31,278 nt of DNA from IMG/VR virus record IMGVR_UViG_3300025927_000021, positions 1-31,278 of that record; one strand, written 5' to 3'. This DNA comes from a virus. Numbering within the stretch: the stretch's first letter is position 1; the number at the start of each line of letters is the position of its first letter. Under the pieces are notes generated by a model. It did not search any database, was not told where the DNA came from, and worked only from the letters and a program-made list of their open reading frames with translations. Position numbers and translations under genes: made by a program. Positions 1-31,278 of the stretch are shown here, piece by piece.

Positions 1-41
1 AGAAATCAAGATTCCTTTCATCGCAGAAGGGGGATCAACTC

Positions 42-61
42 GTGTTAGGGGTGCCTAACAC
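42..61. other. Perfect 8-bp hairpin near left edge
   Basis: GTGTTAGG (42-49) pairs with CCTAACAC (54-61) around a GGTG loop. It is not followed by a T tract, so it is not a classical terminator. The stretch 1-366 has no convincing gene; besides this hairpin it holds a 10-bp palindrome CAGGTACCTG at 124-133, the tandem repeat at 189-222 and a possible promoter near 261. The role is unknown. It could be the end of an upstream transcript or part of a control region. Confidence 0.55.
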
Positions 62-171
62 CGGATGGTAGGAGGGGTTCACAGATTCTGTAAGGGGTGC
101 TTTATATTTGCGGGCGCAACTGTCAGGTACCTGTCGATACCTACCGATCGGGAGCATAGGTCCGCCGAGAA

Positions 172-230
172 CCTAGGCTCTCCACTTACCTAGGCTTGAC
201 TAGAACCTAGGCTTGACTAGAGCCTATGCT
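172..230. repeat. 17-bp tandem repeat with CCTAGGCT core
   Basis: CCTAGGCTTGACTAGAA (189-205) is followed directly by CCTAGGCTTGACTAGAG (206-222), then a degenerate CCTATGCT (223-230). A further isolated CCTAGGCT lies at 172-179. The unit contains TTGACT, a good -35 hexamer, but neither copy has a -10 box at 16-18 bp. The regular 17-bp phase suggests protein binding sites upstream of the first gene. This is inference; no binding protein is identified. Confidence 0.6.
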
Positions 231-260
231 CTCGCACTACCTATTCATCATGACGTATTA

Positions 261-290
261 TTGTCATCAACCTGTAACACGAAACATATT
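261..290 (+). promoter_or_regulatory. Possible promoter for the first small gene
   Basis: TTGTCA (261-266), an 18-bp spacer and CATATT (285-290) form a weak sigma-70-like promoter. It would start RNA near 297, just ahead of ATG codons at 316 and 367. The -10 matches consensus at only four of six bases. An ATGAC/GTCAT inverted repeat (250-254 and 263-267) overlaps the -35 and could be an operator. Confidence 0.3.
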
Positions 291-366
291 GCGTTCCGTG
301 TTGGAAGGGACTATCATGACTCTTGTTGGTGAGAGACGCCAACGAGAGAGAGAGAGAGAGAAAGTC

Positions 367-564
367 ATGGAAGTCACAATCACGAAGCGCACACGGTACA
401 CGGATGGTCTGTCCATCGTGTGGGCCTACGATCGTAAGGTCAAGGTCATTGTCGAGCCGAAGGGTTCGGAGGATGACGACGTGCGTTCGATCGAAACGTA
501 CGTGAACGTCGATGTTCTCTCGAACATCGCCGGTCTGTTCACGGCGCACGCTGCCACGGCGTAA
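367..564 (+). CDS. Small hypothetical protein (65 aa)
   Basis: I do not recognise this protein. It starts MEVTITKRTRYTDGLS and is rich in alternating Val/Ile/Lys, suggesting a small beta-rich fold; no cysteines, signal peptide or membrane segment are seen. I chose ATG 367 because a pure-purine AGAGAG run precedes it, the same arrangement as in front of the gene at 646. An in-frame ATG at 316 has a more classical GGAAGGGA site 5 nt upstream and would add an Arg/Glu-rich N-terminus (ERRQREREREK) encoded by the AGAGAG repeat itself. The gene ends before a strong hairpin at 572, so it may be a single-gene transcript. Confidence 0.6.
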   Translation: MEVTITKRTRYTDGLSIVWAYDRKVKVIVEPKGSEDDDVRSIETYVNVDVLSNIAGLFTAHAATA

Positions 565-571
565 TGTGGTC

Positions 572-601
572 GGCGCCGGTACTGTCAAAGGTACCGGCGC
601 C
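572..601 (+). terminator. 11-bp perfect hairpin after first gene
   Basis: GGCGCCGGTAC (572-582) pairs perfectly with GTACCGGCGCC (591-601) around TGTCAAAG, 7 nt after the stop of the upstream gene. No U tract follows. Hairpin-only terminators of this type are known in actinobacteria; an RNA-stabilising 3' end is the alternative. Confidence 0.6.
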
Positions 602-606
602 ACGAT

Positions 607-623
607 CCCGAGAGAGTCTCGGG
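607..623 (+). other. Second hairpin in the leader of the 646 gene
   Basis: CCCGAGA (607-613) and TCTCGGG (617-623) form a 7-bp stem with a GAG loop. It sits 22 nt before the ATG at 646, directly upstream of the AGAGAGAGAG purine tract. It may help terminate the previous transcript or act as a 5'-leader structure influencing translation. Confidence 0.5.
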
Positions 624-645
624 ACAAACAAGAGAGAGAGATACC

Positions 646-1008
646 ATGTCCGATGTTGAGACGGCGGTTGTCGCCGAAGTGTCCGCAGAGATGGCGCAAG
701 TCATTTCCTGGCAGGAACAGGTCACCGATCTGTTCGAGACGCTCTACGATCCCATCATGTTGGGAACGTGGACCAGCTACGATCTCGCAACGCAACTTGC
801 GTTCCGTGAGATGCTCGACGATGCCTACTCCGCTTTCGGAATCGTGTTCCGCCAGGGATTCGACTCGAAGGTGTGGGAAGGTCAGAGGAACGGGACCGTT
901 TCGGAGGAGGTTCAATCCCTGCGGAAGGAGCGCAAGGATGACTCCGCCGAAGTCAAGGCTCCGCCGACTCCGGCCGAGATTCTGGCGAAGGCGAAGGCTC
1001 GCCGGTAG
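646..1008 (+). CDS. Small phage protein, paralogue of the gene at 1552 (120 aa)
   Basis: Function unknown. The protein has a helical, acidic core and a Lys/Arg-rich C-terminus ending AEILAKAKARR. It is clearly paralogous to the protein encoded at 1552-1866: both share a D-x-IML-x-x-WT segment, an AFRE/ALRE segment, S(A/V)FGIVFRQ, then FDS followed by VW, and the same AEILAKAK tail. Translation probably starts at ATG 646, 5 nt after an AGAGAGAGAG purine tract. A 14-bp hairpin closes the gene. The basic C-terminal tail with an acidic body could suit nucleic-acid or host-protein binding, but nothing in the sequence proves it. Confidence 0.75.
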   Translation: MSDVETAVVAEVSAEMAQVISWQEQVTDLFETLYDPIMLGTWTSYDLATQLAFREMLDDAYSAFGIVFRQGFDSKVWEGQRNGTVSEEVQSLRKERKDDSAEVKAPPTPAEILAKAKARR

Positions 1009-1016
1009 TTGACAGA

Positions 1017-1048
1017 TTCCAGGGGGAATCGAAAGATTCCCCCTGGAA
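1017..1048 (+). terminator. 14-bp perfect hairpin with GAAA loop
   Basis: TTCCAGGGGGAATC (1017-1030) pairs base for base with GATTCCCCCTGGAA (1035-1048) around a GAAA tetraloop. It begins 9 nt after the stop of the 646 gene and ends 5 nt before a promoter. There is only a short U-poor tail, so it is a hairpin-type terminator insulating the two transcripts. Confidence 0.8.
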
Positions 1049-1053
1049 ATGTC

Positions 1054-1082
1054 TTGACAAACGAAACGAAAGAGAGTAGATT
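1054..1082 (+). promoter_or_regulatory. Near-consensus promoter giving a leaderless transcript
   Basis: TTGACA (1054-1059), a 17-bp spacer and TAGATT (1077-1082) match the sigma-70/SigA consensus well. The expected start point, 6-8 bp after the -10, is at 1088-1090, exactly on the ATG at 1089. The mRNA would therefore have no 5' leader. Confidence 0.75.
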
Positions 1083-1088
1083 CGAGAC

Positions 1089-1235
1089 ATGGACCACATG
1101 ACATGCGAAATGTGTTGGAAGCGAGCGGGCCGCTGGTATCTGCTTGACCAGAACATGGAAACGACAATCTGCGGAAAGTGCGCCGCCGAAATCCGGAAGG
1201 CCAAGGCCATGACAATCGAGAGGATCGGAGTGTGA
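1089..1235 (+). CDS. Leaderless zinc-ribbon miniprotein (48 aa)
   Basis: The translated protein has two CxxC knuckles, C6-E-M-C9 and C28-G-K-C31, the pattern of a small treble-clef or zinc-ribbon fold, followed by a basic helix (EIRKAKAMTIERIGV). There is no Shine-Dalgarno sequence; the ATG coincides with the predicted transcription start of the promoter at 1054. Zinc-ribbon miniproteins in phages usually bind nucleic acid or host proteins, so a host-takeover role is possible but unproven. A hairpin follows at 1242. Confidence 0.7.
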   Translation: MDHMTCEMCWKRAGRWYLLDQNMETTICGKCAAEIRKAKAMTIERIGV

Positions 1236-1241
1236 CCGAAA

Positions 1242-1263
1242 GGACCGGGGGAAACCCTGGTCC
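1242..1263 (+). terminator. Hairpin after the zinc-ribbon gene
   Basis: GGACC (1242-1246) pairs with GGTCC (1259-1263), and the inner GGG (1248-1250) pairs with CCC (1255-1257) around GAAA. It starts 6 nt after the stop codon. There is no T tract, so termination is likely but not certain. Confidence 0.5.
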
Positions 1264-1275
1264 TCGTTCCTCGGA

Positions 1276-1299
1276 GTCGCAATTAACCCACTCGTCGAT
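1276..1299. repeat. 24-bp repeated element, copy 1
   Basis: This stretch starts GTCGCAATTAACC and ends CTCGTCGAT. It matches 1959-1982 at 22 of 24 bases. A 14-bp part, CGGAGTCGCAATTA (1272-1285), recurs exactly at 9322-9335, where it provides the ribosome site and the A of the start codon. Copies 1 and 2 each follow a hairpin and each precede a palindrome-rich non-coding stretch. The function is unknown. Confidence 0.65.
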
Positions 1300-1321
1300 T
1301 CCTCATGATGATCTATCCTAT

Positions 1322-1371
1322 ATCCTATAGGATCTATGATGTAGGCTGTAGCCAATATCCTATAGGATATT
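1322..1371. promoter_or_regulatory. Pair of ATCCTATAGGAT palindromes
   Basis: Two perfect palindromes with the same core lie 35 bp apart centre to centre: ATCCTATAGGAT (1322-1333) and the longer AATATCCTATAGGATATT (1354-1371). The GATCTAT flank also recurs at 1309 and 1332. Two identical dyads a few helical turns apart are typical of repressor operators. The nearest downstream gene is at 1552, beyond a terminator, so the target could also be the upstream zinc-ribbon transcript. Confidence 0.6.
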
Positions 1372-1384
1372 TCCTCCGGATGAA

Positions 1385-1415
1385 AGCCTGTGACAAATGT
1401 CACAGGCTCTTTTTG
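1385..1415 (+). terminator. Rho-independent terminator
   Basis: AGCCTGTGACA (1385-1395) pairs with TGTCACAGGCT (1398-1408), followed by CTCTTTTT. This is the most classical intrinsic terminator in the left region, with a GC-rich stem and a T tract. Confidence 0.85.
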
Positions 1416-1551
1416 CATTTTGGGGCCGGTCATCTGCTAGGGTCGTGGCGTACATTGAAAACTGAAGATTGAGCGAGAGCCTCTGCGATAGCCTTGCCTA
1501 AATTCGGCCTAATTTCGGGCCGTATTTTCACACAAATTGAAAGAGGAAAAA

Positions 1552-1866
1552 ATGGACATTGCAAATATTCAGGCTCGGTTGGACAGTCTTTACGAAGAAC
1601 TGTTCGACGTCATCATGTTGGACGAATGGACTGCATTCGACCATGACGACCAAATTGCGCTGCGGGAAGCGATGAACACTGGGTACTCAGTGTTCGGGAT
1701 CGTTTTCCGTCAGGCATTCGATTCGGCCGTTTGGGCCGGATGGAAGAACGGCAAAGTTCTCCCGAGTGTGGAGAGCCTGCGAGCGCAGCGTAAGAACGAC
1801 GAAGATGCGCCAAAAGTTGCGCCCACAAAGGCGGAGATTTTGGCAAAGGCTAAGAACCGGCGCTAG
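1552..1866 (+). CDS. Small phage protein, paralogue of the gene at 646 (104 aa)
   Basis: Function unknown. It aligns with the 646 product over nearly its full length: an FDVIMLDEWT segment, a YSVFGIVFRQAFDS block, a VW near mid-protein and a C-terminal KAEILAKAKNRR tail. The N-terminus is shorter. ATG 1552 is preferred because AGAGG (1542-1546) sits at good spacing; an in-frame TTG at 1537 would add five residues but overlaps the ribosome site. The two copies differ in many codons, so the duplication is not recent. A terminator follows at 1905. I see no confident promoter in 1416-1551. Confidence 0.75.
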   Translation: MDIANIQARLDSLYEELFDVIMLDEWTAFDHDDQIALREAMNTGYSVFGIVFRQAFDSAVWAGWKNGKVLPSVESLRAQRKNDEDAPKVAPTKAEILAKAKNRR

Positions 1867-1904
1867 GTAGTCCCTAGGCTCCCGCTCAATCTTCACCCAC
1901 AATT

Positions 1905-1936
1905 TGCCCGGCGGCCAATCGGTCGTCGGGCATTTT
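1905..1936 (+). terminator. Rho-independent terminator
   Basis: TGCCCGGCG (1905-1913) pairs with CGTCGGGCA (1924-1932) with one G-U pair, followed by TTTT. It closes the 1552 gene. Confidence 0.8.
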
Positions 1937-2169
1937 GCGTTGACTGGGGGTACCCAGGGTCGCAATTTACCTACTCGTCGATGGGGTGAAAATAGCGTTT
2001 CTAATTTGCCAGCGATTTATACACTCTTAGTGTATACGTTTCGTTTCCTGACTCAATACATTCTCGATTTTCATTTTGAAGGCTTAGGAAGCTAACCTAT
2101 CGAACGGATGTTCCCTTTATGGGCGGCTACCTGGGCTTACCTACAGGAATGGCAAAGAGCTTCCGCACA
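1937..2169. other. Non-coding stretch with repeat copy and palindrome
   Basis: No gene with a plausible start is seen here. It holds the second copy of the 24-bp repeat (1959-1982), a small CTGGG/CCCAG hairpin just before it, and a perfect 8-bp dyad TATACACT CTT AGTGTATA (2018-2036). The half site TATACACT recurs at 2437-2444, between the DnaA box and the promoter of the gene at 2529. The shared half site suggests that one regulator binds on both sides of the iteron block. One CCTACAGG motif lies at 2140-2147. Confidence 0.5.
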
Positions 2170-2206
2170 GGGTCAGATAAGAAACGACGAAGTCGTTTCC
2201 TGACCC
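2170..2206. other. Long bulged stem-loop beside the iterons
   Basis: The outer stem GGGTCAG (2170-2176) pairs with CTGACCC (2200-2206). The inner stem GAAACGAC (2181-2188) pairs with GTCGTTTC (2192-2199) around GAA. The four bases ATAA (2177-2180) bulge on one side only. All 15 base pairs are perfect. It lies 6 bp before the first iteron, so it may be part of a replication origin rather than a terminator. Confidence 0.7.
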
Positions 2207-2211
2207 TTAAT

Positions 2212-2343
2212 CGTGAGTTTAACGTGAGTTTGGTATGAGTTTACCGTGACTTTGGTGTGAGTTTGCCGTGAGTTCGTGAGTTCGTGAGTTTGACCCTCCA
2301 AACTCACGATCACATAACCCCTGGTCACAGCCCTAAACTCACT
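2212..2343. repeat. Iteron array, candidate replication origin
   Basis: Copies of CGTGAGTTT or close variants start at 2212, 2223, 2234, 2245, 2256 and 2267, exactly 11 bp apart, then at 2275 and 2283 (8 bp apart). Inverted copies AAACTCAC lie at 2300 and 2335. Six sites in phase with the DNA helix place the bound proteins on one face. Known iteron origins of plasmids and phages have this layout together with a DnaA box, which is present at 2425. An operator array is the alternative. A short open frame on the minus strand across the repeats is an artefact of the repetition. Confidence 0.75.
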
Positions 2344-2424
2344 GTTGCACCCGCAAGGGCCGGGCGAGCAATACGTATTTGAATAACACAATAGTCACCG
2401 AAAGTTCTATTGTTCTAAGCTGCC

Positions 2425-2433
2425 TGTGGATAA
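2425..2433 (-). promoter_or_regulatory. Perfect DnaA box
   Basis: TGTGGATAA is the reverse complement of TTATCCACA, the strongest known DnaA-binding sequence. It lies 82 bp after the last inverted iteron. The combination argues that host DnaA helps open this region. An identical box at 7924-7932 lies next to another promoter, and a third at 20705 is inside a coding gene and probably fortuitous. Confidence 0.65.
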
Positions 2434-2464
2434 CTCTATACACTGGAGGCTAGGGAGAAGTTGC

Positions 2465-2493
2465 TTGACTTGACTGACTGAGTGTGGTACAAT
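2465..2493 (+). promoter_or_regulatory. Near-consensus promoter for the winged-helix gene
   Basis: TTGACT (2465-2470), a 17-bp spacer and TACAAT (2488-2493) give an almost ideal SigA-type promoter. RNA would start near 2500, leaving a leader of about 29 nt before GTG 2529. The half operator TATACACT at 2437-2444 lies just upstream. Confidence 0.85.
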
Positions 2494-2528
2494 CCTCCTA
2501 GCCGCTACAGACAATCGAAAGGTTTACA

Positions 2529-3023
2529 GTGAGCACACGCATTACTATCCTCAAACACATGAGCCGTAAAGATGGCCCTGTAACTAAGGCCGATCTAATA
2601 GACCTTACAGATAAGGCTGAAGGTACAGTTAGAAACGCTCTAGCTCAATTGACTAGCAATGGCTGGGCAGTAGAGAATAACAGTGAGTATCGTATCACGC
2701 CGGCTGGATTGGAAGCGTTAGAGAGTAAGGCGGCTTTCAGATTTAGGGACGCTCCAAAGATCAAGCCACGAGAAGCTATCATTGACCAGATATTCGATTG
2801 GGATTCTATTCAAACCAGCAATGCCTGTAGGGGAGTATTGGATTCTAAGGTAGAAGATGCGCCGTGGATTGATTTGCTTGCACCCATCGTGATTGTCTAC
2901 CTCAAAGCTAAGGGCATTGAATTCCCTGCAATCACACTCGCCGTCGCCGAAAATAGCAATGATGAAACGCTCGAAATGATCTACGACGATTTCGTCAACA
3001 AGCTAATGGACAACATTGCCTAA
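2529..3023 (+). CDS. Winged-helix DNA-binding protein beside the iterons (164 aa)
   Basis: Residues 1-70 read as a winged helix-turn-helix: a first helix (RITILKHMSRK), PVTKADLIDLTDKAEGTV as the helix-turn-helix, then NALAQLTSNGW and a short wing (EYRITPAGLEALE). This resembles small transcription factors and some replication initiators. The remaining 90 residues are not recognised. The GTG start follows AAAGG at 2517 and the strong promoter at 2465. Because it lies directly after the iteron array and DnaA box, it may be the protein that binds the iterons, either as an initiator or as a repressor. This is inference from position. Confidence 0.75.
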   Translation: MSTRITILKHMSRKDGPVTKADLIDLTDKAEGTVRNALAQLTSNGWAVENNSEYRITPAGLEALESKAAFRFRDAPKIKPREAIIDQIFDWDSIQTSNACRGVLDSKVEDAPWIDLLAPIVIVYLKAKGIEFPAITLAVAENSNDETLEMIYDDFVNKLMDNIA

Positions 3024-3039
3024 TAGCTAATTGTTAATA

Positions 3040-3127
3040 GGGTAGGCGGGTGTGCCGCATGTCACACAGAAACCCCTTGACCATAACGGCGTTATCGTGC
3101 GATAATCGTGGTGGCACCCGTCTACCC
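3040..3127 (+). promoter_or_regulatory. Promoter with overlapping dyads before the first operon
   Basis: TTGACC (3077-3082), an 18-bp spacer and GATAAT (3101-3106) form a good promoter. The spacer contains the dyad ATAACG-G-CGTTAT (3083-3095), and TTATCG-TG-CGATAA (3092-3105) overlaps the -10. A larger inverted repeat, GGGTAGGCGGGTG (3040-3052) and CACCCGTCTACCC (3115-3127, 12 of 13 pairing), brackets the whole promoter. This looks like a tightly repressed promoter. It is the only good one before 7956, so it probably drives 3171-7901. Confidence 0.7.
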
Positions 3128-3170
3128 TTGCACAAATCCGGTGCCCTAATTGAGAAAGAAATTAGAGAGA

Positions 3171-3428
3171 ATGAATAAGAACCCGGAAATATTGCTCCCT
3201 GATGGCGAGCCTGTTCACTGCTATTTCATGCAGCGTGCCGATGCGCCTATCTTCTGGGAGCGTTGCGAGAACAATGCAACCTACTTGATGGACCGCATGG
3301 ATGTTCTGGCATTTGACGAGTGGAAGTCCGAGCATCCTCGGGCCATCATTGGTCTGTATCCTGCCAGCGGCAATGGCTGCGTCTACTTGTGCGACAAGCA
3401 CGAAGAGATTGTCTTGGAGGTGTTGTGA
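3171..3428 (+). CDS. Hypothetical protein, first gene of operon (85 aa)
   Basis: I do not recognise this protein. It has four cysteines, at C18, C32 and near the C-terminus C69 and C74 (GCVYLC), which could bind metal. There is no membrane segment. ATG 3171 follows an AGAGAG purine tract but very closely; an in-frame TTG at 3150 would add seven basic residues and has no ribosome site. The stop overlaps the next start as TGATG, so the two genes are translationally coupled. Confidence 0.6.
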   Translation: MNKNPEILLPDGEPVHCYFMQRADAPIFWERCENNATYLMDRMDVLAFDEWKSEHPRAIIGLYPASGNGCVYLCDKHEEIVLEVL

Positions 3429-4069
3429 TGACTAACATCATCTTCGATGACCTGGAAATTGACCACAGTGACAAGCTCACTGATCCTGCCGCTTTTTGCA
3501 AGCGGGTCTATACGAAGGCTGAAGAGCTTCGTACTATCCTCCGCACTAACACCTCGGTAAGTGACTACATTGCTCGTCTCCCCAAAGAGACGGCTGATTT
3601 CACTGAGTTTGCTGTCCACGAAGATGCCATCTATGAATTGGCTCAGACAATGCCACTCGTCTCACTGCCTGATTTGGTGAAGCGGATTCAGAAGCTGGCA
3701 AGAGACGTCGAGAATCTGATCGACTATCGTGCGACACAAGACCTGGCTAACAACCACGGGCATTTGGACAAGCAGACTACGCACGAACAGTACAACCGTT
3801 TGCGTGAAATCTTCAACCAGTATGTCCACGCCATGAAGGTGCTCGGTAAGTTCGAGGCACAGCCGCTTCCCAATATGCCGGGCAACTACGGGAAGCCGGT
3901 TGGTCTCCCTCGTTACGTGTTCCTATTGGACGGCGAAACTGAGTGGATGAGAAACCCAGTTGCGGTCGCCAAAAAGCTGGGTATTACCCAGACGAACTTG
4001 ATGGACGTTGTGGATTACGTCAAGTCCAACCCAAACTGCGGTTGCAAGGTTGAGGAGCTTTCAAAGTGA
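3428..4069 (+). CDS. Hypothetical helical protein (213 aa)
   Basis: Not recognised. ATG 3428 overlaps the previous stop (TGATG) and has GGAGG (3416-3420) 7 nt upstream, so the start is well supported. The first 130 residues look mostly alpha-helical, with many acidic and Lys/Arg residues. The C-terminal part (NPVAVAKKLGITQTNLMDVV) reads like a small helix-turn-helix, and the end has a CGC pair before the last few residues. A DNA-binding role is possible. Confidence 0.7.
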   Translation: MTNIIFDDLEIDHSDKLTDPAAFCKRVYTKAEELRTILRTNTSVSDYIARLPKETADFTEFAVHEDAIYELAQTMPLVSLPDLVKRIQKLARDVENLIDYRATQDLANNHGHLDKQTTHEQYNRLREIFNQYVHAMKVLGKFEAQPLPNMPGNYGKPVGLPRYVFLLDGETEWMRNPVAVAKKLGITQTNLMDVVDYVKSNPNCGCKVEELSK

Positions 4070-4206
4070 AGATTTGCCTCATCTGCGGCTACGTCCCAAA
4101 CTGCCCCTGTAGGTACTGCGAAGAGTTGATCCCGTTCGATCAGCACATTTGCCAGCCCGAACTTCCGTTCACTGAAGAGATCGAATACAATGGAGAAGAA
4201 GTCTGA
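4066..4206 (+). CDS. Cys-rich miniprotein (46 aa)
   Basis: The protein starts MKICLICGYVPNCPCRYCEE. Cysteines C4, C7, C13, C15, C18 and C29, with H27, suggest one or two bound zinc ions. GTG 4066 overlaps the previous stop (GTGA) and has GAGGAG (4052-4057) 8 nt upstream. The stop overlaps the next ATG as TGATG. It is one of several Cys-rich miniproteins in this phage. The C-terminus is acidic (TEEIEYNGEEV). A CCTGTAGG motif at 4106-4113 is inside the gene. Confidence 0.75.
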   Translation: MKICLICGYVPNCPCRYCEELIPFDQHICQPELPFTEEIEYNGEEV

Positions 4207-4526
4207 TGGAACTAACAGACATACATTGGGTGGCTGGATTCCTCGAAGGTGAGGGTGCATTCAAGCTAGCCAAAGTTGGAAACAAGACATACATTCGTAT
4301 CTCTGCTGCATCTACTGACGAGGATGTTATCGAGAGATTGGATGGCTTGACTATCCACGGCACAATGCATGGCCCTTATCAGTACAAGAGCAATCTGGAA
4401 TACTGGACCTGGGAAATTGCCAAGCAAAAGCACGTTGCAGCATTGCTCATGACAATCTATCCGATCATGTCAGAGCGTCGTCAGAACAAAATCTCCGAAC
4501 TACTCACTCACTGGAAAGTAAGCTAA
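4206..4526 (+). CDS. Single-motif LAGLIDADG homing endonuclease (106 aa)
   Basis: Residues 8-17 (WVAGFLEGEG) are a LAGLIDADG motif; the terminal acidic residue is the expected metal ligand. At 106 residues it is shorter than I-CreI-type single-motif enzymes, and it would have to act as a homodimer, cutting a pseudo-palindromic site. It is freestanding rather than inside an intron or intein, and has been integrated into the operon with TGATG and TAATG couplings at its two ends. A close paralogue lies at 12720-13070: both share WVAG-x-x-EGEG, a GPY segment, DVAALMMTLYP-like residues and a WDNRQ/SERRQ segment. Confidence 0.8.
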   Translation: MELTDIHWVAGFLEGEGAFKLAKVGNKTYIRISAASTDEDVIERLDGLTIHGTMHGPYQYKSNLEYWTWEIAKQKHVAALLMTIYPIMSERRQNKISELLTHWKVS

Positions 4527-6379
4527 TGGAACTGTCATTCAATCCGGACAATGAACCTGAGAAGCAGCCCGAGTTTTTTAACTTGGATGATGAGATTCGC
4601 AAACTGGTGGAGTCAACTGAGCTTCACAAAGAGGAAGTCATCAAGGTCGAGACTGACTACCAGACAAAGCACAACGAAATCATCGCCAAGATTGAGGCTC
4701 TAAGACAGCGCCTAGTTGAGAACAACACAACGAAGTACAAGATTCTCGACAAGGCTCGTAGCAAGTACGACGAGGATATGGCTCGCCTAGCTGCACTGCG
4801 TAGACAGAAGCTCGAAGAAGAGAAGAACAAAGTCTTTGAAGAGACCATCGCTCTCATCAAGGAAATCTGTGAGGACTTTGCCGCTTGGCATCAGGCCCGT
4901 GAATACCAGGTGGAAGATATCGTGCGTATCGTCCACCAGTATCTCATCGGTTCATCCGGCGTGATGAATGCGAACGAGATGGCTCTCGGTAAGACGTTCG
5001 AGAGTTTGGTCGCATTGTACATCATCACTAAGCTGTTTGAGCGCAAGCACAATCGGAAGCCAACTATGCTCTGGTTGACCAAGCTCTCAATTCTCACAAC
5101 TGGTGGCACAAAGAATGAGGCAACTCGGTGGAATCCTGAGCTGCGTATGTTCCCGCTAAAGGGTGCCGATCACAAGGCTGCCAAAGAGATGGTCTTGAAG
5201 TTCGCACGTACTGGTGGTACCTGTGTTCTCACCAACTACGAGACAATCAAGACCACGCCAGAAGCCCAGAAGATTCACTGGGATATCGTCATCATGGATG
5301 AGGTCCACAAACTGAAGGGCGGAGCTAATTCCGGTGGACCTACAGCAATTTGGGAGGCGGTTAAGAACCTCTCAATGGGCTTCACAATGATGCTCACCGG
5401 CACGCCGATGGTCAATAAGGTGGAGGAAATCTGGTCCTACCTTCATATCTTCGATGCCGATGCTTTCCCGGATGCAAAGCGTTTCGCTCGACAGTTCTCC
5501 GCATTTCGTGACCTGAGTGGGAATCTTCAATTCTCCCTACAGTCCGAGCGGATGTTGAAGGACATTCTGCGTGGCCGTTTGATCCGTAGGACAGCGACAG
5601 AAGTTGGGCTGCAACTTCCTCCCGTCAACTACCAGGACGTCGTTCTGCCTCACAACTTGCAGCAGGGTGAGTTGTACCAGAAGATGCGGACAGAGTTCTT
5701 CATCTGGTTGGACAAGCAAGAGAAGGCACTATCTGCCACGTCTCTCCTTGCACAATTGACTCGGCTTCGTCAGATCAACGTTCTCCCCGTTGCAACATTC
5801 AAGATCAAGGATGCCGATGGGTTTGTGGTTGACACAATCAAGCTCGATGTTCGTGACTCGTCAAAGCTCGATGAGGCCGTCGATATCATCATGCAAACTG
5901 GCGATCAGGTCATTGTGTTCAGCAATTTCCTCGAACCGATGGAAGAACTTGCTCTCCGCCTACAGGTGGAGGGTCTCCGCCCAGAGATTATCTCCAGCAA
6001 GTACGCCAAGGAAATGGCGACTTATGAGACGGACTTCCAGCAGAAGAAGATTGACGTGCTGATGATTACCCTCGGAATGGGTGAGGGATTGAACTTGCAC
6101 AAGGACACTGCTAAGTGGCCCGGTGGTGCTCGTGCAGTTATCATGCTGGATCAGTGGTGGAATGACGCTCGTAACCGTCAGGCAATTGCCCGTGCGGTTC
6201 GTCCGGGTGAGAATGCCGGCGAGCCAGTGTTCGTCTACAATCTGATGTGCGACGGTTCTGTCGACTTCTTCATCCGTGCGTTGTGTGATGACAAGAACGC
6301 TCAGCTTGACTCATTGACTGAATCGTCTGAGCTTCGTCCGTCCGCTGACTGGAAGAACTACCTGAAGGACTTGTTGTGA
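4526..6379 (+). CDS. SNF2-family DNA helicase/translocase (617 aa)
   Basis: A superfamily 2 ATPase of SNF2 type. Motifs in order: Walker A NEMALGKT (150-157), motif II DEVH (258-261), motif III LTGTP (290-294), and motif VI RQAIARAVRPGEN (551-563), matching the SNF2 QAxxRxxRxGQ pattern. The first 120 residues form a long charged coiled coil. The Walker A carries Asn and Ala where DEMGLGKT is usual. Such helicases occur in many phages and may remodel DNA-bound proteins or assist recombination. It starts at ATG 4526, overlapping the preceding stop, and ends overlapping a GTG (GTGA) of the next gene. Confidence 0.92.
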   Translation: MELSFNPDNEPEKQPEFFNLDDEIRKLVESTELHKEEVIKVETDYQTKHNEIIAKIEALRQRLVENNTTKYKILDKARSKYDEDMARLAALRRQKLEEEKNKVFEETIALIKEICEDFAAWHQAREYQVEDIVRIVHQYLIGSSGVMNANEMALGKTFESLVALYIITKLFERKHNRKPTMLWLTKLSILTTGGTKNEATRWNPELRMFPLKGADHKAAKEMVLKFARTGGTCVLTNYETIKTTPEAQKIHWDIVIMDEVHKLKGGANSGGPTAIWEAVKNLSMGFTMMLTGTPMVNKVEEIWSYLHIFDADAFPDAKRFARQFSAFRDLSGNLQFSLQSERMLKDILRGRLIRRTATEVGLQLPPVNYQDVVLPHNLQQGELYQKMRTEFFIWLDKQEKALSATSLLAQLTRLRQINVLPVATFKIKDADGFVVDTIKLDVRDSSKLDEAVDIIMQTGDQVIVFSNFLEPMEELALRLQVEGLRPEIISSKYAKEMATYETDFQQKKIDVLMITLGMGEGLNLHKDTAKWPGGARAVIMLDQWWNDARNRQAIARAVRPGENAGEPVFVYNLMCDGSVDFFIRALCDDKNAQLDSLTESSELRPSADWKNYLKDLL

Positions 6380-6681
6380 GAGTTATCTTCGTCCGAGACC
6401 TACCATCCAGTGATATGTGCCAGCAGAAACTATGGAAGGCAGATGATGGCAACTACTATGTCTCTAGTATCGCTCGCTTGCCAGACATTCTATACGGCAC
6501 AAATGAGTACGAGACAATGGTGTTCGCATCCGATCTACACGGTGTTATCACCAGTTACACGGACCTTGGTTGTGTTAAGTTTGCCGACCACGAATGGGCC
6601 TTACGAGCAGCGGAGTTAGATTGGGATATCATCGACGTCGAATCAATCGTCATTTCTGGCGAACTAGGAAAGGGAGAGTAA
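6376..6681 (+). CDS. Hypothetical protein (101 aa)
   Basis: Not recognised. The start GTG 6376 overlaps the helicase stop as GTGA. The protein is a compact mixed alpha/beta sequence beginning MRVIFVRDLPSS, with an acidic C-terminal half (DWDIIDVESIVISGEL). No cysteine pairs or membrane segments are present. The stop overlaps the next ATG (TAATG), after GGGAGAG that serves as the neighbour's ribosome site. Confidence 0.65.
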   Translation: MRVIFVRDLPSSDMCQQKLWKADDGNYYVSSIARLPDILYGTNEYETMVFASDLHGVITSYTDLGCVKFADHEWALRAAELDWDIIDVESIVISGELGKGE

Positions 6682-6809
6682 TGGCTAGCTATTGTAAGTG
6701 CGGCTTAGTTGCGGAGGTTCGAGTCTACAGCTTGCATCGAATCCGCAATATGTGCAGTCGCTGTTTCCGTCAATGGCGGAAGTACCAGGATTACGAGGAA
6801 GTGTTGTGA
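6681..6809 (+). CDS. Zinc-ribbon miniprotein (42 aa)
   Basis: Two metal-binding pairs, C5-K-C7 and C25-S-R-C28, are separated by a basic strand-turn segment, as in a minimal zinc ribbon. ATG 6681 has GGGAGAG directly upstream and overlaps the prior stop. The stop overlaps GTG 6806. Very basic around the second pair (RQWRKYQ), so nucleic-acid binding is plausible. Confidence 0.7.
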   Translation: MASYCKCGLVAEVRVYSLHRIRNMCSRCFRQWRKYQDYEEVL

Positions 6810-7081
6810 GTCACTTCAGCAACGTCAAAGTCCTGACAGATTTAGCCACCGGCTATGATATGCAGGCAATCGTAGACATGATTGAGGACAGCGATGCGGA
6901 GGAACTGGCTGACGACATTGCGTACGTCATCATCACACTGTTCGCAGACCTATCAGAATTCGAGAAGAAGAAAGTCTGCAACCTGCTTCTCACGGAAATA
7001 TCCAACCACGACTTTAAGGCGATTACCTATGGCCAAGACAACAGCGGAGATATTAGCGGAGACGAAAGCCCTCCTATCTAA
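6806..7081 (+). CDS. Hypothetical acidic protein (91 aa)
   Basis: Not recognised. GTG 6806 overlaps the previous stop as GTGA. The sequence is helical and acidic (MIEDSDAEELADDIA), with no cysteine cluster. Its last 53 nt overlap the next gene, which starts at ATG 7029 in another frame. The overlap is longer than elsewhere in the operon, so one of the two ends may be less constrained. Confidence 0.6.
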   Translation: MSHFSNVKVLTDLATGYDMQAIVDMIEDSDAEELADDIAYVIITLFADLSEFEKKKVCNLLLTEISNHDFKAITYGQDNSGDISGDESPPI

Positions 7082-7400
7082 TTTCAAGCCAGGAGCAGTC
7101 AAGCGGGCAGCCGCTGAGTACAATGGCGAGGAATACCGTCGAAACGATATCCGCTACCCTTGGACGACCAAACACTTCCTCGTTCTGGCCCCTGTAGGTT
7201 ATGAGTGGAAGCGTGTGACTGTTGACGTGTACGAAGGAGAGGTATATACTGATGACCTCAAATTCGCCACTATTGTACTACACGGCCACCCTGTAGGTAA
7301 GATGTGTTTTGCGCCTGATAAGTGTCATGTGTCTACATACAAGCCTATTGGCAACGAGAGTGAAGTGTTCTTACGACACTGGAAGGAGAAGTGGGGATGA
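7029..7400 (+). CDS. Hypothetical protein with N-terminal AEILA motif (123 aa)
   Basis: It starts MAKTTAEILAETKALLSNF, which resembles the C-terminal tails AEILAKAK of the two paralogues encoded at 646 and 1552. The rest is an unrecognised beta-rich domain (HFLVLAPVGYEWKRVTVDVY) with C-x6-C near 96-103. ATG 7029 has TAAGG about 10 nt upstream. The coding sequence contains two CCTGTAGG motifs (7191 and 7290), each encoding Pro-Val-Gly. Confidence 0.65.
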   Translation: MAKTTAEILAETKALLSNFKPGAVKRAAAEYNGEEYRRNDIRYPWTTKHFLVLAPVGYEWKRVTVDVYEGEVYTDDLKFATIVLHGHPVGKMCFAPDKCHVSTYKPIGNESEVFLRHWKEKWG

Positions 7401-7600
7401 TCCCGAACATGGACATACTTGACTGCGGCTGTTCAGTACGGTATGGTATTTCCAACGGAGTAAAGGCTATCCTGATTACGCCATGTGATCTGGATTGCCC
7501 GAACTACGCATCCATAAGAGAGACAGCATCAGAGGTAGTCAATGACAAAGGACGAGGATCGGATCAAGGATTGGAGGTCAACTGGCCGACGGAAAGCTAG
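7397..7600 (+). CDS. Small Cys-rich protein (67 aa)
   Basis: C10-G-C12 and C30-x3-C34 could bind one zinc. ATG 7397 is supported by AGGAG (7384-7388), 8 nt upstream, and overlaps the previous stop (ATGA). A GTG at 7391 is too close to that site. The last 59 nt overlap the HNH gene in another frame, so the C-terminus (KGRGSDQGLEVNWPTES) may be a by-product of that overlap. Confidence 0.6.
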   Translation: MIPNMDILDCGCSVRYGISNGVKAILITPCDLDCPNYASIRETASEVVNDKGRGSDQGLEVNWPTES

Positions 7601-7901
7601 GAGGGAACTTTACGCCAACTATGTACCATATCGGTGTGTTGGCTACCTACTACCTGGCGGTAGTCGCTATAACTGTGGCAAAACAACGAAGGAACCTCCC
7701 AAGGATGCTCCTGCTTGGTTTAGCGAAATTTGGCCGGATGATCTCCGGGTGCTAGATGTGCAGCTTGAAGCAGACCATGAGAGTAAGGACTACAGAAACA
7801 ACGAGCTAGACTACATCAACTGGAAATGCAAGTCCTGTCACAGACTGGACGACAATCAGACAGACAAGGGAGTGGCGCAGAAAACGATGCGCTACTTCTA
7901 A
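7542..7901 (+). CDS. HNH endonuclease (119 aa)
   Basis: Zinc ligands C32, C45, C96 and C99 frame an HNH core: LEADHES (D78-H79), an Asn pair at 86-87, then WKCKSCH (95-100). This matches the classical C-C-H-N-C-C-H layout of the family. Basic N-terminal segment (WRSTGRRKARREL) probably contacts DNA. It starts inside the previous gene at ATG 7542, with GAGGTAGTC upstream. HNH enzymes in phages serve in packaging, homing or replication; without an adjacent terminase, homing or a replication accessory role is more likely. Last gene of the operon. Confidence 0.8.
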   Translation: MTKDEDRIKDWRSTGRRKARRELYANYVPYRCVGYLLPGGSRYNCGKTTKEPPKDAPAWFSEIWPDDLRVLDVQLEADHESKDYRNNELDYINWKCKSCHRLDDNQTDKGVAQKTMRYF

Positions 7902-7923
7902 ACTGGGTAGTGATCCTATCGAG

Positions 7924-7932
7924 TTATCCACA
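7924..7932 (+). promoter_or_regulatory. Second perfect DnaA box
   Basis: TTATCCACA, an exact DnaA box, lies 24 bp before the -35 of the promoter at 7956. Its position suggests regulation of that promoter by host DnaA or a secondary origin. It is in the only gap between the two operons on this side. Confidence 0.5.
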
Positions 7933-7955
7933 GGCCAGGCCCTATGAAAAAAGGC

Positions 7956-7985
7956 TTGACGGGATAGGCGCCGAGGGTGTACAAT
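7956..7985 (+). promoter_or_regulatory. Promoter for the acidic-tail protein
   Basis: TTGACG (7956-7961), an 18-bp spacer and TACAAT (7980-7985) form a strong promoter. Transcription would start near 7992, giving a 49-nt leader with AGGAG-type sites before ATG 8041. Confidence 0.8.
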
Positions 7986-8040
7986 AGGACCACTGGCCGG
8001 GAACCGCAACGATCCCATTACACAGGAGAAATTAGGAAAA

Positions 8041-8826
8041 ATGACCGATACGATGCAAACGGAGGATGTGGCCGAAAAGTCACAGACTCGTGAGTGGTAC
8101 GAGAAGCTCACCGAGCAAGTCGCAACGATTGATGAGCAGCTTGATGCTGGCTCAGAAGCTGCGGGGATTCGCAAGCTGACAAATCAGCTGGTGGAAGCGA
8201 ACAAGGCTGAATGGGGCGCAGTTGTCCCGAGTCTTGCCGAGGAACTCCGCAACATGGAGCCGGCAGAGCGTGCGGGCAATTTCTACGGATTCATCCGTGA
8301 AGTGTCCAAGCTCTTCAAGGAGGAAGTCGACAATTGGCTGAAGGCCGAAGTCGAGAACACTCCGAAGTCGGATACGCCGGAAGTTTCGGAAGCTGAGAAG
8401 AAGTCACTTTCCGAGGCTCGTACTGCGCTGGTGAAGCAGATCAAGATGATCGTCGAAATGGCGACTCTCTTCAACGAGATTGATCCCGCAAAGCCGTGGG
8501 CAATTCCCGCCCGTCGTGGTGCGACTGGAAAGCGTGGCAAGCGTGCGCTTTCTCTCTTCACCTGGCAAGTTGACGGCGTGCAAATGCCGTCCGACGATGA
8601 CTCCGTGAAGGGTGTCTCCGTCAAGTTGGGCTTCGAGAAGCAGGCCGAATTCACGAAGGCACTCAAGGACGCTGGAATCGAGACCAGCAAGCCGGAGGAC
8701 GAATTCTCCGTCACAATCAACGGACACACCGTCACCGCTCAGCGTGAGGACGATGAGGACGAAGATACCGAGCCGGATGCAACGCAGCCGAATACGCCCG
8801 AGGAAGAAGGAGAAGAGGACGAGTGA
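8041..8826 (+). CDS. Hypothetical protein with acidic C-terminal tail (261 aa)
   Basis: Not recognised by family. Residues 15-150 are helical; 157-168 is a basic patch (ARRGATGKRGKR); 169-234 looks beta-rich; the last 25 residues are almost all Asp/Glu/Pro. An acidic tail after a DNA-binding-type core is a hallmark of single-strand-binding and some nucleoid proteins (SSB, T7 gp2.5), so a DNA-binding role is a reasonable guess but the fold is not proven. It has its own strong promoter and DnaA box, implying high or separately timed expression. The stop overlaps GTG 8823. Confidence 0.75.
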   Translation: MTDTMQTEDVAEKSQTREWYEKLTEQVATIDEQLDAGSEAAGIRKLTNQLVEANKAEWGAVVPSLAEELRNMEPAERAGNFYGFIREVSKLFKEEVDNWLKAEVENTPKSDTPEVSEAEKKSLSEARTALVKQIKMIVEMATLFNEIDPAKPWAIPARRGATGKRGKRALSLFTWQVDGVQMPSDDDSVKGVSVKLGFEKQAEFTKALKDAGIETSKPEDEFSVTINGHTVTAQREDDEDEDTEPDATQPNTPEEEGEEDE

Positions 8827-8984
8827 CCACCTATATCGTCATCGAAGCGAAGCTTGATCCCGCTCAATTAGAGGGAAAGTTCAGCGATAGGAAAGATGAG
8901 ATTCAAGAATCTCTAGCTGAATCCCTCGAAGATTGGGGCTTTGAGCTTCAAGAGATGAGGGTAGTAGGAGACGGTTCAGAATGA
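8823..8984 (+). CDS. Small hypothetical protein (53 aa)
   Basis: Translated as MTTYIVIEAKLDPAQLEGK and ending ELQEMRVVGDGSE. GTG 8823 overlaps the previous stop (GTGA), with GGAGAAGAGG upstream. A beta strand, a long acidic helix and a final strand suggest a compact ferredoxin-like half fold. Function unknown. A terminator-like hairpin begins 6 nt after the stop. Confidence 0.6.
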   Translation: MTTYIVIEAKLDPAQLEGKFSDRKDEIQESLAESLEDWGFELQEMRVVGDGSE

Positions 8985-8989
8985 TCTTT

Positions 8990-9026
8990 AGGGGGAGAGT
9001 GTGAGTGAGACGACTCTGCTCCCCCT
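8990..9026 (+). terminator. Terminator-like hairpin
   Basis: AGGGGGAG (8990-8997) pairs with CTCCCCCT (9019-9026), with AGT/ACT continuing the stem across a 3-nt bulge. It follows the stop at 8984. No T tract follows. It is the first of five hairpins lying around the tRNA-like element. Confidence 0.65.
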
Positions 9027-9028
9027 AA

Positions 9029-9063
9029 TCATCTCCAACTAGCTGCCTGGTTAGTAGAGATGA
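9029..9063 (+). other. Hairpin directly before the tRNA-like element
   Basis: TCATCTC (9029-9035) pairs perfectly with GAGATGA (9057-9063), with a weaker ACTA/TAGT inner helix. It ends 1 nt before the acceptor stem of the tRNA-like element. Confidence 0.55.
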
Positions 9064-9064
9064 C

Positions 9065-9153
9065 AAGCTAGTAGCATATCTCAGGACAATGCGCCCCGTG
9101 GAGTCATGTGCCACATAAGGGGAAAGATGCGGGTTCAAATCCCGCCTAGCTTG
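9065..9153 (+). tRNA. tRNA-like element, possible CAU anticodon, non-standard
   Basis: Acceptor AAGCTAG (9065-9071) pairs with CTAGCTT (9146-9152). D stem GCAT (9074-9077) pairs with ATGC (9089-9092), and the loop contains GG. T stem GCGGG/CCCGC (9129-9133, 9141-9145) encloses TTCAAAT, a canonical T loop. The anticodon arm is abnormal: GTGG (9098-9101) pairs with CCAC (9111-9114); read as a 7-nt loop, GTCATGT places CAT at the anticodon. An extra CCCC (9094-9097)/GGGG (9119-9122) helix extends that arm with an ATAA bulge. CCA is not encoded. It could be a divergent tRNA-Met/Ile or a tRNA mimic with no decoding role. Confidence 0.55.
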
Positions 9154-9155
9154 CT

Positions 9156-9295
9156 GGAGAGGGAAACTGTGCGTGTGTCATACCATTGTGGAGTTTCCCT
9201 CTCCGACAGTAACCAATGGGAAGGTTCTTTCTTTCTTTCTCCCTTCCCATTGGGACGGTTGAGTGCCCCACCTAGTCTCTCTGGGTGGGGCACTC
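9156..9295 (+). ncRNA. Three consecutive long hairpins after the tRNA-like element
   Basis: Three perfect stems follow one another: 13 bp, GGAGAGGGAAACT (9156-9168) with AGTTTCCCTCTCC (9192-9204); 12 bp, CCAATGGGAAGG (9213-9224) with CCTTCCCATTGG (9242-9253), the loop being four TTCT-type repeats; and 12 bp, GAGTGCCCCACC (9261-9272) with GGTGGGGCACTC (9284-9295). They leave gaps of only 7-8 nt. A single terminator would not need three stems. A structured RNA, RNA-processing sites flanking the tRNA-like element, or tandem terminators are all possible. No credible coding frame with a ribosome site spans 8985-9334. Confidence 0.6.
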
Positions 9296-9334
9296 CCGTA
9301 TAAAGCCTCCAATTTGCCGAACGGAGTCGCAATT

Positions 9335-9478
9335 ATGGATGATGGAGTCCTACTCTTCAACACAGCCATTATCCTGAGTGTCTTTGCAGATACTCGGGAT
9401 ATCGAACTCACTCAGTGGATGATTACCCCGGTATTCGCCATTGAGATTGAGGTCTTTGAAGATGGCGAGCAGAACTGA
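9335..9478 (+). CDS. Small hypothetical protein (47 aa)
   Basis: ATG 9335 has CGGAG 7-8 nt upstream, inside a 14-bp sequence that also occurs at 1272-1285. The protein starts MDDGVLLFNTAIILSVFADT, with a short hydrophobic stretch (VLLFNTAIILSVF) that could be a weak membrane segment or a buried helix, and ends acidic. Function unknown. The stop overlaps ATG 9478 (TGATG). First gene of the second early operon. I see no clear promoter immediately upstream. Confidence 0.55.
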   Translation: MDDGVLLFNTAIILSVFADTRDIELTQWMITPVFAIEIEVFEDGEQN

Positions 9479-9831
9479 TGGCACGTCTACGTCTTGTCAA
9501 GACCGCTGAAATCGAAATCGACTATCTACGCTGCAAAGCTATGCGGCGGCATGTTCTGGACCCTTGTGCGTCTGGACTTGGGCCGCCCAGCTTTGGCGTA
9601 GCCTACGACTTCCGTTGTATGTCCTGCGGGACAATGCGGCGTGACATCTGTAGGTACTCAGACAGTGAGCTATTGGCCCGGTACTATGTGTACCCGGATG
9701 ATTACAAGAAGCTCAAAGGTGGAGACACTCTCTACTGGCGTGATATGTACTACAAGCGTCTACGGGTATTGAATCCGGAAGCTGTAACAGACACGCCGAA
9801 GAAAGTGCATCGGAACAGCAAGCTGGCCTGA
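9478..9831 (+). CDS. Hypothetical protein with zinc-binding cysteines (117 aa)
   Basis: C19, C30, C47-M-S-C50 and C58 resemble a zinc-finger region, followed by a Tyr/Arg-rich C-terminal half (RYYVYPDDYKKLKGG). Not recognised otherwise. Both ends are coupled by TGATG overlaps. The basic charge and zinc pattern suit nucleic-acid binding; this is inference. Confidence 0.65.
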   Translation: MARLRLVKTAEIEIDYLRCKAMRRHVLDPCASGLGPPSFGVAYDFRCMSCGTMRRDICRYSDSELLARYYVYPDDYKKLKGGDTLYWRDMYYKRLRVLNPEAVTDTPKKVHRNSKLA

Positions 9832-10076
9832 TGTTTCTCTTTCTCTGGTGGATTTTACACATCCACGCATGGTGGATCGTAGTAGACCTGATCTACTGCT
9901 CCATCATCTTCATCTTCCGACTTGGAAGAAAGTCACCACGAACGGTCTACGAGGAATATGCCCCGCCAATCATCTGCCAGCACTGTAATCGGAACGAAGC
10001 TTCTATTGGATTCAGAAGCTGCCAGGAATGTCGAGACTATTACACGAGACCTGAGGTTCTACGCAAAGGCTTGTGA
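9831..10076 (+). CDS. Membrane-anchored zinc-ribbon protein (81 aa)
   Basis: Residues 1-29 are a Trp-rich hydrophobic segment (MFLFLWWILHIHAWW...), long enough to span the membrane once. Residues 49-67 hold C-Q-H-C and C-Q-E-C pairs typical of a zinc ribbon, which would face the cytoplasm if the N-terminal segment is an uncleaved anchor. Function unknown; a membrane-tethered adaptor is possible. Its 3' part overlaps the upstream end of the deaminase-like gene in another frame. Confidence 0.65.
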   Translation: MFLFLWWILHIHAWWIVVDLIYCSIIFIFRLGRKSPRTVYEEYAPPIICQHCNRNEASIGFRSCQECRDYYTRPEVLRKGL

Positions 10077-10404
10077 TCTAGCTCGTCAGTCCAACTACAT
10101 CACGGCCAAGAAGGTCGGGTGTGTAGCAGCCAAAAATACCAGGCTATTAGCAGGAGCATTCAACACCATACGTAATACCAACTTCAACATACCATTCGGG
10201 TTGTCCACTTTCCACGCAGAAATGAACGTGTTGAGAATGCTGGACAAACCTGATAGAGTGACACTGTACATAGCCCGAGTAGGCTCCCAGGGCGAACTGC
10301 CTAGTAGACCGTGCAAGCGGTGTATGCTGGAGCTAGAAGCGAAAGGCATCCACGAAATAGTCTACCTTGATCGTTTTGGTAAGGTAGTGAAGGAGAAGAT
10401 ATGA
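9958..10404 (+). CDS. Deoxycytidylate/cytidine deaminase-like protein
   Basis: The zinc-deaminase signature is present: FHAEMN (H86, E88) and PCKRC (C119, C122), numbering from ATG 9958. The conserved domain seems to begin only near residue 31 (DLRFYAKACDLARQS), so the true start may be later; TTG 10006 is in frame but has only a weak ribosome site. ATG 9958 has GAGGA 3-4 nt upstream, rather close. The family hydrolyses the 4-amino group of cytosine nucleotides, supplying dUMP for phage DNA, or acts on nucleic acid. It overlaps the membrane protein gene by up to 119 nt. Confidence 0.75.
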   Translation: MPRQSSASTVIGTKLLLDSEAARNVETITRDLRFYAKACDLARQSNYITAKKVGCVAAKNTRLLAGAFNTIRNTNFNIPFGLSTFHAEMNVLRMLDKPDRVTLYIARVGSQGELPSRPCKRCMLELEAKGIHEIVYLDRFGKVVKEKI

Positions 10405-10592
10405 GTGACCGGATCACTTTCTCGCCGGACCAAGAGATGGAAATGCTTGGTTGGCTCGAAGCACTAAGAGACGCAGGACTAACACTAGATGAAATTATCC
10501 AGGGGCTTCTTGACGGAACTCTCACCGATCCCGTTGACGTTAGTGAGTCCGAGCAGGATATCGGCGTACCTAGAGTGCCCCAAGAAGTATGA
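10401..10592 (+). CDS. Small hypothetical protein (63 aa)
   Basis: ATG 10401 overlaps the previous stop (ATGA) and has GGAG in a good position. The sequence is an acidic helical protein starting MSDRITFSPDQEMEMLGWLE. The last part overlaps the nuclease gene in another frame by up to 104 nt. Function unknown; the strong start and coupling argue that it is real. Confidence 0.6.
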   Translation: MSDRITFSPDQEMEMLGWLEALRDAGLTLDEIIQGLLDGTLTDPVDVSESEQDIGVPRVPQEV

Positions 10593-11409
10593 CTACATCT
10601 ATGGGCAAGAGCTAAAGCCGGCGGGTAAATCAGCCAAGAAGTTCGACAAGGGAAACTACTTCCACGAGTTATCCCACGTCTACTACCAGATGATTAAGTC
10701 AGGTGTAGAGCCAGGTTCTACCTACGCAGAAGAAGCGATCAAAGCTCGAATCCGTAACGACATTGAGACGACTGGCGATCCGTCGCTAATTTCCGTGTAC
10801 GGCATCGTCACAACTACGATGCTGCGTTTCATACGGGAACAGTCCAAGAAGGTGGACCACGGTATCCAAGTCATCTCTGTTGAAGCGAAACTCGAATTCC
10901 CTACAGAGGACTTCGTGTTGTTTGGGTTTGCCGATTTAATCTATCGTGACCACTCAGGGAACCTGCGTATCCGTGACCACAAGACCGGCGAAAAGGCGTG
11001 GGGAAAGCTGGACGCTCAATTCAGCAACCAGCTACTGTACTACGCCTGCATTGTCTGGAAGCTGATGGGTGAAGTACCCATGTCAGAGATTTCTTACACC
11101 AACACAAAGGAGTACGCCAAGCCAATCACCTACGATCAAGCCTTCACATTTACCACAGTAAACTACTCGGAGCGGGAACTAGAAATCTACTTCGATGAGA
11201 TTTGCAGAGTCGTTGTGCATATGCTACAATCTGACCCTGTTCCCTTCTACGGTCAGCACTGTAGGTACTGTGCATTCCAGACACCGTGCTACCTTTCTCG
11301 CAAGGGAATAGACGCCTCACCAATCCTGGCGGCGAACTACACCAAACGAGACAGCAGGCATGAGAGCACCTTTACCGAAAGTTACGCCAAGAGTGACAAT
11401 CCCAATTGA
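10489..11409 (+). CDS. RecB/Cas4-like PD-(D/E)XK nuclease with Fe-S cysteines (306 aa)
   Basis: Motifs fit the RecB/AddB/Cas4 nuclease family: SPSRISAYLECP with C30, GNYFHEL with H59, FGFADL with D149, RIRDHKTGEKA with D163 and K165, and QLLYYAC with Q181. The C-terminal HCRYCAFQTPC (C258, C261, C267) together with C30 gives the four ligands of the iron-sulfur cluster seen in Cas4 and AddB. It probably resects DNA ends for the recombinase pair encoded next. The start is uncertain: ATG 10489 has no ribosome site, while TTG 10510 follows AGGGG. Confidence 0.88.
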   Translation: MKLSRGFLTELSPIPLTLVSPSRISAYLECPKKYDYIYGQELKPAGKSAKKFDKGNYFHELSHVYYQMIKSGVEPGSTYAEEAIKARIRNDIETTGDPSLISVYGIVTTTMLRFIREQSKKVDHGIQVISVEAKLEFPTEDFVLFGFADLIYRDHSGNLRIRDHKTGEKAWGKLDAQFSNQLLYYACIVWKLMGEVPMSEISYTNTKEYAKPITYDQAFTFTTVNYSERELEIYFDEICRVVVHMLQSDPVPFYGQHCRYCAFQTPCYLSRKGIDASPILAANYTKRDSRHESTFTESYAKSDNPN

Positions 11410-11605
11410 CTACTTCATTGTCAAGTTCAAGGATGGGAGCCTAAAAACAGTCAATGTGGATGACGGTGACGGTTACTACCGTGAGGAAGAACTAGTCGGA
11501 GAGGCGAAATCCCTCACAACATACCAATGCTTCATTGCAACGAAAGAAAAGCCACGTGGAAATAAAACGATTTCAGACGGTAACACAACGAACCCCGTGG
11601 GTTAA
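11393..11605 (+). CDS. Small hypothetical protein (70 aa)
   Basis: GTG 11393 gives MTIPIDYFIVKFKDGS; ATG 11360 in the same frame would add 11 residues. The sequence has acidic strands and ends with a Lys/Asn-rich tail that overlaps the downstream ATPase gene. No known motif is seen. It sits between nuclease and recombinase in a compact operon, so it may be an accessory to recombination. Confidence 0.5.
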   Translation: MTIPIDYFIVKFKDGSLKTVNVDDGDGYYREEELVGEAKSLTTYQCFIATKEKPRGNKTISDGNTTNPVG

Positions 11606-12248
11606 AGCACTCATATACGGACAAGCAGGGGCTGGTAAAACCCGATTCTGTGCCGATTCGCCTAAGCCGTTTTGGTTCGACTTTGAGTCGTCCACTGAGA
11701 CGCTGCGATACTGGCCGGAGTACAAGGAGACCAGGGTTAAGACCCCGAAAGATATCTCCGAGCTAATCACGGACATTGCTCTGGCGGTCAATGACCCGGA
11801 GATTGACACCATCATCATCGACTCGATGACAACAGCGCACGACTACTTCATGAGAAGGGAAGCCGAGAAACGTGCAGCCAAGCGAGACGAGTTCACATTC
11901 AGTGAAGCCGATTACAAGTACGCTACGCAGGTCTTTACAAAGCTGTTTGGTCTGCTGCAAGACGCCCCGATCAACGTGGTACTTATTGGACATGAAAGAA
12001 TTGCTTTCGATCCTGACACCGGAAACGTTACAGGAATTTATCCAGATATCACGCCCCGACTTCAACAAGCTGTTACAAGACTTGTTAACGTCGTCGGATA
12101 TATGTCGGCAACGAACAATGAGCTGAAAGGAACAACAAGCCGAAAACTATACCTCAACCGAACCAACACAATCGAGGCGAAGAACCGCCTCAACATCCAA
12201 GACATATTCATACCGAATCCAACATGGAAGGAAATTTTCGGTGCCTGA
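11556..12248 (+). CDS. Sak4-like RecA-fold ATPase (230 aa)
   Basis: Walker A GQAGAGKT (22-29) and Walker B TIIIDSM (85-91) identify a RecA-fold P-loop ATPase of the phage Sak4/AAA_24 type. Known members promote single-strand annealing or strand pairing together with a phage single-strand-binding protein, commonly encoded next door, as here. GTG 11556 is preferred because the domain begins soon after (IKRFQTVTQRTPWVKALIYG); TTG 11535 would add seven residues. The end overlaps the next gene by 8 nt. Confidence 0.85.
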   Translation: MEIKRFQTVTQRTPWVKALIYGQAGAGKTRFCADSPKPFWFDFESSTETLRYWPEYKETRVKTPKDISELITDIALAVNDPEIDTIIIDSMTTAHDYFMRREAEKRAAKRDEFTFSEADYKYATQVFTKLFGLLQDAPINVVLIGHERIAFDPDTGNVTGIYPDITPRLQQAVTRLVNVVGYMSATNNELKGTTSRKLYLNRTNTIEAKNRLNIQDIFIPNPTWKEIFGA

Positions 12249-12666
12249 TTTCAAGATCAACTTCGGAAACGCCAAGCAACTAACGCCATTTGAGTTGCCG
12301 CCCGAGGGACAATACACCCTCGTGATTGCGGACTACAAGTGCAAGGAAGCAAAGAACCCGGAATCCCGTGCAAAGGGATTCAACATCGCTATCGTTTTCA
12401 ACGTGGCCGATGACGACTATCCGGGCGCAAAGCTCTGGCACAACTTGTGGGTTGCTTACGAGAACCCCTGGGCTGCCAAGTATTTCTTCGACGCACTTAC
12501 GGGCAAAGACCTGGAAGATGACAACCTCGATGTGACAGATGCTGACTCATTCATCGGACAGGCAGTTGGTGCGGCTCTGATCCATGAGTCGTACGAGTAC
12601 AACGGAGAGACGAGGAAGAAGCTGGTGGTTGCTACGCCAGATTCGTTCTACAACGTTCCGTTCTGA
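12241..12666 (+). CDS. DUF669-like protein, probable recombination partner (141 aa)
   Basis: The PPEGQYTLVIADY beginning, the KLWHNLWV strand and the AKYFFDALTG helix fit the DUF669 family found beside phage recombinases. It is thought to act as a single-strand DNA-binding partner; that role is known only for some homologues. GTG 12241 overlaps the ATPase stop and follows GGAAGGAAA. A strong hairpin ends the unit at 12673. Confidence 0.75.
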   Translation: MPDFKINFGNAKQLTPFELPPEGQYTLVIADYKCKEAKNPESRAKGFNIAIVFNVADDDYPGAKLWHNLWVAYENPWAAKYFFDALTGKDLEDDNLDVTDADSFIGQAVGAALIHESYEYNGETRKKLVVATPDSFYNVPF

Positions 12667-12672
12667 TTGACA

Positions 12673-12702
12673 GTAGCCCCCGGTCGAAAGGCCGGGGGCT
12701 AC
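12673..12702 (+). terminator. 11-bp GC-rich hairpin
   Basis: GTAGCCCCCGG (12673-12683) pairs perfectly with CCGGGGGCTAC (12692-12702) around TCGAAAGG. Only a short T-rich sequence follows (TTGTCTCT). It starts 6 nt after the DUF669-like stop and lies 17 nt before the second LAGLIDADG gene, so that gene may be only partly read through. Confidence 0.75.
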
Positions 12703-12719
12703 TTGTCTCTGGAGACATT

Positions 12720-13070
12720 ATGGAAATCAAGGACCTATATTGGGTTGCTGGATTGATAGAGGGGGAGGGCTGTTTCTTTTTATATGAAAGCGGCAATTCT
12801 TGCCTTAGATTCTCCATGTCCCTGACAGAGAAGGCTGTGCTAGAACATGCACAGAAGATAATTGGACTTGGAACGATAAGGGGACCGTACCATAATAAGA
12901 AGCGCACTAAACCATTTTGGGTTTGGGGAATCTCTAGAGATAGAGATGTTGCTGCTTTAATGATGACCCTCTATCCTCTAATGTGGGATAACAGACAAGA
13001 AACTATTGACGATCTGCTAGAAATTTGGAGGTCTAAGCCTGTCGTCAAGCATAGGAATACGGTGCCATGA
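12720..13070 (+). CDS. Second LAGLIDADG homing endonuclease (116 aa)
   Basis: Residues 8-17 read WVAGLIEGEG, a LAGLIDADG motif. It is paralogous to the product at 4206-4526 (same motif spacing, GPYHNK versus GPYQYK, DVAALMMTLYPLM versus HVAALLMTIYPIM). ATG 12720 has GGAG 7 nt upstream, and the stop overlaps ATG 13067 of the primase-helicase (ATGA). The sequence is visibly more AT-rich than its neighbours (a run encoding CFFLYES), a sign of recent acquisition. It has landed just after a terminator-like hairpin, between the recombination and replication genes. Confidence 0.82.
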   Translation: MEIKDLYWVAGLIEGEGCFFLYESGNSCLRFSMSLTEKAVLEHAQKIIGLGTIRGPYHNKKRTKPFWVWGISRDRDVAALMMTLYPLMWDNRQETIDDLLEIWRSKPVVKHRNTVP

Positions 13071-14770
13071 ACACGCTCAGTTTCTATTTAGACACTCTAT
13101 ACGATGGTCTAAGTGGCTTTGTGTATTCGCCTGTCAAAACGGCAACGAGCTTTGAGCAACATTGGTTTGACTATCCGAGAGAGAAGCAAGCTCTTATCGA
13201 CCACATCTCCAATGGCGGAGGCGACGTATACATATCGCCTGCCGTCTATTCGGAGAAGCGTGCAGTCAAAGAGTCGATTAAGACGCTACAGTGTGTATGG
13301 GTAGAGTTCGACGGGGTTGAGCAGATTGATTTCCAATCTGTGTCAGAACCTACCATGATAGTCCAAACCAGCTTTGCTTCGCACGTTCACTGTTACTGGC
13401 GAATCGACAGGGACACTCATCACGTCGTAGAGAAGATCAACAGGGAGCTTACCTATTACCTACACGCTGATAGTTCAGGCTGGGACGCAACGCAATTGTT
13501 ACGTCCTCCAGAGACCATTAACCACAAGCATAACTTGCCGGTTGTTCTATCAAGTCACACCCTTTCCGCCTATACGGTTGGAGCCTTTGATTTCCTCCCC
13601 ACAATATCAGCTCCTGCCGCTTCTACCGTCTTGGTGGATGAGCTAATACCTACAGCGCAGGTCTTGGCTAACAACACACTGCCGCTCAAAGTTATGCGGA
13701 TGGTTAAGAAGGAAGAGCCAGTCGAACCCTACAGGTCCTCGTTTCTCATGAGGTTAGCCCATGAACTAGCGGAAGAGGATTTGACGCATGTAGAGATAGT
13801 CTCGCTTCTATACGAAGCAGACGGCCGCATCAAGAAGTACGACGGTAGAAACGATCAACTGGTCAGGCTGTCACAGATAGCAGATCACGCTATGCTTAAG
13901 CACATAGCGGAGGATACTGTCATCATCTACACGCCAGAGCAGATTCTCAAATACGTCGAGCAATTGCAGTGGATACTGCCTCAGTGGCTCCACGCTACTG
14001 GTCAGTTGGTAATTAGCTCGGCCCCAGGTGTAGGTAAGACTCAGTGGTGTATGCAGCTAGCATATAGCTTAGCAACTGGCCGCTCGTTCCTAGGGATGGC
14101 TAATAGCTCGAAGTACAAGGTCTTGGTTCTAAGCTTGGAAATGGACAAGCAGTCGCTGAAATACATCTTCGAGCATCAGCAGAACTCATGGGAGGAAACA
14201 CCGCTCTTTGATATCGTGGATGAAACACAGAGCCTGTCTAAGTACGAGGACTTGATCGAGGAACGAGAGACGAACGTTCTGATCGTAGACTCACTGACAG
14301 AGCTACTCGATGACGAAGAGGAAACTAGCCCAGGGAAAGAGGCTAGGCGGATTATGAAGTGGTGCAGGAAAATCCGCCGTCGTTATGGACTGGCTGTCAT
14401 CCTGATCCACCACAACAGGAAAGCAACAGAAGGAAACAAGAAGCCTAAAGGACTGGCCGACTTGGCTGGTTCCTTCCAGTTCGCTAAGGACACAGATACC
14501 GTTCTGCAACTCTGGGAAGATTACAAGGGGATTGAACTCTCCGGAGTCAAAGTTCGCTTCGGTCACAAAGACGCATTCATGCTGGCTCGCAGCGGCGACC
14601 TATGGTTCACAAGGAAAGAAAGTGCTAGTAACCCATCAAGACCAGCTCCAGCAAATCAGGAACGAGATCAAGGGAAGCAACAGAGTAGCGATCGACACGG
14701 AGACCAACTTCACCGAGATATACGAGGAACGATATCTTTTAGGCGTAGCCCTAAAGACGGACCACAATAG
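13067..14770 (+). CDS. Primase-helicase (archaeo-eukaryotic primase plus RecA-like helicase, 567 aa)
   Basis: The N-terminal half looks like an archaeo-eukaryotic primase: VEFDG (79-83), ASHVHCYWRID (104-114) and DATQLLRPPETINHK (140-154) correspond to motifs I-III. The C-terminal half is a RepA/DnaB-type hexameric helicase with Walker A APGVGKTQ (319-326) and Walker B LIVDSL (405-410), and IHHN (447-450). The fusion would prime and unwind at the replication fork. The last 50 residues are Ser/Gln/Arg-rich and overlap the DNA polymerase gene by 149 nt, so the tail is probably overprinted rather than part of the helicase fold. A frameshift in the sequence cannot be excluded. Confidence 0.88.
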   Translation: MNTLSFYLDTLYDGLSGFVYSPVKTATSFEQHWFDYPREKQALIDHISNGGGDVYISPAVYSEKRAVKESIKTLQCVWVEFDGVEQIDFQSVSEPTMIVQTSFASHVHCYWRIDRDTHHVVEKINRELTYYLHADSSGWDATQLLRPPETINHKHNLPVVLSSHTLSAYTVGAFDFLPTISAPAASTVLVDELIPTAQVLANNTLPLKVMRMVKKEEPVEPYRSSFLMRLAHELAEEDLTHVEIVSLLYEADGRIKKYDGRNDQLVRLSQIADHAMLKHIAEDTVIIYTPEQILKYVEQLQWILPQWLHATGQLVISSAPGVGKTQWCMQLAYSLATGRSFLGMANSSKYKVLVLSLEMDKQSLKYIFEHQQNSWEETPLFDIVDETQSLSKYEDLIEERETNVLIVDSLTELLDDEEETSPGKEARRIMKWCRKIRRRYGLAVILIHHNRKATEGNKKPKGLADLAGSFQFAKDTDTVLQLWEDYKGIELSGVKVRFGHKDAFMLARSGDLWFTRKESASNPSRPAPANQERDQGKQQSSDRHGDQLHRDIRGTISFRRSPKDGPQ

Positions 14771-16361
14771 TTGGTACATACCTGTCAATCATCGCCCTTA
14801 TCTGGGTAAACAGCCCGACAACTTCATCGTGCCGCCCGACTTGTTCGATGATTACAACGGCCCCCTTATCGCTCACAACATGAAGTTCGACTACTCTGTT
14901 CTTAAGCAACACGGTATCAGCCTTCCTGTAGGTAACCTCTGGTGTACCATGATGCTGTCCGTCTACATCGACGAGAACAAGACTACTAGCCATGACTTAG
15001 ACGGGGTTCTGGAACGGTTTTTGGGCGCACGAAAGAAAGTAGTTGAAGCAGCCGCTTTGAAGAAGTTTGGCTGGGTAACAGCGCCAACCAACTACATGGC
15101 ACAGTACGCAGAGCAAGACTGTATGCGTCTCCCAGAGTTGTATGATGTTCTACTTGACAAGAGCCAACTACAACACATACAACTCTGGGAACAGTTCGAT
15201 CGGCCGTTTATGCTACTTTTGGCCGAAATTGAAATGAACGGCATCTTGATCGACCGTGAACTCTGCGCTCAATTACAGGCGCAGTGTCAGGTACGACTTC
15301 GAGAGATTCGTGACGCTCTGGGGTTTGATCCAGCCAAACCATCGCAATTGCATCCCAAACTCTTTTCCGACCCGCCGTTGGGTTTAGGTTTGCGTGCATC
15401 TTCGTTTACTCCAACTGGTAAGCCTCAAGTATCTCTTGAATGGCTCCAGGGCATAGGTCACCCGACGACTGCCCTTGTGTATGAGTATAGGAAGATCAGC
15501 AAGCAGTTGTCAAGCTATTTCTCCGCCTACCTTGACCTCACTACCAGGGAGAACCCTCGCCTCCACCCAAACTTCAAGCAGCATGGCACCGAAACAGGGC
15601 GCCTCTCATGCGAGAACCCCAACCTTCAGCAGATACCCCGTGAGGAGTACAAGGATGCTAGTGTCAAGAGGCTCTTTCTACCTGAACCTGGAAAGGAACT
15701 TTGGGAGATTGACTATCGGACCATTGAGTATAGACTACAAGCGGTTTATGCACAGTCCGAGCAACTACTCACCTTGTTTGAAAACGAGGGAGACTTCCAT
15801 CAGCTTGTGGCAGACGACGTTAGCACTAAGGCTGGAATCCCAATTACCAGACAAAGAGCAAAGACTATCAACTACCTCATGTCTTTTGGAGGTGGACCAA
15901 GAGTCCTACAGGCCCAACTTGGAACATCCTTCAGTGTAGCGAAAGAGATACACGAAGCATATAAGGCCGCTTATCCTGAAATCTTCGAGAAGGCGTGGGA
16001 GGCACAACAAGTTGCAGAAGCTGATATGTCCATTGATATGTGGAGCGGCCGCACTAGGCATTTCGTATACCCTGGGGAGGCACATAAAGCATTCAACGCA
16101 GTTATCCAGGGAGGAAGCTTCGAGATTGTCAAGCGGAGTATGCTACTTCTCCACGCCGCTGGATTTTCAATCTCGAATCAGGTACATGACTCCGTATGGC
16201 TTAATGTAGACAATGAGAAGGAGGTCACAGAAGCACAAGACATCATGGAGAACTGGACTCACGAGACATTTGGACTCACCTTTAGAACAGATAGGAAGAT
16301 GTTACATGGGAAGCACGTGGGAGTCAATCAACATAAGCGTTACTCTTTCTCGGCACAATAG
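14622..16361 (+). CDS. Family A DNA polymerase with 3'-5' exonuclease (579 aa)
   Basis: Exonuclease motifs: IDTET (D25, E27), HNMKFD (D90) and YAEQD (D166). Polymerase motifs: TGRLS (325-329), motif A DYRTIEYR (364-371), motif B RQRAKTINYLMSFGG (410-424) and motif C QVHDS (520-524). It lacks a 5' nuclease domain, as in T7-like replicases. Motif C has Ser where Glu is usual in bacterial Pol I. GTG 14622 is chosen for AAGGAAAG upstream; an earlier ATG at 14532 lies within helicase sequence. This is the phage replicase working with the primase-helicase encoded just upstream. Confidence 0.93.
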   Translation: MLVTHQDQLQQIRNEIKGSNRVAIDTETNFTEIYEERYLLGVALKTDHNSWYIPVNHRPYLGKQPDNFIVPPDLFDDYNGPLIAHNMKFDYSVLKQHGISLPVGNLWCTMMLSVYIDENKTTSHDLDGVLERFLGARKKVVEAAALKKFGWVTAPTNYMAQYAEQDCMRLPELYDVLLDKSQLQHIQLWEQFDRPFMLLLAEIEMNGILIDRELCAQLQAQCQVRLREIRDALGFDPAKPSQLHPKLFSDPPLGLGLRASSFTPTGKPQVSLEWLQGIGHPTTALVYEYRKISKQLSSYFSAYLDLTTRENPRLHPNFKQHGTETGRLSCENPNLQQIPREEYKDASVKRLFLPEPGKELWEIDYRTIEYRLQAVYAQSEQLLTLFENEGDFHQLVADDVSTKAGIPITRQRAKTINYLMSFGGGPRVLQAQLGTSFSVAKEIHEAYKAAYPEIFEKAWEAQQVAEADMSIDMWSGRTRHFVYPGEAHKAFNAVIQGGSFEIVKRSMLLLHAAGFSISNQVHDSVWLNVDNEKEVTEAQDIMENWTHETFGLTFRTDRKMLHGKHVGVNQHKRYSFSAQ

Positions 16362-16467
16362 CGAGCAAGATGACATTGACGATGATGCCTTTACCAACCT
16401 GAAACGGGAGGTAAGAGAGCTATGTGCGAGGGACGATTACAAGCACCTAGATCCGATAGTTTCGTAG
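16306..16467 (+). CDS. Small hypothetical protein (53 aa)
   Basis: ATG 16306 follows AGGAAG and overlaps the end of the polymerase gene by 56 nt in another frame. The protein starts MGSTWESINISVTLSRHNSEQ and has an acidic middle and a charged helix (LKREVRELCARDD). No family is recognised. Moderate confidence because of the overlaps at both ends. Confidence 0.4.
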   Translation: MGSTWESINISVTLSRHNSEQDDIDDDAFTNLKREVRELCARDDYKHLDPIVS

Positions 16468-16601
16468 ACTGGCGATACTTAGCCTTATTCTGGCTGTATT
16501 GCGGCAGAATGCACCCGGCAGTAGCTGCTATAGAAGCGCATGAAATGCTAAGACTATACCCCAACAGGAAGTTCTTTCCAGGTGAGAATACTAGGGATTG
16601 A
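16422..16601 (+). CDS. Small hypothetical protein (59 aa)
   Basis: Translated from ATG 16422; it includes SDSFVDWRYLALFWLYCGRM and ends FFPGENTRD. A helical, Leu/Trp-rich core suggests a small globular protein; the hydrophobic run is too short and interrupted for a clear membrane span. AAGAGAG precedes the start closely. The stop lies within the ruvC-like gene start by 20 nt. Function unknown. Confidence 0.5.
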   Translation: MCEGRLQAPRSDSFVDWRYLALFWLYCGRMHPAVAAIEAHEMLRLYPNRKFFPGENTRD

Positions 16602-17016
16602 TCCAGGCACTTCAACAGGCTGGGCCAACATAGACGTAAACGACAAGAAGATCACGCTGGGTAAGTTCGGAATCTCGAAAGGCGATAGCCTAACGGATAT
16701 CTACGAACACGTCCAAGCGGCCGATATAATCGTTTACGAAGGTTTCTGGCTAAGGCCAGATAAGGCAATGAAAGGGGACTTTAACTGGCAAGATAATCCG
16801 GCTGAGAAAGCGATTGGCTCTTTGCTGACTCTTTGTAAGCTGAGTGGAAAGACAAAGATTGTAAAGCAGCAACCTTCACAGCGTGTACCTGGCTTCGCAT
16901 TTGCCGGATTGAAGTATGTACCGAAGGCGAAAGGAAAACACTGGCAAGACGCTCTGGCTCACGCTGTTTTTTATGCGGTATCTGTACTTCATGCCAATCC
17001 TGTGCGGACACCCTGA
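16582..17016 (+). CDS. RuvC-like Holliday junction resolvase (144 aa)
   Basis: The RNase H-fold signature LGIDPGTSTGWA (D7), VYEGFW (E53) and HWQDALAHA (H120, D123) match the catalytic acids of the RuvC family. Phage members cut branched DNA before packaging or during recombination. GTG 16582 has AGGAAG about 10 nt upstream. This is the last plus-strand gene, and its 3' half is antisense to the C-terminal part of the whiB gene. Confidence 0.88.
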   Translation: MRILGIDPGTSTGWANIDVNDKKITLGKFGISKGDSLTDIYEHVQAADIIVYEGFWLRPDKAMKGDFNWQDNPAEKAIGSLLTLCKLSGKTKIVKQQPSQRVPGFAFAGLKYVPKAKGKHWQDALAHAVFYAVSVLHANPVRTP

Positions 17017-17272
17017 GTATGTTGCGTCTTAGCTCACCTACAGGGATGCCAGTTACCATCGAAGAGACTCTTATCTTTTCTCGTTCGCTATAGGTAGTGC
17101 CGCCCCAAACTCCGGTTTCGCCGTTGAAAATTGCCCAGTCAAGACACGGGTCTTTGACTGGGCAATTTACGCATACACGGATGGCACGTAAATCGTCTTC
17201 AATTGTTGCCAGGTAGAAGTTATGTGGAAGAGCTCCCCGGCAAGCAGCCTCTTTCATCCATGTTCTGTCCAT
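16781..17272 (-). CDS. WhiB-family Fe-S transcription regulator (163 aa)
   Basis: C11, C34-V-N-C37 and C43 are the four ligands of the WhiB [4Fe-4S] cluster, followed by the GVWGGT turn (54-59). WhiB-like proteins bind SigA region 4 and redirect host transcription; phage copies are known to interfere with host WhiB function. The core is only about 85 residues; the other 78 residues overlap ruvC in antisense and are not conserved family sequence as far as I can see. ATG 17272 has AGGAG just 2 nt upstream, a tight spacing; M6 is an alternative. Isolated on the minus strand, it may have its own promoter, though I cannot identify one confidently. Confidence 0.88.
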   Translation of the reverse strand: MDRTWMKEAACRGALPHNFYLATIEDDLRAIRVCVNCPVKDPCLDWAIFNGETGVWGGTTYSEREKIRVSSMVTGIPVGELRRNILRVSAQDWHEVQIPHKKQREPERLASVFLSPSVHTSIRQMRSQVHAVKVAALQSLSFHSAYKESAKSQSLSQPDYLAS

Positions 17273-17504
17273 AGCTCCTGGGGTTTCAAAAGCGTTCGGA
17301 AACGAAGCGGAAACGCAAGGGGGTCCATTGCGCTCTAACGATCACAGGGTATCACAGGGGCGGACACTCCGCAACGGCCCTCCTGGGGCATCCTGGTGGC
17401 CTCTCTGTGCCCTCTGAGAGCGGCACACGCTGGGGCGATTCAGGGGTGACCCGAACAGGCGTTCGATACCTTAGCGAAATCGGCAGATTATCGCTCAGAA
17501 TCTG
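17273..17504. other. Gap between whiB and the late operon, with hairpins
   Basis: No gene is seen in these 232 bp. Immediately after the stop of the 1,205-residue gene (reading the minus strand) CAGATT (17484-17489) and AATCTG (17499-17504) form a hairpin; an alternative AGCGA/TCGCT pairing overlaps it. GCGGA-CAC-TCCGC lies at 17360-17372, and ATCACAGGG is repeated at 17341 and 17351. The late transcript may end here, upstream of whiB. The T tract is lacking, so termination is uncertain. Confidence 0.45.
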
Positions 17505-20500
17505 TTACTGGGGTAAATTGAGATAAGTACGTGCGTCTGCGTCAGTTGGCACATGATACGGGTCCACATAGCCGTGCTGATAGTTCGCACCTGGCAGCCG
17601 TTGTGCGGCGTTGATTGCTGCGGTCGGTGTCGCAAATTCCCCGATCACTTCTCCAGTCATCTTGTTGGTGACTCTGTAAGTGAAGTTCTCCGTTGTGGAG
17701 ATGAAGTACGCATCCTGGCCGTAGTTGAATTCCTTCAACGGGTTATCAATTGCTTGATCCCTGTTGTCTTGTTGCTGTTGCATCTGCTGTTGTGTACTAA
17801 CTCGTCGGATCGGCAAACCGGCACCCAACAGGCTGTCACTTAGCAGACGCTCTCCGATTGAACGATCACCCTGGTTGAATTCCTTGGCGATATCTCCAGC
17901 CAGAGGAATCTTGTCCATTAGGTAATCGTAGGTGGAGTTGATTCTGCGGTCATCATGGAATGTGCGGCCAGCTGCTAGTTCTGCAGGGATTAGAGCTAGA
18001 GGATTCAAATTGGAGATTACGTTCTGCGCTAGTCCCTGAGCAGTTCCACCACTGGACATAATGTCCAAGGAGCCTGTAGGTAGAATGTCACCTGTGATAG
18101 ACCACGGCTCTTTTCCATCACCAATAGCGTAGCCCATGTTCCGAATCCACTTCGGGATGTTCATGTTGTTGAAGTCATCCGCTCCCGAACCGTCATTGTA
18201 CTGCATGAAACGGTCGGTCTTTGCGAAGTAGCGAGGGTTGGTGTAAAGCTGCTCGATAAGAGTCGGAGCGGCCTTACGCATGTAGGTGTAGAACGGGAAA
18301 GCCAGCGATTTCATACCCTGCTCCCAGGGCATAAGAGCGGAGTAATCGAACTTGTAGTAGTTCATCCTCCACAATGCAGCGTCTGTTGCACGCCGCTCAA
18401 TCTCGTCTAGGTCACGCATCCCCTTACCGTATAGGGCTTTTGCTTCATCCCTGAATGCGGTAACGAAATGGGTGAAACGGCCGATTGTCTCTCTTGTATC
18501 TGAGACGTTCCTGAGTACGTTTCCAGTGCCTCTTACGGCTCGTTGTGGGATTTCACCAGCAGACAGTGTTTGGTAGGTGTTCAGATCAGTACGATAGAAG
18601 CCAGCGTTGGCGTTCCGTTCGTAAATCTGCATCATCTCTTTGTAGTTCTTTTCCAAGCCTGGAACAATGTCGAAAACTGCCCGTCTACCAGCCTGGTTAA
18701 GACCCCACTTCTTAGCTACTTCGTAGTAGTCATCAGGATTAACGTCATCCAGCAGACCCATGAAAATATCGCCGATCATGTTCCTCGTATGGAAGCCCAT
18801 ACGTGGCAACGTGAGCAACTGCTTCATCTTCGTTGTGATCTTGGCTAGGTTTCTACCGATAATGCCCCACTCCGATGAAGTCCAAGATGACATACGGTCA
18901 TACATCTTGGCTACTTCGTGGAACTCTTTGGGCATGTAGTAGTTGCGACCCTCTCCAACAGAGGCTCTTAGGCTGGCCTCTAGACGAGCAGGATCAGCAG
19001 CAATTAGTCCGCCCTTTTCAGCGGCATCCTTCGATAGCTTACCAATTGTGCCATCTGTCACAGAGTAGCTGCGAACGAGGTCATTGTAGAACAGAGCACG
19101 GCTAGCATCTCTACGGGACTTTAGCATCCGGTAGTCTAATGCAGCAAATGCGTTCTCAACTGGCTTCAGTCCGTCAGCTTTGGCTTTCGCTATTGTGTAC
19201 TTTCCTGGTCCCTGGAAGGACTTGTCTTTGAATGCGTCTTTTCTGCCGTTCTTGAACTTGGTACGAGCGTCTCTTGTTCCACCACGGTTGAAGATGTAGG
19301 CGTACCCATCTTCCTTCGTAGCATTGGGGTGTCGTGATCCGTTTGTGATTTCATCTGCGAAGATCGAGTCGTACTTAGCCCGAAGGTATTTAAGAGCATC
19401 GTCCATTCGTTGTGAACCCAACGAAGGGAGGTTCTTTTCCAGTGCCTGTTGCAGTTCAAACGTCTCTTGCCTTGTGTATTTCCGTGCCCATTCTTTCAAT
19501 TCGTCACGGAACTTGTTCATAGGCTCAAAGCCCAAAGCGGCCGCTCGGGTGCCTTTCAGACCAAGTAGACCGGAGAACATTCTCTCGTAGATTGACCCAT
19601 CAAGGGCGTTTTGAATACTTGGGAAAGTAGTGCTCAACTTGCTGTTTGCCCATGAGAAGGCTTTACCAACTGGTTTGAAAGCGTAGTCACTTCCGAAGAG
19701 CTTAACTCCAGGCGCCCTGTAGGTAGGGTTAGATGCTGACTCAAAGACAGCCTGCCTAATCTGCTCAACCTGGGGATCGTACTTCTTGCTGACAATCTCG
19801 TTGAAGAGGTTCTTGTATTCTTTCTCGGCAATATCTCCCCTGGCTAGAGAGGCGAGGATATCGTCTGTTGAAGCTCCCGCAGGTACCTTTCCAGCATTTT
19901 CCAGCTTGGTACCTAGTGCTTGCCAGAAGTCGTCGAAATCCTGTCCCTTTGAACGGAAGAAGTCAATCGTTTTTGAAGAGATAGTACCAGCACGCTGGAA
20001 TACACGATCAACACGACTGTTCGTAAGGTCAGTCATGGCACGACGTACTTCTTCGCCAGTATTGCTAGCGACCAAAGCAGGCCATGCTCTGTTGTTCAGG
20101 AGCCTAGTTCCACGACTACCACCTCTGTTTACTTCCAGAGCGGAGTTAGCAAATAGCCGGTCAGTAGAATCTGCAACTCTCTGGAAGAGAGCATTGGGGT
20201 TCTGTTCGTAGAACGGAGCGTTGTGGATCAGTCCAGATGTTGCGTGGAAGTTAGCAGTTTCATGCTGTGCAGCCTCGACCATCACACTCTGTAGACGATC
20301 TGCCGTAGCTAGCTCGTCAGTCCCTCTAATGAGCTTGGGAACAGAAGGCATAAAGACGTTGGTAGGATCAACCACCATCTCGCCTGTGAAACCAACTAGC
20401 TGTGAAAGAGCTTGTTCTAGGGCTGGGTGAGAATCCTCTAGGTGAGAAAGCTGCTGCCCAATCATGTCAGTTGGGTTGTTCTTAATTGCTTCGTAAACGT

Positions 20501-21122
20501 CTCCGAAGCCCGTCTTGTCTTTGCCTTCAATACCACGCAGTAGACCTCCACCAAGGGTGGATAACTGGTCACCGATATTAGACCAGCCTTGATGCTCTTC
20601 TGGCAATTCAGCTAGAGACTGCATACCTTCGTACAACGCATATGCAGGACGGTTGATTAGATCGAGGCCACGACCAACAATAGAACCAGAGAAACCGGTA
20701 CCATTATCCACAAGACCAGCACCACCCGTAACAGCATTCCACACATCACTGTACCAAGGACGTTCCGTAGCATCTGCTCGCTCGTTGGCAGAGTTGATAG
20801 CTTCTTGTTCCTGAGCATTCTGGTTGTATTCAGTGGTTAGCTGAGCATAGGCATTCTGCAATGCATCCTGACGTGCAGGAATAGACGACCTACTACCACC
20901 GCCGCCTGGACCTTGGCCCATCATTCGGTTATAGGCAGTGGTAGCACTCCGAGGAACGTAAGATGCGCCTCTAGCTACATCTACTCCACGGCCTCTTACA
21001 TTGGAGTGCGTTGTCGGCCTATATGTAGGCGTACGTGCTCGGTTACCAGTTCGGTTACCGACTTGCCTATTGAATGTAGCAGCTGCTCTTGCTGCTCCCG
21101 CTCTAGCTCTTGCGGAAGGCAT
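17505..21122 (-). CDS. Giant virion protein, possibly internal/ejected, LPD38-like region (1,205 aa)
   Basis: The N-terminal 80 residues are basic and disordered (PSARARAGAARAAATFNRQV). The middle is helical. Near residues 770-960 lies LLTLPRMGFHTRNMIGDIF, then an ETIGRFTHFVTAFRDEA segment and PFYTYMRKAAPTLIEQLY. This order resembles the large polyvalent-protein domain LPD38, found in long phage proteins thought to be injected with DNA. The C-terminus has a Gln-rich run and a short beta repeat-like region. As the last gene of the structural operon it is probably an internal virion or ejection protein. ATG 21122 overlaps the stop of the 1,209-residue gene. The family match is from memory and needs a profile search. 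Confidence 0.7.
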   Translation of the reverse strand: MPSARARAGAARAAATFNRQVGNRTGNRARTPTYRPTTHSNVRGRGVDVARGASYVPRSATTAYNRMMGQGPGGGGSRSSIPARQDALQNAYAQLTTEYNQNAQEQEAINSANERADATERPWYSDVWNAVTGGAGLVDNGTGFSGSIVGRGLDLINRPAYALYEGMQSLAELPEEHQGWSNIGDQLSTLGGGLLRGIEGKDKTGFGDVYEAIKNNPTDMIGQQLSHLEDSHPALEQALSQLVGFTGEMVVDPTNVFMPSVPKLIRGTDELATADRLQSVMVEAAQHETANFHATSGLIHNAPFYEQNPNALFQRVADSTDRLFANSALEVNRGGSRGTRLLNNRAWPALVASNTGEEVRRAMTDLTNSRVDRVFQRAGTISSKTIDFFRSKGQDFDDFWQALGTKLENAGKVPAGASTDDILASLARGDIAEKEYKNLFNEIVSKKYDPQVEQIRQAVFESASNPTYRAPGVKLFGSDYAFKPVGKAFSWANSKLSTTFPSIQNALDGSIYERMFSGLLGLKGTRAAALGFEPMNKFRDELKEWARKYTRQETFELQQALEKNLPSLGSQRMDDALKYLRAKYDSIFADEITNGSRHPNATKEDGYAYIFNRGGTRDARTKFKNGRKDAFKDKSFQGPGKYTIAKAKADGLKPVENAFAALDYRMLKSRRDASRALFYNDLVRSYSVTDGTIGKLSKDAAEKGGLIAADPARLEASLRASVGEGRNYYMPKEFHEVAKMYDRMSSWTSSEWGIIGRNLAKITTKMKQLLTLPRMGFHTRNMIGDIFMGLLDDVNPDDYYEVAKKWGLNQAGRRAVFDIVPGLEKNYKEMMQIYERNANAGFYRTDLNTYQTLSAGEIPQRAVRGTGNVLRNVSDTRETIGRFTHFVTAFRDEAKALYGKGMRDLDEIERRATDAALWRMNYYKFDYSALMPWEQGMKSLAFPFYTYMRKAAPTLIEQLYTNPRYFAKTDRFMQYNDGSGADDFNNMNIPKWIRNMGYAIGDGKEPWSITGDILPTGSLDIMSSGGTAQGLAQNVISNLNPLALIPAELAAGRTFHDDRRINSTYDYLMDKIPLAGDIAKEFNQGDRSIGERLLSDSLLGAGLPIRRVSTQQQMQQQQDNRDQAIDNPLKEFNYGQDAYFISTTENFTYRVTNKMTGEVIGEFATPTAAINAAQRLPGANYQHGYVDPYHVPTDADARTYLNLPQ

Positions 21123-24100
21123 TACCTATGCTTTCTTCTTGCTAGAATCTTGTTCAGTTCACCACGGGAAGGAATACCACCGCCACCGCTACCCTGTTTA
21201 GACATTTTGACTCTCAGGATACCTTGCGCCAAGTTCTTGATATCTCTTGGTTGAGCTTGTCCTCTTGATGGCATTACACCTTTACGAGCGCCAACCATAC
21301 CTCGTGACATTGCACGACGTCCTTGACTTCCTCCGCCACCACCCTGGAAAAGATCAGGTGAGAAGATCGGCTCTTCATTAGTATCTGCCAAGTCAGTTGG
21401 AACTACGTCTCCACCATAGTCGTCTGGTAGCTCGGAAGGAATGATGTCGGGAACTGAGCCAAACAGGTCAGGGTTTCCGCCATTTGCGTCAGTAACCCGA
21501 GGATCATACGAGCGAGCAGTAGTAGTCATTGAGGCATTCTGAGAGCCTGTATCAGTAACTGACCGCTTGTAATTGGCAAAGTCTGCGTAGGGGCTATATC
21601 CACGAATGAAGTTGCGAACGTTGCCAGAGATGAAGTCGATCAGACGTGCTCGTTCACGTTCCTCCGGATCAACAGGAATCTGGTAGAACTGACCGCTAGC
21701 CGGTGTACCTCTGTTACCACTTGCATCTCGTGGGTAAGCATCCTCAAATGCCTGGTAGCTATTCGGCCCCTGGTTCTGCATTGACTGGATTAGGTCATCA
21801 CGAAGAGTACCGTTGTTGACGACTTGATTACGGATCAACTGATCGTAGATCGTCCCGCCAGTAATTGACCCCTCATCACTAATAGGATCGTCTGGTCCCT
21901 GATGCCCAGGAGTTAACGGATCATTGTCTCCTGTTAGAATCTGAGCCAGCTGTGAGTTAGCCATTTCACGAGAGATACCAGGTGCCTGTGGAGCAGCAGG
22001 TTGCTGTCCAGTTAATGCACCACCAACCTGATTGGCTGCATTGAGAAGCGTAGACAGGAAGCCACTCTGACTGTTGTTCAGAAGGTTGCTGATTCCTCTG
22101 CCAACATTCGTAGCATTTCCAGCCAGTTGCCGTAGATTCTGCGGATCTGGTTGAGGAACCGTGGGGTCTTGTGCAGGCAATTGACCCTTGAATCCAGCCA
22201 AACCATTGATGAGATTGTTCGGCATGATTTGCCGAGACATTCCCGGCCCACCACCAGCTACTGCATCACTTCCCCAGTCTACAGTGCCCGGAGTTTCACC
22301 TACAGGTTGGCCGCTCGAATCAAGAAGCGGTAAACCCTGCTGCAATCTGATATGGTTCTGTTCAGCAATCGACTGGCCGCCGAATACATTAGACAAGTCT
22401 AGTGTATTTAGAGCAGGTTGCGTAACTGATGGCTTGCTAAAGATTTGTTCCTTAGCACTATCACCCTCGCCAGGCAATCCGTAAGGTAACGCATTTCCAG
22501 TCGGACGGCCGCCATTAGCTGCCGTTACGAATTGCTGTTCTCCACCAGGAATAGACGTAGACTGCTGTCTACCGACAATCTCGTCTGGATTGGGAGGAAC
22601 AAAGCCACCGTTAATGTTTGTAGTGACTCGATCCACTGTGGACTGCGGGCCAGGAGGCTGGATACCGGGGTAGTTACCCTGCATCTGCGAAGCAATCAGG
22701 TTGAGGATAGCTTGCGGAATCTGCGGCCGCTGAACAATCTCATTCTGATTGGGAGGAACGAATCCGCCAGTTGCATTTGTAGCAGCCCGCTGTGCAGTAG
22801 TCTGCGGCGGAGTATACCCCGGCATCTGAGATGCAATTACATTTAGAATGTTTTGCAGGTTAGGATTGGTAGACCCAGGAGGAACAATCTCATCTGGGTT
22901 AGGAGGAACGAATCCACCTAGTGCATTAGTGGCAGCACGATCTGCACTGGTTTGTGGCCCAGGAGCAATTTGTGACCGAACACTATCCGGAATATTCCAA
23001 CCACCTTGCCAGGGACTACGCTGACCGAAAGTAGGTTGTGGCGGAGCAGTTGTTTGTGTTCCAATAGGGATTCCTGTAGGTGTTACGACAGGAGGATTGG
23101 AGACATTTCCGTTAACTACAACATCCGGGTTATCAGGATCACCAGGAACTGAGCCGGGTTGAACTCCGGGCGGAAGATGCCAAGTACCCATTGAAGCTGG
23201 GTCCCAGCGTTGCTGAACATTCGGATCATTGTTGTCACGAACGTCTGAAACTTGACCACTGTTACCGCCGCTACCACCACTCTGTTGCTGCATAGCTTGG
23301 AGCTGGGCAATTAGTCCCGCTACTCCGCCAATATTAGCACCAGTACCTTGTGCGCCTCCACCACCTTGACCCCCGTTAACTTGAGCCATTACAGCTTGCG
23401 CCCGAGGATCATTCCTCATATTGAGGATTCTGTTAAAGAATTGGGCAGTGTTTTGGAAGCCCTGATCCGTGTAGTTGTTGCCACCAGAAGCATTGGGGTT
23501 CTGATAGTCGTATGCCTGGTTCATCAGCATAGCGATGGGATCAGTGTCCGGCATCATCAACGGGTTATCTTCGTTCCAGTTAGGATCACGATAACGCCGC
23601 TCGACTGTATCCGTGGTGGTGGGATCGTCACCTGGAATCCAGCCAGAACCTGCCGTATACTGCTGTTCTTCTACGTTGAAACGGGGAGTAGCTTGTGAAA
23701 GCCAGTCCTCATTGTTTCCTTCGATCTTGTCCGCAGCTGCAAGCTGACCTGAAGCATCTTGCTGTGCTTTGGTCAGGTTAGCGAGAATAGTTTGTGGATC
23801 AGTTCCTACGTCAAGCTGATCCTGGACGAACTGTTGGACTTCATCCCACTGATCTTGCGGAATACCTAGAGACTGTAGGTATGCAGGGTCAGTGAACTGA
23901 TCCATCGTATCAGACTGAGCGCCAGGATAGAGCGCATTCCAAATATCCTGCGACTTAGTTCCTGATTGCTCTACGTATTTATAGGCGTTTTTAGGATCAT
24001 TGAAACCGTATTGGTCTGTATCCCGAGGATCATCGGAAGAACCTCCCCCACCGCCTCCACCGCCACCATATCCGTGACCTCCACCACCTCCGCCACCTCC

Positions 24101-24751
24101 ACCGCCACCGCCAGAACCTGCGGTTGGATTAGCGATAGAAGCCATTAGACCATTGTAGTAGTCTGTTTGCGCCTGTTGTTCTTTGTCAAACCAAGCTAGA
24201 TCGGAAGCCAGGTTGGAATTGGCAGTACCTTCCATCTGCGTAAGACCGCCAGCATACGTGGACCAAATCGGGTCCTGTGCAGCCAAAGCTTGGTTAGGAT
24301 CGTTGGGGTCAATACTTGTACCATATAGCTGATGCATCCAATCAGCAGCATTGTCCGTGATATCTCCAATAGAGCTGTTGTAGTCTCCTTGGACAATCTT
24401 CTTGATGGCTTCGATATCAATTGGAACCTGCCCAACCATACCACTGATACCAATGATGGCCTGAATCTGAGTGGGGTCCATCCCCTCCTTTAGCAAGCCC
24501 TTAGCAATCAGAGCTTTGATTTCAGGAGTTTGTGGTAGACCTGCCAAAGTAGAAACAGGTGCTCCACCACCCCCTCCACCACCGCCACCTTGATTACCGC
24601 CGGAATTACCCATGCCCTGAGTAGAGGCAGCCTGAACTCTTCGGATGCCACCAGCAACATTTCCGATTTGTTGCGCCTGTTGCGCCCTCTTGATTACGGC
24701 GGCAATCTTTTGAAGCCTGATTGCTTGGGCCATGCTATACGGATCAGCCAT
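21122..24751 (-). CDS. Giant Gly/Pro/Gln-rich virion-type protein with repeats (1,209 aa)
   Basis: No family is recognised. Starting MADPYSMAQAIRLQKIAAV, the first 40 residues are an amphipathic helix related to one in the next protein. Two poly-Gly tracts lie near residues 52-63 and 211-238, the second interrupted by HGY. A proline-rich half contains three repeats of GGFVPPNPDEIV-type sequence, each preceded by an NILNVIASQM-like helix. The C-terminus is basic and Gly-rich (ELNKILARRKHR). The low-complexity architecture and the place in the late operon suggest an extended virion or scaffold-like protein. It starts 2 nt after the preceding gene's stop. Confidence 0.75.
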   Translation of the reverse strand: MADPYSMAQAIRLQKIAAVIKRAQQAQQIGNVAGGIRRVQAASTQGMGNSGGNQGGGGGGGGGAPVSTLAGLPQTPEIKALIAKGLLKEGMDPTQIQAIIGISGMVGQVPIDIEAIKKIVQGDYNSSIGDITDNAADWMHQLYGTSIDPNDPNQALAAQDPIWSTYAGGLTQMEGTANSNLASDLAWFDKEQQAQTDYYNGLMASIANPTAGSGGGGGGGGGGGGHGYGGGGGGGGGSSDDPRDTDQYGFNDPKNAYKYVEQSGTKSQDIWNALYPGAQSDTMDQFTDPAYLQSLGIPQDQWDEVQQFVQDQLDVGTDPQTILANLTKAQQDASGQLAAADKIEGNNEDWLSQATPRFNVEEQQYTAGSGWIPGDDPTTTDTVERRYRDPNWNEDNPLMMPDTDPIAMLMNQAYDYQNPNASGGNNYTDQGFQNTAQFFNRILNMRNDPRAQAVMAQVNGGQGGGGAQGTGANIGGVAGLIAQLQAMQQQSGGSGGNSGQVSDVRDNNDPNVQQRWDPASMGTWHLPPGVQPGSVPGDPDNPDVVVNGNVSNPPVVTPTGIPIGTQTTAPPQPTFGQRSPWQGGWNIPDSVRSQIAPGPQTSADRAATNALGGFVPPNPDEIVPPGSTNPNLQNILNVIASQMPGYTPPQTTAQRAATNATGGFVPPNQNEIVQRPQIPQAILNLIASQMQGNYPGIQPPGPQSTVDRVTTNINGGFVPPNPDEIVGRQQSTSIPGGEQQFVTAANGGRPTGNALPYGLPGEGDSAKEQIFSKPSVTQPALNTLDLSNVFGGQSIAEQNHIRLQQGLPLLDSSGQPVGETPGTVDWGSDAVAGGGPGMSRQIMPNNLINGLAGFKGQLPAQDPTVPQPDPQNLRQLAGNATNVGRGISNLLNNSQSGFLSTLLNAANQVGGALTGQQPAAPQAPGISREMANSQLAQILTGDNDPLTPGHQGPDDPISDEGSITGGTIYDQLIRNQVVNNGTLRDDLIQSMQNQGPNSYQAFEDAYPRDASGNRGTPASGQFYQIPVDPEERERARLIDFISGNVRNFIRGYSPYADFANYKRSVTDTGSQNASMTTTARSYDPRVTDANGGNPDLFGSVPDIIPSELPDDYGGDVVPTDLADTNEEPIFSPDLFQGGGGGSQGRRAMSRGMVGARKGVMPSRGQAQPRDIKNLAQGILRVKMSKQGSGGGGIPSRGELNKILARRKHR
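22579..22965 (-). repeat. Three degenerate coding repeats of about 51 residues
   Basis: Within the 1,209-residue gene the peptide block A-T-N-x-x-GGFVPPN-x-(D/N)EIV occurs three times, with DNA starts near 22579, 22735 and 22887, spaced about 150-156 bp. Two of the intervals contain an I-L-N-(V/L)-IASQM helix. The DNA copies have diverged (several silent and coding changes), so the peptide is being conserved rather than freshly copied. Confidence 0.7.
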
Positions 24752-24753
24752 GA

Positions 24754-25689
24754 TTACCTATTCGTGATTCGCTGTGCTGAAACCCTTCGGAGCATTTCAG
24801 GAGTCATTGACAGGTTAGTACGAGGCCCACGTCCAGTGCGCTCACGATTGTACCGACCAAACGTTCCCTGCCTACCACTTGCATTCTGATACGTTGCAAC
24901 AGGAGCAGTGGGAACTGTAGGTGTAGTAGTTACGGGCGGCTTAACTGGCGTGGTAGTAGTTGGCGGTGCAGTTGGCGTAGCAGTTGTGGGAGTTGTCGGA
25001 GTAGGTCTTGGACCAGAAGTTGGCCGAGGACCGGACGAAGTAGTACCAGTGTGACTAACTGGATTAACGACGTTCTTGATCCCAGTAGCTACGTTAGAGA
25101 CGTTCTTAACGCCCTGGATTCCCTTTGCAATTTGCGCTGCTTTTGCTACCTGTGCAACCTTTTGCAGACGTGCAATTGACTGTGCAGCCTGAGCGGCCTT
25201 ATAGGTAGCAGCTTGCTTCTGTGGAGTCTTTGCAGCGTACTTTGCAGCACCTGGAGAACCACCAGGCCAAGCTGCTGCTAAGATGCCCTTTGTCTTTGGA
25301 GCGGCAGTCTTAGGAGCGCCAGTGTAGATCGTAGTAGGAGGAAGCGGTGAAGCCTTTGTCTTAATTGCAGCTGCTTGTTTTACGGCAGGAGCAGCAGCCT
25401 TAACGACAGCAGCTTTAACCGGAGCTTTTACAGCAGCTTTGACTGGAACAGCTGCTTTGACAGGAGCCTTGTAAACAGGAGCAGCCTTTACAGGAGCCTT
25501 GTAAACGGGAGCAGGAGCCTTGTAAACAGGTGCCTTGTAAGAAGTCTTAACAGGAGCCTTGTAGCTGTAGCTCTTTGAAGGAGCTTTGTAACTATAGCTC
25601 TTTGAAGGAGACGACTTCTTCGTAGAGTATGACTTGGTAGATGACTTTGCGCCACCCCATGAACCCATGCTTGATTTACCCCATGCCAT
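24754..25689 (-). CDS. Lys/Ala/Pro-repeat, histone-H1-like virion-type protein (311 aa)
   Basis: Residues 28-110 are repeats of YKAPVKAA, SKSYSYKAP and PVKAAV, very like the tails of bacterial and eukaryotic H1-like proteins. Residues 165-205 (AQSIARLQKVAQVAKAAQ...) are an amphipathic helix shared with the start of the 1,209-residue protein. Thr/Pro-rich spacers follow, then a basic Arg-rich end. The sequence is strongly positively charged, so it probably binds DNA in the capsid or an acidic cell surface. An adhesin or fibre role is the alternative. The repetitive DNA at 25,420-25,620 (GGAGCCTTGTAAAC units) may vary between isolates. Confidence 0.65.
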   Translation of the reverse strand: MAWGKSSMGSWGGAKSSTKSYSTKKSSPSKSYSYKAPSKSYSYKAPVKTSYKAPVYKAPAPVYKAPVKAAPVYKAPVKAAVPVKAAVKAPVKAAVVKAAAPAVKQAAAIKTKASPLPPTTIYTGAPKTAAPKTKGILAAAWPGGSPGAAKYAAKTPQKQAATYKAAQAAQSIARLQKVAQVAKAAQIAKGIQGVKNVSNVATGIKNVVNPVSHTGTTSSGPRPTSGPRPTPTTPTTATPTAPPTTTTPVKPPVTTTPTVPTAPVATYQNASGRQGTFGRYNRERTGRGPRTNLSMTPEMLRRVSAQRITNR

Positions 25690-25692
25690 GAC

Positions 25693-26166
25693 TTAACCCA
25701 TCTTCGCTAGGCGCTTCCTGGCAATTTCAGCCAGGTTGTTCTGAGCCATCTGTCCGCCATTACGAGGACTACGAGGTCCACCAATAATCGGACCCATTCC
25801 ACCAGGTTTACGAGGAAGTTGGCGAGGATCAATGATTGGGCCGCTAGGACCCGGAACTCCACCATTTCTTGGATATGGTTGTTTCGGGAGACGATTACCG
25901 TCTCTCGGAGAAGGAATGAACGGATTAGTCCAAGGATCAGTTCCTACTGGCGGCCGTGGATTCATAAACGGCGGCGGAGTTCCTGGTACTGGACTACCCA
26001 TACCAGGAGGTAATGGACCAGGATTACCGTTACCTGGAATAGTCGGCATAGGAAGCCGAGGCTGTTGCTTTGGCCGTGGTGGAAGTGATCCAATAGGGCG
26101 AATTGGTTGCTTTGGTCTCGATGGAATGGGAACGTTTCCACCAGGAGTTGTTGTTAATCCTGCCAT
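25693..26166 (-). CDS. Pro/Gly-rich disordered protein (157 aa)
   Basis: Almost the whole chain is Pro, Gly, Arg and Asn (PIPSRPKQPIRPIG and similar), with no predicted fold. Only the last 15 residues (NNLAEIARKRLAKMG) look helical, basic and amphipathic. The position between two other low-complexity virion-type genes suggests a structural or internal protein. The function is unknown. Confidence 0.65.
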   Translation of the reverse strand: MAGLTTTPGGNVPIPSRPKQPIRPIGSLPPRPKQQPRLPMPTIPGNGNPGPLPPGMGSPVPGTPPPFMNPRPPVGTDPWTNPFIPSPRDGNRLPKQPYPRNGGVPGPSGPIIDPRQLPRKPGGMGPIIGGPRSPRNGGQMAQNNLAEIARKRLAKMG

Positions 26167-26171
26167 TATAC

Positions 26172-26543
26172 CTACCCGGAAGTCATCCCTAGCGCCGCTA
26201 GGAGTTTGTTGTTCTTGAACTCTTGTTCACCTTGGATACGGTTCCGGGCAATGGTGGCGAGATTCGTGTTGTAAAGCGTGGCAGCGTCACCCTGTTGCCT
26301 GTTGTATTCTCCCTGTAGCTTCGTAGCGTTTGCCCTTGCTGGTCCAGCTAGAGCCATTCCACGATCTGAGAAGCCACTTGCTGCTTTCGCAGCTGTGTCA
26401 TCATAGTTGCGCTTCATCTTGTCCAGCGCACTATTGTAGTTGATCTTGTAACGATTCTGCTGATCGTCAAGATTCGCCCGCTCTCGTCCCCACTTCAATG
26501 TGAGTGCATTGAGAACGGCTGGATTAACGGGTGTTGCTGCCAT
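26172..26543 (-). CDS. Helical virion-type protein (123 aa)
   Basis: Mostly alpha-helical with coiled-coil character (RANLDDQQNRYKINYNSALD) and small residues later (GMALAGPARANA). No known family. Its ATG overlaps the previous stop (TAATG), so it is coupled to the gene at 26543-26755. A short chaperone, tail or internal protein is possible. Confidence 0.6.
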   Translation of the reverse strand: MAATPVNPAVLNALTLKWGRERANLDDQQNRYKINYNSALDKMKRNYDDTAAKAASGFSDRGMALAGPARANATKLQGEYNRQQGDAATLYNTNLATIARNRIQGEQEFKNNKLLAALGMTSG

Positions 26544-26755
26544 TATCCCCTACCTGAACGCTTGTACTGTGCCCATTTCCGTGACATGGCATTTTCACGT
26601 GCCATTTGACGTTCACCGGACCAATGGCGTCCAGAAGAACCTCTGGGTACTCCCTGACTAACTTCACCATACGGACGATATGGTGTCGTTGGCGTTCCCT
26701 TTTCACCACTCAAACGACGAGAAGCAGCCTTTTGGATATTAAAGTTTTTAGCCAT
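26543..26755 (-). CDS. Small basic protein with FNIQKAAxRR motif (70 aa)
   Basis: It starts MAKNFNIQKAASRRLSG, then has a basic, Gly/Ser/Pro-rich body ending KWAQYKRSGRG. The opening motif resembles FNVQKAAQKR near the C-terminus of the protein at 28066-28254. GAGG precedes the ATG. A positively charged virion or DNA-binding protein is plausible. Confidence 0.6.
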   Translation of the reverse strand: MAKNFNIQKAASRRLSGEKGTPTTPYRPYGEVSQGVPRGSSGRHWSGERQMARENAMSRKWAQYKRSGRG

Positions 26756-26762
26756 TTTTACC

Positions 26763-26945
26763 TCAAAGAACTAGTAGACCGAGTGCAACAAAGCCCAGAC
26801 CAACAGCCAACAGGTTCCACCCATAATCAATACTCTGTCGGAGAAAGTGTGACAGGGCAATGAGGAAGAAGATAATCACCGCCACTAGGAAGAAGATATC
26901 GGCCCAGTCCGAATTTCCGCTTGCCACATCAGCTAGGATTTTCAT
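26763..26945 (-). CDS. Small membrane protein, holin candidate (60 aa)
   Basis: Two hydrophobic segments, about 17-33 (IFFLVAVIIFFLIALSH) and 42-60 (GWNLLAVGLGFVALGLL), are joined by a polar turn. This topology fits class II holins. A near-perfect AAGGAGG lies about 6 nt before ATG 26945, the strongest ribosome site in the window. It is close to the endolysin, so lysis is the likely job, but the family match is by topology only. Confidence 0.65.
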   Translation of the reverse strand: MKILADVASGNSDWADIFFLVAVIIFFLIALSHFLRQSIDYGWNLLAVGLGFVALGLLVL

Positions 26946-27135
26946 TTCTATTCCTCCTTATAAACCAACTGGAAACATTCTCAATTGGTAACACTCCAAC
27001 CATAATCATTCCGATTACAAGTTGGCCAACCCTTTCTTCTGGATTTATCAGTGCATTACCGATAGTCCAGCAGCCAAGTCCGAATACTATGACTCGTCGA
27101 GCGACAGCAAAGAGGAATTCAAAGCTCTGCTCCAC
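26929..27135 (-). CDS. Small membrane protein next to endolysin (68 aa)
   Basis: Two hydrophobic stretches (about 7-30 and 37-52: VARRVIVFGLGCWTIGNALI and VGQLVIGMIMVGVLPI) and a positively charged end (RRNRNENPS). GTG 27135 follows GGGGTAAG. It overlaps the next membrane gene by 17 nt. Together the two could be a holin and a partner or antiholin. It is also possible that only one takes part in lysis. Confidence 0.6.
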   Translation of the reverse strand: MEQSFEFLFAVARRVIVFGLGCWTIGNALINPEERVGQLVIGMIMVGVLPIENVSSWFIRRNRNENPS

Positions 27136-27173
27136 CTTACCCCACAGTACCAGGTACGCAGCTTTATGTCAAA

Positions 27174-27986
27174 CTAGGACGTAGCCTTACCCAAGTATGC
27201 AGTGAGGTCAGCTTCGCTGAGAACTGAACAGGTGCCCCAATTGTTCATTGTTACCGTAGCTCCGGTAACTGCATCCTCTGCACCAGAGAATACAATGGAA
27301 CGAACGTGCTTCGGATCACGCACAATCTGACGAGTCTGACCGCCATCTTGTGTGTACCAGTAAGAGTTGGAACCTGATTGATGAGCTAGGAGCATCATTT
27401 CGACGCCTCCCCTTTTCTTTGAAGTTGACGGGACAGTAGGCGTAGGTGGTGTGGGAGTAGGTGGAATCGGAGTAGGTTGACCGGGTAAGACCCACTTTTT
27501 AGGCTGAGGCGAGCCAGCGGCTTTCCACTGACTAACTGAGTGCGGGAATTCCGTAAATTGAAAATGCCAAACTTCGCCACCCCAAGTTGCCTGTTCTAGT
27601 CCGTACGCCTCACAGTTCTGAGCGGCCCATTTCAGGTCACCGATAGCATCTACAGCGGCAGAATAGCCGTAGACTACTTGTTCGTGGAAAGAGCGACCAG
27701 GAGGCGCTGCATGTGCTGCGCCAGACTTTAGCTGGTAACGCTTTCCATTGTATACACAGCAGCCGCCGCTAGTAACTTGATTGTGTCTCTCGAAGAAAAC
27801 ACGCTCTTGTTGTGTACTGGAACGACCAGCACCACCAATACTTAGCTTTCCTCCCGATGCAACCATCAAGCCACGGTAACGCTTCTGATACTCCGGGTGG
27901 AGCATCATTACCGTAGGTTTGGCAAAGATTTGCTCGATAGTTAGCTGAGTTGGTGGACTACCGTATCCGTATGGGTATGTCGTCAC
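27174..27986 (-). CDS. Endolysin with M15-type peptidase and Pro-rich linker (270 aa)
   Basis: The N-terminal domain carries peptidase M15 zinc ligands: SFHEQ (H101), A-A-V-D (D113) and EVWHF (E138, H141), the layout of L-alanyl-D-glutamate or D-Ala-D-Ala carboxypeptidase-type lysins. A Pro/Thr linker (170-187) leads to a 70-residue C-terminal domain likely for cell-wall binding. GTG 27986 overlaps the stop of the small acidic gene as GTGA. Two small membrane proteins follow. Confidence 0.85.
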   Translation of the reverse strand: MTTYPYGYGSPPTQLTIEQIFAKPTVMMLHPEYQKRYRGLMVASGGKLSIGGAGRSSTQQERVFFERHNQVTSGGCCVYNGKRYQLKSGAAHAAPPGRSFHEQVVYGYSAAVDAIGDLKWAAQNCEAYGLEQATWGGEVWHFQFTEFPHSVSQWKAAGSPQPKKWVLPGQPTPIPPTPTPPTPTVPSTSKKRGGVEMMLLAHQSGSNSYWYTQDGGQTRQIVRDPKHVRSIVFSGAEDAVTGATVTMNNWGTCSVLSEADLTAYLGKATS

Positions 27987-28069
27987 TCGTCATCTTCCTC
28001 GATGGGGTCCGAAACATGATCGTCCGGAATCTCATCATCATCTTCGTAGTCATATGGTTCGTCACTCAT
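27983..28069 (-). CDS. Tiny acidic ORF (28 aa)
   Basis: MSDEPYDYEDDDEIPDDHVS followed by DPIEEDDE. ATG 28069 overlaps the previous stop (ATGA) and its own stop overlaps GTG 27986 of the endolysin (GTGA). The double overlap supports real translation, perhaps to couple endolysin expression to the upstream genes. Sixteen of 28 residues are Asp or Glu, so a free peptide could act as a DNA mimic, but that is speculation. Confidence 0.5.
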   Translation of the reverse strand: MSDEPYDYEDDDEIPDDHVSDPIEEDDE

Positions 28070-28254
28070 CGGAACTTCCTCATGTCTTGGAACTTCTTGA
28101 CCCGCTTCTGTGCGGCTTTTTGGACGTTGAACATGGAACCCACGTTTGGTGCTTTACCTGGACCTTTGTAGCGTGCAGGTCCACGAGCTAGGATTCCACG
28201 CATTGAACGTGCATCCTGTAGGCCGTAATACTTACCGATAACATCTTTGCTCAT
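28066..28254 (-). CDS. Small basic protein (62 aa)
   Basis: It starts MSKDVIGKYYGLQDARSMRG and is highly basic (RGPARYKGPGKAP), ending MFNVQKAAQKRVKKFQDMRK. The FNVQKAA segment is shared with the start of the protein at 26543-26755. ATG 28254 overlaps the previous stop as ATGA. Function unknown; a virion or nucleic-acid-binding protein is possible. Confidence 0.6.
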   Translation of the reverse strand: MSKDVIGKYYGLQDARSMRGILARGPARYKGPGKAPNVGSMFNVQKAAQKRVKKFQDMRKFR

Positions 28255-28892
28255 GCGATGTACCATCCCCAGACTGAGAGCCAGCTAGTTGCATCCATTG
28301 TGTAGGCAGGCAGAAAGTTCGACAGGTTTGTTCCACCAATATCAACTGGTCGGTTTGCATTGGTATCCACCGGGAACGTAGTATCTGGTCTAACAAGAGC
28401 ACCAGTAGTATTGGCTACAATACTGTTCCAAGTACACGTAATTCTTCTACCTATTGGAGCAAAGACGCCTTTTCCATTAGTAAATCTAGGAATGCTAGCT
28501 ACTGGCAAGCCTATTGAAACGTCACCCGTGACGGCACTTCCAGACCCGAATTGAATCTGACACTGTAGATGGATGATCCGGAGAGCAGAACCCTGGATCG
28601 GAACATCTACTCTCTGTGCTGTAATTACAGCGCCAGTTCCTAGCGTAACGTTGGTGATAGCAGGGTTCCACGTAACTAACGATGGAAGTAGAGAGGGATC
28701 AATCTTGTGGAGATGATCTGCTCTAGCTACGAACGGACTATCTCCGGGACCAGATACGGTACCTACAGTGGCAGCGATTTCACTTTGGGTAGGAATACCG
28801 AGTGTTTCACCAATCCAGTGTCTATCTGGATCAGTGTGCTCACGAGCCTTTAAGTAGTCATCCTTGAATGTTGCCAGCGGGTCATCGGACAA
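28251..28892 (-). CDS. Tail-fibre or minor virion protein (213 aa)
   Basis: The SPFVARADHLHKIDPS segment resembles the ARxDHxH boundary motif common in phage tail-fibre and minor-tail proteins; the rest is predicted beta-rich (ITNVTLGTGAVITAQRVDVP). TTG 28892 follows GGGGAG by 7 nt and is preferred over longer frames overlapping the upstream gene by 101 nt. It may be the receptor-binding or decoration protein. Sequence identity to a named family is not claimed. Confidence 0.65.
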   Translation of the reverse strand: MSDDPLATFKDDYLKAREHTDPDRHWIGETLGIPTQSEIAATVGTVSGPGDSPFVARADHLHKIDPSLLPSLVTWNPAITNVTLGTGAVITAQRVDVPIQGSALRIIHLQCQIQFGSGSAVTGDVSIGLPVASIPRFTNGKGVFAPIGRRITCTWNSIVANTTGALVRPDTTFPVDTNANRPVDIGGTNLSNFLPAYTMDATSWLSVWGWYIA

Positions 28893-30570
28893 TTTCAAAC
28901 TCCCCACGACCAGTATCCTGAGCGATTGCAATGTCCTTGATTTTGATTTGGGACGTGTCGCTCTGGAGAGTTGTACGGACATTCATGGCTGCACGACGAT
29001 AGTAGATTTGGTTCCGAATCCGGACTAGGTTAGAACCTACACCTACAGTCCGCTCTTGGATATTCACTTCCTCTACTTCGGAGGCAGAGTCAATCGTCTC
29101 ATCTAGGTCCCAAGACGTAGTAAAGACGTGATTTGCGTCGGAAGTAAAGATTTCAAGCATCCCCTGTTTGGCACGCTTGATGCTGTAAGGATTGCCACCA
29201 TCGAAGTGCTTCGTCTTTAGGTAGATACCTACAGGGGAAGTCCGAAGTGTATTAGACCGATCTACATACTCGTCTGAGCCACCGTCCATAATCAAGACTT
29301 GCATGACGCCATAGGTATTAGCCGCTTGAGTGGAGTCGGTAATCATACCCATGATGTAGACAGAAGGCTCTGCGTTGAGGTATGTAGGAATCTTATCCGT
29401 TGTGGACCACATGAAAGCATAACGATCAGGTCTACCGCCGCTTGCCTCATACTGGTTGATATTCCACTCTGTCCAACCAATTGGGTCAAGCTTGGAATAG
29501 AATACCTTACAGTTGTCCTTATCGAAATAGCGGCCGTTTGTAGTTGACTGCTTTGCGATGGAGGCGATCATGCCATCCTCATACGCACAGATGGTATGGA
29601 TTCTGGCACCTTTTGCCAAGAACCACTGATCGTCAATAACAGCAGAGAGCTTCGTGACAGTCTGTGTGTTAGTTGCCCAAACTCCCTGTGAGTTGATGTA
29701 GTAGATAATGCCCTTGGACTCGAAGGCCGTTCTACTTGTAGTGCAGATTGACTTCGAGTCGAGGATACGCATAATCCACGAAGCAGGCTCTCCCTCAACT
29801 AGCAGCGTGAAAAGGCCGTTTGTAGTGAATACAGCCAGTCTGTTGCCAAGGGGAACTATCTGCTTGATATCCCCGTATCCGTTGGGACCAGCAAACGGGA
29901 TAACATTGGACGCCAAAGCCCAGGTTTCTGGTAGCGGGTTGGTAACTGAGGCTACGTTCGTGAAGTAGAGGTTGTGTTTGTTCCATGCCCACAATCTGTC
30001 CTTAAACGTGAACAATCCACGCATAGTTGCACCGGCCGATGATGCTACCTGCGTGTAGGTAATCGTATCTGTAGCCCAGTTAAAGACCGTGATCTTCTGT
30101 ACTCCAACTCCACTCAGGATGAAGTACGTCACACCGTTGTATTGAGCGATTCCCGTACAAGGGTTGGGAATCGAACAACTCATGAATCCATCGTTGGCAT
30201 CATGAGTACCTTCAGCACGAACTGCGTTGAGGGTGTTTCCGCTCGCTGTAAGAGCAGGGAGAATATAACCCTTCCCTGACCACATGAAAGCTGGCTTTGA
30301 AGCGTCTTTTGACCACGGATCAATATGGCAGAAATAATACTCAGTGTCGACAAAGGAGTCTGCACCGGGAGAAGCTTCTCCGTATTTCCAGTCCAGGGTA
30401 GGTCGTTTGATTCCAATGCGATTCTCTAGTGAGTCACCAGTGGCTACGAGATTGTAGCAGATGGACGAGAAACCGTCAGGAATGTTCGACGGCAATTCAG
30501 AGGAATACATGCCTTGCCCAATGGCAATGCGGTAGATTTCCTCACCTGGGACTGAAGAGGATAGCGCCAT
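28882..30570 (-). CDS. Tail nozzle or stabilisation-type virion protein, beta-propeller-like (562 aa)
   Basis: The protein consists of repeated beta strands with aromatic-rich blades (GIAQYNGVTYFILSG, RGLFTFKDRLWAWNKHNLYF, NRLAVFTTNGLFTLL, GIIYYINSQGVWA). Such sequence is characteristic of the propeller proteins that plug podovirus tails (P22 gp10, T7 gp12-type). It follows the adaptor-like gene, as expected for head-tail assembly. ATG 30570 overlaps the adaptor stop (TAATG). The assignment is by architecture and order. Confidence 0.65.
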   Translation of the reverse strand: MALSSSVPGEEIYRIAIGQGMYSSELPSNIPDGFSSICYNLVATGDSLENRIGIKRPTLDWKYGEASPGADSFVDTEYYFCHIDPWSKDASKPAFMWSGKGYILPALTASGNTLNAVRAEGTHDANDGFMSCSIPNPCTGIAQYNGVTYFILSGVGVQKITVFNWATDTITYTQVASSAGATMRGLFTFKDRLWAWNKHNLYFTNVASVTNPLPETWALASNVIPFAGPNGYGDIKQIVPLGNRLAVFTTNGLFTLLVEGEPASWIMRILDSKSICTTSRTAFESKGIIYYINSQGVWATNTQTVTKLSAVIDDQWFLAKGARIHTICAYEDGMIASIAKQSTTNGRYFDKDNCKVFYSKLDPIGWTEWNINQYEASGGRPDRYAFMWSTTDKIPTYLNAEPSVYIMGMITDSTQAANTYGVMQVLIMDGGSDEYVDRSNTLRTSPVGIYLKTKHFDGGNPYSIKRAKQGMLEIFTSDANHVFTTSWDLDETIDSASEVEEVNIQERTVGVGSNLVRIRNQIYYRRAAMNVRTTLQSDTSQIKIKDIAIAQDTGRGEFEIVR

Positions 30571-31181
30571 TATTGGTAATCCCAGGGGTCTTGGATTTTG
30601 TACAATGGAGCGTCAGGAGCGTGAGTTTCGTCACGTCTCATACCAACGTTCTTATCATACAGAGCCTGTTGCTGTTGTTCGGCGGCCGCATCATGGTTCT
30701 TGTTGTGCGCTCTTGCCAAACAGTATTTAACTACGTCCTCATGGTAGACTTCTGGGACAGTTAGCGACTTCCCTGTAGGATCACCGGAAAGTAGCGGAGG
30801 CACCTTGTTGTAAGTTACCTGAATCTGCTGACTCGACGTAGGATCGGAAGGATAGACGTAAACCTTCTTGTTGAACTTGTACCAGTATGCTGGTCCACCA
30901 GTTGCTGCGTCGGATAGACTAAGAAGGTCGATCTCTTCCTTGGAGATATTGCGGAGAGCTTTGCCATCAACAGACAAACGTCTGATATTAACGGAATCCG
31001 GGACGTCAGTAGGGAAAGCGTTTGTAGCCACATTGATCGTGAGATTATTCGCACTAGTATTGCGGATAATATCCAGCTCAGCATCGTGAATCCAAGCATA
31101 GATATCAATATCGGTGATGATGACGTCATATTCGTCACCGAACTGCCGCTTGATGGTGGTAAGTGCTGTGGCTACGTCCAT
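30570..31181 (-). CDS. Head-tail adaptor-like protein (203 aa)
   Basis: The N-terminus (ATALTTIKRQFGDEYDVIIT) and a later helix (VVKYCLARAHNKNHDAAAEQ) that leads to a Gln/Asp-rich stretch fit podovirus adaptor or tubular-A-type proteins (gp4/gp11 class, DUF6682-like). The middle is beta strand-rich with PAYWYKFNKKVYVYP. It precedes the nozzle-like protein in the same operon. ATG 31181 overlaps the stop of the upstream gene (TAATG). Confidence 0.6.
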   Translation of the reverse strand: MDVATALTTIKRQFGDEYDVIITDIDIYAWIHDAELDIIRNTSANNLTINVATNAFPTDVPDSVNIRRLSVDGKALRNISKEEIDLLSLSDAATGGPAYWYKFNKKVYVYPSDPTSSQQIQVTYNKVPPLLSGDPTGKSLTVPEVYHEDVVKYCLARAHNKNHDAAAEQQQQALYDKNVGMRRDETHAPDAPLYKIQDPWDYQ

Positions 31182-31278
31182 TATTTCCTCGTTGCTGGAC
31201 GATCATCATAGAACGTCAGAAGGTCGCCTGTCAAACTGTCTCGTACCGTGTACTTATGCCGAATTCCGGCTAGATGCT
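31181..31278 (-). CDS. Partial gene, C-terminal end only
   Basis: Only the last 32 residues are in the window: they end GDLLTFYDDRPATRK before TAA at 31181-31183. The start lies beyond the right edge. The overlap TAATG couples it to the adaptor-like gene. Identity cannot be judged. It presumably belongs to the head or connector set. Confidence 0.6.
   Translation of the reverse strand, partial: HLAGIRHKYTVRDSLTGDLLTFYDDRPATRK

Follow-up and report, generated by a model that had tools for sequence, protein, structure and literature searches.

A candidate replication origin of helically phased repeats beside a winged-helix gene in actinophage genomes

In phage lambda the initiator O binds phased repeats at ori, as we propose here for another phage; lambda differs in that its iterons lie inside the O gene and host DnaB is used. 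In the plasmid RSF1010 (IncQ), RepC binds the iterons of oriV, RepA unwinds the DNA, and exposed stem-loops are recognised by RepB', which then makes the primer, as described in excerpts of PMC4234260. The same excerpts describe P4 alpha, pRN1 ORF904 and phage BIP-1, in which a primase-helicase acts at repeats or a stem-loop and a winged helix serves origin recognition (PMC4234260). Two further systems combine a small or phage-encoded initiator with a dedicated origin: PLE, where RepA_N is a small DNA-binding initiator acting with iterons in a phage setting (excerpts of PMC7145576), and the mycobacteriophage RepA prophage origins, where an actinophage encodes a helix-turn-helix initiator and the origin adjoins its gene (excerpts of PMC7157519).

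The locus described here departs from each of these. The winged helix of P4 alpha, ORF904 and BIP-1 is part of the primase-helicase, whereas here it is a separate protein, and the ORF904 helicase is of SF3 whereas the phage helicase is RepA/DnaB-like (comparison with the excerpts of PMC4234260). RepA_N belongs to a different family, and PLE, being a satellite, depends on proteins of ICP1 and of the host (excerpts of PMC7145576). Mycobacteriophage RepA is larger (320-350 aa), comes from temperate parABS phages, serves the prophage and is dispensable for lytic growth; its authors found no repeated motifs at the origin (excerpts of PMC7157519).

The locus lies in IMG/VR record IMGVR_UViG_3300025927_000021 (positions 1 to 31,278), and the window denotes this whole 31,278-base stretch. 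The early operon, which includes the replication genes, is on the + strand; the - strand carries the late genes. The attribution to an actinophage made in an earlier note on this DNA is supported by a WhiB gene (16781-17272; PF02467, E 2e-15) and by two whiB genes annotated in the relative MW202795.1. Side by side among the late genes (17505-21122 and 21122-24751, - strand) stand those of two proteins, about 1205 and 1209 aa long, that have no PHROG match at E up to 0.001. Two paralogous small genes (646-1008 and 1537-1866, + strand) lie upstream of the region in Table 1, each followed by the same noncoding element, GTCGCAATT...ACTCGTCGAT (about 1276 and 1959); they appear to form a duplicated gene-plus-control module.

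Table 1 Features of the candidate origin region and of the proteins proposed to act there
Feature	Position	Strand	Basis or remark
CCTACAGG octamer, 30 bp upstream of hairpin	2140..2147	+	word search
Bulged hairpin; candidate priming or assembly structure	2169..2207	+	folding as DNA
Six 9-bp direct repeats of CGTGAGTTT type at exact 11-bp spacing; candidate iterons	2212..2275	+	motif matching and simulations
Two more direct copies at 8-bp steps (2275, 2283), neighbours overlapping by one base	2275..2291	+	
Inverted copy, perfect	2300..2308	-	11-bp perfect inverted repeat with 2282-2292, loop 6
Element CATAACCCCTGGTCACAGC	2312..2330	+	contains CATAACCCCTGGT, common to G001; CCCTGGTCACAGC common, inverted, to G007
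Second inverted copy, AGTGAGTTT	2335..2343	-	
AT-richer stretch; possible unwinding element (weak)	2380..2439	.	AT content, 40-bp windows
Perfect DnaA box, TTATCCACA	2425..2433	-	exact match
Promoter-like TTGACT-17-TACAAT (sigma-70-like) for the early operon	2465..2493	+	
164-aa winged-helix protein; candidate initiator (or repressor)	2529..3023	+	GTG-started ORF
567-aa primase-helicase; candidate enzyme loaded at the origin	13067..14770	+	N half putatively AEP-type; C half DnaB/RepA-type helicase

The earlier note had drawn attention to six 9-bp repeats spaced exactly 11 bp, two more stepping by 8 bp, a pair of inverted copies, a perfect DnaA box, a preceding 15-bp bulged stem-loop and a winged-helix gene directly downstream. 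Each is found, with the correction that the stem-loop has 16 pairs. Two of the window's three perfect DnaA boxes lie elsewhere (7924 and 20704). Sites within one mismatch of CGTGAGTTT start at 2212, 2223, 2245, 2256, 2267, 2275 and 2283 on the + strand and at 2300 and 2335 on the - strand; the site at 2234, TATGAGTTT, has two mismatches and belongs to the 11-bp-spaced run of six (starts 2212-2267). In 1000 second-order Markov simulations of positions 2000-2528, the observed regularity was never reached at period 11 or at period 22 (0/1000 each). A span of 132 bp holds nine sites within one mismatch, whereas 60 whole-window simulations gave two at most. The number of matches in the whole window is unremarkable (12 versus a shuffle mean of 7.7; 9 of 100 shuffles reach 12). 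The signal is the clustering and phase of the sites and not their whole-window number. The window thus has direct repeats in helical phase, as an iteron origin does.

Divergent phages were reached through the conserved primase-helicase and SNF2-type helicase, and five of them cover the region upstream of the early operon. These are contig G001 (46.8 kb; primase-helicase 53% identical to that of the window), G007 (43.6 kb; probably complete, since its ends overlap by 123 bases), MW202795.1 (a circular genome of 42.6 kb from spring water; 42.7%) and G010 and G011 (38-39%; G011 with a 123-base end overlap). The region is also present, at about 97-99.8% identity, in contigs G002 and G003, which add no independent evidence; G012 and G009 end short of it. 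Region scans of the distant G017, G018, G020, G014, G025, G013 and G023 gave no clear counterpart of the array. A large repeat cluster in G022, a 62% GC relative, was rejected as a counterpart; it is a GTCACGGCCTCCGGCTCCGCCACG-type tandem repeat of >600 bp, 1.6-2.3 kb upstream of the SNF2-type helicase gene and unlike the window array.

All five relatives have, at the syntenic place, a hairpin, phased repeats and a small winged-helix-like gene, in sequences that differ. The gene order is conserved as well, the small winged-helix-like gene being followed by a protein of ~220-250 aa and then the SNF2-type helicase. Their repeats stand about one or two helical turns apart and are strong in four of the five and weak in one. 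G001 has an 11-bp array of CCAATGCAGAA with inverted copies (0/1000 simulations), G007 three 12-bp and two 22-bp repeats (0/1000 each), G010 periods of 11 bp (4/1000) and 24 bp (0/1000) and G011 a 24-bp period (0/1000). About 20 periods were tested per region; a control on the best of all periods (8-24 in the window array), confined to four genomes, was reached in 0 of 1000 simulations for the window, 1 for G001, 1 for G007 and 136 for MW202795.1. Because of this last figure the MW202795.1 repeats are weak evidence, though this genome is rich in DnaA boxes. In G001 the array is preceded by a likely homologue of the paralogous small genes and then a similar noncoding element.

The hairpin of the window consists of an 8-bp outer stem, a 4-nt bulge on the 5' side, an 8-bp inner stem and a 3-nt loop (-14.2 kcal/mol as DNA, z -6.6). 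A stable hairpin stands just upstream of the repeats in all six phages. In four, the outer stem of 7-9 pairs is followed by a bulge on the 5' side of the early strand (window 4, G001 2, G007 3, MW202795.1 4 nt) and an inner stem, again in differing sequences; the hairpins of G010 and G011 have small bulges on the opposite side. Bulged hairpins of this shape are rare in these genomes: a strict scan of both strands of seven genomes returned eight, three of them at these sites, and it misses the G007 hairpin, which has an extra unpaired base.

In six of six phages a single CCTACA[AG]G precedes the hairpin by 30-111 bp, always in the same orientation (in G011 as the CCTACAAG form), and no reversed copy occurs within 400 bp. 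The window has 17 copies of CCTACAGG against 0.8 expected from dinucleotides, for example at 2140, 2824, 4106, 5959, 7191, 7290 and 13728. There are 30 copies in G001, 27 in G007, 28 in MW202795.1 and 40 in G018; the word is also dispersed in G009-G011 and G023. Enrichment is slight in G012, G020 and G017 (3-6 copies) and absent in G022 (0), G025 (1) and G013 or G014 (2). Leading and lagging strands carry the octamer without bias in four genomes (53 versus 55), with median gaps of about 0.9-1.9 kb, and a literature search did not find it as a word.

DnaA boxes beside iterons are common in iteron origins but not universal. Perfect boxes occur in this region in three of the six phages: the window, where one stands beside the array; G001, whose sole perfect box in 46.8 kb sits 76 bp from the array; and MW202795.1, where both perfect boxes of the genome and three one-mismatch boxes fall at 34184-34440. 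The corresponding regions of G007, G010 and G011 have none. In the window the box lies within a stretch where the 40-bp windows starting at 2380 and 2400 are 62-68% AT, against 40-58% in the others. The promoter-like sequence that follows shares CTTGACTTGAC with a promoter in G001.

Pfam winged-helix models match residues 2-70 of the 164-aa protein, all below curated cut-offs (best E 1.9e-8), and the predicted structure has a winged helix at residues 1-66 (pLDDT 79-92 over residues 1-60); the C-terminal half was modelled with low confidence. A fold search with residues 1-76 returned MarR-like regulators (best 7wze_Y, Z 12.9, 75 residues, 2.8 A) and, among the matches, the pNOB8 centromere protein AspA (4rs8_B, Z 12.1, 74 residues, 2.9 A). 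The predicted fold is thus a generic MarR-like winged helix, a DNA-binding fold as in MarR/PadR-type proteins. RepC and other Rep family models gave no match at E up to 0.1, tblastn against 50,697 phage records gave none, and relatives sought in cellular genomes were not found. The G001 protein is 28% identical and the G007 protein is also related.

All seven phages inspected, window included, encode a small winged-helix-like protein near the beginning of the early operon; in MW202795.1 the gene lies about 1.2 kb from the repeats. The proteins fall into three groups: window, G001 and G007; MW202795.1 and G012; G010 and G011. Profile comparison with hhalign did not link the groups to a common ancestor (probabilities of 2.4, 0.8 and 0.2), which, over such tiny alignments, is not proof that they are unrelated. 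The proteins of G012 and G010, two of the six from relatives, have no Pfam match at E up to 0.1, and for groups A8 and A9 the term winged helix is a weak assignment, suggested by weak matches and by how the sequences look.

The early operon encodes a SNF2-type helicase, a Cas4/RecB-like nuclease, a Sak4-like protein, an SSB-like protein, the primase-helicase and a 609-aa DNA polymerase A, a set that amounts to a replisome. Two small LAGLIDADG-like endonuclease genes lie inside it (4206-4526 and 12720-13070, + strand; PF00961 E 0.005 and 3.5e-4, both below cut-off). The ORFs of primase-helicase and polymerase A overlap by 239 bp in different frames (14532-14770, + strand), as they also do in G001 and MW202795.1; the polymerase may start later than its ORF, or the overlap may couple translation. 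The helicase half matches RSF1010 RepA in structure (1olo_A, Z 22.1, 213 residues, 2.7 A), with the DnaB, G40P and T7 gp4 helicases tied within about 2 Z, and AAA_25 is present in 30 of 30 homologues. The N half is primase-like by PHROG (phrog_10514, E 5e-16). Pfam RepB_primase (PF16793) is found in 8 of 30 homologues (best E 1.3e-4) and not in the window's own primase half. D82, H108 and D135, which we take to be the AEP triad, are invariant in 30 of 30. Searched by sequence against solved structures, the primase half gave nothing meaningful; RepB' is absent among the structural matches listed for the primase-helicase, which are helicase domains.

Compared with RSF1010, the phage also has a polymerase A of its own, its iterons are 11-bp where those of RSF1010 are 20-bp, and its 164-aa protein has no sequence match to RepC and so is not recognisable as a RepC-family initiator. 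The likenesses, taken from excerpts of PMC4234260 and PMC4538821, are iterons, a separate DNA-binding protein as candidate initiator, a hexameric helicase resembling RepA in fold, a primase that is putatively of AEP type and hairpins next to the iterons. Against the same excerpts, primase and helicase are fused in one 567-aa chain in the phage, and one upstream hairpin stands where RSF1010 has ssiA and ssiB. The phage has a candidate counterpart for each RSF1010 part, an analogy in the way of working only.

The cumulative GC skew, which the earlier note had proposed as a check, has minima near the arrays in the four genomes measured (0.3-3.2 kb away) but not at them: 2832 (detrended 3484) for the G001 array at 3811, 36002 for the MW202795.1 array at 34344, 13798 for the G011 region at 12440 and 2509 for the G007 array at 42790 (circular, 43474). 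To the left of the array in the window, skew is positive over 2 kb on the strand of the early genes, which is not as expected for a bidirectional origin exactly at the array. Since the gene strand switches at the same place as the minima, GC skew was set aside as an independent origin marker.

The reading that we consider most likely, if with only slightly better than even confidence, is that positions 2140-2528 form a replication origin and that the next gene encodes its initiator. The candidate origin of the earlier note is strengthened because a syntenic layout is kept while its letters change, as expected of origin-initiator pairs, and because perfect DnaA boxes occur in the region in three of the six phages; on the other side, no known Rep family was matched and the fold is a generic MarR-like one. 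A regularity beyond chance, the rarity of the bulged hairpins and the replisome genes of the early operon also speak for an origin, while the offset of the skew minima, the lack of perfect boxes in this region in G007, G010 and G011, the weak periodicity of MW202795.1 with its more distant winged-helix gene, and a window primase half that does not match RepB_primase speak against it. From this arrangement we infer the following sequence of events. Molecules of the 164-aa protein would line up on the 11-bp-phased sites along one face of the helix, and the inverted copies may have an autoregulatory use. Aided by host DnaA where a box exists, the protein would open the AT-richer stretch beside the DnaA box, whereupon the phage's own primase-helicase would be loaded. 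The bulged hairpin, once single-stranded, may mark the primer site as ssiA and ssiB do for RepB' of RSF1010, and polymerase A would extend the primer. The hairpin-priming step is the least secure part of this scheme.

Because the winged helix is MarR-like, the main rival is a repressor-operator array, in which the 164-aa protein binds repeats upstream of its own promoter to shut off or time the early operon and replication starts elsewhere. We regard this as unlikely, yet it deserves serious weight: the array does precede the first early gene and a good promoter, and co-variation of binder and site is equally expected of a repressor and its operators. However, some 120 bp separate the nearest site from the -35 box downstream (2343 versus 2465), far for simple repression, ten phased sites are many, and the bulged hairpin and DnaA boxes are left without explanation. 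Nor were lysogeny genes found among the families tested in ten of ten records, none of which matches tyrosine integrase (PF00589) or serine resolvase (PF00239); an immunity or stoperator array was rejected on this count. The same survey weakens a partition function, as tubulin (PF00091) is matched in 0 of 10 records and ParA-type ATPase (PF13614) in 0 of 10 over cut-off, its two weak matches falling inside the primase-helicase. That the repeats are the parC- or tubC-type centromere of a plasmid-like prophage, with a winged helix-turn-helix protein such as TubR or AspA as the binding partner, is therefore very improbable in phages with no integrase, no sign of temperate life and no partner NTPase of the TubRZC or ParABS kind, even though R1 parC is an 11-bp direct-repeat centromere and pNOB8 AspA is among the fold matches.

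A packaging site (cos or pac), with a terminase subunit binding the repeats, gains from a late operon with a terminase gene that starts divergently a few kb away. The annotated large terminase of MW202795.1 (37710-39224) is 3 kb from its repeats, and contig G002 has a terminase-like ORF (labelled by eye) to the left of the window end. We still think it improbable: the repeats adjoin the early and not the late operon, the adjacent small DNA-binding protein is likewise an early-operon product, and the DnaA boxes would go unexplained. That the array is due to chance or is a functionless, decaying repeat fits the weak periodicity of MW202795.1, but is scarcely credible given the simulations and a layout kept in five divergent relatives.

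Returning to the origin with its adjoining initiator, iteron origins with winged-helix initiators are known as a general kind. New are the conserved layout, the exchangeable sequence and phages not studied in the literature searched. The undescribed initiator-origin pair of the earlier note therefore stands within that literature, and not as a new general kind. The papers searched on phage iteron origins with winged-helix initiators and on IncQ-like phage systems, subscription papers and preprints aside, do not describe the module. A more far-reaching proposal, which we consider doubtful, is that these soil and freshwater actinophages share an undescribed origin module. In it CCTACAGG, a bulged hairpin, phased iterons (with DnaA boxes in some), a promoter and an exchangeable winged-helix initiator would fire a fused AEP-primase/RepA-type helicase, placing RSF1010 logic in a lytic replisome. 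The same primase-helicase would recognise CCTACAGG, present in 17-40 copies in several of these genomes, both at the origin and elsewhere along the DNA.

If true, the combination of hairpin, helically phased iterons, winged-helix gene and early operon would provide a sequence-independent origin signature for phages known only from metagenomes. It would offer a small test system in which initiator and repeats have been exchanged several times and the helicase-primase has been kept. A further consequence would be a connection between lytic actinophages and IncQ-type initiation of replication.

Follow-up and report, generated by a model that had tools for sequence, protein, structure and literature searches.

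A conserved, apparently non-decoding tRNA-like element at a phage tRNA locus

Genomic setting

The window, by which the whole stretch of DNA analysed is meant, is a virus record of 31,278 bases (IMGVR_UViG_3300025927_000021). Replication genes lie on the plus strand (SNF2-type helicase, PD-(D/E)XK nuclease, AAA protein, primase/helicase and family A DNA polymerase) and long genes, which are probably virion genes, on the minus strand. An actinobacterial host is suggested by a WhiB-like protein that is encoded at 16781-17272. Podoviridae sp. ctEqG8 (MW202795.1) was the nearest relative found that carries annotation.

The locus is a train of hairpins at 8988-9295 with a tRNA-like element inside it (Table 1). 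The train sits between gene P0002, which is followed by a poorly conserved small ORF reaching to 8984, and a 47-aa ORF at 9335. Searches of P0002 against Pfam and PHROG gave no match, and homologs were found in the relatives L012, L018, L035, L040, L041, L058, L059, L060 and MW202795.1.

Elsewhere in the window, a segment at 12704-13066 is absent in L002 and L003, which are otherwise identical there. The LAGLIDADG-like endonuclease ORF that it carries (12720-13070) is a recent mobile insertion or loss, and a paralogue lies at 4206-4526. Further long stems were seen at 572-601, 1017-1048, 1241-1264, 1385-1408, 12672-12703 and 17128-17168, those at 1017-1048 and 12672-12703 directly 3' of genes; these are probably terminators or mRNA ends.

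Table 1. Coordinates of the features at the P0002 locus of the window
Feature	Coordinates	Strand	Description
Gene P0002	8041..8826	+	Locus marker in relatives; basic RGxxGKRGxRALS motif, acidic tail
Hairpin 1 (H1)	8988..9028	+	10-bp stem, 21-nt loop with small inner stem
Hairpin 2 (H2)	9029..9063	+	7+7 bp, directly 5' of the tRNA-like element; fold z -4.2
tRNA-like element	9064..9153	+	Acceptor, D and T arms; Rfam RF00005, 38.6 bits
Hairpin in the anticodon-arm place	9094..9122	+	CCCC-GTGG-AGTCATGTG-CCAC-ATAA-GGGG; from the fold
Hairpin 4 (H4)	9155..9205	+	14-bp stem, directly 3' of the tRNA-like element
Hairpin 5 (H5)	9213..9253	+	12-bp stem, pyrimidine-rich loop
Hairpin 6 (H6)	9261..9295	+	15-bp stem, end of train, no T run
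Small ORF, 47 aa	9335..9478	+	3' of the hairpin train; 85% identity in L035, 79% in L005

Structure and detection of the tRNA-like element

A preliminary description of this DNA had placed a tRNA-like element with acceptor, D and T arms in a train of hairpins, and the fold, an Rfam match and covariation bear this out. The 89-nt fold at 9065-9153 gains an extra pair, C9064-G9153, which gives an acceptor stem of 8 bp (9064-9071 with 9146-9153). The D arm with its GG loop spans 9074-9092, the T arm 9129-9145 with the loop TTCAAAT, and the discriminator position is G9153. Arms and GG and TTCRA loops are those of a canonical tRNA gene, and together they form the elbow of a tRNA. CCA is not encoded at the 3' end, as had been read from the sequence before.

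The anticodon arm is replaced by a two-part hairpin of 29 nt, whereas a canonical arm has 17 nt with a 5-bp stem and a 7-nt loop, and because of this arm the element was not classed as a tRNA gene. The hairpin contains the extra CCCC/GGGG helix by which the arm had earlier been called abnormal, and its tip, a 7-nt G-U-CAU-G-U, resembles an anticodon loop. A pattern search for the exact hairpin matched only known close relatives. A small ORF that starts within the hairpin (9106-9303) was rejected, as it is broken in L035.

The Rfam check proposed in the preliminary description succeeded under laxer filters, where the tRNA model matched 9065-9153 over its full length at 38.6 bits (cut-off 29 bits); in this match the anticodon arm holds a long insert. 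The E-value was 7.7e-7 in a 371-base stretch and 1.6e-8 when the record was searched with this one family. With default filters no match was reported at the element, and ARAGORN, run on the window, called no tRNA there. Model R1 gave 54.1 bits on the element, from which it had itself been built. The region folds far better than its shuffles (z = -7.8 over 361 nt, z = -8.8 over 316 nt) and the element by itself only moderately so (z = -2.2); the case for it therefore rests on relatives and not on folding energy. A distant blastn search of the region against annotated phages gave no match.

Relatives and covariation

The close relative L035, on the same contig as L017, has a P0002 that is 94% identical and a tRNA-like element that differs at five of 90 nt; four of the differences form two compensated T-stem pairs, and the fifth falls in the ATAA bulge of the anticodon-arm hairpin, which is otherwise kept. 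Distant relatives were located via P0002. In L012 (P0002 47% identical) the element lies right 3' of P0002, scores 49.4 bits and has an enlarged anticodon loop that is GAA-like. In L060, whose P0002 is about 36% identical to the L012 protein, P0002 is followed by a normal tRNA-Arg and, about 75 nt further on, by a tRNA-like element that runs from D stem through GTGC and AAGAT to T stem and shares the window acceptor (AGCTAG/CTAGCT) and D arm (TA-GCAT...ATGC-G). The anticodon arm differs by lineage: the window and L035 have a hairpin there, L012 has an enlarged loop and L060 nothing.

Ordinary tRNAs also follow P0002, as tRNA-Arg, as Leu/Arg/Lys or as Leu/Arg/Lys/Ile (L040, L041, MW202795.1), and the element occupies the place of these ordinary genes. 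L018, L058 and L059 have neither a tRNA nor a tRNA-like element after P0002, so the function is not essential to the phage family; model R1, run over most of the remaining sequence of these three, L012 and L060, found no further member. A structured non-coding stretch follows P0002 in all relatives (z about -3 to -9, weak in L018 at -1.5). Early in it, three relatives have a similar stretch, CCTGAGCAAG...TTAAA...GCTCC with a T/C tract (L040 6905-6945, L060 6870-6905, L018 1650-1685).

Covariation was assessed on the window, L035, L060 and L012, four sequences of which two are close, with anticodon arms removed and cores aligned over 62 columns. Standard pairs were found in 66 of 66 countable cells and changes on both sides in 10 of 17 pairs, counts that are biased toward the structure, which was chosen from the same sequences, the core letters being hand-entered from the loci. 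None of 500 shuffles reached the paired-cell and double-change values, and sliding the structure by 1-3 columns left 20-45% of cells paired. The eighth acceptor pair (-1:73) occurs as C-G, G-C and U-A. Compensatory changes across relatives, on which the preliminary description had made its reading depend, were thus found in both comparisons, and to judge from these alignments the acceptor, D and T arms are under selection. The element is a real, conserved and apparently non-decoding tRNA-like structure, neither just a terminator nor an ordinary tRNA.

Flanking hairpins

Five hairpins in 8988-9295 flank the element, with gaps of at most 8 nt. The three long stems of the preliminary description are all present and as closely spaced as it stated; their lengths had been put slightly short (13, 12 and 12 bp, where 14, 12 and 15 bp were found). 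Its second hairpin is H2. Its terminator-like hairpin exists as the stem of H1, probably the end of the P0002 message, but has no T run 3' of the stem and is not called by the terminator scan (G+C-rich stem plus T run), which was empty throughout 8988-9295. Some bacterial terminators lack a T run, so H1 or H6 may still terminate transcription.

Compared with the window, L035 precisely lacks H4 and has an unrelated hairpin in place of H1; the hairpins are therefore replaceable modules. With hairpins exchanged or lost among relatives and ordinary tRNAs at the same place, the 306 nt do not hold together as a single unit. H2, H5 and H6 are identical in L035, and with the spacer they amount to 160 nt with 0 changes; at fourfold sites 3-16% are changed in most neighbouring genes and 35% in the small ORF at 9335. 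A recombination tract could also have left these 160 nt unchanged. P0002 of L058 and L059 is followed by hairpins with CTTCTTTC loops, which come after a GCTAAC similar to that at H5. The flanking hairpins look like ordinary RNA-end structures. A switch between H2 (ACTAGCT) and the acceptor 5' strand (AGCTAGT) was considered and rejected: the two are complementary in the window and the complementarity is lost in L012.

Junctions between tRNAs and reading frames

Six times, at five real tRNAs and at the element of L060, A73 is followed by CTATG, the start of an ORF of 62-131 aa that begins 2 nt after base 73 (L040, L041, MW202795.1 and L060; positions L040 7427-7430, L041 8147-8150 and 8870-8873, L051 7595-7598 and 9000-9003, L060 7928-7931). 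The six ORFs are mutually unrelated, so it is the junction that is conserved and not the ORF. Among 145 distinct tRNAs, over all loci examined, the exact junction is limited to the P0002 phage family. In MW202795.1 the depositors' own CDS start at these junctions, which leave no space for a Shine-Dalgarno or ribosome-binding site outside the folded tRNA. In L060 the anticodon-less element has the junction and the neighbouring tRNA-Arg does not. The element is not directly adjoined by CTATG in the window, L035 and L012, a direct border with an ORF being seen in the other relatives named, and the junction argument therefore rests on relatives. Near-leaderless mRNAs arising from tRNA 3' processing would explain the fixed junction; in M. 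tuberculosis, an actinobacterium, mRNAs of the leaderless type are widespread (PMC3898074).

Similar elements in other genomes

Elements whose anticodon arm is short or missing were searched for with narrow patterns, which held GCAT/ATGC fixed in the D stem and so give no census. The patterns matched structurally sound elements only in the viral contigs L060, L111 and L084, the last with a very short anticodon arm, and weaker ones in L148 and L116. The L179 match was set aside as a callable tRNA-Thr and that in L180 as a nearly normal tRNA. In 84,980 genomes the same search gave 12 matches, none with acceptor and T-stem pairing. A pattern of AGCTAG acceptor and GCAT D arm found the window type, L060 and an element in L074, its other matches looking like chance. 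The L074 element (5622-5710, in the tRNA cluster of a 211-kb contig) has the AGCTAG acceptor, the GCAT D stem, a 14-nt anticodon loop and no TTCRA.

The crAss-like phage cr131_1 (NC_055902.1), which is unrelated to the P0002 phage family, has an unannotated tRNA-like element without an anticodon arm that scores 41.1 bits with the Rfam tRNA model (L194 500-564, minus strand; near 80399-80463 of NC_055902.1). It lies between the DNA polymerase gene and its neighbour and is absent in the relative cr130_1. Coming from so narrow a pattern, these matches are no more than suggestive of anticodon-less elements outside the P0002 phage family. A second tRNA-like sequence, intergenic and adjoining the DNA polymerase gene, is found in both cr131_1 and cr130_1 (L194, L195); its acceptor is strongly changed yet paired (TGCAGTG/CACTGCA versus GATAGAG/CTCTATC), the T stem is paired and the unusual middle conserved, and neither ARAGORN nor Rfam calls it.

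Interpretation

The usual explanations of phage tRNAs are codon use or the replacement of tRNAs destroyed by host defences. Decoding cannot account for a tRNA shape that is conserved but has no usable anticodon, that sits at a locus of real tRNAs and that in one relative shares their ORF junction. The reading we consider best supported, at a little under an even chance, is that the element serves as punctuation in cis. Host enzymes of tRNA processing would cut a long plus-strand transcript at the element, RNase P at its 5' end and RNase Z, or some other 3' nuclease, behind base 73. The message of P0002 would in this way be separated from the genes downstream, and the hairpins on either side would shield the new RNA ends. 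In the relatives with junctions, a cut behind base 73 would give messages with a leader of two bases; in the window, where hairpins follow the element, the downstream product would presumably be an RNA whose 5' end is protected. We infer transcription, cleavage and a benefit to the phage alike. RNase P and RNase Z need the acceptor, T arm and elbow for cutting, the anticodon being dispensable, and this fits the arms that were kept as against the one that was lost. Punctuation is further favoured by the Rfam match, the covariation, the L060 copy, the ordinary tRNAs at the locus and the CTATG junctions. Against it count the acceptor length of 8 bp and the close packing of hairpins on the two ends, both of which could impede cleavage, as do the conserved D arm and the replacement hairpin of the window, which punctuation alone does not require.

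Ranked second is a mimic acting in trans, a processed stable small RNA that would be a decoy or sponge for a host tRNA-binding protein (a tRNA-end-modifying toxin, a modification enzyme or RNase P), bound via elbow and acceptor with no anticodon read. The full elbow is conserved, beyond acceptor and T arm, and hairpins on both sides would suit a stable RNA; phage tRNAs counter tRNA-cutting defences (PMC13096335), and tRNA-end-modifying toxins such as MenT are present in actinobacteria (PMC11541572). The part that would face the partner nevertheless varies from hairpin to enlarged loop to nothing, no target was identified, and the copy in L060 is linked to an ORF that starts two bases from it. 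The tRNA mimic or processed RNA proposed at the outset thus keeps some credit, the junctions favouring cis processing over a captor of enzymes, and we rate the trans-acting mimic as rather doubtful. Decay of a tRNA gene to a state of no present function would agree with the ordinary tRNAs at the same locus and with irregular tRNA-like sequences in tRNA clusters of other phages, but it is improbable: pairing holds in every cell of the 17 pairs, for 10 pairs through changes on both sides, four of the five window-L035 changes form two compensated pairs, and decay would not spare everything except the anticodon arm in separate lineages.

Still less probable is a strong multi-hairpin terminator or mRNA-stability region with an incidental resemblance to tRNA. 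That nearly all relatives have a structured non-coding stretch after P0002, with or without a tRNA, and that the hairpins are exchangeable would suit it; against it speak the Rfam match, the loop signals of a tRNA and the covariation, all specific to the tRNA fold, as well as the missing T run and the empty terminator scan. We give least credence to a non-canonical tRNA that decodes, for instance with CAU from GUCAUGU in an elongated arm, or from which an insert is spliced. The anticodon-like hairpin tip and the GAA-like loop of L012 invite this idea, yet the anticodons of the three lineages would disagree, the window arm has 29 nt and not 17, and L060 has no arm to read; splicing is ruled out there, with nothing to splice. 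All known bacterial tRNAs are canonical cloverleaves (PMC11551756), which also speaks against it.

Beyond this locus, punctuation in cis might extend to a phage class of tRNA-derived RNAs that shed the anticodon arm, are kept as cleavage punctuation and yield near-leaderless messages, a proposal we consider possible but tentative. If it is true, the tRNA body and not decoding is what these phages keep. With a tRNA-like element that lacks an anticodon, the roles that a phage tRNA gene may have can be told apart, and the question of what phage tRNAs are for becomes testable at one locus. ARAGORN and default Rfam scans are blind to such elements, and cr131_1 holds another; anticodon-less tRNA-like elements may therefore be commoner than annotated. 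A literature search, outside which subscription journals mostly lay, found no phage tRNA-like elements without an anticodon arm, which is weak evidence of novelty.

Comparison with known systems

With phage tRNA genes (RF00005) the element shares acceptor, D and T arms, the GG D loop, the TTCRA T loop and a locus of real tRNAs; it differs in having no normal anticodon arm, no ARAGORN call and an 8-bp acceptor whose -1:73 pair covaries. As in mitochondrial tRNA punctuation (e.g. PMC8601606), tRNA shapes stand between genes of one transcript, and in the phage relatives an ORF starts 2 nt after the tRNA. The differences are the phage setting, a single punctuating element without an anticodon, a cleavage that is putative, and a window element that does not adjoin an ORF.

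Bacterial Y RNAs (YrlA) are non-decoding, tRNA-mimicking partners of Ro60 with tRNA-like D and T arms; the phage element differs in keeping a normal acceptor stem. No TROVE/Ro60 gene was found in the window and seven related records, eight in all and possibly incomplete, and the protein could come from the host. The tRNA-like domain of tmRNA likewise has an acceptor and a T arm but no normal anticodon arm. A G-U at pair 3-70 is the alanine signal; the phage element has G3-C70, a normal D arm, D and T stems that are only some 40 nt apart, and no tag-coding domain. Rfam Y RNA and tmRNA models did not match in the 371-base stretch. The element is filed neither as a Y RNA nor as a tmRNA.
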